From NCBI GenBank assembly GCA_963931925.1, contig OZ007574.1:32623961-32687960 (forward strand): DNA of 64,000 bases, given 5' to 3'. The position numbers and the translations under genes were made by a program. Origin of the DNA: Onchidella celtica (taxonomy: Eukaryota; Mollusca; Gastropoda; Systellommatophora; Onchidiidae). The notes under the pieces were generated by a model, which saw only the letters and a program-made list of their open reading frames with translations, ran no database searches and was not told the origin of the DNA. Positions 1 to 64,000 of the stretch are shown one piece after another (the stretch's first letter is position 1; every line of letters begins with the position of its first letter).

Positions 1-3000
1 CCTCAATACATATGATACAAAAACAATGTACTGAAGTATTTCGGTATTTGGACAGACTGCAAACTAACCAAATGTCAGCAACAAGAAATTTGTGCAATCA
101 GATGCCACACAAGATCACAGAGAAGGAACACAAACATTTTTAAGGTAAGCTGCCACCAATTCATGATCAATGTTGAATGTTGCCAACAAAGTCACCAATT
201 GATTGGTAATGTATGGAAGAACCAGATTGGTGCTAATACGACATTTCAACCATTTAGAACAGTTGCTCTTCAAAAACTAAAGAAGTAGGCTACAGAACGA
301 AAATCCAAGCTCACCTCTAAATGAAGTTTCCTTATGCACCCCATACAGAAAATCTAAATATGATTTAGATGTGTTCTTCATGGTCACCATGAATGAAAAA
401 TAAAAATGTTATTTGTATTTGTGCGCATTCCAAGTGAAATACTGATTTTTCAGATCGTTTGTTACATGCAGCATTTCCATGTTTCATTCTCCTAAGAATT
501 TCAAGTCTTCTTTTCTCCACGTTTGCATGCCAAATTTGTCCCTTTTTGTTGTGTGAACAAATCAAATATTCAGTTGCTCACACTATTTACTTTGACTTGC
601 TTACAAAAATTAAAACAACACAATTCGCACAAAAATATGCTAGGTTTGAACTGAAAGTATCGATTATTTGTGATTGAAATCCGTATTAGTTAGAACTTGC
701 ACGCAAAAAACCAGATGTGACCCTGGGGGTGCCTGATGGAATGACAAGCCATGGCTTCGGTTCCTGCACCTAAAACAGCTGTAAACAATTAATATACACA
801 TTATAATTCTATAGGCCATTTGCAAATACAAAATAAACAAAATGTATAAGAAAAATCTCACTCTTGTTGTCGCTGTTTTTTTTGTTTTTTTTGGCTGTTT
901 TTTTTTTTCTACATATGTACACTTTCATTCCTCCCTATAGATCTGCTGCAAGAAAAGCCACTAAAAATAAACTGGTTTTGTATCCTTGTTGGCATGTTGT
1001 TTTACTGTGTGTAATTTATGTTCTACGGTATACCGCGTCTTGGCTGTACCTGTTGTGGTTACGTCAGCAATCAATAAATTTACTGGTCATAATGCGAGCA
1101 CCATCACGCATACGTGTGTTGTTGGCTGCTGTCATTGGTAATTGGGGCAGAATCACGCTGCGTGCGGGGGTCCCACCCGTATCACTGCCACCCCTCACAA
1201 CATTTTTCTCACTTGACCGGACAGACACATGAGAGGAAGGCTCTGCAGCCTATCCACAGCATCATTTTTGGCACCTCTGCCCTCCCTCTCGATTGCTGCT
1301 AAGAGTAAAGAGTTGTTGAACAGTCCGGTGTCAGCTTATTTGCGGAAAGTGGTTTTTACGGCCACGGGGCTTGAACTCAGAAGTTAAATTGAGGATGAGC
1401 ACGCACGATTTACCAGAATTGGGGCCGTTCGAACTCGAATTAGCAGTAGATGTTTAATAGAGATAAAGAAGGGGAAAAAAAACTCATTTCAAAATCAAGT
1501 CGATTTAACAGAAATTCGAATCACCAAAGTTCGGTTTACATAGACTTCACTGTATTTACTACGCATCAATTTGAAATCTCAACTTTGGCATATCCACCAC
1601 TGAAATGTTGAAACAATTCAACCTGACACACTGTAGTGTAACCAGCAGTGCTCTCTGATGTTAAATAGAAAAAGGTGTTGATTGTTGACGGTAGTACCAA
1701 TATGATTACAGAATTTCTAGAAATTCATCTCAAAGTACAATTTCGTGCATGGCTATGCCTTTTTAAAAATACAAAAATGATAATAAGTCGTCACTGTAAA
1801 CAACCCTGCAAAACTTTGTACTGAAAACTTTCTGGCAATTTACTGACATCTTTCAATTGAATGTCAAGAAAGATATACAATATGCCATGAAACATGTCCA
1901 GCACAGCTACTTCATTCATAAGAAGCTAAAATGTTGAACAGAGAATGAAGTTGATATTTCAACATGTTCTGAGACACCTATAACACCCAGTCTCTACACT
2001 AGCATAAAACAAATCTTAACGATCACCCTGCGCGTGACAGCTTAAAGCCCGCTGTCCAGTCAGTGACCTTACTCACGGAGAATCTATCTGGGTCGCACTG
2101 ATCCTTGCTGATTTATGATGACCACACTACTGCTGTCCACGTGGTTCGGTTTGTATTTGATTGGTATGAAAACATTCGCTGCTACGCCTTATCATGCTTG
2201 ATAATGAATTAACCAACAAAACCTTTGTCAGTCTCTAACAAATGATCTGACCTATGATACCAAACTGACAGCTGTAGTTTTCATGAGAACAAAGCATAAT
2301 AACTAGCCACGTCCCCTCCAAGCCCTACACATAGGGTTTCATCCTGATTGACACTAATAAACCAATGTGGGCATTTGGGGCAAAGACCCTTTCAGAGCTT
2401 GTTTCTGATTGGTTCTTAGATACAGACAACTCTTGATGGTGGTCGGCTTGTGAGAAAATGAGATAATATCACAAATTTATTGGCAGCAGTTCGCATGTCG
2501 ATGTTTCACCTTTTGATAGTGTGGGGAGAGCCTTTGAAAGCTTAGTCTTTGTGATTCCGACCAGTGGTTCACTGGTTAACATGTCCTTGTCACAATGCCT
2601 TTGATTTAGAAGAAATACAGTGAGCAATAAGACGGTAGTTACGTCTTAAAGACGATAATTACCCGACGCATGAAAATACAGCTTGCGCGTTGCACGGTCA
2701 GCTTGTCCTTGCCGTATTTGTATGCCCATGCAGAGTGAATGCATGGAAAGTCGAGCCGTGTTTGTAAGCCCCTCGCAGGGTGAGGATTAATCACTTCAGT
2801 TTTCTAAGACAGCAAGAGACGAAACATTACTGATTCAAAATCTCCTGGGTTCTCTTCCCAGAAAATGTTGCCACCATTCCCTGAAACTGTAGTAATCAGA
2901 TTTGGCTTCTTTTCAGGAGAAACAAAAAACTGTTTTATTTTAGTACAATTGGTCTAGTAACATTGAATATTTTTAAGCTTGCAAATCGATTATTTTTCAT

Positions 3001-4076
3001 CTTAGGAGTCTACAGACAAGATCATTCAATGCAGCTTTGAATATAGTTGAAAATACATACTATTATGAAACTTGATTTTTCAAATATTTTAGTTACTGCA
3101 GTCTTAGGAAATGGTGACGACGTGATACTATGTATGCACAATGAAAATAAACTTTATAAAAGTTTTAAATTCACATTCAGACTGCTCAGAAACCACATTC
3201 TACCAGTCAGAATGTCCTCATTGCATAATGCATGCACATGGCATGCTCGTCACAAGTGCAGAACGAGCAGATGTGCAAGCTAACAAATAATTAACATCAA
3301 TATTCCTGTTGCTATTAATTTTTGAAACTCAACCTCAAAAAACTACCCCTTATTCATTTTTGAGATGGTCTATGTCAATTTCACAAAAAAAATTGTCCAA
3401 TTTCTAGCAAAACTCACATCATTCATGAAGTATTTGTTAGTGACAGGTAGTTTTGATATCACAAGGTAGAAGTAAACTTATCCTTACAATCACTAAAAAT
3501 AAACAAGTTGAAGTACAGCTTGACAAAACTGTCAGTAAATAAATGTTAGGAAGTATTTTTGCATATATCGTAAGCGAAAAATAAAATTTCACAAATTCCG
3601 ATGCATTTCATTTTCACAAGATAAACAATTAATGTACAAGCAACATATCCCTTTTTCAGCAACAACAAAATATTTGCATGAGAGAGTACCACAATGTACA
3701 GCCAACATGTCTCTATTCAAAGATAACAACAAAATCCATGCTTGAGAAAGTATCATTTTCACACCCTCAGACAGGAGGAAAATCCTTCAAACATCGGCCA
3801 ATAAACCCTTGCACTCATCTTACATTTTCAGTACAGATGGACGAACAGTGAGCAACAACTGTAAATCCTGTAAGTAATAACTGTTCTACAATATTCCTGA
3901 TATTTCAAAGAAGACTGCAAAAAAATTTTTTTTTTTTTTTTTTTTTTTTTTCCATCATATTGTCTACACAGGTTACAACAAGATCAGAAACATCTGCCAC
4001 CACATTCTTTTGCTTTAATCCCACCTGAAAATAATTCATAGTTTTATAACGATGATTAGACAATTTATGTAAATGT
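1..4076. other. No gene recognised; AT-rich non-coding flank
   Basis: I see no convincing exon or repeat array here. Open frames are short, low in complexity and on both strands. The stretch holds a possible pogo/Tigger-like inverted-repeat end at about 1500-1556 and a 25-nt poly-T run near 3926-3950, immediately before the first LINE. Confidence 0.5.
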
Positions 4077-4088
4077 ACGTCACATTTC

Positions 4089-7000
4089 CGCCCGTGCAGA
4101 TGCGGGGCTCTCTTGTAGAAGAGGGACAGCAGAGAATACATCTGACGTGATACTGCGTGTCGTAAGAGGCGACTAAAGGTGCAAAGGTCCTGGTCTCCCG
4201 AGAAGAGCCAGTTGGCGGTGGGCCAACTACCCACCCTGTAAAAATAAACCAGTTACAGAAACACAAGCAAATACTTCAAATCAGTCTTTTATCTTGGGAG
4301 AAGGGGGAGCATCTGCACCTGTAGATTCAATGAAGGACAATGGACAAAGCCGAAAGGACGCCACTGGCCCGACTGCTCCTTCATCAAGCAAGTCACTCCG
4401 GATTGCGTCGTGGAATGTCCGCTCCATGTATGAAGCAGGAAAGAGTGCCCAGGTTACAATGGAGATGAGGCGATACAGACTGCACATACTTGGAGTTAGC
4501 GAGACCCGCTGGATACAGTCCGGACTGAAACAACTTAATACTGGGGAAAAGATTTTGTATTCTGGAAGGGAGGACAAAAAGCATACAGAAGGAGTAGCGA
4601 TCATCTTGAGCAAGCACGCCCAGAGGTCACTGAGGGGATGGGAACCCTATGGAAGGAGAATTATATTGGCATCATTTACTACTAAGAACAAGAACATCAA
4701 CATGAACATTGTGCAGATATACGCCCCAACAAATGAAGCAACCGATGAGGACAAGGACGACTTCTACAACCAGCTTCAGGAAATAGTTGACACATTGCCA
4801 AGAAAAGATGTGAACATTATAATGGGAGATGCCAATGCCAAGATAGGACAGGACAATACAGGGTATGAGGACATTATGGGGTGCAATGGTTTAGGACAAA
4901 TGAATGAGAATGGAGAGCGGTTTGCAAGTTTCTGCGCATTTAACAGCTATGTGATTGGAGGTTCAGTATTCCCACACAAGAGGATCCATAAGGCCACTTG
5001 GATTTCACCGGATGGAGTAACTGAAAATCAGATTGACCACTTTTGCATCACCCGACGATTCAGACGTTCACTAGAGGATGTCATAGTACAGAGAGGAGCA
5101 GATGTTGGATCTGACCATCACATGCTGCTGGCAAGACTCAAACTCCGCCTCAAGAAACAAGGTACCAGAGCAGGAACAAAGAGGAGAAAGTTTCAAGTGA
5201 GCCTTCTGGATGGAGACAAGAAGGAAGAGTTCCAGCTGACACTGAGGAATAGATTCAAACCCCTTGTTGACCTCGAAGAGACAGTAGATTTGGAGACTCA
5301 CTGGGCTAAGGTAAAAGGAGTATTTACATCGACATGTCAGGATGTTATTGGGGAAAAGAAAGTGGAACACAAGGAATGGATCAGTCAAAAATCACTGGAC
5401 TTGATAAGGATAAGAAGAGACCTAAAAGAACGGGTAAATGCAAGTCGTACAAGAAGCTCAAGAGTTGGTAACCAGGAAGAGTACCGAGCATCAGCTAAAG
5501 AGGTCAAAAAATCAATTAAAAAAGACAAAGAGGAGTTCATAGGAATGTTAGCAGAGAAAGCAGAGAAGGCAGCAACAGGAGGACACATGAGGATCCTCTA
5601 CCAGACTACAAAGACTCTTGCTGGAAAATATGGAAAACCTGAAGTTCCTGTCAAGGATTACAACAGGAAGGCTATTTTTGGAAAGGAAGCTCAGGCAAAA
5701 AGATGGATAGAACATTTTAACAGCCTCTTGAACAGACCTCCACCAAGCAACCCACCCGACATTCTACCCGCAAGAAATGATTTACCGATCAGTTGCGACC
5801 CTCCGACTAAAGCAGAGATTAATGATGCCATAAAGCAGTTAAATCGAGGCAAGGCAGCTGGACCAGACCAGATCCCACCAGAGGCGCTGAAGGCAGATGC
5901 TGCTGGGGCTGCAGAGGGTCTGCACTCACTATTCTCGAGGATTTGGATCGGAGGCAAGTTTCCAAAGGACTGGAAGGAAGGACACCTCGTGAAGCTCCCA
6001 AAAAAAGGGGACCTCAGCAATTGTAGTAACTACAGAGGAATCACACTTCTCTCCATCCCAGGAAAGGTTTTCAATCGGATTATTCTCAAGCGAATACAGA
6101 ATGCAACAGACCAAAAACTTCGCGAGGAGCAAGCTGGTTTCAGGAGTAATCGATCAACCACCGACCAGATCGCCACGCTGAGAATCATAGTAGAGCAGTC
6201 GCTAGAGTGGAACTCCCAACTGATAGTGAACTTCCTTGACTACGAGAAGGCCTTTGATAGCATCGATAGAGAAACACTGTGGAGAATATTGAGACATTAT
6301 GGAATCCCAGAGAAGATGGTGAATCTTATCAAGAGCATGTACGAGGGGACAAGTTGCAGAGTCGTACATGATGGTGAGCTTACTGACAGCTTTGATATCA
6401 AGACTGGTGTTAGGCAGGGTTGTTTGCTGTCCCCATTTCTGTTTATCCTGGTGATTGATTGGCTTATGAAAGAAACCACCAGTGGAGGAAGAAATGGCAT
6501 ACAATGGACCCCATGGACACAGCTGGACGATCTAGATTTTGCAGATGACTTGGCACTATTGTCGCACACACACGACCAGATGCAAGCAAAGACTACAGCT
6601 CTAAACAAAATTTCAGAATCTATTGGATTGAGGATACATCCCGCGAAGTCGAAGGTCCTAAAAATTGTTGCACCCCTAAGCGAACAAGTCACAGTAGGAG
6701 ATCAACCACTGGAAGATGTAGAGTCCTTCTGCTATCTTGGTAGTATCATTGACAATAAGGGAGGAACAGAGGCAGAAGTCAAAGCACGAATTGGAAAGGC
6801 ACAGGCAGCTTTCACATCCTTAAGCAAGATTTGGAGAACCAAGGATATATCTCTAAAAACAAAGCTGAGGATATTCAACTCGAACGTGAAGTCAGTCCTG
6901 TTGTATGGATGTGAGACTTGGAATGCGTCCCAGGCCTGCATAAAGAGAATCCAAGTTTTCATCAACAGATGTTTGAGGAAGCTACTTAAGATCAGATGGA

Positions 7001-7325
7001 CAGACAAGGTCAGCAATGAAATTGTATGGAAAAGAACAAGACAGAACCCAGTCAGAGAGGAAATTGGTAGGAGGCGATGGAGATGGATCGGCCACACTCT
7101 CAGGAGGCCAGGAAACAGCATCACGAAGAAGGTATTGGACTGGAATCCCCAGGGCAAGAGATCAAGAGGAAGGCCGCGCGGAACGTGGAGAAGAGCCAGA
7201 GAAAATGATGTGCAACGAAGCGGAAAGACTTGGAATAATGTAAAGAGGCTGGCCCATGATAGAGAGGGATGGAAGGTGTTTGTTGGTGGCCTATACCCTG
7301 ATCCAGGGTGAGAAAGGCAATGATG
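4089..7325 (+). mobile_element. Full-length RTE-like non-LTR retrotransposon (LINE-1 of this window)
   Basis: The 3237-bp element is flanked by a perfect 12-bp direct repeat, ACGTCACATTTC, at 4077-4088 and 7326-7337, which I read as its target-site duplication. It has a 5' leader of about 240 bp containing short hairpins and the stretch CGTAAGAGGCGACTAA (4161-4176), which I recall from 5' regions of RTE-type elements. One ORF fills nearly all of the rest, and only 14 bp separate its stop from the 3' end, which finishes in ATGATG rather than poly(A). A single endonuclease-RT ORF, short 3' UTR and trinucleotide-like 3' end fit the RTE group. The clade assignment is inference; integrity and duplication are seen directly. 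Confidence 0.9.
4330..7311 (+). CDS. Endonuclease-reverse transcriptase of RTE-like LINE
   Basis: An uninterrupted frame encodes an AP-endonuclease followed by a reverse transcriptase that would nick target DNA and copy the element RNA at the nick. The frame is open from 4177, but the first in-frame ATG is at 4330 (an upstream TTG lies at 4294). Numbering from 4294, the endonuclease shows ASWNVRSMYEAGK (near 39), GVSETRW, YAPTNEAT, MGDANAKIG (177-185) and SDHH (273-276). RT motifs include NYRGITLLSIPGK, EEQAGFRSNRSTTDQI, DYEKAFDSIDRETLW, GVRQGCLLSPFLF and the catalytic FADD (749-752). A basic tail contains RRRWRWIGHTLRRP and SRGRPRGTWRR. No separate ORF1 is present. Such ORFs are often mislabelled 'craniofacial development protein 2-like' after the endonuclease domain. 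No stop or frameshift is seen, so a recently active copy is plausible. Confidence 0.93.
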   Translation: MKDNGQSRKDATGPTAPSSSKSLRIASWNVRSMYEAGKSAQVTMEMRRYRLHILGVSETRWIQSGLKQLNTGEKILYSGREDKKHTEGVAIILSKHAQRSLRGWEPYGRRIILASFTTKNKNINMNIVQIYAPTNEATDEDKDDFYNQLQEIVDTLPRKDVNIIMGDANAKIGQDNTGYEDIMGCNGLGQMNENGERFASFCAFNSYVIGGSVFPHKRIHKATWISPDGVTENQIDHFCITRRFRRSLEDVIVQRGADVGSDHHMLLARLKLRLKKQGTRAGTKRRKFQVSLLDGDKKEEFQLTLRNRFKPLVDLEETVDLETHWAKVKGVFTSTCQDVIGEKKVEHKEWISQKSLDLIRIRRDLKERVNASRTRSSRVGNQEEYRASAKEVKKSIKKDKEEFIGMLAEKAEKAATGGHMRILYQTTKTLAGKYGKPEVPVKDYNRKAIFGKEAQAKRWIEHFNSLLNRPPPSNPPDILPARNDLPISCDPPTKAEINDAIKQLNRGKAAGPDQIPPEALKADAAGAAEGLHSLFSRIWIGGKFPKDWKEGHLVKLPKKGDLSNCSNYRGITLLSIPGKVFNRIILKRIQNATDQKLREEQAGFRSNRSTTDQIATLRIIVEQSLEWNSQLIVNFLDYEKAFDSIDRETLWRILRHYGIPEKMVNLIKSMYEGTSCRVVHDGELTDSFDIKTGVRQGCLLSPFLFILVIDWLMKETTSGGRNGIQWTPWTQLDDLDFADDLALLSHTHDQMQAKTTALNKISESIGLRIHPAKSKVLKIVAPLSEQVTVGDQPLEDVESFCYLGSIIDNKGGTEAEVKARIGKAQAAFTSLSKIWRTKDISLKTKLRIFNSNVKSVLLYGCETWNASQACIKRIQVFINRCLRKLLKIRWTDKVSNEIVWKRTRQNPVREEIGRRRWRWIGHTLRRPGNSITKKVLDWNPQGKRSRGRPRGTWRRARENDVQRSGKTWNNVKRLAHDREGWKVFVGGLYPDPG

Positions 7326-7875
7326 ACGTCACATTTCGCTTTCTTTCCAGATATGGCAATGAAATGTAAAAACCATTTTAAAGCATGCCAGAATGGAGAT
7401 GGTTCAACCTCATGAGTTAAATCCTTTGTTCTTTAGTGTTGCCATTTCAAAGTTACAACAAATATCATATGCATCAGGTGAAGATCTAAATGAAGGTACG
7501 CTAAGGCACATTAACGGTATCATACACTGGCAGTCTAATTTTATGTAAATCACAGGTCTAAAAGCTACTTCAGAAGCTCTGTTAGCTCAAATTCAAAGAT
7601 ATGAGAAAAAATTAATACATGTACTTCTTTCCCACTTAAACTCTTCAGCCCTATTGTCATCCAATCATCAGATGAAGACACTCAGCTCATGTCATGTACA
7701 CCATCAGGAAATTTTCTTAGTGTAAATAATGAACTTTTCATCACACAAATCTGCCTCAATAATTCTGTCCATTACGATAGGCCAATCTCACTTTTATAAC
7801 ATTAAGCAGTCCAATTTTCACAGGTCTCATACATCTGTCACTATTACACCATTATGACCAATAAAAATTGAATCA

Positions 7876-8490
7876 TTATGGCCTAGGCACATTGGGATAT
7901 TTCAGCATGAAGGATGGCGTTTCCAACTCTGGCTCTGACATAACCTCATAGTATTCTAGACAACCATACCACTTGATTGTTCCATCTTTACTGACAAAAC
8001 AGTGCAGTTTCAAAGGGTCCCTTGGGTCCTGAAATGATTCCACAGTCAATGAATCTCCCCAAACACTCGGGGAATAATGAACCATAGAAATTCGCATCAC
8101 ATAATAGTCCTGGAGCATATTGGTTAGAAGAGGGTAAAAATTATGGTTTGCCGCAATGCTGATGTTGTCCATGAAATATCTAGTGTACGAAGGATGACGT
8201 GTTCGCCCACTGGTGTCTGTATCTCTCAGTGTCACTACCACATGGTGAGAAAATGTTTTTCCAATAGAATCTGGTGGCTGAATAGGACGATAGTTATCTG
8301 GCATTTCAGGCAAAAGACGGAGAAATTTGAGTCTCCACCAGTCAGGTATCTGCTCTACCAGGCCAGATTCTCGATGAACAAGTGAATTGCAAGACTTCAT
8401 CATTATAGAGGCTCGTTGACGGCCACCAAAAGTGGCACTGCTACGAACTGTGTACATCGTATCCATCATACCAGTCAGTTTTAGTGACAC
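7876..8490 (-). CDS. Hotdog-fold thioesterase-like protein, last exon
   Basis: This terminal exon follows a 3' splice site (ctttggcag-like AG just above 8490 on the minus strand) and ends at a TAA after the residues NVPRP. It encodes about 204 residues. The segment RDTDTSGRTRHPSYTRYF is the hotdog signature of the 4HBT / acyl-ACP thioesterase superfamily, where an Asp, a small turn and a Y follow in this order; the later part (WGDSLTVES, KWYGCLEYYE) fits the remaining strands. The reading frame joins in phase with the exon at 9647-9837. Together with the upstream exons there seem to be two hotdog modules, as in invertebrate double-hotdog proteins of unknown substrate. A role in acyl-CoA or acyl-carrier hydrolysis is inference from the fold. 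No signal peptide can be judged because the N terminus is missing. Confidence 0.75.
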   Translation of the reverse strand: MSLKLTGMMDTMYTVRSSATFGGRQRASIMMKSCNSLVHRESGLVEQIPDWWRLKFLRLLPEMPDNYRPIQPPDSIGKTFSHHVVVTLRDTDTSGRTRHPSYTRYFMDNISIAANHNFYPLLTNMLQDYYVMRISMVHYSPSVWGDSLTVESFQDPRDPLKLHCFVSKDGTIKWYGCLEYYEVMSEPELETPSFMLKYPNVPRP

Positions 8491-9646
8491 CTGCCAAGGA
8501 TTAAACCAGATTATGTTTTTAAGAAATTGAATTAAAAATTTAAATTGATCACAATCACGATTCAGGATACTAATTAGCAAATGAGATGGAAACATCTAAT
8601 AAATATAATATGACAAAAATGTCTGGGCCCACTCAATAGTCATTTACTACATGTTCCAGACTCTTCCACCTTGCTCTAACTGATAGATTTACATTTTCCC
8701 TAAAAGCATGCATGAAAAACAATTCAATATCATCATAAAAGCCATGAATAAACTGTCATGACATGGGTTGTATCACAAGTTTGGCTTATCGTTATTCCCA
8801 TGAGTAGTAAAAGGGAAACAACAACAACAAAAAAAGGATCATACATGCCAGCATGACACATCCCTTCATATTTCTAAATGCAAATGATATAAGATTACCT
8901 AAATCTCTATAACAAATGACATCAAATTAATTTCCCCCAAGAATTCTCACTTATCAACTGTCAAACTGCAGACTTGTACTAGTAATGTAAACTACACGAA
9001 GGTATAAATTCTTCGTATTTCTTACATGAAGCCAAACATTATATCATATCAATTGCGCCTTTGCATCATATCTCTTTTTATGGGGATGTGCCGAAGTGAT
9101 TTCAGCACAAAGTATTGATTCTTGTGTTTTTAGCATTTCTAAGTTACCCATTTATTTTCCAAGTCTTGAAGTTTCTGTTCAAATAAATAAACTATAAATA
9201 ATTAAATTGTTCAAAACTGCAATTTTGTAAATGATTTACTGTGTTTAGACAAAACTGGCCATTTTCTCACATCTTCAAAATAATTCACACAAAAAAAATA
9301 TGTATTTCTCATAAAGTCTTGGACAGATCTTTGTGCAGCTTGGCAGGCTTCTTATTTCCCCATTTTTAGCGATTTTGTCAAGAGGATTTTTAAAGTTTTC
9401 TTTTGCCAGAACTGCATATAAGCCTTAATTTCTAACATGGGGTTTTTAGGCAATTGAATCCCTTGGCTGTTTCTCCTACCTTAGGTACACCACAAATAAA
9501 GCATAAGATGCATTACAGAAGGTGAAATATAGATTTTAGTTTTCACTGCCGCACATCCCCTTAAGGTAAAGACTGGAGGAAAGACCTCAACAACTGCACT
9601 GAAACAATACAAAGTAAAGTTATCTTTTCGTTGAAACAACTGTTAC

Positions 9647-9837
9647 TTGTATAGGAGACTTTGGGGTTGTTGTCTCATAAAAATGGCGGCGTATCTCCAT
9701 CACTGTGCCCTTTACATAGCTGCCTATTCCTTTCCGGTTGAGACTTTGGTAGTCCAAGAAGGACAAGATGTTGTCATAGAGTGCTGCATGTTCCACTCGC
9801 CCAATGATATTCATTAACCTGTGTAGATCTGGTTGAC
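9647..9837 (-). CDS. Hotdog-fold thioesterase-like protein, internal exon
   Basis: The exon is bounded by an AG after a pyrimidine-rich tract (cctttcatctctctccag) and a GTAACA donor after CAA. It carries 2 nt of a split Gly codon, then exactly 63 codons, so it joins in phase to the last exon at 8490. It encodes HRLMNIIGRVEHAALYDN and RKGIGSYVKGTVMEIRRHFY. This would be the end of a first hotdog unit and the linker to the second. An alternative read-through frame ends in a stop at 9620, but the phase match and donor favour splicing. Confidence 0.7.
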
Positions 9838-10244
9838 CTGGAGAGAGATGAAAGGGAAGAGCTACTGAAACTGTCATATTCTATAGAAAAAAATTCACAG
9901 CCTCAGTCTACCCATTTGCATTTGTCCCCTTTTTTTGCAATCAATACCAAGAAATAACGTATTATGTGTGAAAAAGCCCTATTGCATGTTTTTGTTGATC
10001 AAAGTATACTTTTCCTCCACCTTTTTAGACCCTTGCATACGAATTAAAATTACAGTGTTCAACAAAATGCAAATATATGTGATTCTTTTTGTTTCTCTCT
10101 GAAATTGTAAACTGAAGTTCTGATCGGCTATTTTGGTTAACGGACATGTCTTAGGGGTACTCAAGAAAGAGCCTCAGATTTAACATGATAATGACATCAT
10201 TGTCTAAACTATTCTCACAACTTTTATTCACCAATGCTCTATAC

Positions 10245-10345
10245 CTGTGTAGCTAATGTCATCATATCGTAGTCCAGGTAGAAGGGCTAAGGCTTTGTGC
10301 TGGTCTTTGTGAACCTCAATCCTCAGGTTCAGAGATGGGTATGTC
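10245..10345 (-). CDS. Hotdog-fold thioesterase-like protein, upstream exon (5' part of gene not found)
   Basis: A 101-bp exon with ATTTAG acceptor and GTATAG donor encodes YPSLNLRIEVHKDQHKALAL and then LPGLRYDDISYTG, ending with one base of a Gly codon completed by the next exon. The start codon and first exons must lie at higher coordinates. I could not recognise them between 14 kb and the window end, so they may be small, far away or outside the window. The full-length LINE at 10800-14118 would then sit in an intron of this gene, in the same transcriptional orientation. Confidence 0.6.
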
Positions 10346-10799
10346 CTAAATCAGGATAAAATCACATTTCACATTTAGTCTCCACATATGTAAATACAGT
10401 CCAATCCACTTATCTCAACAGGAGAGGGGTAGGGTGGACAAAGAGGATGACCCGTACTTGGATAATGCACGTGTGAAGCGCGATTTATAAGAGCACAGCA
10501 GTAACCATGAAGACGCACACATGTGTACTTTTTCTTTTTCACATGCCATTCCTGCACTATGCACTGCTGGCACTGACCAGGCCTAAACCTAGATCTACAT
10601 CTCCTGGTTACTTGCCGCACACGTGTATCACCATCATCACTGATTCTGAAGAAACCGATGCATTGCAGTTAAAAAGAAAAACTAAAACGCTGAGCATTTG
10701 ATATACCACTGCTCCACACAATAATGAAATTAAAAGAGCATGCCATACTGACAGCATGCCACTCATCAGAAGAAATAAGGGACATGACTGCGTTGTCTA

Positions 10800-13700
10800 C
10801 TACTACTATTTCCTGTTGCACCCACTGGTGCTTAGGGCAGCAACAAAGGATCTCCAGCCCTGTCTGTCCTGGGCCATCTTTGCGAGAGTTCCCCATGAGT
10901 GATTGAAGGATTTCATCTCTGCCTCGATTGTTCTCCGCCAGGTTGCCTTGGGTCTGCCTCGCTTGCGCCGTCCCTCCGGTGTCCACTGAAGTGCTGTTTT
11001 GGTTATAGAATTTGCTTCCTTTCGCAGCACGTGTCCAAGCCATCTCCATCGTCTCTTCGTGATGATGTTGGCTATTTCTTCTTGCTTGCATCGCCTTAGT
11101 AGTTCCTGATTAGAAATCTTGTTTGGCCAAAAGATGCGGAGAATCCTACGAAGACATGTGGTGTGGAAGGAAGACAACTTGGCGAGGTCACCTTCTGTCA
11201 TTCGCCAACACTCTGATCCATACAGGAGTGTGGATAGGACACAGCTTTGGTACAGTCTGATCTTGGTGTTGATGCCGTATTGTGTCGATTTCCAGATGTT
11301 GCTCATACTTTGAAAGACAGCCCTTGCATTTCCCAGCCTACTTTGGATGTCCTCCTTTGTGCCACCCTCTGGTCTGATAATGCTACCAAGGTATTTAAAT
11401 TTGTCCGTCGTGGTGAGGTTCTTGTCATCTACTTGCACTGGTGCTGGAGTGTCTACATTTAGGGTCATAATCTCTGTCTTCTTCTGGCTAATCCGAAGGC
11501 CTACTTTGCATCCAAAATTATGTAGACTCTGCGTCTTATCTTGCATGTGTTGGTGACTATGTGACAATAGCGCAAGGTCATCCACAAAGTCCAAATCCTC
11601 TAGGTTGTCGAAGAGTGTCCATCTGATGCCTCTTGGTGCATCCTCTGTAGTTTTCCGCATAATCCAGTCGATTACGAGGTTAAACAAAATTGTTGACACC
11701 ACACATCCTTGCCGTACACCAGTTTTCACTTCAAAGGATGCATCACTGTTTCCGACACTGCAACTGAAGTTCTTGTAAAAGCTTTTGATGAGTTCAACAA
11801 GCTTGCTGGGAATCCCATAGTGCCGAAGAATGCGCCATATACTCTCTCTGTGGATGCTGTCGAAGGCCTTTTCGAAGTCAACGAAGTTCACATAGAGCTG
11901 CCTTTGCCATTCTGAACACTGTTCTATGATGTTTCGGAGTGTGAAGATCTGGTCAACGCATCCTTTCCCCTTTCGGAATCCGGCCTGTTCCTTTCTCAGT
12001 GTCTTGTCCACAGCATCTGACATACGTTGCACAATGATCTTGGCAAGGATTTTGCTGGGTATAGAAAGGAGAGTGATACCACGCCAGTTGTTGCAATCGC
12101 TGAGTGCTCCTTTCTTGGGTATTTTCACTTTTCTGCCTTCATTCCAGCTCTTTGGTACTGCTTCTGCTTCCCAGATAGCTGTGAACAGTGGCTGAAGGAT
12201 GGTGGCTGACTGATCCGGATCTGCTTTGAACAGTTCTGCAGTCAAGTTGTCTTTTCCTGGGGCTTTGCTGTTTTTTAGGCTCTTTATTGCTGCCACTATC
12301 TCTTCTTTCTTTGGTGGATCTATGTTGATGTCAAGGTCTTCAGCAGCATCTTGTATTATTATTCTATCTTCAGGTGGTGGCCGGTTTAGTAATTCCTGAA
12401 AGTGCTCTGTCCAGCGTGTATCCTGTTCTCGTTCTGTAGTCAGTAGTTTCCCATTCTTGTCTTTGATTGGAACACTTGGTCTTCCACCGTACTTGCCACA
12501 AATGCGCTTAGTGATCTTGTGGAGCTTACCCTGTTCTCCTCTTGCTGCTGCCTCCTCCGCATCTGCCGCTAGCTGTTCCATGGCTTCTCGTTTATCTTTC
12601 TTTACTAGTCTCTTCACTTTCTTATTTAACTCTGTGTAGCTATGTTGGTACCTCTCTTTCAGCCTTTCCGATTTCACTTGTAGGAGTTTCTTTTTCATGA
12701 CTTTCCTCTCCTCGATCACATCCCATGTTCTTTGTTGGATCCACTCCTTGCTTTTCCCTTTCTCATTAAATCCAAGGCAGGCTACACTGCTCTCTGTGTA
12801 CACTGTAGTTACTCTTTTCCACTCTGAATCGATTCCTCTTTCTTTAGGGTTGTTCTTATCAGACTCTCGTAGAGCCTGGAATCGGTTCTTGACTTGTATG
12901 TTGAAGGCATTTCTAACACTTGCATCTCTCAGTTTCTGAATATTAAGGTGTCTTTGCTTTGATGTCTTGATTCCGGTCTTGTTCAGTTTAATTTTGATAA
13001 GTGCTGCCACTAGATGGTGGTCGCTGGCTACGTCAGCTCCTCTTTTCACTTTCACATCTAGAAGGGATCGTCTCCACATACCGTTGATCATCAAATGGTC
13101 TATTTGGTTCTTGTCTCTTCCATTTGGAGAATTCCATGTGAGTTTGTGAATTTCTCTGTGTGTGAAAAGGGTCCCTCCGATGACTAAGTTGTTCAAGGCA
13201 CAAAAATCCACAAGCCTTTCTCCATTGTCATTCCTTGTTCCAGTTCCATGTTTTCCCATTACTCTTTCATAATTTATATCATCTTTACCTACCTTAGCAT
13301 TGAGGTCTCCCATGACAATGATGAGATCATGCCGTGGCGTCATGTCCATTTCCCCCTGGAGTTGTTCATAAAAGTCGTCTTTGTCTGTGTTGTCGTTTTC
13401 GTTGGTTGGTGCATAACATTGGATGACAGTGATGTTTGTGTGTCGTCCTTTCATCCTCATCCTCATCAGTCTGCTATTGACTGGTTTCCACTCCAACAAG
13501 CATTTGTCCAGTCCTTTCTTTAGGATGATGGCTACTCCTTCATGATGTTGGTCATCCTCTCTTCCAGAGTAGAGAACGGTTTCTCCAGTGGATGTTTTGA
13601 TCCTTCCAGATCCAGTCCATCTGCTCTCACTTACACCCAGGATGTGTAGGTTGTAGCGCCTCATCTCTGATGTTACTTGTGCTAACTTACCCGATTCATA

Positions 13701-14118
13701 CATTGTTCTAACATTCCAGTATCCAATCCTGGTCTTGGTTTTGGCGGTGTTCAGTTCCTCCTTCATCCTGCTAGCAGTTTCCTTTCGGCTTTCACTACTT
13801 GCATTCATACGAGTCGCGAGGTACTCAGAAGGTCCATCACATCCAGAATGTTGGTTTTTCCATGTTGCTGTTTCCGTAACGATTTTTGTTTCTCCAAGTA
13901 AGGTCACCCCAACAAGGATTTCAGGGTAGGGTTGTTAGCCCTACGCCCAACCCCCGAACCTGGAGGGCCGGTCTGTTCAATCTTGTCTGGTCCTTCCCCC
14001 ATGACCTGTCCAGCTTGCTTAAAGCTATCAGGGGCACGAGGCCTCCGCTGGCTTAGCTCCTGGGATCACTGGGACACGCAAGCCACTCCTCCACGTCAAG
14101 GCATGAACAATTGGAGCA
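10800..14118 (-). mobile_element. Full-length RTE-like non-LTR retrotransposon (LINE-2 of this window)
   Basis: The 3319-bp element, read on the minus strand, is flanked by a perfect 14-bp direct repeat, GACTGCGTTGTCTA, at 10786-10799 and 14119-14132. The sense-strand 3' end finishes in TAG repeats (about four units) without poly(A). The 5' leader of about 210 bp includes a stem-loop made of GTAGGG and CCCTAC (13926-13944) just upstream of the ORF. Structure, leader length and trinucleotide 3' end parallel the LINE at 4089-7325, but the two proteins differ widely, so these are different families. The insertion lies upstream of, and in the same orientation as, the thioesterase-like exons. Confidence 0.9.
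10806..13907 (-). CDS. Endonuclease-reverse transcriptase of RTE-like LINE, FVDD variant
   Basis: A continuous frame of 1033 codons begins at a GTG (13907); the first ATG is codon 34 (13808). The endonuclease contains GYWNVRTMYESGKLAQ, GVSESRW, CYAPTNEND, VMGDLNAKVG, NQIDHL and SDHH. RT motifs include NWRGITLLSIPSK, KEQAGFRKGKGCVDQIFTLR, DFEKAFDSIHRESIW and GVRQGCVVSTILF. The catalytic box reads FVDD (774-777) where the other LINE has FADD; both Asp residues are kept. The tail has RRWRWLGHVLRKEANSIT and RKRGRPKATWRR. The stop lies only a few bases before the TAG-repeat 3' end. No disabling change is seen, and the perfect target duplication suggests a young copy. Confidence 0.92.
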   Translation of the reverse strand: MTLLGETKIVTETATWKNQHSGCDGPSEYLATRMNASSESRKETASRMKEELNTAKTKTRIGYWNVRTMYESGKLAQVTSEMRRYNLHILGVSESRWTGSGRIKTSTGETVLYSGREDDQHHEGVAIILKKGLDKCLLEWKPVNSRLMRMRMKGRHTNITVIQCYAPTNENDNTDKDDFYEQLQGEMDMTPRHDLIIVMGDLNAKVGKDDINYERVMGKHGTGTRNDNGERLVDFCALNNLVIGGTLFTHREIHKLTWNSPNGRDKNQIDHLMINGMWRRSLLDVKVKRGADVASDHHLVAALIKIKLNKTGIKTSKQRHLNIQKLRDASVRNAFNIQVKNRFQALRESDKNNPKERGIDSEWKRVTTVYTESSVACLGFNEKGKSKEWIQQRTWDVIEERKVMKKKLLQVKSERLKERYQHSYTELNKKVKRLVKKDKREAMEQLAADAEEAAARGEQGKLHKITKRICGKYGGRPSVPIKDKNGKLLTTEREQDTRWTEHFQELLNRPPPEDRIIIQDAAEDLDINIDPPKKEEIVAAIKSLKNSKAPGKDNLTAELFKADPDQSATILQPLFTAIWEAEAVPKSWNEGRKVKIPKKGALSDCNNWRGITLLSIPSKILAKIIVQRMSDAVDKTLRKEQAGFRKGKGCVDQIFTLRNIIEQCSEWQRQLYVNFVDFEKAFDSIHRESIWRILRHYGIPSKLVELIKSFYKNFSCSVGNSDASFEVKTGVRQGCVVSTILFNLVIDWIMRKTTEDAPRGIRWTLFDNLEDLDFVDDLALLSHSHQHMQDKTQSLHNFGCKVGLRISQKKTEIMTLNVDTPAPVQVDDKNLTTTDKFKYLGSIIRPEGGTKEDIQSRLGNARAVFQSMSNIWKSTQYGINTKIRLYQSCVLSTLLYGSECWRMTEGDLAKLSSFHTTCLRRILRIFWPNKISNQELLRRCKQEEIANIITKRRWRWLGHVLRKEANSITKTALQWTPEGRRKRGRPKATWRRTIEAEMKSFNHSWGTLAKMAQDRQGWRSFVAALSTSGCNRK

Positions 14119-14361
14119 GACTGCGTTGTCTATTAGACATTATTCCTACTGAATGGTAATCTCTGACCTCCCCTGCTCTTTTTTCTTTTTTCCATCACCA
14201 TTCTGTTATTTCAAGATTCTCTTTACTCGATTCCTGCTGATGTCGAGATATTAAAAAAGTACTCACTGTACTATGCCCTGCAGGAATGTCTTTTGATTTG
14301 GTAATGTCCTCTTTGTTTGGAAAGAGTTCCCTAAGTCCCAATTGCTTTGAGCTCTCAACCT

Positions 14362-16143
14362 TCATCCTGCGGGAGGCCACTATATTGGCCTTCTCGCGCA
14401 ACACATGAGACACGCGAGCAGAATATTGTGGCCTACATACTGCAAACCGGATCCTGCGGGAGGCCAATATATTGTACAGCAACGATGCTCCTCGTGTTTT
14501 GTTTATTCACTTACCGTGACTACAAGTGTATCCTTTTATCACGTTTTTTTTTTCGACACTATTTTCGCGTGTTTGTCTATCCTGTCATCCCTGCTACGTC
14601 TCACAAAATGGTATCGTCCGATTACATTTATTACAATGCAACTATTCGTAACTATTCATCATACTCATGTAACAGTACTGATGGTCTGAAGTTCAAACTG
14701 GGGAAAATCTTGGGGAAACTTTTACTTTGATACTGGTTGTCGTCTACATGTGAAATGAGAAGAAAGGGGCCATCTGCATATTTGAGAAACCGTTCTATGT
14801 CTGTAACAATGAATTCCAATGTAATACTACAGCATGCTGCATAAGGGCGTCTGTCGGTAGGTTTTTCATCAGGGAAAACTGGGAGAAAATGACCGACTTT
14901 GTTGTTGGACACTGTCTTTATTTGATGTGGTAATTAGAGAGATAATGTGTTGTTTTGATTAAACCGCCTTTTTTCAGTACATGTATGTACTCTACGAGTT
15001 GGAAATCAGATCTCTTGGTAAGAACTAACATCATAGTCGTGGAGGTGGGAGAAGGCAATGCCATGATACATGTGGTTAGTAAATTAAGCACCTGGCTTAA
15101 AAAATAATTTGTTCACCTGAATGGCCTGACTTAGGGACAAAACAAAAGCGCACAGGTCTTGAGAAAAGGATAAAACGTATGTTAAAGGGCATATAATTGC
15201 AGAAAATTCTTGATTATTGTTCTGTTTAACAATAGAACTTACTGCATATGTGTGTGCGCCTGAAGAAAGGTCCCAGTTGTCAGTACAGCTGCTTTTGAGC
15301 TAGGGCATGAAAAGGTCGAAAAAGTCGTGCCTAGTCGGAAATGTACTTCTAGCAGAAAACACAAGTTTAACCATTTCTAAATAGCATATGAAAAGGATTT
15401 TGGAATATTTTATGTTCAAATATTTTTTTATTAATTATTTGTACAACATGTGACTCTGCAGGAAGTAATATTGGAGTGATTGTTGCTAGGGACTAATTAC
15501 AAAGCTGTTATAGAGATAATACTGAGTAGTGTTCACTGCTCATCTATAGTTCACCGTGTAACATGCCACGATCCCCTAAAAACAGCCAAGTCGGAAGTTT
15601 TTTGGATCTTGTTAGGAGAGCACAGTATTTTACATACAAAGCTAGAGCTGAGCAGTGAACACAACTCAGTAGTTTCCCTATTTGCCCTTGTAATAAAACT
15701 ACGCTTCCCCAACAATATCCAAAAAGTCTGTCATGGGAGAGAGCTGTTAAAGCTGTTTTTCTCAAAAGTTTGTTTTTGCCCCCTGTCTTACAAAATGTGT
15801 CAAATCTTCAAAACTACTTCAGATATCAGAAAAATTTTAAAAGCAGCGTGTTCAGCATTGAATTTTCTAGAAGAATATGCCCTTATCTCAAAATCCAAAA
15901 TTTGAGACAACTGGGACCTTTCTCCAGGCACACACACATATTATCACAAGTACTTTATCCAAATATCACAGGGGTACACTTACGATTTATTCACCAGTAT
16001 TGTTGTTATTGCTTGCTCCTAAAGTAAACACGATACACGTGTTAAAAAGGACCTGATTGACCCGACCGCTGAGGTTATCGGCAACGCGCGAACGATCGGC
16101 TGAGTGGCCGCTGGCTATCCCCGCACAGGGCGTTACATGGCAC
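14362..16143 (+). repeat. Segmental direct repeat, copy A
   Basis: This stretch aligns, with divergence, to 16664-18417. Shared landmarks are a start with CGGGAGGCCA..TATATTGGCC, the stretch around TATCCTGTCATCCCTGCTA, the 'aaactgggagaaaatgaccga' stretch near 14880 and an end at CAGGGCGTTACATGG. No protein is evident in either copy. Copy A carries its own inverted-repeat insertion (15249-15938) that is absent from copy B. It is either an old segmental duplication or two copies of an unrecognised long repeat. Confidence 0.75.
15249..15938. mobile_element. Inverted-repeat element inserted in copy A of the duplication (TA duplication)
   Basis: Ends TGTGTGTGCGCCTGAAGAAA and, in reverse complement, TGTGTGTGTGCCTGGAGAAA form an inverted repeat of about 33 bp with few mismatches, flanked by TA on both sides (15247-15248, 15939-15940). 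The paralogous copy B runs straight from ..AACTTGTTAC to ATCACAAGTACTTTATCC without it, so it is a true insertion. The TA flank suggests the Tc1/mariner superfamily. No transposase is recognisable. Part of its interior (15605-15690) resembles 62945-63030. Confidence 0.75.
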
Positions 16144-16453
16144 CAGCACTTTTTCAGTGTCATGGCTCCAGGCTCCGACACTAGAACTTGTCTCCATAAC
16201 TTCTTCATTGGAGCCTACATCGAGTAAATATATTTAAAATAACTTTAATGTAATGTTTCCACGCACTATAAATTTGGCCATGGTAATAACAAGGAAACTA
16301 CGGAGCCGCTGCAGTGTATGCATTAGTACTGGTACCACATTCTGGTGTCGGAGTCGCAAGATCACTACCTAAGGAGTCGACACTGTTGTCGGAACCGTGC
16401 CCAGTACTGGTATAAAATTTGAATGTTAATCCTCGTACTGCAGAAGGCCAGGA

Positions 16454-16662
16454 AGGACTTCCGAATGCGTTCCATAGCCCGATTGAAAACAATACATAAC
16501 TACCCCGGCGGCTTTCCCTGATATGTCAATCTGACTACTGCCCAGACGAACACCGGCCTACGGCCTCGATGATACAAACTGACTAGACCCTCACGTCGTT
16601 ACATATTAATCTGACAATGCCTATGCACTTGTCGAGAGCTATGGAACGCATTCGGAAGTCCT
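16454..16662. repeat. 24-bp perfect inverted repeat bracketing a 209-bp segment
   Basis: AGGACTTCCGAATGCGTTCC followed by ATAG at 16454-16477 is matched exactly, in reverse complement, at 16639-16662. The right arm abuts the start of duplication copy B. It may be a small inverted-repeat transposon lying at the duplication junction, but no clear target duplication was found. Confidence 0.6.
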
Positions 16663-16663
16663 C

Positions 16664-18417
16664 CCGAAAGCCAATATATTGGCCTCCTTCACACAATATG
16701 GGAGGCACATGAAGCCACCATTTTGGCCTGTGGAAGTCCTGCAGGAGGCCATTTTTGTACACATAGCAACGCAGTGTCTCCTGTTTGTTTACTTGATGTC
16801 TCCCACTGATCTTTTTTTTTTATGTTGTTTTTTTGGTGCTAATTTCACTTGTTTATCTATCCTGCCACCCCTACTATTATATATAACAAAATGGTATCAT
16901 CCGATTACGCCGATTACAATGATATGCGGTAACTATTCATCATATCATGTCAGAGTGCTGACAGTCAAAGTTCGAACTGGGGGAAAATCTAGGGGAAACT
17001 TTTGACTTTGATGCTGGTTGTCCTTTAACCATTAACTTCCCACAGCCCTACCAGGAAAACTTCCATATTATCCCGGTGTAAGGGGAATAACTTTAAATTA
17101 TTTGTTACCTCACCTCACAAAAACAAGTGCAACTTGATTATTTATGGCCCAAAAAATCCAGAAAAATGTCCATTGTATAGAGAAATGGATTTCCTTTCAT
17201 TTGATATATGATTTGTCAACGTGTATGATGTTTTTGCTCGTGAAAAAAAATTAAACGAGCAAAAAAGTATACAAAAGTCATAAATTTCGTTCACGTTTCT
17301 TCCTTCAATTTGTGCATAAAGTTGTTTAATTCAGTTGGGCATGAAACTGCAAAACACAGTTCACTTTCGTCCAAATCGCCGTCTTCTTCATCAAATGAAG
17401 ACGATTGTTGACTTGGATGAGACTGAGTGAGTCAAACTTTGAAGAAAATGAAACGCCATAACTTCCAAAACTCGTAACTCGCTTAGTCTTGCTCGTATTT
17501 CGGTTCTGTAAACAGGAAAAGGAAGTCCAACTTTTTAAGATTCCAATACTGTGACTCCGTGCACGGAAGAATAACACAATTATAAGCGCTAAAACTACAA
17601 CTCCGCACAACCATAGTGTTAGCGGGCTATGGCCGGCGATACGGGACAAAATGGTTGCGGGCGATGGCGGGGGATACGGGAAGTTAGTGGTTAATGAAAT
17701 GATAAGAAAGGGGTCATCTGCTTGATAAGCCGCTCTATGTGTAATTCGATGTAATAATACTCGGAGGAATGCTGCATAAGGCCAATAAGGGTGTCTGGAC
17801 CAGCACATTTTTCATCTGGGAAAACTGGGAGAAAATGACCGATTTTGTTGTTGGTCGTTGTCTTTATTTGCTGTGGTAATTAGAAATATGTTGTGTTGCT
17901 TTGATTAAACTGCTTTTCAGTACATGTATGTACTCTACAAGCTGGAAATCAAATCTCTTGCTAAAGGTGTGCTAAGGAAACTAACATTATGGAAGTTGAA
18001 CCTTTAGATAGTGGGGGAGGGAGAAGGCATTGTCATGATACATAGTTAGTAGTAGTACATTAAGTGCCTGGCTCCAAAAATAATTTGTTCACCTCAATGG
18101 CCTAACATAGGGACAAAAAAGCATAGATCTCTTGGGAAAAGGTTAAAACCTGTTAAACTGCATGTAAATGCACACAATTCTTGATTACGGGCCGTCTATT
18201 TAACATCAGAACTTGTTACATCTCATCACAAGTACTTTATCCAAATATCGTAGCGGTTACTTAGGCTACAATTTATCCACCATTATTGTTGTTACTGCGT
18301 CCTAAAGTAAACAAATACATGTGTTCAAAAAGACCTGACTGACCCGACTGCCAAGGTTTTCGGCAACATGTGAATGATCGGCTGACTGGCCACTGACTTA
18401 CACAGGGCGTTACATGG
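16664..18417 (+). repeat. Segmental direct repeat, copy B
   Basis: Diverged second copy of 14362-16143, starting with CCCGAAAGCCAATATATTGG and ending in CAGGGCGTTACATGG. It lacks the insertion at 15249-15938 but contains a different one at 17029-17690, which is missing from copy A. No coding function recognised. Confidence 0.75.
17029..17690. mobile_element. piggyBac-like non-autonomous element (TTAA duplication) in copy B
   Basis: The 662-bp segment starts CCATTAACTTCCC and ends, in reverse complement, CCACTAACTTCCC. TTAA flanks both ends (17025-17028 and 17691-17694), the duplication typical of piggyBac transposons, whose ends start with CC. Duplication copy A has no such insert at the matching position. 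No transposase frame is seen, so movement would need an enzyme supplied in trans. Confidence 0.7.
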
Positions 18418-18607
18418 ACAAGTTCAGTCAATGCGGAATGAGGGTTATGAATTTCTCAAGCAATCCATGACCATTCTTAATAGGCTAAATATTTTCCTAA
18501 ATTAATCCGACCAGACGCTCTGTCATTGACAACAATTCCATCATAGATATTGGTATAGGCAACAATACTATTGTCAATAGGACTATAAATATAAAATTTA
18601 TTAAATT

Positions 18608-18708
18608 ATAGAGTCTAGATCTAGAGATCTAGATCTAGATCTAGTCAGATCTATATTATTTTAAGTAAGATCTAGATCTAGTCTAGATCTAAATCTAGAT
18701 CTAGGCCT
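18608..18708. repeat. AGATCT-rich palindromic simple repeat
   Basis: Imperfect tandem copies of the self-complementary hexamer TAGATC fill about 100 bp in two blocks separated by 'atattattttaagtaa'. The same motif occurs in short form at 20701-20716 (a 16-bp perfect palindrome, GTAGATCTAGATCTAC) and near 35927. Confidence 0.8.
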
Positions 18709-18719
18709 ATGCCAAGTAA

Positions 18720-21690
18720 ATTGCCAATGGTTAGTTGCTTCTCATGTTTGAATATAATATATGGCGCCTCGACAAGCAAAATGAAATACTGGTCTCTGCA
18801 TTCCTCATTCACATGTTACAATTACTTTATGCACCGCATGAATCAAGCCCAGAGACAATATTAATTATCTCACTTGCCTCAGCAAATGGTTTATTCTGCT
18901 GCGAAACATTCTGTTCTGCGGTTTGGTGTACAGGGCTATTAATTTCCTGAACTTCAATTCCGAAGAGTGGATTCATTTCAGAATAACCCAATATGCCAGA
19001 TGGCAATAGACGACAGTGTTTGTACATGACATGTAAAATTCGCTGTGGTTAACACCATAATTAATATATCAGAAATTGTATATTATAATGTACGAGTAAC
19101 AGCAGTAGTCGATAGTAAACCTTTAAACATGGGACCTGAAGATAAGTTTTAGTATGAGCTACTAATTTCAAAATCATGCCTCGATCTCTATGCCTGTTTA
19201 ATATGAAGGAATGTTCTAGTTTTTTACTAAATTGTTGAAGTTCTGAGATGTGAACTTTATATTCCTGTTGTTAGGAGATAAAATGAAACAAAACTTTGCT
19301 ATTTATATAATATCAAATCTGTACCTGGCCTAAATGAAAATAAGCTTGAAGCACTGTTTCTGCAATACGAAATGATTGTACACCGTAGGTTTATGACCAA
19401 TCAAGGTGTTGGAATTTGGGTGAATTTGCAACATGCATGTTTCCCTCTTTATGTACAATGTAATTGTCCGCGATTATTTCATGAAACCAAATAGCCTACA
19501 TCCCCTCTGTGTGCATTTACTGTAGTTTTGTTCAAATTCAAGATACATTCACACACACAAATGTACGCATACTCTCACACCTGTCCTCACCCTCTTCCCC
19601 ACAAACACACACTACAGCAATAAGGTTCTCTTTCATGCGACTATTTTCACAGTTAGTATAATCATTGCTGCAAATTTATGGGAGACATGCCGTTTTCATA
19701 ATGTCATAGACTGTTGATAAAACCACCATGAATAGAATATGTTTTTGGATCTATGTGTACATCAACAACAACATTAAAAGAGGGATTGAAGATTGGGACT
19801 AAACACCAAGTATGTTCAAATTAAATGTTTCACTTGACAGTATACACACTATTGATATGCATTCTATCTCTCTTGATTAATTAATACCGCATAATCATTT
19901 TTCATTTAATGTAATGTTGTCATTGGTGTTTCCTTTCACGTGTAACTGTCTGTTGAAATTCCCTTGAAAAAAAAAAGAAGAAGAAGAAGCCATCAGCTGT
20001 GGAAAGGCGCAAAGAAAATCAGAGCGAGCTGCTGAAAAAAAAGGGGGCGCACAATTGAAAATGGAGTCCGGGACTTATTTCATACAGGTCTTTTTTTTTT
20101 TTAAATCTGGATATATCCTTATTAGACTTGCCTGGATTATTGTTATAATGTTACACAGAATGATTAAATGGTCAAAATAAATCCGAGCAATAACAAGCTA
20201 TTTCTCTGATCGCTTACAAATGTATATTCAGATTTTACAATTCGAATTCAGGACTGATCCTTTATATTTGTATGGCTCAATATGTTTCCCTAGCTAGTAG
20301 ACAAATTCATACTTTTTAAGCGTTGAATGCTGTCCGATCTATGTGACGGTAACATTTCTTTGATTTTTTTAAATTATACTCATTATAGAATACAAAATTT
20401 AAGCGTCCTATATAAATAGCTATTGCAAGCTCCGGCTCTTCAATGTGCTGCCCTCAAAAACAGGAGCTAAACAGACATGGAATTTGACTAAGCTTCACAT
20501 AGTTGTCCTGGCAAGATTTTACATGATACGTAAACATTGAAACAAAACTCTTGGGCCCTAGTTTCTCGTGAAGCTTTTGAGAGGGGGAACGCAAAGTTTA
20601 TCAGAATCAAGATTTCGGATGTTCACTGCTAACATGTTTAATCGGAACTCCAGAAACATTCTTGGGGAAGGGTTTGAGGTGAGTTTATATTTTTTCTATG
20701 TAGATCTAGATCTACTTTTTTTTCTAATGCCCTTGCTTGTATGGACGCTTGTATGTGCGCGGCTACGCCGGGTGAAGATCTCGTTTCTCGAGCCACCCTA
20801 GGCCTAGGGCTTTTAGCTCTGTTCTTGACTGATTTCTTCAGGTTGTTGCCCCAGTTGACTGGTCTTCGCAGTTTTTTTTTGTTTTTTTTGTCGATGAGAG
20901 ACGCCCACAAGAGTTTTGGAAGCATTTGTTGCTATTGTCTTATTTTTTCTTCCGTGCTTATCATAGATCTCTAGGTGTTTTAGGGAAGGGTTCAAGGGGA
21001 GGAGAGGGTCATTTCCCCCACCACCAATGGGAAGCCGGAAGCAAATTGGCCCAGGCGGGGAGTAAATTTATACAGTGTAATATTACTATTACCACCAGGA
21101 AAATAATAATTTATTTGAATAATGTTAGATGTTTCCCCTTAAATGGTATGGTGAAACAAGCAAAATATCTCTTTTTTTTTTTCTACAATGTTTTCAGTGT
21201 TGAACACGTATGCTGCACATGCAACGCCACTCTTAAAATTCTTATAGCGTATTAGTATTAGTAGTATTACTGGTTTTTCGTATCAGTGCTGATTAGTGAC
21301 AGTGTAATGGGAACTGCAGTGAGTTTGAATGGATTTGGTCACTGTTTGACCATGAGCGCTGTTTTGTTTTTATGTCACCCTGTGTATTACAGACATTTAT
21401 ATATGGGGATATCTGCAGCTGTCAAAGGGGAAAAAATGGAGGTGTGAATCAGGGAGGGGGTGGTGTGATCGATTTTAACTTTTGTACTGAAAAATGAATA
21501 AGATAATTATGTAATGTTATTGTAGGAAATTCTTAATTCTTAATAGGGGCCAATCCATGTTGTATAACTGGGGGGGGGGGGGGGGGAGCAGTTCTGATAA
21601 ATAATTAATAAAACAGGTTTTATTGGTTTACTTTTCAATAAAGTTTTCAAATTGTAATTTTATAATCACAATGAAAATGGAATGAGTTTT
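18720..21690. other. No gene recognised; AT-rich non-coding stretch
   Basis: Short open frames only. The most CpG-rich part is around 20740-20830, which could hold a promoter or first exon, but no convincing coding segment, donor or homology is visible. Poly-T, poly-A/AAG and a poly-G run (near 21571) are present. Confidence 0.4.
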
Positions 21691-21835
21691 ACAACAAGGG
21701 CCAGCAACCTTTTTGCCTGTGCAGGCCTGATTGCAATACATGAGTGGATGTTGGGCCAGATAAATGCCACTAAAAAAAAAACAAACAAACTTAAAAGCAT
21801 TTACATACATCTCATTATATTTTGCCATATAAATC

Positions 21836-21972
21836 TAAATGGCTACAGAGTCTTTGCTTTAAATTGAAATGGATTCGTTTAATAACAGCAATGAAAATAA
21901 ACAGTCTTCAAAGGGTTCTATAACGAAAGAGAAATACGAACAAGTACATACATAAGAAATGGTGATCCTCTA
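21836..21972 (-). repeat. 3' LTR of the outer LTR element
   Basis: On the minus strand it runs TAGAGGATCACC to CATTTA. It is preceded by the G-rich polypurine tract (21973-21997) and differs from the 5' LTR at three positions. It keeps the 14-nt segment (21891-21904) complementary to the presumed primer site. Confidence 0.9.
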
Positions 21973-22074
21973 TGCCCCCCCCCCCAAGTCTTTGAGAGGT
22001 ATAAATTTCAAAGACTGAAAATGAACGATCACGCATAATCACATAAATTATTTTAGGCATAAGAAGAATTTTGA

Positions 22075-22928
22075 TTATGTTAACATAGAACTAGAGCCAT
22101 GGAGATGGAACAATAACAACTTGTTGGTATCCATTTGGGTGGGTGGCCCGACTGGGTGACGTGACATAGCATCAGCAGCAGCATGGCGAATCCCTGGGAT
22201 GTGAGCTATTTGGAACCTGAATCTGAGAGTCTTTTCTTTCAAGTTCCGTAGGCGTGGGTTAGGAATGGCATCTAGGCTCCTGTCACCAAACACTTTGAGA
22301 AGTGGCTTGTGATCCACAACTATTGTCAAGTTAGGGCATCCAAGTACAAAATGACGTGTCTTCTCGAGGGCGTCTACCACTGCCAGTGCCTCTCCTTCTA
22401 TAGGCGCATATCTGGACTCAGCAGATGAGGTAAAGCGACTGCCAACCAATGTTATCTTCCATCCTGTACGAGTGTACGGCAGCAGAATGGTTTTGTAGAT
22501 GTGCATGCACAATGTTTTTGGAAAAGCCAGAAGCCAATACCTTCTTTGCTGTAATCTGTTGCAAGGCATGTTGGTGTGGCTTTATTGAATATCTCCACAC
22601 CATGTTTGATTTCTTCGATAATGATGTGCTTTGTCTCTTCAAATAGATCATCTATAGTGTTTGTCCAAGTGAATGGCGTATTTGGCTTTAGGAGGGAGTG
22701 GAATGGTTGCATTCTCTCAGCAGATGCAACTTGGTTCACTAACCCAAACCAGCTCCTGATGTCTGTCACGTTGCGCGGTTTGGGGAAATTCTTAATTGCC
22801 TCAAGTACTTGTGGGCATGGTCGAACGGAAGTGGGGGTGATATCAAACCCTGCAATGTAACAGTGTTCTTAGCGAATGTGAATTTGCTTGGGTTAAAGGT
22901 GATAGCGTTTTGGCCGCAAGTATCCAAC
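22075..22928 (-). pseudogene. Outer LTR element: end of reverse transcriptase, connection and RNase H (frameshifted)
   Basis: This part resumes the pol frame on the far side of the nested element. It encodes the RT C-terminal region (FNPSKFTFAKNTV, then a segment with RSWFGLVNQVA) and an RNase H of the Gypsy type with LATDYSKEGIGFWLFQK, APIEGEALAVVDALEKTRHF, VVDHKPLL and IAHIPGIRHAAADAMSRHPV. A frameshift near 22490 separates the first RNase H motif from the rest. The frame stops at 22075 just after RNase H; no integrase zinc finger or catalytic core follows. It is non-functional as it stands. Confidence 0.85.
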
Positions 22929-22933
22929 CATTC

Positions 22934-23101
22934 TAAATAACTTGAAAAGAAGTATTTGGTCGGTTGAGCAGACCTTTAATGATTTGACTCATACGTCACA
23001 ATGATGGAAGTCTGTGTAATACAAAATGACAATATGTGAACAATAACGTAACAATGTATCTATATAACTCATAATAATAACAATAGTAATATATTTCTCT
23101 A
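22934..23101 (-). repeat. 3' LTR of the nested gag-only element
   Basis: 168 bp, identical to 23934-24101. It follows the polypurine tract AAAGACTCGGGGGGCA on the minus strand. Identity of the two LTRs implies a recent insertion, because LTR pairs are identical at integration. Confidence 0.92.
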
Positions 23102-23247
23102 TGCCCCCCGAGTCTTTAATATGAGTGATGTTAATGGTTATTCATGAACGTTAAAGGCTTAAAGTAAACAAGACGTGAAGTTAATTAAATTTATAAGAAA
23201 GGAGAAGAATGAATAAAATGCAAGCAAAACTACATCTGGTGAAAGAA

Positions 23248-23790
23248 TCAAGTTTCCTTCTGTTTTGCGCTTGATCTGGTGATTCGTTTCCCTCCTGGAG
23301 GTACAGTAGTCTCTGTTTTTCCTTGTTTATTGTAGGATTGTAATCTGAGTATTGCTCTCGGCTCGTCTCGGTCCTGTCTCATGTTAGACAGTTCGACTCT
23401 GAGGACCATGATGTTTTCCTCCCTCACAGCTAACTTGCGGATAGCTTCGAGGACATCCTCTTCTGGCTTGTGGCTGAGTGAGCCGCCGTTTGACCGTGTC
23501 AGATCTCGTCGAAGATGTTTATCGCAGCACTCTAGTAGTTGAATGGCCACCTCCTCCCCAAAAATTTTTGTGGCGGTTTTGTACTCGTTCCATCTGGCTT
23601 TGAAGTAATTCCACGTCTCGGTGGTGCCACTGAGGGAAATGGTAGGTCGTTTGACCTTTTCCACTTTGGCAGTGGAATGAGACTCATGCTCTTTGCCGTG
23701 CAGTTGTAGCAGTACGACAGCCACATCGATGGGGTGTTCCTCAGGAGTTGTATAGGCACACCCTCTTATGGGACATGCTATCGATGGCAT
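23248..23790 (-). CDS. Gag-like protein of the nested LTR element
   Basis: The frame is open from 23853, but the first ATG is at 23790, giving about 180 residues. Near the N terminus is a Cys/His arrangement, CPIRGC followed about 20 residues later by HGKEH, resembling a small zinc-binding motif. A capsid-like helical region follows (ISLSGTTETWNYFKARWNEY, LLECCDKHLRRDLTRSN, IRKLAVREENIMVLRVEL). The same landmarks occur in the gag of the outer element (VKRPSISASGTSEEWAYFV, LLECCDDVLRRDLTRS). Soon after the DRDEP motif the sequence switches to a short basic tail and stops, so the C-terminal capsid part and nucleocapsid knuckles are missing. It would form or join the particle that packages element RNA. 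No stop interrupts it. Confidence 0.8.
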   Translation of the reverse strand: MPSIACPIRGCAYTTPEEHPIDVAVVLLQLHGKEHESHSTAKVEKVKRPTISLSGTTETWNYFKARWNEYKTATKIFGEEVAIQLLECCDKHLRRDLTRSNGGSLSHKPEEDVLEAIRKLAVREENIMVLRVELSNMRQDRDEPRAILRLQSYNKQGKTETTVPPGGKRITRSSAKQKET

Positions 23791-23919
23791 CCCTGACGGT
23801 CTTGGTCTGGGCGATGAGGAGGCAAATAAAAAAAATCTACAGGAACGGAGCAATCCGACGTAGAGCTGCTCGAGTGTGCAAGGACAGAATTAGGCTATTC
23901 CCTTCCACTGGGCATTGGA

Positions 23920-23934
23920 ACAGACTTCCATCAT
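23920..23934 (-). promoter_or_regulatory. Presumed self-primer binding site of the nested element
   Basis: On the minus strand this 15-mer, ATGATGGAAGTCTGT, directly follows the 5' LTR, where a primer binding site belongs. It is exactly complementary to the transcript segment made from 24001-24015 inside the LTR. No TGG start of a tRNA-type site is at this position. The layout matches self-priming as known for Tf1. Confidence 0.6.
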
Positions 23935-24101
23935 AAATAACTTGAAAAGAAGTATTTGGTCGGTTGAGCAGACCTTTAATGATTTGACTCATACGTCACA
24001 ATGATGGAAGTCTGTGTAATACAAAATGACAATATGTGAACAATAACGTAACAATGTATCTATATAACTCATAATAATAACAATAGTAATATATTTCTCT
24101 A
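23934..24101 (-). repeat. 5' LTR of the nested gag-only element
   Basis: 168 bp. On the minus strand it contains an AT-rich TATATAG stretch, then the segment ACAGACTTCCATCAT (24015-24001), which I propose as the transcript start, and an ATTAAA poly(A)-signal-like hexamer a few tens of bases later. Termini are TA..TA. Confidence 0.9.
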
Positions 24102-24106
24102 CATTC

Positions 24107-24533
24107 AGCAGCCTGAAAGAAGCTATCTTCTATGGTAGAAGACCACATTATGGTGTCGTCAACAACTTTTGTTTTGTTTTTAACGTCACTAACAAGTTCA
24201 TCAAATCCTCTCGTGTAAGCGTCTCCTGAGGCTATATATCCTTGAGGGCAGACACAATACCTACACCGACCCCATGGTGTGATAAAAGTGGTCAGGTGTC
24301 TGTCCTTCTGGTCAAGGGGAATGCTGTGGTAGCCATTCCAAGCGTCGAATGTTGTTTTCCGGGTGTTAGGGAGAACTATGCGAGCCTGGTGGAATGGTGA
24401 TTGGGTGTGGTGTGTCTCTCTGGTGGCGTGACGGTTCAGAGCCTGAAAGTCAACTGTGCGCCGTGGCTTGCCAGACTTTTTAGCGCATATGACCATGCGA
24501 TGACACCATGTTACCGGTGTGCCCACAAGGACA
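24107..24533 (-). pseudogene. Outer LTR element: reverse transcriptase, N-terminal part (frameshifted, interrupted)
   Basis: RT motifs include PVTWCHRMVICAKKSGKPRR, VDFQALNRHATRET, FDAWNGYHSIPLD, TFITPWGRCRYCVCPQGYIA and the catalytic VDD in TKVVDDTIMW. Upstream, a one-base frameshift at the GGGG near 24540 separates it from the protease frame. The frame is broken downstream at 24102 by the nested insertion. The order and motifs are those of Gypsy-type pol. Confidence 0.85.
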
Positions 24534-24540
24534 GATTCAA

Positions 24541-25210
24541 TTACCCCGAGTTGTAGACTTGATCCAAACCAGCTTTTACTTCATCTTGCCAGTGAACTGG
24601 TACTGGTATGGGGCTATGGTATGCCACAGGCTTGGCATCTGGGTCAATCATGAGTTTCATTTGAGGGCCTGACATCATGGGTAGGGGCTGATGTTCACAC
24701 ACATTAAATGTGCTGCTTTTGTAATGTTTCAACAGCCACTGTTCTAGTTTTTCCCTGTTTTCCTCTGTAGCGGGGAAGGGAAGGGATTTCGGAACAGCTG
24801 GGGGAGCCTGTCGTAGAGGGCATCTGCATTGATCAGTGGTGCCAGGATTGTCTTGATTTTCAATCTCCAAACTGGAGGTTGAGCCAATTGTGGGGAAGTT
24901 GGTAGACAGTAGACCTAGGGCAATGCACGCTTCCATGGATGAGAATATTTTTTCTGTTGACTCTGTAATGTACACTATTTGGCGGGTTGTGCATGGTTCT
25001 TTCCCTCTTTTGTAGCCGGTTATGCGGTGGAGAAGCGCGCCTATGATGCCGATGGGCTCTGTATTTGCTGCCTTCATCCTCATAGTAGTGGGAAGTAGAT
25101 GGCTCTTGGTCTGACCAAGGTGAAGCAACGTGGTACCGGCGAGGCAGGATTGGCATCCTGTGTCTGCCACAGCAGGTGACCTGACTGTTTTTGATGCACG
25201 CTCAAAGGTG
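24541..25210 (-). pseudogene. Outer LTR element: retroviral-type aspartic protease and linker to RT
   Basis: The frame contains VADTGCQSCLAG, the D-T-G active-site motif of retroelement proteases, followed by LLHRITGYKRG and the RT-proximal PLPMMSGPQMKLMIDPDA and PVHWQDEVKAGLDQVY. The enzyme would process Gag-Pol. An in-frame TGA at about 25217 separates it from the gag/knuckle frame, and a frameshift near 24540 separates it from RT, so this copy cannot make an intact polyprotein. Confidence 0.8.
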
Positions 25211-25218
25211 GGTTTGAT

Positions 25219-25620
25219 TCATAAGTCCACTGCATCTTCTGGGATGGTGGGTTGGGGGTCAGAGGGCCGTCTTTTCCACAAGTCTTGTATAGAGTCATAG
25301 ATGTGATGATCAAGGGAGATGGAGTCGGCCATGTGCTCTGAGGGTATGTCGTCATAGATTGTGCAAAAGGACTCGAATACTGCAGTCGCTGAATCGTTTT
25401 GTGGTTTCTTGGATTTCTTGCATACACTTTCAAAGTGGTGGAGTAAACCACATTTGGTACATGTGTGGTTGTAGGCTGGGCAGTGAGCCATTCGTTCTTG
25501 TTGTCTTCGGCCATGGCCAGTTTTGCCGCAATGGCCACATGGAGGAGTGTTAGGTTTCTTATCCGGTGGGCGGGTTTGAAACTTTCTCTTTTCATAGTCT
25601 GTATGTGCTGGTGGCATCAA
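25219..25620 (-). pseudogene. Outer LTR element: nucleocapsid zinc-knuckle region
   Basis: The frame encodes CGHCGKTGHGRRQQERMAHC and CTKCGLLHHFESVC, two Cys/His clusters typical of the nucleic-acid-binding end of Gag, followed by an acidic linker. It ends at an in-frame TGA after PEDAVDL; the protease continues in the same frame beyond it. It lies one frame away from the preceding capsid segment. Confidence 0.75.
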
Positions 25621-26365
25621 CTGCTAATGGCGCTGGAGACGGTTTGATGCGTCCAGCCGAGCGCTTCCCACTTTCTTTCGCTTCCATATATCGAATGGTC
25701 TCCTCGACCGTCATGTCCTGGTTAGCCTGTCCTAACACATCCAGGCGAATGTCATCATCTGCCAGGCCGACAATGATTGTGTCACTAACCATTTGGTCAC
25801 AGTAGCTGATCTGGGCACCACACCCTCAACCGACCGAGTATTGACAAATGCTGGCCCGTCCTTTTAATCGAGCCGAAAAAGCCCTTATTGGTTCATCCCT
25901 GTCTTGTTTCATCTGCTGCAGTTCAAGCCGTGCCACCATGACATTTTCCTGGCGCACTGCCAGGGACTTGATGAGCTGGAGGAATGTGGGCTCGTCGTTT
26001 GATGTAAGGGATTTGGAGCTTCGTGTGAGGTCTCTCCTGAGAACATCGTCACAGCACTCGAGTAGTTGAAATATGATGTCGGGGCCAGAGAGTTTAGTGG
26101 CCTGTTTGTAGTCGGCCCATCGTTGAACGAAGTAAGCCCACTCTTCGCTGGTACCCGAAGCAGATATTGACGGCCTCTTTACTTTTTCTGTCTTGGCCCC
26201 TGTGGCAAGGGGTGTGTGTGCAGTGACTGGATGAGCTGTACGCTCATGAAGATCCAACAACCGCACCAGGACCCCTGCAACTAGGGACGATGGCCATGAT
26301 TCTGTGCAACCGGGGGCAGGGCATTTGATCTCTGTGGACTGATGTGCGTTCTCTGGGTTTGACAT
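25592..26365 (-). pseudogene. Outer LTR element: gag capsid region with one in-frame stop
   Basis: Starts at an ATG (26365), 21 bp inside the 5' LTR boundary. The N terminus has CPAPGC and, about 20 residues on, HERTAH, a zinc-finger-like arrangement shared with the nested element. The capsid-like part follows (KRPSISASGTSEEWAYFVQR, LLECCDDVLRRDLTRSSK, RDEPIRAFSARLKGRASICQ). A TGA at about 25828 interrupts the frame; it resumes with MVSDTIIVGLADDDIRLDVL and ends at 25592. It is a decayed gag. Confidence 0.8.
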
Positions 26366-26371
26366 TCTGTT

Positions 26372-26385
26372 CTGTTTATTTTCAT
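26372..26385 (-). promoter_or_regulatory. Presumed self-primer binding site of the outer LTR element
   Basis: On the minus strand ATGAAAATAAACAG adjoins the 5' LTR end. It is exactly complementary to the transcript of LTR positions 26440-26453. Same position and arrangement as in the nested element, but a different sequence. Confidence 0.6.
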
Positions 26386-26521
26386 AAATGACTACAGAGT
26401 CTTTGCTTTAAATTGAAATGGATTCGTTTATTAACAGCAATGAAAATAAACAGTCTTCAAAGGGTTCTATAACGAAAGAGAAATACGAACAAGTACATAC
26501 ATAATAAATGGTGATCCTCTA
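26385..26521 (-). repeat. 5' LTR of the outer LTR element
   Basis: 137 bp, minus-strand TAGAGGATCACC to CATTTA. The presumed transcript start is CTGTTTATTTTCAT (26453-26440), followed within about 20 nt by AATAAA. It differs at three positions from the 3' LTR. Confidence 0.9.
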
Positions 26522-26734
26522 AAATCAGTGAGCAATGGCTAGGCATACCAGAACGACATTTGTTCTTAAGCTACCACTAGAAATGCTAAGATTGCAAGCC
26601 AATCAGGATCATGAAAATGTGAATCATCATCTTTTGTGCGTTTAAGGATCGTTCTTGGGCCAGACAAGCATAGCATCCTTAAATTTGCTTTTGCAGGCCG
26701 GTTAAAATCCCTGTAGGTTGCTGACCCCTGTTTG

Positions 26735-28880
26735 AAGATATCAGGGCCTCACCATGACACTGCTCCAATGGTGATGTGTGCCTACAGAGGTGGAGGGTTG
26801 CAGCAAAGCATAAGGGGGGAGCAGGTGTCGGTTATTATCGAGATCGAGCTTTAATGGTCCCTACTAATGAAAATTCTTTAAGCATAGAACAGGAAATAAG
26901 GTTCGCTTTTACACCTGCTGGGCACTGAAAGTAAACTTGTGAAATTCAGTGTACTGACCTTGATCAAATGCAATGAAGTGAGCTTTATTTCGAATAAAAT
27001 CAGTTCTTTACCAGTAATGGCATAAAAGGAGGATCATTTATTCATTTATTTGTTTCCAACAAATATTGCCTTCACACCCCCCCCCCCCCCAAAAAAGACA
27101 TATTATGACAACAAGTTAGGTTGATGTAGGTTTACTTGAGCAGTGTGATTATATTCACAGGACAACATTTAAAATTTGACTGCTGGAGTCAGAAAAATAA
27201 TATGTGATATGCAGGGAAAAACTGCAAAGGATACATTTTTTTTAAAAATGATATATCACAGAAAGAACACAATTAAATTTTTTTCACTTGATAACGATGA
27301 AGCTTCAGTAAACATCCTAGAACGATCTATGTGCTACAAACTGAGAAACTAGTGTTACAAGGTTTAAGAAAATTTATTATTAATTATTTTTTTAATAGTA
27401 TTATAATAGGTGCATGCTCTAGTATAATGTTGCAGTGAGATGTGCACTTTTGTCCCAAGTTCTTTTCACCCAGATGTACCCGGAAGTTTTATTGTTATAA
27501 TTTTTAACCAGATCACATGCAACTCGATTTATCCATAGCTTTCATTTCTGCGGCAGAAACTGCAGAAGGAATAAAAGAGAGCGCCCACAGTTATTATTTT
27601 GCGGTGTTGTATCTTTGTGGTTTCTGTGCCCTGTATTAGGTCAACAGTATTGAATGTATCTGTCTGTCTCTGTCTGTTTGTCTGCCTGCCTGTCTGTCTA
27701 TTTATCTACATGTATCTATCTATGTATCTATATACCTGTCGGTCAGTCTGTCTATCTGTTTATCAATCTATGTGTCTGTGTCTGCCTATCTATCTGCTTG
27801 TCTATCTGTCTATAGCAGTCTGTCTATCTATCTATCTATCTATTTATCTATATATCCATCTATCTATCCGTATGCTCGTCCATTCATCCATCCATCTGTT
27901 TATCCATCTGCTTACCAGAGCATTACATTTTCTCCACCCCTCCCTCCTTTTTTGTGTATGTGGTGAGGGGGGGGGGAATAATCCACCCTCTTTCCGTTTA
28001 TATCAAACTATCGTCATTATGGTACCAGGGGAAAATGGGGGGGGGGCATTCAGCCATTTTCTGGCCGAGACCAAAGAGGTGGCCGAGACTTTGAGTTGGT
28101 TGGCACACATGTATTCATTGAGGCCTCTTGGCACTTCTAATCTAAAGCGCAATTTTTAATTGCTATTGTTCGGGTGAATGAAATTCTTAAAGAGATCAGC
28201 TAGACTGCTGCCATTAAGATTGCACACTGTGGCTTGCGTGTGTTTGTACCTGTGTGCAGCATGTGTATTGCACAGTTGTTTCTATAGGGCAACCTAATTG
28301 TGCTCAGCCAAGCATGAAGGCCGTTATGGGGTTGCAAACTACATGTACATGTAAACGGTTGAGGCCTGCTCTGCTACCTACCAACGCCATTCAGGCGTTC
28401 CTCTTGAACGATTTTGATCTCAGAATTTATTCAAAATTTGCCCGATCTCATTGTATTTTACGAAGTTATTGTGAACAATTTAGTAGCCAAAATTATATGT
28501 CAAAAAACTTGAACATAATCCTCTTTTAATCAGGCCAAGAAAATCCATAATTATAATTTGCGAGGAGGCTTGTTGAAACTAAGATGATGCAGGGAAGTAT
28601 AAAATTCATCGTCTAAAACTTTGAAACTAAATTATGAAAGTACCAAAGTTTTGCGAGCAACATGAATTACACTTACAGATTAAGGCAGAACATGCAATCG
28701 CTTAACATCACCGTACGTTAAGTTTCAGCTTTTGCAGAAGTAACACAGTGAAGTAATGATCAATTAAAGTCGAGTGGCCAACGATTTTTGCCACAATGCT
28801 GTTTGACTGAAAATCTAACACCAACTTTAAAATTTAATGTAGGCTGTTGTTACTTGTACGTACGTGTAGGCTACTCTAAG
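26735..28880. other. Non-coding; tetranucleotide microsatellite inside
   Basis: No gene seen. TCTG/TCTA-type tandem repeats occupy about 27658-27905, with poly-G runs downstream (27967 and 28039). Open frames here are products of the repeat. Confidence 0.6.
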
Positions 28881-28882
28881 CG

Positions 28883-29129
28883 TTTTGCGCTAGGGGTGCG
28901 TACGTATACGTACCTATCCCAAACACATCCTTATCCTTAACCCTAAATCTTATCGAATCCCTGCCCCTGCCCCTGCCCCTTACCCTTACAACCAAAAAAA
29001 AAAAAAGGAGGAAAACAAACAGAACATTGAAAGAATAAATAATTAAGGCTGTTGTTAGGAGTATTTCTGGAGGGGCTTTCTCGCTCTGGAGTCACAAAAG
29101 GATTTAAAATACGTACCCTTAGCGCAAAA
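28883..29129. mobile_element. Short inverted-repeat element, family M3, copy 1
   Basis: The ends read TTTTGCGCTAGGGGTGCGTA and, reverse-complemented, TTTTGCGCTAAGGGTACGTA. The interior shares GGAGTCACAAAAGG and the ATCCTTATCCT..AACCCTAA stretch with a second copy at 57313-57562. About 250 bp, no coding capacity: a MITE-type element. Confidence 0.7.
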
Positions 29130-29242
29130 AAAAACAAACAAACAACAACAACAACAACAAAAAAAAAACGTGGGTACCTATGTACAATCAACTACAATCT
29201 TAAAAATATTCCAAACAAAACAAAAAGACAAAAAAAAAAGGG

Positions 29243-29444
29243 CGTAGATGTTGGACGGATGACGTCTTTACAAAACAAATGATGTCGGATGTATGAACAG
29301 CAGAAAAGATCATGGGTCAAAATACTTGAAAACAAAAGGAGTGGGATGGGTGGGGGGGGGGGGTAGATGTTGGTACGGATGCCCTGTTGGCAAAGCAATG
29401 ATGATGGATGTATGAACCGCAAGCAAAAATTTCATGGGTCAGAT
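29243..29444. repeat. Imperfect tandem duplication of about 80 bp
   Basis: The segment starting GTAGATGTTGGACGGATG (29243) recurs starting GTAGATGTTGGTACGGATG (29364), ending in each case with TCATGGGTCA. A poly-G run separates the copies. Confidence 0.7.
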
Positions 29445-29449
29445 ATTTC

Positions 29450-32400
29450 CCAACTCGGTCCGATTATTAAGATATAATCACTTCTACAGTGCTACCTAGG
29501 ACACTCGCTCGGCCACACTGTTGGATGCATTCATGTTCACTCGTTACATGACTGTGCATGTTTGTAGGTTAACCAATGGAAAGACAAGTCTGGGGTTACA
29601 AAAGTCTCCGTGTTATGCCAGTAGTCGTTTTGCGTACTCCCAGTGAGATCCAACTATTCGGCTGGTACGCAAGATTTCATCGTAATTGAATGTCCTGACG
29701 TCACCATCCAACTAATTGGTCGATCAAAATCGGATGGCGCTACTCAAAAGTAGAGCCTGTCTGGCGTATAATGCTGGCCAATCAGAGTTATAACCTCGTA
29801 AACATAAATGTTTTTGAAATGTGTGCGAAAGAGTAATACTGAGTCGCATTTGCACCTGCTTTGTAGATATCCGATTTATTTCATTTATAGCAGAAAAAAA
29901 AAGGAAAATCATTTTCCCTAGACGAAAACTACAAAAGTAAATACGAAACATACATCATTCCTTGAAACAGATATAATATTGCGTCTTTGGGTTTAGTTAG
30001 AAATGTTGCGCAGACCAAGTGTAGTGAATATATTTATTGATTTGTCTATTATATTTATTTATTTATTTATTTTTAATGAAGGCAAGCAGGACTCTAAAAG
30101 ATGTTATTTCTGAATTTAACAACATAAAGTACGGAAATGGATACCATATGGTGATTGGGACTTTTACCTGGAAATGAAGCTGACGTGGTTCTGATTGCGT
30201 AGTAAACATAATTATGTCCGTACTGAGCAAAACTTGCGATTTATAACTGGTTTTGCTGACCTTTCGCGACAGGTGCATCGTTGCTTCTGAATGAAGACAC
30301 ATTCATCAGATTAATGAAGCGGAAGAGGAGAGGCGTGCAGAGGCGGAGACTTTTGAATGGAAAATATCAGTGCAAATGGTGTGACGGTTATTAAGTATCC
30401 GGTTATGTCTCCGGTTTCTTGCACCCACGTGTGGGAATTTTCAGCCCCATAATATGTGGTTTCGTTGGAAGCCAGACAGAGACTTCTGGGTCGTTAAAGC
30501 GTCAGAACTGGATCAATCATTTAATGGGACTTCGTGCAGATAGCGTTGTTGTCCGAATGAAACTCCATGTGGATAACGTCACAGTATGAACAAAGAATGT
30601 AGAAGCAACGTTACTTCTACATTCTTTGGTATGAATTGGACTTTGTGTGTAACGTAATGCTTTCTGTGCGTTTGGGAATTTCACCACTGAACACATTTTT
30701 TTCCCCACCTGGATATCGTTCACCCGGGTACGTCCAATGATATTTAGTACACTTGCACCATGATCTGTGGGTGACATCCTGGTGTCTTATCACTCGTGAA
30801 CATACCGGTACTGGTTAAAAGTGTGCATACTTAGAGGGTTGTGTAATGATATGTATGCTTTTATTGTTGTTGTTGAAGTTGTTGTCGTTTTTTATAGTGG
30901 AGGAGTTTTCGTTGCACGCAGGCATAAAATATCTTTGGATTTTGTTTCATGAGTGTGTATGTGTTTCTTTTGAACAGACTTCTTTTTCTTATTTTTTAAT
31001 TTGGAATTATAGTTGATCCCTGTGGAATATGTTTGTTCTTTTGACCGTGGTAATGTATTGTGTGATGTTCTCCTGTGCTGGGGTACTCATTGTGAGTACG
31101 TTGCCTATGTGACGAAGGACATTCCCCATAATAATATGCTACTAATACGCGAGAACCGTGCTGCTTGAACCAGGTTTTGGCTTACTGAAGGACTGGCGCA
31201 TATTGTGTATGTTCATGATGGCGGTCACATAGATATTCACAGTGCGTGCATATCAAAAAGATCCTGTCTGTAATCTGTTATTGCCAGCAAGATTATCAGG
31301 TATAGGGGCAAACGGTGAAGTATTTACGCTCGGGGGGAGAGGCAGGGTTGCCGCGTACGTGAGGAAAAAAGGGATCTTTGGAGAACTGTACAAATGTTTT
31401 TCAATAATGGCCGTGAATTTAAAATACTTAGAAAAACAAGGAGTGGACGGAGGGAAAACAAGAACGCATCATAAAAATACGATGATGTGAGGGGGGGGGG
31501 GGGGGAGGAGCAAAATAAACATATTTTTTCTAAAGAAATTGTCAAAAATCCCATGCAAAATAGTAGCATTACTTTGGTTTTTCTTTGGTTTTTCTAGGCT
31601 TTCTTTTGTCTTTTTAATGTGTGCTTTTTTTTTTTTTCAGTTTTTTTTTTTCCTCTTGTGCATCCATCCGTGCCACTGATTCTTAGCCTTGAAAAGAAAA
31701 AAAAATGACTGGCTGATAGTTGACACAAGTGCATTGAGACCTGTAAGAGGACGCTTGGTTACAGCAATTCGTGGTGAATTTTTAGGGCCTGGGAGTCCCA
31801 GACCTACAAACTATCTTGTTCCCAGTGAAACATTCGAGGTTTTCAATCGGTCGGCGCTAGCTAATATTTCACCCAATTCTGGCAAATTAAAATAAACTTG
31901 AATTACAACCGGTACACAGCTTTGCAAGGTGTAGCAAATAATATTCTGAATGGTCCCTTTGTCAGGTAGGTGTGAATAGAAACTGCTCTGTGTTCAGCTG
32001 GAAGGTCGTTACGTATCGGTCGAAATGAATAAAGAATAAATTTATTTGCATACAATTTATGGGCCCCTCTGCGCTAATAACGACGGCCTGTTTGTGCATC
32101 TTAGCACATGGCAAGTCGGAAAGTGCCTACGACTGATTTTGTTTTAGTAAATAATTAAATATAAATAATTGTAGGTCTATTTTTGAAAATAAATGGCATA
32201 GTTCGAGGGGAAAGCGATTGAATTTTTCCCCCCCCTTAGATGATTGTATCGATCTCCCGTTGCGCACCACAAACTCCCGTTAAGTGAAACACATGTACCA
32301 CTCTTCTACAAAAAAAATAGTAGTGGGAGTAATTCATTGTTGTGTCTTTTTGGTCTTCTTTTTTTTTTTTTTTCAACGCTACAGCTTGAGTGACAAAAAT

Positions 32401-33009
32401 TATGAAATTAATTTTCTCAAGTGTCAACTAATCTAACCCAGTCGCTTTTGTATCGATCGGTTGTTTACTCCAGTTAATACTTTTAAAAAGTTGTAAAAAT
32501 GTGAAATACAATGATATCTTTTCGTGCTCCCTTTGATAAACCTACGGCATAGAGAGACTGTTGACTAGCACTGGGCTCGTACGCATGCGTTCTGAAGCAA
32601 GACTGGATTATTGGGGAAAACTTGGTATTAACCTATACTGTCTTCTACGGCTAAGGTTTTGGATATAGTGAAGTAAGTGCTTTGAGAACGCCGTTTTTTG
32701 TGTTGTTTTTTTTTCGGTGGTTCATAAACTTTGTTGTTGTTGTTGTTGTTGTTGTTGTTTGCTAAGTTCGATGACAAACATTCTTTGAAGAATTCTTTAA
32801 AATTGACGATCCTGACTGATTGAAATGCAGCGAAGAAAAATCAGTCATTTGGAATCTTTAATAATGCCAGCAAATTGGTATGATATGATACCATTTCGTA
32901 GGAAATATTCCTGGTCAGAAAATATCAGTTCTACTGTATTCTTATCGCGAGGGTACTCAGGGGTTTGGAGAACCAGAGGCTACGTACAAGTTTTATTCAC
33001 AAGCATCAG
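29450..33009. other. No gene recognised; contains a 36-bp near-perfect palindrome
   Basis: Non-coding by inspection. At 30592-30627 the 14-bp arms AAAGAATGTAGAAG and CTTCTACATTCTTT surround CAACGTTA. Poly-G (31492) and TTG repeats (32731-32760) also occur. Confidence 0.5.
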
Positions 33010-33012
33010 TAA

Positions 33013-33737
33013 AGGTATGTGCACACGGTTCTAATGTTTCATTCTTTACTTCAGTTAAAAACTGAATCAAAATCAGCCTCGTTGTTTCAGCGATTCTAAC
33101 TGAGAATAACACATAGACAAGAAACAGTTTCTGTTTCCAGGTTTCTAATTTCACCTTCTATCAAAAATCGGCATTCACGCGAGTGTTTCATTGGTTCTAA
33201 CGCGGTTCCATATGAGATAAAATTACAAATTTTTTATCTCCTTACCACTTTAGAACAATTCCTGTTTTTATTGTAACTTTGGTGAATCATGACGAGCAGC
33301 GCATTTATCACTTCATTCAAAGCCCGTCCCGTTTTGTATGATGCCCAGTCTCTCACTCACACATTTCTTATAGTTTTCCTTTCCTGCCTCTGTCTTTCCT
33401 CATCGTGAAGTAGGTTTGTGACAAGCACGATAGCCAACATGTCTTCATCACTCGAGCTGATTCACCGCCAGTCGTCGTTTTGTTGAGCCAAGATCACGCC
33501 ATAATTAGAAGCATGTTTTTTGTTTTTTTTTAATCTCCATTGAAACTATTCGAGGGTATTAGAAACGAAATTGGGAAAGAGCATTCACAATTTTAACCTG
33601 GAAAAGCGCCAAACAGAACTATATTTTACGCCCCGTTGAAAAACAAAACAAATTGGGAAATGGAATTTTAGAATATATCGACTTCTAAAAAAGGGAAGGA
33701 AATTTAGAAACATTATTAGAACCGTGTTCATATACCT
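33013..33737. mobile_element. Inverted-repeat element with TAA duplication (Harbinger-like)
   Basis: The left end AGGTATGTGCACACGGTTCT matches the reverse complement of the right end, AGGTATATGAACACGGTTCT, and both continue AAT..GTTTC. TAA flanks both ends (33010-33012, 33738-33740). A 3-bp TWA duplication is typical of PIF/Harbinger. No transposase frame is found in the 725 bp. Confidence 0.65.
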
Positions 33738-33744
33738 TAACATT

Positions 33745-35347
33745 CGTTATCATCCCGCCCACCCCTTCCCTCAATATCCTGAGAAAAAAACAACTCACAC
33801 AACAGCAAGAATATAGAGGTAATAATATTCATTTGTGCTCTGCATATTTGTTAGAAGTTTAGATTGTTCTGCTAGCAGAATGTTCCAGTCACAGTTGAAT
33901 GTCACTGCTGACGGAAAAATAAGTTGTCTGTTATACGCATAGAGATGGATATACGACACCCTTTCACCTCATACCGTGCGATATCATCAGGATTCCATTG
34001 CGCCTTTGCCATTGTGAAAATGAGGATTGGGGGCAGAGAAAGAGAGGAGAAACAGGTTGGGGAGAGAGCAAATCACTTGATAACATTCAACAGGCTGGCT
34101 TGGCTTTCGGTTTCGTTTGCCCCCCCCCCCCTCCTCCCCCCTTTCTCTCCCTAAATTTCCATATAAAAAGATAAGCAACGTGGGTATTTGCTTTTGCCAG
34201 AAGAGAAACACTTCGATCGTAAAATTGGACTGTGCGTGAAGTAGAGGGTAACATTGTTAAAAGTAATTTTATTGCACCGCCTGTCACTACCACTCCATGT
34301 GTGTCATATTACTGCCCTCAGCTTTACCTTATCTCAAGTTTGATTCGCAACCCACCCGTTTCTTCGCCAATATCTTTGCTCAGAAACTGGTACCATTAAG
34401 ATGACGTAGTTTCTTTCGCCCTTAATTTGTCTCCTTCTTGAGACCGCTATCGTGTGTCTCATATGTTTACTTTCTCTCGTGGTTGGCCCTGATCCCTGTG
34501 CTGTGGTAGACATCCAGAGCCGTCGTCAGCGGTTCTCGCAACACGGCGTGTGCGTTGTCTGGGTTGCTTGATGGGCTGTCAAAAAAACAAGGGCGAAAAT
34601 GGGCAAATAGTAGCTTGGGCTTACTCGGCATTAGAAACACGGCTGTGCTTGCTAGCCCGAGTCTTGATTTTGCTTTAGTTTATCCGTTTAATAATCCCTT
34701 CTAATCAAGCTCGTCATGAATTTGCATTTGATTGGTGGATCGTTTAAAGCTTTCATCTATCTAAAATTAACTTTTTTTAGAGGACTATTGTCTTTCATGG
34801 GTCAAGGTCAATGGAATTGACCTAAGCTTTCTAAGTGCACAGGGTCAAGAAAATACCTACCAATCAATACATGCGTGTTGAACAGCAGACTTTGGAGATT
34901 GTAAGGACGAAAAACAAACTAGCAGCACTTGTAGGGGGAAAATCGAAAAAAAAAAACACCACCATACAAACTTGCCCAAATCTGCAGCCACGACAACCTT
35001 GTAGAAAAAGCGAAAAAACAAAACCAGTTAAAAATTAATTGTGTGTGTGAATTACCAACAAGAGAGAGATGGGGGGGGGGGGGAGGAGAAGGAGAGAGAA
35101 AAGAGGAAGTCAGAGAGAGAGAGAATGTACCTGTTTTGCCCACATCACTACAATTAGATCTATGTTAACAGATGTAAATTCGGTACAGCTATGTTTAATT
35201 TTGTTTTCTTTGAAGTTTTCAGCTAAAATGATTTGGTGTAAAGTATGTATGTTTAAAAGCTGTGAAAAGTCTATCCATCCATCTATCCATCCATCCGTCT
35301 GTCCGTCCGTCCGTCTGCCCGTTTGTCCAACTGAGACCTTTTTTCTA

Positions 35348-35419
<72 letters not shown>

Positions 35420-36190
35420 GTGGGACCCCTTTTCATGAAAAGTCGTAGAAGCGCCGAGTTAATCTGGGAACGGTAAAGCAAGCCAGGTACCTAAGCCTAC
35501 CCCACAGTGGAGTCCGGACTTCCACGCCACCAATACTGAAGAAGTAGTCGTGGACAGAAACTTGTGAAAACTCAAGCATAAAAATAGACCTGGACCGCAT
35601 CAGATAAGGTTGGATGAATCATTTCGAGCTTGGACAAATCCTTTCGAGAGTTTTACTACTTTAGCGTTTATTAGGTTTTGCTGCTGCTGCATCAACTTTG
35701 TACGAGGATTGATAGTGGTTCATAAACGATTATAGCTTGCGGGATGTTAATATTAAAAGCAATTTTTTTTTTCATAAAATTTCTGTCATCGATGCACGAA
35801 AGAAAACTTGCAGTTATTCGGAATAGTTTGCCATCACTTAACGAGTAGGCTACAATTCAATAATGTCGCTCTGTGATTTCTCCCGGTGAGGTCGGAAGAC
35901 TGAATTCTTCTTTGTGTGAAAATGTAGATCTAGATCTTATGTAATATTTTCATGTCGTAAATTTACGACGGATAAAGGTGGTGAAAAAATGGGGATGTGG
36001 GGGTTGAAGAATGATGACTGTTGCTGGCAATTATCAATCAAGTTACATTCTATTGTATATTATTATAAGTAAATATATTGTACCGGGCAGCAAGGAGCGG
36101 AGAGTGTGAATGACCGAGTGCGTGCTGTTCTTTATTTTTTTTAATACCTTTTCAAAACTTTTTGTATGATTCTTGTGTACATTTTGAATT
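33745..36190. other. No gene recognised; microsatellite at 35271-35418
   Basis: Non-coding by inspection. The 35271-35418 block is CATC/CTGT/CTAT tandem repeat. A further purine-rich GA tract lies at 35062-35125. Confidence 0.55.
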
Positions 36191-36198
36191 GGCTGTCA

Positions 36199-36674
<476 letters not shown>

Positions 36675-36984
36675 GGCGGTTTACTCGGGGACCGTACTCG
36701 TCCCAAATGGTTTGCGCGAAGTGGCCGTACGCCCCATAACAATTCATTATTGCTGCCGTTATGTATCTGGGATGCCTCGCCCACCAATTGTCCTTTTACT
36801 CGAACGTCATGCCAGCACAAGAGGCAGTGGTGTGATGTGCTGTGTATTACGTGATGTCAGTGACAGTAATTGACAAGGATGCAGCTCGCTATGCTGTGAA
36901 TCAATCAGTGAGGCTTCGTGGAGCACAAGCCTGGCGTATGGACGGCAACCTTTTTTGTTACCAAAGAATCCTTGCAAACTGTTA

Positions 36985-37450
36985 ATCCAAATCCAAATTA
37001 AAGTGTTGTACAAACTGCTGTTAGTGTTGTACAAACTGCTGTTAATGTTGCAAATTTAAGTTTGTGTATAGACTGCTGATTAAAGTGTGTGTACAAACTA
37101 CTGATTCAAGGCCTGGTAATAATATGGAAGGCAGCCTTTTGTGTTACCAAAGAATCTGTACAAACTGTTACTCCGAATTAAACTGTGTGTACAAACTACT
37201 GAATTGTACTAACATGTCTGTGATTTAAATTAAAGTAGCTGTACAGACTACTGATTCAAATTGAAGTGTGTGTACAAACTAAGTACTGATTCAAATGAAA
37301 GTCTGTGTACAAACTACTGATTCAAATTTAAGTGTGTGTGCAAAAGACTGATGTAAATTAAAAGTGTGTGTACATACTATTGATTCAGATTTAATTAAAG
37401 TGCGTGTACAAGCTACTAATTCAAGTTGAAGTGTCCATAGTGCGTACAGT
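36985..37450. repeat. Degenerate minisatellite of about 31 bp
   Basis: Repeated units contain GTGTACAAACTACTGATTCA and AAATTAAAGTGT, diverged and with gaps, from about 36985 to 37450. A longer block, GTTACCAAAGAATC.., occurs twice (36957 and 37142). No coding potential. Confidence 0.8.
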
Positions 37451-37580
37451 ATTGATTCTGAAGGAGTTTGGACCGTTTCCATCATTTTGTGAGTAGCATA
37501 TTTGTTTTTATTTTGAAGACCTCCCACCACTGTTAGTCTTTAATCATAAAAGAGAATTTTTACAGAATTATAATATTTGA

Positions 37581-37803
37581 GTGGATCTGGTGAACTCGGG
37601 CGAAAAGTGAAATTTGTATACCTCTTTAAAAAATCAAACTAAAATATTTCTGAGTCGATTTCCAGCAAAATATTTTAAGGGATTTGCAGAAAATGGCTAA
37701 TCTTTCATATTATAAGTCCCATAGAAAATTGTTCCCCCTTTGGAGGGCTTTTCTCAGGAATTTGGTCTGTCGATATTAGCCCGATTTCGCCAGATCTACG
37801 CAC
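37581..37803. mobile_element. Short inverted-repeat element, family M4, copy 1
   Basis: The left end GTGGATCTGGTGAACTCGGG pairs with the reverse complement of the right end, GTGCGTAGATCTGGCGAAAT followed by CGGG. The interior (AAAATATTTCT..GATTTC.AGCAAA) recurs at 46839-47084 and, reading the same way, at 60636-60867. Confidence 0.65.
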
Positions 37804-38024
37804 AGCTTCCTTTCTCTAGTCTTCAATCGGCAAAATATGCCTGTCCATTTTTTTAATTTTTTTTTACATTTCTTATGGTGATGATAATTTTCAGCGTAAC
37901 GCACACTAAATATACCCAAATTTCAGTGTATGCCAAGTATTCATTTTAATATTGTGTAATGGTTCACTCACGACTGCAGGTGATCATTCTGAAAAGGGAA
38001 CATTTTCAAGTTTTGTTCTCGAAA

Positions 38025-39365
38025 CAAATTGAACATTCATCAGGCTCACCCTTCGTTCTTTGGCAAGTTTTAGGCTCCCGAAACAAATTGAACATTCATC
38101 AGGCTCACCCTTTGTTCTTTGGCCAGTTTTAGGCCCCCGAAACAAATTGAACATTCATCAGGCTCACCCTTCGTTCTTTGGCCAGTTTTAGACTCCCGAA
38201 ACTAATTGAACATTCATCAGGCGCACCCTTCATTCTTTGGCCAGTTTTAGGCTCCCGAAACAAATTGAACATTCATCAGGCTCACCCTTCGTTCTTTGGC
38301 CAGTTTTAGGCTCCCGAAACTAATTGAACATTCATCAGGCTCACCCTTTGTTCTTTGGCATGTTTTAGGCTCCCGAAACAAATTGAACGTTCATCAGGCT
38401 CACCCTTCGTTCTTTGGCATGTTTTAGGCTCCCAAAACAAATTGAACGTACACCAGGCTCACCCTTCGTTCTTTGGCATGTTTTAGGCTCCCGGGAGAAA
38501 CTGGACGTTCATCAGGCTCACCCTTCGTTCTTTGGCAAGTTTTAGGCTCCCGAAACAAATTGAACGTTCATCAGGCTCACCCTTCGTTCTTTGGCATGTT
38601 TTAGGCTCCCGAAACAAATTGAACGTTCATCAGGCCCACCTTTCGTTCTTTGGCCAGTTTTAGGCTCCCGAAACAAATTGAACGTTCATCAGGCTCACCC
38701 TTCGTTCTTTGGCATGTTTTAGGCTCCCGAAACAAATTGAACATTCATCAGGCTCACCCTTCGTTCTTTGGCAAGTTTTAGGCTCCCGAAACAAATTGAA
38801 CGTTCATCAGGCTCACCCTTCGTTCTTTGGCATGTTTTAGGCTCCCGAAACAAATTGAACGTACATCAGGCTCACCCTTTGTTCTTTGGCATGTTTTAGG
38901 CTCCCCAAACAAATTGAACGTTCATCAGGCTCACCCTTCGTCCTTTGGCGTGTTTTAGGCTCCCGAAACAAATTGAACATTCATCAGGCTCATCCTTCCC
39001 TCTTTGGCGTGTTTTAGGCTCCTGAAAAAACTTGAACATTCATCAGGCTCACCCTTCGTTCTTTGGCATGTTTTAGGCTCCGGAAACAAATTGAAAATTA
39101 TCAAACTCACCGTTTGTTCTTTGGCGTGTTTTAGTTTCCGGAAACAAATTGAAAATTATCAAACTCATCCTTCGTTCTTTGGCGTGTTTTAGTCTCCGGA
39201 AACAAATTGAAAATTATCAAACTCATCCTTCGTTCTTTGGCGTGTTTTAGTCTCCGGAAACAAATTGAAAATTATCAAACTCATCCTTCGTTCTTTGGCG
39301 TGTTTTAGTCTCCGGAAACAAATTGAAAATTATCAAACTCACCCTTCGTTCTTCCTTGTGTTTTA
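38025..39365. repeat. 59-bp minisatellite array, about 23 units
   Basis: Units carry CAGGCTCACCCTTCGTTCTT, TGGCATGTTTTAGGCTCCCG and AAACAAATTGAACATTCAT. The last five or so units form a separate 58-bp subtype with GAAAATTATCAAACTCATCC and TAGTCTCCGG, nearly identical to each other. The unit is not a multiple of three and no long frame crosses the array. Confidence 0.95.
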
Positions 39366-39999
39366 GGGTTTATTGTTATCATCATTATTATTGGGAGTAT
39401 AGTAAACCATGTAAGTCTCTAAGTCCAAAATTGCGCCCGATCATTGTTAGCAAACAATCTTTCGACATGTGGCAAACGGCGAAGTCCTCTCTCCTTTCTT
39501 CGTTTTGGAAAGTATGGTCTTTAGAAAGTTGAACCCAGCCAGTCTTCAGTTTGTTTTGTTGTTGTTGTTTTTTTCGTCCCAGATATGAAGTTGGGATCTC
39601 AATGCTTCTTGTTGACAGCGATTCCATGGGTTGTTGTAAAATAGCTCGCTCAGTTGTGGTGTGAGGTAAATATGAAATGGCTAATATACTAGAAATAGTC
39701 GCTTGAATGCGACAGTCTTTCGCGGCTAATTGTTTTACAATCTTTTCATCTCTAAGTTTGTACCTGGAAGCCGTTGGCTTCGATAAGGCGGGGCATATTT
39801 TGGGCAACAGCCTACAATTTTCATGTTGCCATCGTCTAAGCAGCTGTAATCAGAATGCAAATGGCCCGTTAAGTATTGCTTCCTCTTGACAACTTTAAAA
39901 GCTGAAACATTTTCATGAAAAAATAATAATAATGATAATTTTATACTCTGGTACGCCTATTTTAATTTTTTTTTTTCCGGGGATGTGATTGTGATTGTT

Positions 40000-40390
40000 C
40001 ATCCTCCATTGCCGCTGAGCGTCGAGGGGAGATGCAGTTTTTTATGGTAGGCCAACTCTGTCGCTCTTTCAACTGTTGTTTCTCAGGGTTCCTTTGTCTC
40101 CTTCAATCCATCTTTTGCGAGGTCTGTCTCTTCCTCTGTAGCCTGAGAACATGCTGTTGAAGGCTGTCGAGGCTGGTTGACTAGGTGGCATTCGTGACAG
40201 GTGGCCAAACCATTTAAATCGTTGTTTTTCTATGATATGCAGGCAGGATTCTGTGCCAACAGCTGCTCGTACAACTTCATTTCTTTGCCTGTCTCTTCTT
40301 GTGATGTTGAGGGTTTTGCGGAGGCATTTCATTTCGCATGCAGTAATCCTGCTTTCATGAGTTTTGGTCTGGCATTGGTAGCATAATGTT
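40000..40390 (-). pseudogene. LINE C-terminal remnant
   Basis: The frame encodes THESRITACEMKCLRKTLNI, then QRFKWFGHLSRMPPSQPAST and YRGRDRPRKRW. These are the post-RT tail motifs of RTE-like LINEs (compare RWRWLGHVLRK and GRPKATWRR in the complete element at 10806-13907). Everything upstream of the tail is absent, as in a 5'-truncated or decayed copy. Confidence 0.7.
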
Positions 40391-40544
40391 GGAATGAATA
40401 TTTAGGTGATAAGCTGTCTCTTTGTGGTGTCCATAGAGATGCTTGGATGAGACAGGAGGGGTGTGTAATGTTATGTAATGTAATAACTTGTATATTGCTC
40501 AAATCCACACACAAAAAAATGATATTCTCTAAGGCGCTGAACTA

Positions 40545-41040
40545 AAATTAAAAATAGTATAAAATCCATTCATACAAACACTTGATCTACTCTCATCCTC
40601 AAACCTCAAGACCGAAAAAAGGACATCTTTCAGCTTCAATGAAAGCAGTTTTAAACAATTCAGTTTTAAGCTTATTTTTAAATGTGACGATGTTCTCAAT
40701 TTTCCTGGTGTCAGTGCTGGTGTTGTTCCACAATAATTAGGTGCACCAATAGAAAAAGCCTTTTCACCAAGCGACAATCTGACAGTGGCTGTCTCAAGAA
40801 GTTTCGTGTCCACTGATCTTAAAGTCCGTGATGGCTGATGTGATTCCACTAGCTGTGAAAGTTATTTTGTAGCCAGTTTAAACATTTAAAAATAAAGCAC
40901 AAAAATGTTAAAGTCTGTTCTTTCCTTAATGGGCAGCCAATAGAGTGACAAGAATTGGAAGAATATCTGACGACGGATGCGATCGTGTGATTAATCTGGC
41001 TGATCTACTTTGAATTTTCTGAAAACGATTTAGAGTATAT
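40545..41040 (-). pseudogene. CR1/L2-type LINE C-terminal remnant
   Basis: Across two frames the minus strand shows SARLITRSHPSSDI, VTLYWLPIKERTDFNIFVL, then RTLRSVDTKLLETA and LGEKAFSIGAPN. This order (the 'LHWLPIRERIDYKI' block, then 'GDRAFSVAAPRLWN') is the typical end of CR1/L2/Rex-like LINE polyproteins, distinct from the RTE-like tails nearby. Stops and frameshifts interrupt it. Confidence 0.65.
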
Positions 41041-41594
41041 TTTGAAAGTCCAAGTGACAATGAGTTGCATAATAAAGTCTACTGGTACTAAATGCATGTA
41101 CAAGCATTTTCGTCGTGTTTTGATTTATCAAATTTCATATTTTTCGTAGGCAATGCCAGTATTGTTGTTGCATTTTCATCAAAAGCGAAACAAGATTGGG
41201 CGGGAAATATTAATTGCAGTGTCTTCCGCACGACTGGAACAAATTTACCCGTGTGTGAATTCTTGTGGCAAGTCACCGACGAGCAAACCTAAATCCTTGT
41301 TTTGTAACCACCACCACCACCACCCCCACCCCTATTTCTGCTAGAATTCACTGGGGTTTTGGCTTCTTTTTTTTTTTTTCTAAATGGACATGATCCAGCA
41401 TCGTAGGTGTGAAGATACGGTCATACACCATACTGGACTGCTAGGTCTGTAAACATTACCATGAATAATTGAAGGAAACTAATATCATATTACATTTATA
41501 AAGGAAGAAAGGCCTCCAGTGTAATCATGAAAGGCTCTTCAACCGCTGCGACTTAAATTCTTCAGAATATGGCATTACGCATAGAAAGACGTAA

Positions 41595-41905
41595 AGGCCT
41601 GTTTACACTGGTAGGTTTTAGGAACCGAAAAAAGGACTTGGGGGCTGTGTGGGAAGAACTCTCCTAGCTTTCCGTCTGTTGCTTTCCGATTTCTCCCTTC
41701 GAAACATGACCAAAACAAACGTTCGAAACATGACCAAAACAAACGATGCGCACCGTTTCTCATTCAGAAAACGGACCAGTGTAAACAAACAACGTTTCGA
41801 AGGGGGAAATCGGAAAACAAAAGGCGGAAAGCCAGGAGAGTTCTTCCCACACCGTCCTCCATTATTGTTTTTCTATTCCTAAAACCTACCAGTGTAAACA
41901 GGCCT
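41595..41905. mobile_element. Fold-back element with TAA duplication (Harbinger-like)
   Basis: Both ends read AGGCCTGTTTACACTGGTAG inward, flanked by TAA (41592-41594, 41906-41908). The arms stay complementary for most of the element (for example GGGAAGAACTCTCCT against AGGAGAGTTCTTCCC). Near the centre a 24-bp unit (TTCGAAACATGACCAAAACA followed by AACG) is exactly duplicated in tandem (41698-41721, 41722-41745). No coding capacity. Confidence 0.8.
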
Positions 41906-42032
41906 TAAGTGTGTGTGTACGTAGGAATATTTTAATAGATACTTTCGTTGATTTTGAACCACAACTGAGTTGAACAGAAGAAAGTGTTCCGACATTTTAA
42001 GCATTCCTTCGAGTAGAATCAGCGAGTATGTA

Positions 42033-42291
42033 TCGCGGGTATAAAGCAAAATTGTTGTCTCTCCAGTGATGTGAATAATGGGAGCTTACTGGGAAATACC
42101 ACAGTATTGGTCTCAGTGATCTCATTTTTAAGGGAGATACAACAATACTGCTTCTCTGTAACTTGGAACTGGTTAAAGATAGCGGAATAAGGACAAAATT
42201 GCAAGAAGCAGTTTGTCATTGTTACAGTATTGCCATTATGAACCCCAATTCATATCGCTGGAGATACAACAATTTTGCTCTATACCCGCGG
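42033..42291. mobile_element. Short inverted-repeat element, family M1, copy 1
   Basis: Ends TCGCGGGTATAAAGCAAAAT and, reverse-complemented, CCGCGGGTATAGAGCAAAAT, flanked by TATGTA on both sides (42027-42032, 42292-42297). The 259-bp interior, with AAGGGAGATACAACAATACT and GCAAGAAGCAGTTTGTCATT, matches the copy at 58839-59097, which has the same length. Confidence 0.8.
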
Positions 42292-42297
42292 TATGTA

Positions 42298-42548
42298 CAG
42301 AGAGGTTTCACTATCAGTCGATTTGCACTGGGAGATACGGGAGGCTCCGAGAAAGTACTGTTAGCATGGAGCGGAAAGTAGGTCGCTGCGGTAAACAATA
42401 TCCGTTTGTGCATTTCCACGGGGCGTAAGAGCTTACAATTAGCCCAGAAATATGAACAAACCACTATCTTTGACGAAGGCGGTCTCTTTCAATTCTTGTT
42501 TACCGCAGCGACCTAATTTCGCGATTTGGCGGAAGTGAGATCTCTCTA
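42298..42548. mobile_element. Short inverted-repeat element, family M2, copy 1
   Basis: Outer ends are AGAGAGGTTTCACT and AGAGAGATCTCACT (reverse complement) with TA flanks. Inner arms AGGTCGCTGCGGTAAACAA and TTGTTTACCGCAGCGACCT form a second perfect inverted repeat. The same design is seen, inverted, at 54590-54860. It starts directly at the end of the M1 copy. Confidence 0.75.
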
Positions 42549-43339
42549 TAAATAAATACTCTCTGGTAGAATTAAAAGTTACGACAGGAAAGTTCTTTCT
42601 GCCCCTCATTTAACACATTAATGATCGAAACTCAGCTTTACAAATCACATCTGAGTAGTCCCTGAGTCGGCGGGCCAACTAATAATAATAATCATAATAA
42701 TAAATATAACAATAATTGCAATGAAAATAATAAAGCGGAAGTAGTTCATCATTCCGCAGCTACTGCCCAGACATGACCCTTCTTCGGAATTTGTTGTTTT
42801 CGGAGAATTACCAATAAATGCAGAACTTTTTTACATCCTCATTCTCCTCCTGGAATACTCAGGGACAGTGGACAGCTCATACAATGGTGGACAACAGAGC
42901 CAGACTTTATTATTTGCCTGTTGTTGTTTTTCCATTGCGCCACTGTGTCTTTGGAGGAACTAGCAGTAATCCGATTCCTCCACACATTTTGAAAACAGTT
43001 TCTGTACCAACAAGAGTGTTGCTTTGTTGTGGGTTTTTTTGCTGAAGTTGTGTGGTGTAAGAATTAAATTGGGACATCGCTGGGGCAGAGTCTCTGTAGA
43101 CATGCCACTTTGGGGTTGTTAGTTGTCAAGAGCACTATGATACTCATGTGCTCATCTCGTGTACTTGACCTCCTTGTTTATCTCATAAGTAACTTTTTGG
43201 ATCCACGAGGCCAGGCTGTGCTGATCTCGATGAGAAGAGTGTGTGTAAATGCCCACCCCTGACCAAAATTGCGTGCTCCCACGATCCTGGTTTAAATCTC
43301 GGGTACTAGTGCTTCGCAATTCAACTGAGCACTGAGGGC

Positions 43340-43620
43340 CTGTTGTCCACTGCAGGATGAAGCATTCCGCCAATGATCTCCATTCCTCTCTGTTTTTCAG
43401 TCTGTCTTATCCACGTCTTTCCACCTGTCTGCACAATATCATCACACCATCATTTCTCGTCGCGTCCTCTTGTTCTCTTTCCTTTTCTAGGCCTCCATTC
43501 AGTGCAATGTCTTGTCCATCTGTTATCCTCCATTCTTCCGATATGGCCAGCCCACTTCCTTTGTTATCGTAGTATAAATTTCTCATTGTCTGTAACCTGG
43601 GTTTGTTTCCGAATATCAGT
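43340..43620 (-). pseudogene. RTE-like LINE C-terminal remnant, frameshifted
   Basis: The minus strand shows WAGHIGRMEDNRWTRHCTEW, RPRKGKRTRG, WWCDDI, GGKTWIRQT and then CFILQWTTGPQ, in at least two frames. This order is typical of RTE/BovB-like LINE tails. No RT core remains. Confidence 0.65.
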
Positions 43621-44329
43621 GTGAGGGATTTTATCGTGAAGTTAAAGTTACTAGACATTAATTTAAGCTTCATAGCCTGTACTCTGTGAGCAGTACATGT
43701 ACTATCTTTCCTTTCGTTTCAGTAGATATATCCAGACCTAATTTATAAGGGTGTTTTCACCAGTGAAAGGCGTGACTTCTCGTGCAAACGCAATCAGAAG
43801 CTTCCAACTGTTGAAAATTTACACTTTAAACTAATGTACATATATATCTCAATAATCTGATATCAGAGGCAATAGAAGTGTGTTATCATAGTGTACAGAT
43901 AGCATTGTCTCCGCTGCGCCATGCGTTCTGTTTTGATTGTGTATTTTCATTTTATCTATGTTGTTTAATTTAGCCGTGACTAGTGTGAACGGTGACTAAA
44001 TGTGTCATGTTCAAGGCGTCTTGAAGAAGTGGGTGATACACATTCTTCTTCTTGTTTCATTTCCTTGCTTGATCTACATCTTCATGTGTAGATAAGATCT
44101 CTCCGAGAAAATTGTATGACATGCGTCAAGTACTGTACTTTACGAGGGAAGTGTCCGAAGAAACTTAACGGGTTCTCATGGTGGAGTATTTTACTGCAGT
44201 TTGAATGTTAGTAGAGCTCAGAAGTTTTGCAGTGGTCCAGTGTTGCTTCTTTCTCAGTGAGGTTAACTAGGAAACAAGATATTGACGGACAACCCTGCTG
44301 TGTAACCGAAAAAGACCGTGAAATTAGTC

Positions 44330-44757
44330 AAAGCAGGTCCAGTTCGTTTTTTAACATCATTTTATTTGTCTACTTCTTTGATCCCTTGTGGGAAATTTGC
44401 GTTCGTGTCATTGCAACCCAGTTACATCTGGAGCAGACACGTCGTCGGCACAGTATATTTTTTAATTTTGCTCGGGCAACTGGCCTTGTCAGGCTCGCTT
44501 TTTTTTTCGACTTCCAATTTCCAAAGTATCTTTATGGTGCGCAACGTTTTACTCTCGCCATTCGAGTTTTTCGTCGTTGTCCAAGACGACCAGGCGTTCG
44601 ATCCTATCTACGAGAGGATTAGGCACAGGAAAATATAAGAAAAATCCCAAAATTCCAACATGCCTGCGCCGACGGGGAACCGGAATCGAACCCGATACCT
44701 TTGGCATGAGGGGCGGACACTTTACCTCTAGACCAATAGTGATTATACAGTGAAATG
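44330..44757 (-). mobile_element. tRNA-derived SINE, copy A
   Basis: The 5' end on the minus strand has an A-box-like TGGTCTAGAGGTAAAGTG and a B-box-like GGTTCGATTCC at tRNA spacing. The body continues GCATGTTGGAATTTTGGGAT, AAAGATACTTTGG.AATTGG and CTGCTCCAGATGTAACTGGG, all shared with the copy at 62066-62495. A long body after the tRNA-like head marks a SINE rather than a tRNA gene. Confidence 0.75.
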
Positions 44758-44764
44758 TGCGTTA

Positions 44765-46835
44765 TCTTTCTAACTGGGTTGTAATTTTGCGCTGTTGATA
44801 GTTCCTAATTAAACTCACAAAATGGAAATCGAACAAAAGTTAAAGGGAAATGTTTTGTTTGTTGTTGTTTTTTTTTCTTTGCATGGCCCGTAAAGTTTTT
44901 CTTTTTTCTTTTTCCATTTGCGGTGTTTTTCCATGACACGACAGAATGCGTGTATGCTTACAGCAGGCCTGCAAATTATCCATAATTTGACAGGTTTGTC
45001 CTGCTGGGAAAACTTATGAGATTTTACGACAAGGAAATTCCTGCCAGGAAGGTCAGTCCGGTAAAATGCAACTCATGACAGTATGCACATTATGTTAATA
45101 TTATATGGAGTGCGTTATGTGATCTGCGAAGTGTGTGGCGCTGTTTTGTATTTGTGTTCGCGTTTCTATGAAAAACACAATATAGCGAACCGACGAGTTT
45201 CAGTTTGCCTTTATACGGCATAGGTTCAGGTCCCCTTGATGTGTTCCTAATTTTAATTGTCATTCGTTAGCAGGTCAGTGACTAGGACAGGGAATCACAT
45301 ACTTACCTGCATTGTCTGTCGTGCATCTTGCTTTATCAGATTAGTGAAAGTGATACTTTACGGCATTGCAGGCTATAGTATGCCTAATTGATGGCTATTG
45401 TAAAACTTTCAAATTTTGCACACCATTTACTGAGAATCATTTTCAGGATGTCGTTGATTGAATTTTCTCATTAGAAATCGCCAAACCTTCATTTTAATGT
45501 TACTGTATCTTCCCTATACGACTGAGCATGAACACAAACTGCATTAATAGCACACTGCTCAAAGAATCGTGAGTGTGTTCGCAAAACAAAATGTCCCGTG
45601 CACATACTGCTGCATATTTCATCCGCCACGCCTAGGTTCCCCTTGCCCTCCACCCCCGTTTTATTTATTTACTTATTTATTTATTTATGTATTTATTTAT
45701 TTATCTGTTAAATCTTTAAGATTGCAAGGCCAAACAAAGGTGGGGTGGTTATGATTCGGAATGGGATAAAGTTGGCAGGCTGGCCGGTTAATAATTTGTT
45801 GAAAGACTGCAAAATGCGCTTGCGGGTGTTGTTGGCAAGTTTCCAATAAATGTATTTTATCTGTTTATTTATCCATGTATTCACACTCGCACATTTTTTT
45901 TTTGTGCGGGAGGGGGAAGGGGGGGGGGGGGGGTCATTCAGGAGATGGCTCTTTGTGACGGCTCTCGACAGTGCATGAGATTATCACCAATGGGCGCTTG
46001 TGTTCCTTTCCCACTTCATGGTTAAACACCCGGGCCGAACGTCTAGAAAGCAGACATTGAAGCAATGTTTTGCTGGTCTGGAGTAATTCTGCACCGGTCA
46101 CATTGAGTTTTGAGTTTGAGTTTGGGCTCAGCGGCGCCTCGGCATGATAAGGGCCACTTTGCGCCTTTCTCCCTTTTTTTCGCCTTTGGTGATACACAGG
46201 ACAAAATTAAACACACCGAAGCGTGGCAACGCCCAATGAAAAGAGCGATCTTCTTCTGAGCCGTGAAAGAAATGTTGTCTGCAACGACAGCGACACGTCA
46301 CTGGCGTATTATGGTAATTATATTGTCCTTTTCCTGGTACTGGCCGTTGTCGCGTTGAGACGGCGCTCCACTGCGCCCCTGCTCCACTGGAAGGTGCCCC
46401 AAGGTCAAGTCACGCTACTGTTACACATGTATAATGGATGTAGGCTTCCAATTGCGTGCTCTGGCTGTGTCATTTCTGTGTATTCGTGTGTCTCGCTATT
46501 CTGAACCCGGACATCTGCCCTTGTGTGTGTAGTTCACTCTGCCGACATAGAAAGTTTATTCATGTTTACTTACATATGTCGAGCTAGCTGCTCGTTGCGT
46601 TATGCGCAATGGGCTTGTTTTTGTGAAGTCATCTTGAGGACGTATCCACCCATTGAAGTACGTACGCTCGATTTTTGGCTCGATTATTTTTTATTTTTTT
46701 TTACCCCCCCCCCCCCCCCTCCTTTCCGTTTTTATCTTTGCGCGCTTCGCTTTAACCTCCCCAATGCCATTGTACGAGCATAATTATGACCATTTGCATG
46801 CTGAATAGTGACCTTTTGCATCGACAATTTTGATT
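44765..46835. other. No gene recognised; small dispersed repeat inside
   Basis: Non-coding by inspection. It contains a TTTA microsatellite (45660-45712), poly-G (45918) and poly-C (46706) runs and a 60-bp dispersed repeat at 46108-46167 (GAGTTTGAGTTTGGG..ATAAGGGCCACTTTGCGCC) also found at 53792-53849 and, inverted, at 61467-61515. Confidence 0.55.
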
Positions 46836-46838
46836 TGT

Positions 46839-47084
46839 GATTGGGTCTGGAGAAATCGGGCTTAAGTAACATATTATACCTCCTTCAAAAAATCAGAATA
46901 TTTCTAAGACGATTTCAAGCAAAGTATTTTGACGGAATGCAGAAAAATGACAAGTCTTTTATATTACAAGCAAATCTCAATTTCCATAGAAAAAAAAAAT
47001 GTTCTCCTTGGGGGGGGGGGGGGGGGGGGGTCTTTCAGGAAGTTGGTCTTTCACCATAAGCACGATTCCACCAGATCCACTCAC
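46839..47084. mobile_element. Short inverted-repeat element, family M4, copy 2
   Basis: Left end TCTGGAGAAATCGGGCTTAA and right end (reverse complement) GTGAGTGGATCTGGTGGAAT match the M4 family. The interior ACGATTTCAAGCAAAGTATT and CTCAATTTCCATAGAAAA is shared with copies 1 and 3. A poly-G tract has expanded inside it. Confidence 0.65.
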
Positions 47085-47827
47085 CTTTGTTTCACTAGAA
47101 ACCTAACTTGAAATGACCCTTCAAATTTTCTTGTTGAAAGAACAAGAAAAGCACAGAAAACGATACTACTTAATTCATGACCAGAATTGAAAAGCCTGCG
47201 TAAGCTTCACAGACCCTGCCCCCTCTCATCGCCTTGCATACGCTTTTCATGCACTGGGGTCAACCTCCACACCCCCGGAGAGTACAAATTTTATTGAAAT
47301 AGCTTTAGTGGTCTCCGTGTATAGACCCTTGCCAGCTGGAATATTATTTGTGGATTTGTGGATATTATTTGTTGCAGTTTTTTGTGTTTTTTTTTTTCAT
47401 GGCCGGGAGCTTAACTCATTCGCTACGGTAAGCCGAATATTCAGCACGAGTGGACACCGATTTTAAAACATCAATATCTAAGCCAGCTTCTCCAAATATT
47501 GAATCCCAACCTGGTTTATTGATTTTCCTTTAGTTTAATGTTTAATGTACTATGTCTTGTGTTTAAAATGAATGAAATATTTAAAAATAAACATTTTTTA
47601 ACTACGTCTAAATTTCAATCTGGATAGTGTTGAGAGTTCCCGTCCGCCCACGCCCACAAAAGTTAGTGTAGGGAATGGGTTAAAGACCGACTTCAGACAT
47701 TCTTTCTTCTGAGATATCATAATTATGATGCCCAGGTAGGGAGGAACGAGGATAATGTTGATCTTATGTCTTCGTCGTTGCGGTGGATGTTGTTTTCTTT
47801 ACTTCTGTTGTTGTAAAGTTGTCATGT

Positions 47828-48071
47828 GCGACAGAAACGGTAATTAACAGACGTGCTATGCAATAGAAATGGTATTTGGCAACCTTCTGTGCAACAGAAA
47901 CGTTATTTAGCAACTTACTGTGTAACAGAAACGGTATTTAGTAACTTGCTGTGCAACAGAAACGGCATTTAGCAAACATGCTGTGCAACAGAAACGGCAT
48001 TTAGCAACTTGATGTGAAACAGAAACGGCATTTAGCAACTTGATGTGAAACAGAAACGGCATTTAGCAACT
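47828..48071. repeat. 31-bp minisatellite, about 8 units
   Basis: Units read GCAACAGAAACGGCATTTAG followed by CAACTTGCTGT, with small variants (GAAACAGAAACGG). No frame runs through it. Confidence 0.9.
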
Positions 48072-48744
48072 TTCCAGGCCGTTAAAACATGTGCACGCCA
48101 CTGTACGGTGTGAGATTTGAGAAGCTTGGTGACCTTTATACTACCTAATTACTTTAAGTTAATTAAAATAAAAAACTTTTGCCCTCGCTTAACATGCAAT
48201 AAACAACAACAACAAAAAAGACGAAATTTCAGAATTTCAATGATTAAATTTTCTTAAAGCGAATGGAGGGGAGTGGGGGGGGGGGGGCATATCTTAACTT
48301 TGTACAGTAGTCGGCCCTATTGTGGTCTAAATGCATTTCTGTGATTTTAGAAATGTTTGTATAATACAAGAGAGAGATATTAATGTTTGTCGCGATGTGC
48401 CCCGGCTCCCTTTTCTGCGTATGTATTTCCACGAGGAAAAACAGAAAAAAAAAAAAAAACATTTTGCGTTTAAGTGTACATACGTGTACGGGACCTTAAC
48501 GTCTATCGGAGCAAAATTCAGATTTGAAGAACCGATCAAAGGATGGTAAGATTTGATGCCCTTTTCAAACAAGAAAAAAAAATGACGTCAGAAAGACAAC
48601 CAAGATTATGTGGACAGCACTTATAATATATGCTCACATTTCCCGGGTTCGGCATGTAACTGGGGCAGATACTTGCTCGTTAATGAACATGAAATGAAAG
48701 CTAAGTAACAGAAGATGGCATGTAGGGTTGTATTAGTTTCTTTG

Positions 48745-49170
48745 TAAGGACCTTACTCTGTAAGGACCCCACTCTGCAAAGATCCAGCTCAATCTGTAAG
48801 GGCCCCATTCTGAAAAGATCCAACTCAATCTGTAAGGATCCCATTCTGTAAAGTTCGAACTCAAACTGTAAGAATCCCACTCTGTGGAGATCCAACTCAA
48901 ACTGTAAGAACCATACTCTGTGAAGATCCAACTCAAACTGTAAGAACCCCACTCTGTAAAGATCCAACTCAAACTGTAAGAACCCACTCTGTAAAGATTC
49001 AACTCAAACTGTAAGAACCCCACTTTGTAAAGATCCAACTCAAACTGTAAGAACCCCACTCTGTAAAGATCCAACTCAAACTGTAAGAACCCCACTCTGT
49101 AAAGATCCAACTCAAACTGTAAGAACCCCACTCTGTAAAGATCCAACTCAAACTGTAAGGATCTCACTCC
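48745..49170. repeat. 36-bp minisatellite, about 12 units, open on the minus strand
   Basis: Units read AAGAACCCCACTCTGTAAAG followed by ATCCAACTCAAACTGT. Thirty-six is a multiple of three, so the minus strand keeps one frame, giving a peptide of 12-residue repeats (VGFLQFELDLYR) between about 48733 and 49191. One unit lacks a C, which shifts the frame mid-array and yields a second repeating peptide. No flanking gene structure is seen, so a protein is doubtful. Confidence 0.9.
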
Positions 49171-49426
49171 GTAAGCACCCCTGTCTTCCATTTTATGGAA
49201 ACAGGCTGTTGTGCCCAGAGCAAAAGTTTACAGGAGACGCAGGAAAGTATTTCGAGTTGAGTCCCGCTGTAAATCTTTGTTCAATATCCATGTTTTTATT
49301 GTTGTTGTTTATTCAGTTTCCATTCTGTGTTCAATTTCCATTCCTTCATCAATTTCCATATCGTCATTGCTCTATGATATATATGGCCTTTAGCGTCTTT
49401 ACAGACGGTCTTAGCAGCTAGAATAT

Positions 49427-49990
49427 TCACTTTGACTTTGACTGACAGCTTCTCTCGTGGCTTATTCTACCAATGTTTGACCCGAGAGTGCGATGGCAGT
49501 GATTGCAGGTCAGTCTTTTGGGTTCACTTTGGCGAGTGTTTTCATTCCGCCTCTGTCGTTTTGTCAGGTATGTTTCTTTTGCCTTGAAGTCTATTGCGAG
49601 CGTGCCACTGCGCAATTTTTGTCTCCATCTGCTTCGATCATTTGCAAGGTTCTCCCATTCATTGGGGTCGATGTTGAATGCTTTCATCGTGACCTTGCAA
49701 GTGTCTTTGAATCGCAGATGTGGCCTACCTCTGGGTCGGTTGCCAGTAGCAAGTTCCCCGTAGAGAATTTGTCTGGGGATGCGATCATTTTCCATACGGT
49801 GGAGATGTCCAAGCCACCGCAGTCTTTTTTTGCCTAGGAGAGCCTGAGTTGATGGAATGTTGGCTCGGCTCAGAACTTCGATATTTGAGATCCTGTCTTG
49901 CCACTTGATCTTGAGAATTTTGCGTAGGCAGCGCAGGTGGAAGGAGTTGAGGGATCTTTCATGTTTGGAGTAGGTGGTCCATGTCTCTGA
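49427..49990 (-). pseudogene. 5'-truncated LINE: post-RT tail with terminal zinc-finger-like motif
   Basis: The frame begins in a LINE-typical SETWTTYSKHERSLNSFH, continues with CLRKILKIKWQDRISN, KKRLRWLGHLHRMENDRI and NRPRGRPHLRFKDTCK, and ends with CNHCHRTLGSNIGRISHERS, a degenerate C2H2-like finger as found at the end of some LINE ORFs. The RT core and endonuclease are absent, as expected from 5' truncation. The ATG at 49999 lies largely in flanking repeat sequence, so it is not a real start. About 190 residues are open without a stop. Confidence 0.8.
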
Positions 49991-50216
49991 TAATGGCATA
50001 AATTAATGTCAGACTTATGCCAAAAGGCAACTGACGGTTCATTGCATTTCTGAACATGAGGGCTATAGATCATATTACAACCAAAAGAAAGGAAAGTGTA
50101 ACAATCCAATAGAATCATAAGGGCATATTATTTCACCAAATGACGGGGAAACAGGTTTTTCTTAATATCCCAAAAAATGTCAAAATGACTTATGCCATTA
50201 GCGGAGAGCAGTGGCA
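49984..50216. mobile_element. Short inverted-repeat element, family M5, copy A (left end split by the LINE)
   Basis: Reverse-complemented, this segment aligns to 63615-63867: CATAAGTCATTTTGACATTT, GATATTAAGAAAA, CATTTGGTGA, TCTATTGGATT and TCAGTTGCCTT are shared. Its outer left end seems to continue at 49362-49385 (CGTCATTGCTCTATGAT), on the other side of the truncated LINE. Confidence 0.65.
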
Positions 50217-50224
50217 ATATTCTG

Positions 50225-52945
50225 ATGATCAAAAGACAATATTACACCAACAAACATACGACCCCGATAGAAAGACAGCGCACATGTCGTTCTTGGGAAC
50301 GATGTTTAAAAGTGAATTCGACCTAAATTGGGATATACGGTCATTTTTCCAGTAACCCGACATCACTAGAGAGTAATGACAATTCGGTATCTGTTTCTAT
50401 GATTGTGCAGACTTTATGCAGTCTTGATTTTCACGATTTCAAAGGAATTAATTTTGTACCAGCTTAAGTCCACTTAAACTCCAGATCACACAGCACAGTT
50501 GTACATATAAATTATCGAATATACTGTGTTTGCCACGGAACACATCAACCAACGACTGTTAATTATTGTAGAGAGGAAGCATTGTGAATGAGCTGAAGTT
50601 TCAGTCATGCCTTGCGCCTTTTTTTATTTTTGTTGTTGTTATTAAGTAATGTTCGGTTTCAGCTTGTGACTTAAACAGAAAGTAGGATTAAGCCTTTAAA
50701 TTCATTACTTCGGATTTTCCTCTCTTGTGTGTGTATGTGTGTTTTCTTGCTGTCCTTTGAATTAACCGTTGTTTTTAAATTCTGTTTGCATCAAAAAGTT
50801 GTACCGTGTACTGTTCCGAAGTGTAATGTATATGATATGAAGACATTCTACCACCACACTACGGCTGCCATTAAAGGCTTTGTGGTTTAGAACTTGCTTG
50901 ACAGGAAGTTTTTAGAGAGTTGCTGCAGTTTTAAATGTCAGTGTTTCCCAATCTTGACAATTTTGTGCTGGACATATTTTCTCTCTTTTCATCCGTTATA
51001 ACATCGTTAGCGGGGGCGCTGGTCATCATTTTAACACTGAACAGGCCACGCGGTGGTGTTATTTTATAATAAAGTTTTGGAGAAATTATCTCTTTCTTGG
51101 GTTTTAAGATATGACAATAATATATAGATATTTGCACAGTCGTCATTTTGTTTGGAAATGTGAAGGTGATCAGGGATGGGAATTCTCAGGAAATTTCGTG
51201 ATTTCCGAATTTTTCAAATCTTTTTTTCCATAGTAAACTCTACTTTGTTTTGCTGTCGAATATATGAATTGGCCTTAGTGTGTGTGTGTATTGCGGGTTG
51301 CAGTGTGTCGACGCCTTACGTCAGAAGTTCAGGAAATATTTCTGTAAGTAATTCCCATCCCTGGGTAATCTATTTCTTTTCAAGTTATCTTGGGTTTTCT
51401 CCGGGTTTGTTGTTTTTTTACCATAAACAAATGAATGGGAGTCCTGTCGCGCCGGTAACCTCAGGGAGGCAGGCGTTTGCCCTCAAAATTACATGTATTC
51501 AGAAACATTGCAATGACCTGCTGCTGGCGTATGGCAGATGACACCGTGTCTGCATCCAGCGGGAAGTTACGCATTAAAAAAAGAAAACGTGTAATGGCAG
51601 TTACTGTTGTGGCCAGCACATCAGATCGTCCCCCTTAGAATGACAAGGTTCTATCTCCATTCTTGTCTTTGACTGAAGTGAGTTGCACGCAACTCACTAC
51701 TTCTTGCGCCTTCTCCATTTTATGTCAAAGATTCAAGCGGATTCGACGGGTAACTTTTAAGTATTACTAAAAAGAAAAGAAAAGTCGTATCCCTAAAAGC
51801 TATGACCACATGAAGCTTCAATCATCAATTTCTCAAACCTTGACGGAAGGGAGTGAGAACCTTGTCATTTCTGAGGAGACGAGATGATGAACTCTCTTTG
51901 ACTCTCCGTCTCTTTTACATTTTGCCCTCCCATGCCATTAATGGCGTATGCAGTTCGGTTTGGAAATTAAATACGAATCATGAAGAGTAGAAAGAATGAA
52001 CTGTCGAACGAGTAACTCCGCCATTTATACTTCCTTTTATTCCTGAAAGATACGAAACCACAGCACGAGATACCAATGGGCGGCCATTCCGTTCAGTGGA
52101 AAACCCTTGGCCTTTGTACAAGTGGATGAGTAGGGAACGCAAGCAATACTCAACCGACACTTCAACAGTAAAACTTGCTATTGCATGGTCAGTCATATTG
52201 ACATCCTTGAATTAAACTAATTTTGTTCAAATAAAGTCCTGATTATGGCAGTCTCTTACGTGCTAAAAAGCACGTTGAGCATTTCCTGGGGAAAGTACTA
52301 TGGGGATGTCCGCATTGGATACACTGATTAAATGACTTGCCTATAGTCGTTGAATACACAATTAAGTTTAATTTTGTACAAGGATGTTCACTTACGTCGG
52401 ATGCGACTTGGCGGACTCACTGAATTAGTCGTGGTGAAGGAGTGGTTGCATTTTTTTGTTGTTGTTTTATTTATGCTGTAGGTCTCCTTTTCAACGAAAT
52501 GAGTCTAGATCAGAAGCGTTGGGGGAGGGTGGTGCTTATCTAGCCGCTGACACCGCGAGAAATATTACTTTCAGCGTTTGCGGATGAAGATTTTCAAAAA
52601 AGCCAAGATTCTCGCTTTGCAAAAATCTCGAGATTTTTTTCCCAACCCAAAACATGCAAAAAAAGTTATAATTTCATAACAGTCAACTTGAATACCTAAT
52701 GCCAGTGATTAGTTCGCGGGACATGCCGCATAAAATGTCATTAACATAAAGGCAATCTCAAAACTGCCTCTTGGCTAGCTGGGCTTTATTCACCTTTTAG
52801 GTCAAGAGCAGCTCTGCGAGGAGTCGGGCAATTTTGTCTCGTCATTTCAGGGGAGAGTTGTCAGTGCTTCGCATAAACCAGCAGTAGATCATGTGATCTG
52901 ATAAGTTATATTTATTTACTCTAGTAGATAGATCTTCTAGGTGCC
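50225..52945. other. No gene recognised; non-coding
   Basis: Only short open frames, none with recognisable motifs or convincing splice borders. Confidence 0.45.
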
Positions 52946-52947
<2 letters not shown>

Positions 52948-53026
<79 letters not shown>

Positions 53027-53048
53027 CCCCGTCCGTCCGTCCCCCCCC
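52948..53048. repeat. Compound microsatellite (GT)n(CTGT)n
   Basis: A GT tract of about 40 bp passes into CTGT repeats, then CCGT and poly-C. Confidence 0.95.
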
Positions 53049-53054
53049 TAATGT

Positions 53055-54585
53055 TCACAAAGGTCCGAAAAATCCCAAGATCTTAAAGTAAATGCCAAGG
53101 TCCCAAGTTAACGCCGAAAATCGAAAGAATATTGGGAAAAAAACCCAAAGACCGGCAATGCTGATTACGCTGGGCTCCGCCCGGTGCAAGATTCCAACAT
53201 GGAGCTGCCAAACTTTCAAAGATCTATCTTCAGTCTGAAAGTAAACTGCGTTAAAAAAAAATTCAAGTGAATCGATGAGACCTTCGTGTGTGTCAAATTT
53301 GAAGCTGTCGTTTTATTATCACATTAGATTGGATTATTCTGTAAGACCTCTGCGCCGTTCGCTTCATTGCTACCCACTCACAAGATCTCGAAGTGTCAAT
53401 TTTGTGCTTTGGCGGTTTCTGATTCGTGCTTGACGGGCGTTTGTACAAGTTGTTACGCTAATGAGAGTTGACGTTTCAGTGGTAATTGGGGTGGATCTCT
53501 GAATATACACGGCTGGAAAATGCCATTTGCATGACTTGTATTATTTTTTTATTTTGCCGCAGGTTATTCATTTTTGTAGATTTCTGGAGGCAGTTGGCTT
53601 TTGCGTAAACATTTTTTGTTCATTTTCTACCTTTATTTTCTTTTCTGTGTCTTGATAGACTGTTTATATGCTGCCGTAGAAAGAAAGCACGGAAGGATAC
53701 AGATAGGCTTATTGTAGTTACGGCTTTTTTTTTTTTGTTGTTGTTTGTTTGTTTGTTTGTTTTTACCTGGAGGGAGGGAGTTTGAAGAGAGTTGGAGTTT
53801 GGGTTCAAGGGTGCGTCTTCACGATAATGGTAACTTTGCGCCGTTCACTTTTTTTTTCTTCATTATCTTACGGTTTAAAGAGAAAAGGTGATGGTCACGA
53901 TGGATGAGGGAATAAGGGAAGGAAGAGTTGGCCATTCTTCATTGTACTGAAGCATTGTGGAGTCGCCAAAAGTTAACTGGAGATAAAATCTAATCATACT
54001 GATACCATCGATTCTTTAATGTGTCACAAGTAAAAAATGTGGCCCTACAAGTTCTGTTGTTGGTGGTGGTGGTAGATGGAAGTGGGGAGGGGTGTGTAAC
54101 CAGCCAGCCGGTGTATCTGTGTATCTGTCACTGTTGTTGCATCATGATATGAAGATATAATGCATAGCCAGGTCTAATGTCAGTGGGGACCACCAGCCTG
54201 GATGGTTAAGTTTCCCGTGACTGTACATGAAAGGAGTGCCCATTTTTTCTGAAATGCTAATCCTGTCGTGCATAATATTATGTAGGGTTCACGAAATTGT
54301 GTTTTCGGGGGAAAAAAATAACAATTATTGCTCTTCACAGAAAGGACGAAGTCAAAATGTGACCAGAAGGAAGTACGGAGCACGGGGAGAAAACCGGGAA
54401 GCAAAACCAACAGTTGAGAATACAACACTTTGAAAGCACCCGATATTTTAACAGGTTTAATGAAGGCTGGTAGTGCACTATGTCGAACTGTTTTGTCGTG
54501 GTTTTAGCTGGAGATGTGAACTGTGGAGTTAAACGGGGCCCCAGGCACTGGTCAGACTGAAGTTAGTCTGTCCAGAGAGTGTGCA
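53055..54585. other. No gene recognised; dispersed 60-bp repeat at 53792-53849
   Basis: Non-coding by inspection. It holds the second copy of the GAGTTTGGGTTC..GATAATGGTAACTTTGCGCC repeat and TG/GGT-rich simple sequence near 54060. Confidence 0.45.
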
Positions 54586-54589
54586 TTTA

Positions 54590-54860
54590 TAGAGAGGTCT
54601 CACTTCCGCCAAATCGCGAAACTAGGTCGCTGCGGTAAACAAGAAATTAAAGATAGCGTGCCTATCTGTTTACTGTGTTTGTTCATATTTTGGGGCTGAT
54701 TGAAACTATTTAGAGCCGTTTGTTAGCTCTTACACCCCATGGAAATACACAAACGGGTATTGTTTACCGCAGCGACCTACTTTCCGCTCCATGCTAACAG
54801 TGGTTTCGCGGCGACCCTCGTGTCTGGCAGTGCAAATCGACCAATAGTGAAACCTCTCTA
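54590..54860. mobile_element. Short inverted-repeat element, family M2, copy 2 (inverted)
   Basis: Ends TAGAGAGGTCTCACTTCCGC and, reverse-complemented, TAGAGAGGTTTCACTATTGG, with TA flanks. Inner arms TAGGTCGCTGCGGTAAACAA and TTGTTTACCGCAGCGACCTA form a perfect 20-bp inverted repeat. Same family as 42298-42548, opposite orientation. Confidence 0.8.
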
Positions 54861-55821
54861 TACATACATACTTGCTGGTCTGTCTCACTAGTTCGGGCGC
54901 GTCAAAACTGTCTTGGGTCAGTTGGCGGAAAGTGAGACCTCTCGGACCGAGTCAATACAGACGCAAAACAGACTTGACTCAGTGCCTGCCACCAGGCTAA
55001 GAAAAATCATAAGTGATGCACCAGCGAAGCATCTTCTTTTGACATTGTGGAGCCAATGGTTCAGCGACATTTTATTCAGTAAAGCATTGCTACCATGTTT
55101 GCAGGCTTTGAAGAACAAAAACAAGTGTGGTCCTCGCGAAGCAACCTCTTACAGGTATACCAGAGTGGACAAATAGGGGCCTAATGTTAAAACAAAAGTT
55201 TGCTATTTCAGATTATTGCAGTGAAGTGCGGGAGACAGACTAACAAACTAACAAAACAAAAAATCATCAAGGAAGATCAACATGCGATTGTTAGACTTGA
55301 TACAGAGGACCCCAAATAACACAATCACAGTTAAGGCGCTTTTACGGGGAAAAAAAATCCTAAAATTTGAGAAGGTCGGTGATGGTTGGGTGTTTACATT
55401 ATATCTGGGACAAGGTCAGAAGCGGTACATTCGTCAACATTATGCAAAGATGGGAAAGGACAATCATGTGGTAAATGTGGACAGATTTTAGGGTTCACCT
55501 TTTCGACCCTATCGGAAGGATCGGATCGCAATGGAAGCCCGCGGGCTCTTCATAGCAAATCTTCATGAGATTGCATAGAAGGCGATGGTCACTTTTTGGG
55601 GGGAGAGGGGATGTGAATCTCGATGACACTGTCATGACGGTCAAACTTTTAGTGGACAGTATGCAAAATAAATTATGCAGCGTTGGTAAGGATAAGAGAG
55701 ACTTGTCTTTGGGGCACTTCTGATGGGTTTTTTTATTTACACTTGGGAACCACTCATCATCTGATACTGATGTGGTCCGATTTCAGACATAGTCCATGTT
55801 TCTTGTTTTATTTCCTCTGTT

Positions 55822-56010
55822 GCAGGATAACGCATCTTTTGACACTGATAAGATCAGATTTCAAGTGCTATGTACTCCATCCTCCTTGTTTGGCTGATTT
55901 GACATCCGCAGATTTTGCTTTTTCTGTTCTCAGATCTGAAAAAGCACTTCAAGGGAGGCCAGTTTGACACTGATGGCGAGATTGTGTTCAGCCATAGATG
56001 CATGAGCATC
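55822..56010 (+). pseudogene. mariner-type transposase C-terminal remnant
   Basis: Across frames the plus strand shows QDNASFDTDKIRFQVL, LHPPCLADLTSADF and FLFSDLKKHFKGGQFDTDGE. This is the order DNA.. , HPPYSPDLAP.DF.LF and LKKHL.G..F.TD known from mariner transposases near and after the last catalytic residue. Frameshifts between the blocks show it is dead. Confidence 0.6.
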
Positions 56011-56106
56011 GTCGAAGATAGGGTAGTTTACGCTGAAGGACTTCAGAGAATCTGACATTGGTGGGAGAAGTGGTGTTTCTTAGCGCAGGTGGGTACACTT
56101 ATATTA

Positions 56107-56109
56107 TTG

Positions 56110-56140
<31 letters not shown>

Positions 56141-56161
56141 TTATTATTATTATTATTATTG
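56107..56161. repeat. TTTA/TTA microsatellite
   Basis: Short AT-rich tandem repeat, TTTA units followed by TTA units. Confidence 0.9.
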
Positions 56162-56164
56162 TTA

Positions 56165-57305
56165 CACCTACACTAGAACAGAACCAGCTACACTACTGTC
56201 TCTAGGGCCACCGACATTTCAGATTCCGAATCGGACTTATCAGTCACCTACGGACCCAACCAGTGTGAACGTCATGCTTGTCTTCGCTTTGCGAAGGAGA
56301 AACAACAATCGTTCTTCTTATTATTATTATTACTAGCTAAAGTGCCGTTTGTAGAACGGTGGCTGTGTAGTCACAACGAAAATCCCGATCTTACTTTTTA
56401 ATTCTACTCGATGAATGAAAATATGTCTTTTTTGGTTGCGGCTCAAAAAAAAAAAAATTGTAGATAAAAAATAGTAAAGACTGACTTGTGGCTCGAATGG
56501 ATGCGTGCACGTAATTTATCATCAAATGTTGAGGCAATGCTCAAAGTTTCATTATTAGTCACGTAGACACAGAATTTTAGGTACTTACATCTTCAGCCTC
56601 TAGCTCCATTACAGTAAGATTATTATTATTACCGGTACTGTAAAATATTATGATGCTGGATTTGCAGTTTCTTTCGTATTCCTCCGTGATTAGAGTGAAT
56701 ACTTATAATGATTTACAATACAATGCGATACTGCAGGCATCTATCGTTAAGGATCTAAATTTCTTTGACCCTGGGATATTATATATAGTTCTGAGACATC
56801 GTCACTGAGCCTGATACATTTACTCATGTGTGATCTTTCCGGGAAGTTAAGTTTTCGGAGGAGGGACCAAGGCTGGGACTCACGGATCTGCAAACCCGGA
56901 AGATAGATTTTCTGATTTGTTCGTTTTGTTTTGTTTTTATGGAAATAGACTGGTTTTCTTGCGACCTTAGGCAGATCTCTTTTGTATAATAAATTACATG
57001 CAGTTGAGCTTAAAATATTTAAAATATTAAAAACAAAAAAAAACTCTTGGGTTGCAGCAGGGGTTGGCGTAATTAAATTTCGAAAACTTGAATAAATTCA
57101 TTCATTTCTCCATTCTTGTGGAAATTACTGTATAGTTTTAGGTTTTTTATTGAGGTTTTTATTGTTTGCCACATTTTAATTTTGTAGGTAAGAATGTGTT
57201 TGATAGATGGAAATAAGATTCCAGCTTGAGAATGATCTGGTTCATTAATTTTCATTTTTCTTCGTTTTCAAAAATAAATGGCTGTTGTTATAAGTACATA
57301 TGCAC
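56165..57305. other. No gene recognised; AT-rich non-coding
   Basis: Nothing convincing on either strand. Confidence 0.45.
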
Positions 57306-57312
57306 CCAAGCG

Positions 57313-57562
57313 TTTTCGCTCTAGGGGCGTGTACGTATAAGTACTATCCCTAACCCCATCCTTATCCTCAACCCTAACTCTTATCGAATGCGTAACCCTC
57401 CTCCCTGCCCTTTCAACCAAAAAACAGGAGGAAAAAAAAAAAGAAAACTTGAAAGAATAATTATTCATAATTAATTAAGACTGCTGTCAAGAAGCATTTT
57501 GGGAGGAGCTTTCTAGCTCTGGAGTCACAAAAGGCTTTAAAATACTTACCCTTAGTGCAAAA
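57313..57562. mobile_element. Short inverted-repeat element, family M3, copy 2
   Basis: Matches 28883-29129: TAGGGGCGTGTACGTA, CATCCTTATCCTCAACCCTA, AGCTCTGGAGTCACAAAAGG and the right end CCCTTAGTGCAAAA. Same orientation as copy 1. Confidence 0.7.
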
Positions 57563-57569
57563 AAAAAAA

Positions 57570-58835
57570 CTTGGGGGATGTCTCTACTTGCAACAACATC
57601 CTTATCAAATATGTCATGTTTTTTTTATATTTCTGTATGTCATTTCCCTATACTCTACTTGTTGATGAGGTAGTAGTAGTTCTTGTTATGTTGCATTGGA
57701 GGTGGTGGTAGTCTTTTATCCCTCTCTTCTCTGTCACCCTCCCCCCCCTCTTTTTTTTCTTTCATGCTCATCTCATTTACCAGTCTTTCTCTCGTTTGGG
57801 GTGCTTAATTAAATGAAGGCGAGAGACGGTCAAGATGTGAATATACACATACTGTATACATGCAGTCAAACTAGCTATTATGTATGTTCATTATGATTAT
57901 ATGTTTGTTCGATTTCAGCTTCCAGCACCGTTGTGTCTCACCTATGTTGTGGAGAAAAAGTTGTAGGTCAACACGCAAACAACATGAGTAAGGTTTTTTT
58001 GTTGTTGTTGTTGTTTTTAAACTAAACCTCAGGGCTTCTTCTGTTGCATGAAAAAGTGGGTGTGTACCAGATGTGAGAGCTGGATGTTTGTTGACCTTGT
58101 TGTTGGGTTGTTTTCTTTTTTTTTCACTGGCAAGGCGAAATATAGTAGAACTCGGAGCATTCGTTTCCAGTTGATTTATCAGTGGTCTAAGATCTGTTCA
58201 TAAAAACCAAAGAGAGCAGGATAGTACTGACCATAGTGGAGAATACAGTATAAATATGTATTATATCCTGTATGTATGACTTTTATAATAGGAGCTGACT
58301 GGACCGGAGGAGGGGTGTGAGAGGGGTTGAACCGGGCCATCTTAACACCACTACGGGTCCCTGGGCCCGGCAACAGGATTTTCTCCCCCGTTTCAAAAAC
58401 CAGTGTAAATCTGCAAGAATGGGGCCCCTAGCCAGGCAAATTTTCAGTGTGCCCATGCATTAAGATGGCTGTGGGGTTAAGGTGTTTCCGGAGACAAGCA
58501 AGACAATCTTGCCCAACCAGAGCCAGCAAGGATCATAATCCTAAGATTTATTATTATAGAAATGGACCGATTTAATGTAGTTGACCCTAAGCAAACAGTG
58601 ACGAGCCTCATAAATATGGCCAGTAATTGCCGTGTAGGGCCATAAACATCTGATTCTCATTTATGTAAATGTCCAGGCCAGTTTGTAAATTTGTACAAAT
58701 ATTATATTAAAATTTGTCCAGTGACAACATTATGTATTTAATTGTTTTGAGTCTTTAAACTGCATAACATACATCATATCTATGGAAGTGTTTTGCTTTT
58801 GGTACCGTACAGCTGAGTCTCCAGACTTCATACAT
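57570..58835. other. No gene recognised; non-coding
   Basis: Simple T- and TTG-rich tracts; no exon seen. Confidence 0.45.
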
Positions 58836-58838
58836 ATA

Positions 58839-59097
58839 TCGCGGGTATAGAGCAAAATCGTTGTATCTCCAGGTTTATGAATAATGGGAGCTTACTCGGA
58901 AATACCACAATATTGCTCTCAATGATCTCATTTTTAAGGGAGATACAACAATACTGCTTCTCTGTAACTTGGAACTGGTTAAAGATAGCGGAATAAGGAC
59001 AAAATTGCAAGAAGCAGTTTGTCATTATTACAGTATTGCCATCATGAACCCCAATTCATAAACCTGGAGATACGACAATTTTGCTCTATACCCACAA
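58839..59097. mobile_element. Short inverted-repeat element, family M1, copy 2
   Basis: Identical length (259 bp) and near-identical interior to 42033-42291. Left end TCGCGGGTATAGAGCAAAAT, right end (reverse complement) TTGTGGGTATAGAGCAAAAT. It ends about 80 bp before the acceptor proposed for the candidate exon at 59177. Confidence 0.8.
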
Positions 59098-59176
59098 TAT
59101 GTACTTAATTGTTTTGCCTTAAGTACCATGCCTTTGGGCCTTCAAACTCTAAACACACAATGTATTTTGAAAATAG

Positions 59177-59565
59177 ATGAGCCTTTTAAATATGGCCGTC
59201 CAGAACCCATGAGAAGACCAACGCCACCGTCCAACACGTACAGTCCATCTGGGAGTGCCCAAAGCTCTCCAAGACCAGCCCCTCGAACCAATACAGATTC
59301 GCTGCCTCGTCCCATGCAAAATGCAGCAGATTCTGGTGCAGCGGGAAGAAGTGCCACACCTGAGCCAGTATCCTATTCAAGGGGTACAAGAAAGTGCGAG
59401 ACGGCTGGGAGCCAGTATATTATTGCCCCAGCAGGCAGGGTTGGAGCACCCAGTTCCCCCAGGGCGGGAAGGAATAATTCACAGCCATCATGCAATACCC
59501 AATACACAGAATATGATGTACGTTCAAGAACTGTGTCAGATCCCACCCCTGATCCGAGTAGTCCT
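59177..59565 (+). CDS. Candidate exon, Ser/Pro-rich, unknown protein
   Basis: An open stretch of about 130 codons, richer in G+C than its surroundings, is bounded by an AATAG acceptor and a strong GTAAGT donor. It encodes a Ser/Pro/Arg-rich, presumably disordered segment: EPFKYGRPEPMRRPTPPSNT, SGSAQSSPRPAPRTNTDSLP, SATPEPVSYSRGTRKCETAG, SDPTPDPSSP. No domain is recognised. The C-terminal end is in phase 0, which would allow direct splicing to 60335. Coding status is inference; the low-complexity pyrimidine tract after the donor (59585-59880) is clearly intronic. Confidence 0.45.
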
Positions 59566-60334
59566 GTAAGTACTAGTAAAGTGCTCTTCCTTTCTCTCAT
59601 TCTCTCTTTTCGTCTCTCAGTCTCAATTTTTGGTCTCTCTTTTTCTCTCTCTCTCCCTCCTTTTGCCTCCGTCTCACTTTTATCAATCTATCTCTTTTCT
59701 CTGTCTGTCTGTCTCTTTTTCTCTGTGTGTCTTGTCTCTCTATCTCTGTTGGTCTCTATCGCTCCCTCTCTCTCTTTCTCTCTGTGTCGGTGCCTCTCAT
59801 CTCCCCATATCTCTGTTTCTCTCTCCCCCCATGTGCTTTCTTTGTCTCTGTCTCTGTCATTCACTTTGCTTGCCTATGTGCATGTGTGTTGTTGTTATTA
59901 TTTTAAATCAGCGGGAGACGCCAGCCCCAACTGGGTGGAAGGGAAGGTCACCCCTGATAAGGCTGTGAAAGGGCCCCCTCTCCCTGTAGAAAGCCTTTCG
60001 TAACCCCTGCCCATAACACTCCCTGTCTCAGGAGGCAGTAGCAACATTTTTGCCAGATCAGTTGGAGATCATAGCTCAAACAACCAAGGGATAAATAAGT
60101 CCAGTGAGTGAAATCAGAGAAATGTTTTCCTGTGTTTTTTGTTTTTTTAAGCAAGACATAAACTAAGTCCTCGCAGATTGTGCAATGCAGGATTATGACC
60201 TGTTAAACACTGTCGCTCACCTTTGTTAGAGCAGCTTCATTTATTTTGTTTTGCTTTTACATCATTGTAAAATTATCTGTCTTTTATTAGTTGATGGAAT
60301 AAGTTCATATGTTTCATCCTGGATTCCAATGCAG

Positions 60335-60488
60335 ATTCAGATGGACGATGCAGTCGCAGAATTGAAAGCAGGTAAAGTTGTGACCCTTATTGCGACAAAG
60401 AAACGAGAAACTCTGACTATATCACTTCACCCAGACAGAGGAGAGCTCATATGTAAAAGGGCACTGTTCGTCAAGCCTGTGATAACAG
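60335..60488 (+). CDS. Candidate exon, possible start of a PH-like domain
   Basis: Between an AATGCAG acceptor and a GTCTGT donor lie 51 codons without a stop: IQMDDAVAELKAGKVVTLIA, KKRETLTISLHPDRGELICK, RALFVKPVIT. The pattern 'L..G.VVTL....KRE.L...LHPD.GEL..KR' loosely recalls the first strands of PH domains at the N terminus of phospholipase C proteins, but the match is too short to name it. It could belong to the same plus-strand gene as 59177-59565. No further exon was recognised up to the window end. Confidence 0.35.
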
Positions 60489-60635
60489 GTCTGTACTGTA
60501 TATTTATTTTTATCAACCAAGTCTTTTTGTGTTTTTTTTTTTTTCAATGTAAAAATCCAGTGACACATACAGTGTGTTCCAAAAGGCTGGGTCCTAGTGC
60601 AAAAATGTATTTAAAAATTTATCACACTAAATATG

Positions 60636-60867
60636 AGTGGATCTGACAAAATCTGTCTTAAGGTGAAAGACCAAATTTCTGAGCAAAGCCCTTGAAAGGG
60701 GGTAAAATTTTCTATGGAAATTGAGATTTGTTTATAATATGAAGGATTAGCAGTTTTTCTGCATTCAGCTAAATACATGTATTTTGCTTGAAATTGTCTT
60801 AGAAATATTTCATTGTGATTTTTAAAGAGGTATAAAATTTCACCTTTAGCCCAGTCCAGATCCACCT
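60636..60867. mobile_element. Short inverted-repeat element, family M4, copy 3
   Basis: Ends GTGGATCTGACAAAATCTGT and (reverse complement) GTGGATCTGGACTGGGCTAA; interior GAAATTGTCTTAGAAATATT and TCTATGGAAATTGAGATTTG are shared with the other M4 copies in reverse orientation. Confidence 0.6.
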
Positions 60868-60884
60868 ATAAATGCTCAGATTGA

Positions 60885-61187
60885 TGGCTGTGGACTTTGT
60901 GACACTTATGTCAATGTTGAGTACACTGAAGAACTACAAGAGCATTGAACATTTCTCAATGTGGCAGAGCTGATGTTGTTACAAGCAGAGACGATTTACT
61001 CCTTTAGTGCAACGTATTCTTGGCTGGTTGTGGTGTCTACTGACTTCAGATGACCCCAAAGAGAAAAGTCAAGTGATGTTAGGCCTGGAGACTGAGTATC
61101 ATAGAAAACCACAGAAAATCTGTGGTGTCGCAGCAAGGCTTGAAGCAAAGTCAAAATGTGGCAAAACGAAAAATTTGCATGTTGCAA
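60885..61187 (-). pseudogene. Tc1/mariner-superfamily transposase C-terminal remnant
   Basis: The minus strand encodes SPGLTSLDFSLWGHLKSVDT followed by TSQEYVALKE, a stop, then IVSACNNISSATLRNVQ. This corresponds to 'RSPDLTPLDFFLWGHLK..VY.T....DLK.RI..AC..I...L.NV' of IS630/Tc1/mariner-type transposases. The upstream catalytic half is not recognisable. It lies next to an M4 copy, but no link is shown. Confidence 0.6.
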
Positions 61188-62065
61188 AGCTTCGCGTAAG
61201 AAATAATACAGAAACGGTACACCAAATACAGAAAAGGCAAGACCGATGCAGCCTTTTGACAGGACCCTGTATTCTTGTTTTTGTATTCAATGTAAACACA
61301 AGTGTTCATAAGTCCAAGGCCATCAGTATGAGCATTTACTGTAACAAAACTTTGAATTACATTTTGGCTTGTGGATCTGTTAATGCAGACATACTTTACA
61401 GTGTAGGTCAGGCCTTTTCCTTTTGGATTTCTAGCATCACTTTTATTTGATTTTACTTATAAGAATGTGAGCAAAGTGGCCATTATTGCTCTTACCCACC
61501 ATTAAACTCAAACTCAAGGTATATGGTTGCCCTCTGTTCCTATCCTTTCTTGTTGATTTGGTAACAAGTCGCAAAGTTCATTTTTCAACCATAATTATTA
61601 CCCAAGCATTTAAGCAGAATCTTTAATCTGAAACAGTTCTGTTTCATATCATTTGAATTATCTGTGCATGAAGTTGTTTTCTGTGGTAAATTGAAGCCAA
61701 GATCCTCATTCCATGCTCTACTCATGGGTTTTCAGTTGATCTCTGCCACGTGAAAGAGATTGTGCCAAACCCCAAGCTAAGGATAAATCGCAGCTCTGAA
61801 GAAGTTTTCAAAGAAAACTCAGAACTGTGTATTGCCTTGTACTATGGGGCCAGATTCATGCTGCAGTCTATCATCATTTGTGGTTTGTACCATGTTTCAG
61901 TGTTGTTGTTGTTTTTTTAAAATTCCACTTCATTCATATGAGTTTACTGATTCATTCCTATCAGCTGCTGGTTGCGATTTTACACTACAAACACTCAATT
62001 TAAATGGCACATGACAATTCACACGAGATAAGTCATCATTGGGCTGTTGGAACCTTGTTTAAACA

Positions 62066-62495
62066 AGGACAAGATGGTCTAGAGGCAAGGTACTCGTCTC
62101 TCATGCCCAAAACCGGCCCGTGCAGGCGTGTTGGAAGTTTGGGATTTTTCTCATATTTTCGTGCCCCTGATCCTATTGGGGGATAGTCTTCTCGGATAAG
62201 GACAAAAAAATTCTGAGGGCCCGTGTGCATGTCACGCACGTTAAAGATACCTTGGCAGTTGGAAATTGAAAAGAGCAGGCCGAACAAGTCCCTGCCCGGG
62301 CAAAATCATATAAAATTCATCCCTAGCCTACCACTCCCTCCCCCTCCCCCCTCATCTCAAACCCCCCCCCCCCCCCCCCTAAAAAAAAAACCGGTGACCA
62401 GCGCTGCACCGTGGCGACAACGTGCCTGCTCCAGTTATAACTGGGCTGCAATGACACAAAGGCAAATTTCCCAAATGGGAATAAAGTAGTATAGG
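62066..62495 (+). mobile_element. tRNA-derived SINE, copy B
   Basis: The head has TGGTCTAGAGGCAAGGTACT; the body shares GTTGGAAGTTTGGGATTTTT, CACGTTAAAGATACCTTGGC, GCCTGCTCCAGTTATAACTG and GGCTGCAATGACAC with copy A at 44330-44757. A C-rich block (62330-62380) interrupts the body. It ends GGGAATAAAGTAGTAT, without long poly(A). Confidence 0.75.
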
Positions 62496-62944
62496 ACTAT
62501 TGCAGATAACGGCCATTTTAGTTGTCAGGACCGACGCATAACCATGGCGATGGTAGCATTCATTTTGATTTGTTAGCTGATTTGCACTGCGAGCACTTCA
62601 GGCGTCGCGAACCAATCAGCAGCAAGCTAAAAAAAATTCACTGCAGTAAACAATAACACGTTGTTAACGCACATGGGAGACGTTCGGTCAATTCTTTCAC
62701 TTCCTTTTCCTTGTTTACACGGATGATAGAGAATCTGACCAGCTTGGATCCATCCTTTCCACCCCTGTCTTAACAGTCAACTGCAATGCAACCAGCAGGC
62801 ATTTTAACCGTTTAGACATATCTCGAAGTTACAGTTGTCAGCTGATCCACCCGCCATTTTAGGTGTGGGAAGTGCAAAACAAAAACACGCTGTGACGTGA
62901 TTCGCAATGGGCCTATACAAATACAATTAAACTAGCCTTTGAGA

Positions 62945-63120
62945 CTGTTGTGTTGGGGAACCATGGTATTTTACATAGAAAGCCATGCTGAGCAGTGAAC
63001 GCAACTCAGTTATTTTTCTCCATTTGGCACAGAGACACAGAATACCGAGATGGACCATTCCTTCTTTCACTATAATTATGTCCACAGCTTGTGCCATATA
63101 AACACGGTGAGTACTACTCA
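62945..63120. repeat. Segment related to the interior of the 15249-15938 element
   Basis: GTATTTTACATA.AAAGC followed by GCTGAGCAGTGAACGCAACT and CAGT resembles 15625-15675. It may be another decayed member of the same family; ends were not found. Confidence 0.5.
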
Positions 63121-63614
63121 CAGAGCTCTGTGGTACTAGTCTTTTTTGTTCAGTTATGAAGGGGGGTGTGGTGCAAATTGTTGCATTGTTGACACGGAAG
63201 GTACACGCACAAGCCGGCGGACGGAAAATGATGAATGGGTCCGTCTCGATATCCTGTGTCTCAGATTAGACTACAATCCCCAAGTAACAGCCTTCGATTT
63301 TAGTTTTAACGAGATTCCAACAGCTGACAGATGAAGTTCTTTGTTAAATTTCCAATTCTTTGGTGTTTTTGCCACATTTTCTTATGGTCCCATACAGCTT
63401 TATCACTGACTGTAGTTGAGGCAGTTTGGGGGCTTTTATTCTCATGAGAAAACTAACTGGATATGAATCAGTTAAGAATCCCAGGCTCTGCTAATTTATA
63501 TGTAATTAATTTCCTGGATACTGTCAGATATGCATGCTGTCAACGGTAGAGAAAATGAGATTGGCCTGGACATTATCAATTGACATTCAGTATATTTTCA
63601 GTAAATAATTGGCA

Positions 63615-63867
63615 TGTCGTCATTGCTCTACACTAATGACATAAGTCATTTTGGACATTTTTGAGATATTAAGAAAAGACTGTTTCTTTTCCTGTCATTT
63701 GGTGACTTGTGCCACTATGATACTATTGGATTAGTACATTTTCCTGTTGGTGCATTTCTTTTTCTGTAATATTATCTCATAGCCCACATGCTCGGGACTG
63801 CAGTGAAGCATCAGTTGCCTTGTGACATAAGTCTGACATACGCCATAATCATAGAGCAGTGGCGGCA
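63615..63867. mobile_element. Short inverted-repeat element, family M5, copy B
   Basis: Left end TGTCGTCATTGCTCTACACT and right end (reverse complement) TGCCGCCACTGCTCTATGAT form an imperfect terminal inverted repeat that continues into ATGRC.TA.GTCA. The interior matches 49984-50216 in inverted orientation. 253 bp, no coding capacity. Confidence 0.7.
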
Positions 63868-64000
63868 TTCTGTTTCTAGTCAAATGGGACAATTTCTCAT
63901 ATTATTATAACTTAACTTTTACCATTAATGAGTGAGATAAATTATGTAAAGAAGTATATATGACTGGAAGACAAGTTGATTTATATTTTCAGTAACTCAC

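Follow-up and report, generated by a model that had tools for sequence, protein, structure and literature searches.

The window analysed here, a 64,000-nucleotide stretch of the genome of the gastropod Onchidella celtica (contig OZ007574.1, positions 32,623,961 to 32,687,960), contained two long terminal repeat (LTR) retrotransposons on the minus strand, one of them inserted within the reverse transcriptase (RT) of the other (Table 1). The two LTRs of the outer element differed at 3 sites over 137 bp, and those of the nested element were identical. Both copies are defective. The nested element splits the outer RT, and the outer frame stops at the RNase H near the 3′ LTR, which leaves no space for an integrase; the nested element is internally shortened to 1168 bp, and a related copy spans about 5.75 kb. 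Rfam models gave nothing at gathering score in positions 21700-26700, and ARAGORN found no tRNA within the 64 kb, both scans covering the window alone. Elsewhere in the window, frames of 1044 and 1042 aa (4177-7311, plus strand, and 10806-13934, minus strand) carried an endonuclease domain, RT, and DUF6451, and both appear to be open ORFs of non-LTR retrotransposons. At 14862-15142 and 17808-18118, about 2.95 kb apart, lay direct repeats of 110 and 66 nt with 88% identity.

Table 1. Features of the two window elements, self-primer segments (S) of the nine families, each given up to the inferred 3′ end of the primer, and loci with aberrant junctions
Feature	Positions	Strand	Sequence or remark
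Outer element (family F1)	21836..26521	(-)	LTR pair, target duplication AAATC/AAATC
Outer 5′ LTR	26385..26521	(-)	137 bp, TAGAG...ATTTA
Outer S (F1)	26441..26453	(-)	CTGTTTATTTTCA
Outer AATAAA	26427..26432	(-)	within outer 5′ LTR
Outer PBS	26372..26384	(-)	TGAAAATAAACAG, adjoins LTR directly
Outer RT	23996..24580	(-)	
Outer RNase H	22075..22581	(-)	
Outer polypurine tract side	21973..21995	(-)	G-run, then CA, adjoining 3′ LTR
Outer 3′ LTR	21836..21972	(-)	137 bp
Nested element (family F6)	22934..24101	(-)	LTR pair, target duplication CATTC/CATTC
Nested 5′ LTR	23934..24101	(-)	168 bp
Nested S (F6)	24002..24015	(-)	ACAGACTTCCATCA
Nested ATTAAA	23975..23980	(-)	within nested 5′ LTR
Nested PBS	23920..23933	(-)	TGATGGAAGTCTGT, adjoins LTR directly
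Nested polypurine tract side	23102..23124	(-)	G-run, then CA, adjoining 3′ LTR
Nested 3′ LTR	22934..23101	(-)	168 bp
F2 S			CTGTTTATTTCA
F3 S			TTTCTTCGATA
F4 S			CTATTTCATTCA
F5 S			AATAAACGACGATCA
F7 S			AGATCTCCATCA, 14 nt in L089 and L136
F8 S			GGCTTTCATCA
F9 S			ATTGAGTTGCGATCA
L091 locus (L091, L158, L182)	G000 C6:36911310-36911787		far end approximate
L156	G000 C5:62334478-62334757		280 bp, target duplication ATATG
L157	G000 C9, near 6021306-6021585		target duplication CAGTG

Each element carried a self-primer segment (S) in its 5′ LTR that was complementary to the primer binding site (PBS), defined here as the bases directly 3′ of that LTR. The original prediction had named two such pairs, and both proved exact: 23920-23934 with 24001-24015 in the nested element (second LTR copy, in the 3′ LTR, from 23001) and 26372-26385 with 26440-26453 in the outer element (second LTR copy, in the 3′ LTR, from 21891). 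Complements of the two PBS-side matches had no further plus-strand occurrence in the 64-kb window. The final base of each PBS-side match (23934 and 26385) is the last A of the LTR and is included in the pairing, so that the PBS proper comprises 14 nt in the nested element and 13 nt in the outer one. The matches sit where a PBS is expected, as had been predicted, with no gap between PBS and LTR end; the poly(A)-signal-like hexamers noted earlier are present in both 5′ LTRs, and a TGG start is absent from both PBSs.

A search of the genome (1.14 Gb, 43 contigs) with the outer RT yielded 10,177 first-look candidates, of which 150 were scored; all 150 matched, in groups of near 91, 80, 74, 67, and 57% identity. 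From these, 40 stretches were fetched at the expected position of the 5′ LTR. An uninterrupted S/PBS match of at least 10 nt adjoining the LTR end was found in 25 of the 40, and four others (L043, reread as L154; L045; L052; and L080) had both segments with a decayed pair, as is expected for old copies. Eight stretches were without a recognizable LTR end (L041, L075, L076, L077, L082, L084, L085, and L087); among the remainder, L057 was masked, and L073 and L074 stopped before the full PBS. Integrase matches in this genome were in places evenly spaced about 7.8 to 8.1 kb apart, three to seven per row (rows starting at G000 C13:23550441, C7:59369283, C1:118319426, and C2:485908), which suggests tandem arrays of another gypsy family.

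Nine families with the S/PBS arrangement and differing S sequences were distinguished, eight in this genome and one elsewhere (F9). Scans for relatives found none in a collection of viral contigs and one contig in a collection of genome contigs. F9 lies on contig QGON01000023.1, filed as a tubeworm-symbiont MAG and probably host annelid DNA, where integrase, one LTR, PBS, and gag follow in a row, and the LTR is thus single. Target duplications of 5 bp, present at both window elements, also flanked copies of F2, F4, F5, and F6. The PBS began with TGA in all families but one, where it began with TAT, and none of the nine PBSs started with TGG; F6 and F7 had TGG three bases into the PBS, and the other seven families had none in the first 12 bases. 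In several LTRs (F3 L042, F4 L048, F5 L051, F7 L055, F8 L070, and F9 L069), a T-run or pyrimidine-rich stretch with CAG at its end was located 0 to 20 nt upstream of S and might serve as an initiator or as a 3′ splice acceptor.

Pairing between S and PBS extended over 11 to 15 nt in all nine families with no gap to the LTR end, which was set by LTR pairs in F1, F2, F4, F5, and F6, by five 3′ LTR matches stopping at the same base in F3, and by inference in F7, F8, and F9. When S and PBS were compared between families, with one representative for each, none of the 72 combinations reached 10 nt, and the longest match was 7 nt. The original prediction had proposed that relatives be examined for co-variation of the two segments, and co-variation was what these comparisons revealed. 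Each of PBS positions 2 to 10 had at least two pair types across families, with the pair broken in none, and F1 and F2, the closest families, differed by one extra T in S that was matched by one extra A in the PBS. As a control for chance, the PBS 10-mer had a reverse complement in its own LTR in 9/9 families, compared with 0 of 1969 internal 10-mers taken 15 to 249 nt further in. Six stretches of other integrase-bearing elements of this genome (L110 to L115) contained no complementary pair of at least 11 nt within 500 nt, a weak control in that the LTR ends and PBSs of those stretches could not be fixed. In predicted folds of the leader, the S/PBS stem was present in all nine families with mean pair probabilities of 0.83 to 0.99, by a method that does not allow crossing duplexes.

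Variation among copies was concentrated at the edge of the match. In F2, a numerous and young family, the LTR end was missing from L117 and L127, and the other 42 of 44 stretches were readable; PBS positions 1 to 10 were invariant in all 42 copies, and position 11, the first base beyond the common 10-nt match, was A in 24, G in 10, C in 7, and T in 1. The other 89 columns (68 in the LTR and 21 in the PBS and leader) held 3 minor alleles in total. The two most frequent backgrounds (21 and 15 copies) each included copies with A, C, and G at position 11, and the changes have therefore recurred. Edge variation was also found at position 12 in F4 (A in two, G in two, and T in one of five copies, the T coming from the decayed L080), at position 13 in F7 (A in 12 and C in 2; 14 readable of 19 stretches), and at position 12 in F1 (A versus T between the window copy and L079). 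One of the two F7 copies with C, L089, has further differences deeper in. No variation was seen at the edge of the match in F5 (5 stretches) or F3 (7 ordinary copies of 8 stretches). The F2 hotspot is as would be expected if this base is written where a short RNA primer has its 5′ end: plus-strand strong-stop DNA would copy the primer up to its capped end, where RT would add or misread one base that is then fixed. Read as the primer end, the edge variation gives a primer length of 10 to 13 nt. Placed from the relatives, the primer 5′ ends of the window elements would lie at about 26451-26452 and 24013-24014, that is, 1 to 2 nt inside the transcript starts originally predicted (26453 and 24015).

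Several copies ended or were joined at the same place. The first 11 nt of the F6 PBS were common to 29 of 29 copies read; in L006, L091, and L101 the PBS match ended after 13, 11, and 12 nt, respectively, and was followed by other sequence. In L091, which is flanked by the target duplication AATAA, a complete LTR with 11 nt of PBS is followed by some 280 nt of other DNA and then by the terminal 23 nt of U5; in L006 the internal part of the element resumes after 173 nt, and the 3 kb fetched for L101 contained no second LTR. All three joints fall where plus-strand strong-stop DNA would end. Two F3 integrants, L156 and L157, start with an LTR and PBS and continue with the LTR in reverse complement, running from S back to LTR base 1, with perfect 113-nt arms in L156 and arms with differences in L157. 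The two are alike at 275 of 277 bases, a near identity that makes one shared origin possible: they may derive from a single event, and these short LTR hairpins are possibly a small non-autonomous family. The fold-back would arise from plus-strand strong-stop DNA whose PBS end annealed to S on the same strand and was extended, which would account for the joint, not for the double-stranded, two-ended form that was integrated. In a third integrant, L180, the one locus obtained when F2 was searched for fold-backs, 18 to 21 nt complementary to the end of U5 lie between the end of S (...TTTATTTCA) and the resumption of R, and the LTR is flanked by the target duplication AACTC; this joint is the expected product of synthesis primed by S. 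Integrated molecules with a polymerase-extended S/PBS joint and 5-bp target duplications thus numbered three. A search for the fold-back pattern in F6 gave 0 matches, and the sole F7 match, with one mismatch, was rejected as an ordinary LTR.

Compared to Pfam, the L069 frame contained RT, RNase H, integrase zinc finger, and integrase core, which is the Ty3/gypsy order, and L012 contained RT, RNase H, and zinc finger. A chromodomain was sought in five C-terminal frames (L059, L065, L066, L068, and L069) and not found at E values up to 0.1. Among the best 120 of 1646 database relatives, those with animal names were from Nematostella, Actinostola, Mizuhopecten, Batillaria, Aplysia, and Nucella, with 61 to 65% identity and 93 to 100% query coverage. 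The RT motif, commonly Y/F-x-DD, is CIDD or VVDD here and is conserved across the aligned relatives. The absent chromodomain, the TA...TA ends of the LTRs, and the RT motif suggest, and do not prove, a clade outside the chromoviruses.

Observed here were the matches, their exact position where the LTR ends, their co-variation, the one-base hotspot, and integrants of the fold-back kind; from these we infer, strongly though from sequence, that the elements prime themselves. It is very probable that they form a Ty3/gypsy clade that has no detectable chromodomain and starts reverse transcription by Tf1-like self-priming. The start of the RNA, the site of RNase H cleavage, and the succession of steps are deduced as follows. 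S would lie at the RNA 5′ end, or within 1 to 2 bases of it, and would fold back to the PBS adjoining the 5′ LTR. RNase H cleavage would fall 3′ of S, after ...TCA in eight families and ...ATA in F3, and RT would extend the freed primer of about 10 to 13 nt into U5, placing the first base opposite the last A of the LTR. Plus-strand strong-stop DNA would later copy the primer and rewrite the PBS from S in each cycle, a step that would keep S and PBS matched despite sequence drift.

Two other accounts of the complementarity concern the mechanism. A tRNA or tRNA fragment could be the primer, with the LTR match incidental; tRNA priming is usual among LTR elements, and TGG does occur three bases into the PBSs of F6 and F7. 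This is scarcely credible given that no PBS starts with TGG, that seven families lack it throughout the first 12 bases, and that every PBS matches its own LTR and none of those of the other families. The hairpin might instead be an RNA control structure for packaging, dimerization, or translation, such as retroviral leaders contain, and the stable fold predicted in 9/9 leaders is consistent with that role. That the hairpin has such a role in place of priming is nevertheless very unlikely: the match adjoins the LTR end in all families, exactly where synthesis is required to start, its far edge carries the one-base hotspot, and S/PBS joints extended by a polymerase were found.

A further alternative accepts self-priming and differs on kinship, and its likelihood therefore does not compete with those of the tRNA and control-structure accounts: the clade could descend from within the Tf1/sushi chromoviruses as a divergent branch, its chromodomain lost and its self-priming inherited. 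Self-priming is common to both, the primer length is close to the 11 nt reported for Tf1 in the cited text (PMC7175516), and the longer copies have a single long gag-pol frame of about 1590 to 1700 codons. Such an ancestry has a real but minor chance of being correct, opposed as it is by the lack of a chromodomain in 5/5 C-terminal frames at E values up to 0.1, the TA...TA LTR ends, and the CIDD or VVDD motif.

Self-priming itself is already known from the Tf1/sushi chromoviruses, and in the sources cited below the evidence consists of experiments on yeast Tf1 and of complementarity in relatives, mostly chromoviruses. We lean slightly toward a wider reading, in which an old Ty3/gypsy clade, present across animals and separate from the chromoviruses, would prime itself as a rule. 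Its copies would record the capped primer end as a one-base PBS hotspot and would occasionally insert fold-back strong-stop DNA, leaving short LTR hairpins between target duplications, so that priming events become legible in an assembled genome. A further animal lineage outside the chromoviruses would, if true, mean that self-priming had more than one origin or was frequently lost, a point relevant to the question of which mode of priming came first. With the position-11 hotspot and the fold-back integrants, primer ends and priming events could be read from assemblies alone for any young LTR family. Elements independent of tRNA would presumably also evade host controls directed at tRNA primer sites.

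Among open-licence papers, no description of self-priming in invertebrate gypsy elements was found, which does not prove its absence. The Mag, CsRn1, and Gmr1 elements, including novel lineages from tubeworms, resemble the present ones in being gypsy elements of invertebrate hosts (PMC8220671, as far as its cited passages go, which name no PBS type). Bivalve TRIM elements are similar in that a canonical PBS was not found and differ in that their authors, in the text cited, offer no clear mechanism and mention no LTR/PBS complementarity (PMC6934838). In non-seed plants, most Tcn1 elements have been predicted to prime themselves on the basis of LTR/PBS complementarity, as here, and so has the plant copia lineage TAR (PMC6317226), whereas one study did not find evidence of self-priming in the spike-moss element SM-Tcn1 (PMC2864245); on the accounts given in these sources, their hosts are plants and fungi, Tcn1 is a chromovirus, and TAR is a copia lineage. 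The fungal GalEa copia elements likewise have no tRNA PBS and carry an inverted repeat, the Conserved Hairpin Site, by the LTR end, but both hairpin arms are 3′ of the LTR, so that no primer would derive from the LTR, and the authors report in the cited passages that they saw no Tf1-like complement (PMC5445492). The closest comparison is with the Tf1/sushi chromoviruses of fungi and vertebrates, for which self-priming has been described (PMC6317226, PMC10085805, PMC4600332, PMC7175516). According to the portions of this literature cited, fission-yeast members carry a chromodomain (PMC10085805, PMC4600332, PMC7175516), which was not found in the present clade; Tf1/sushi LTRs end in CA, whereas the present LTRs run TA...TA; and their pretzel fold has two further duplexes beside the primer-PBS duplex, including a crossing duplex that the folding used here does not permit. 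The Tf1 primer is described as 11 nt long, cleaved between bases 11 and 12 (PMC7175516), and Tf1, Tf2, Tj1, and sushi-ichi, as they are presented in these sources, have, as the present elements would, a short primer and, immediately adjoining the 5′ LTR, a PBS that can pair with the 5′ end of the RNA.
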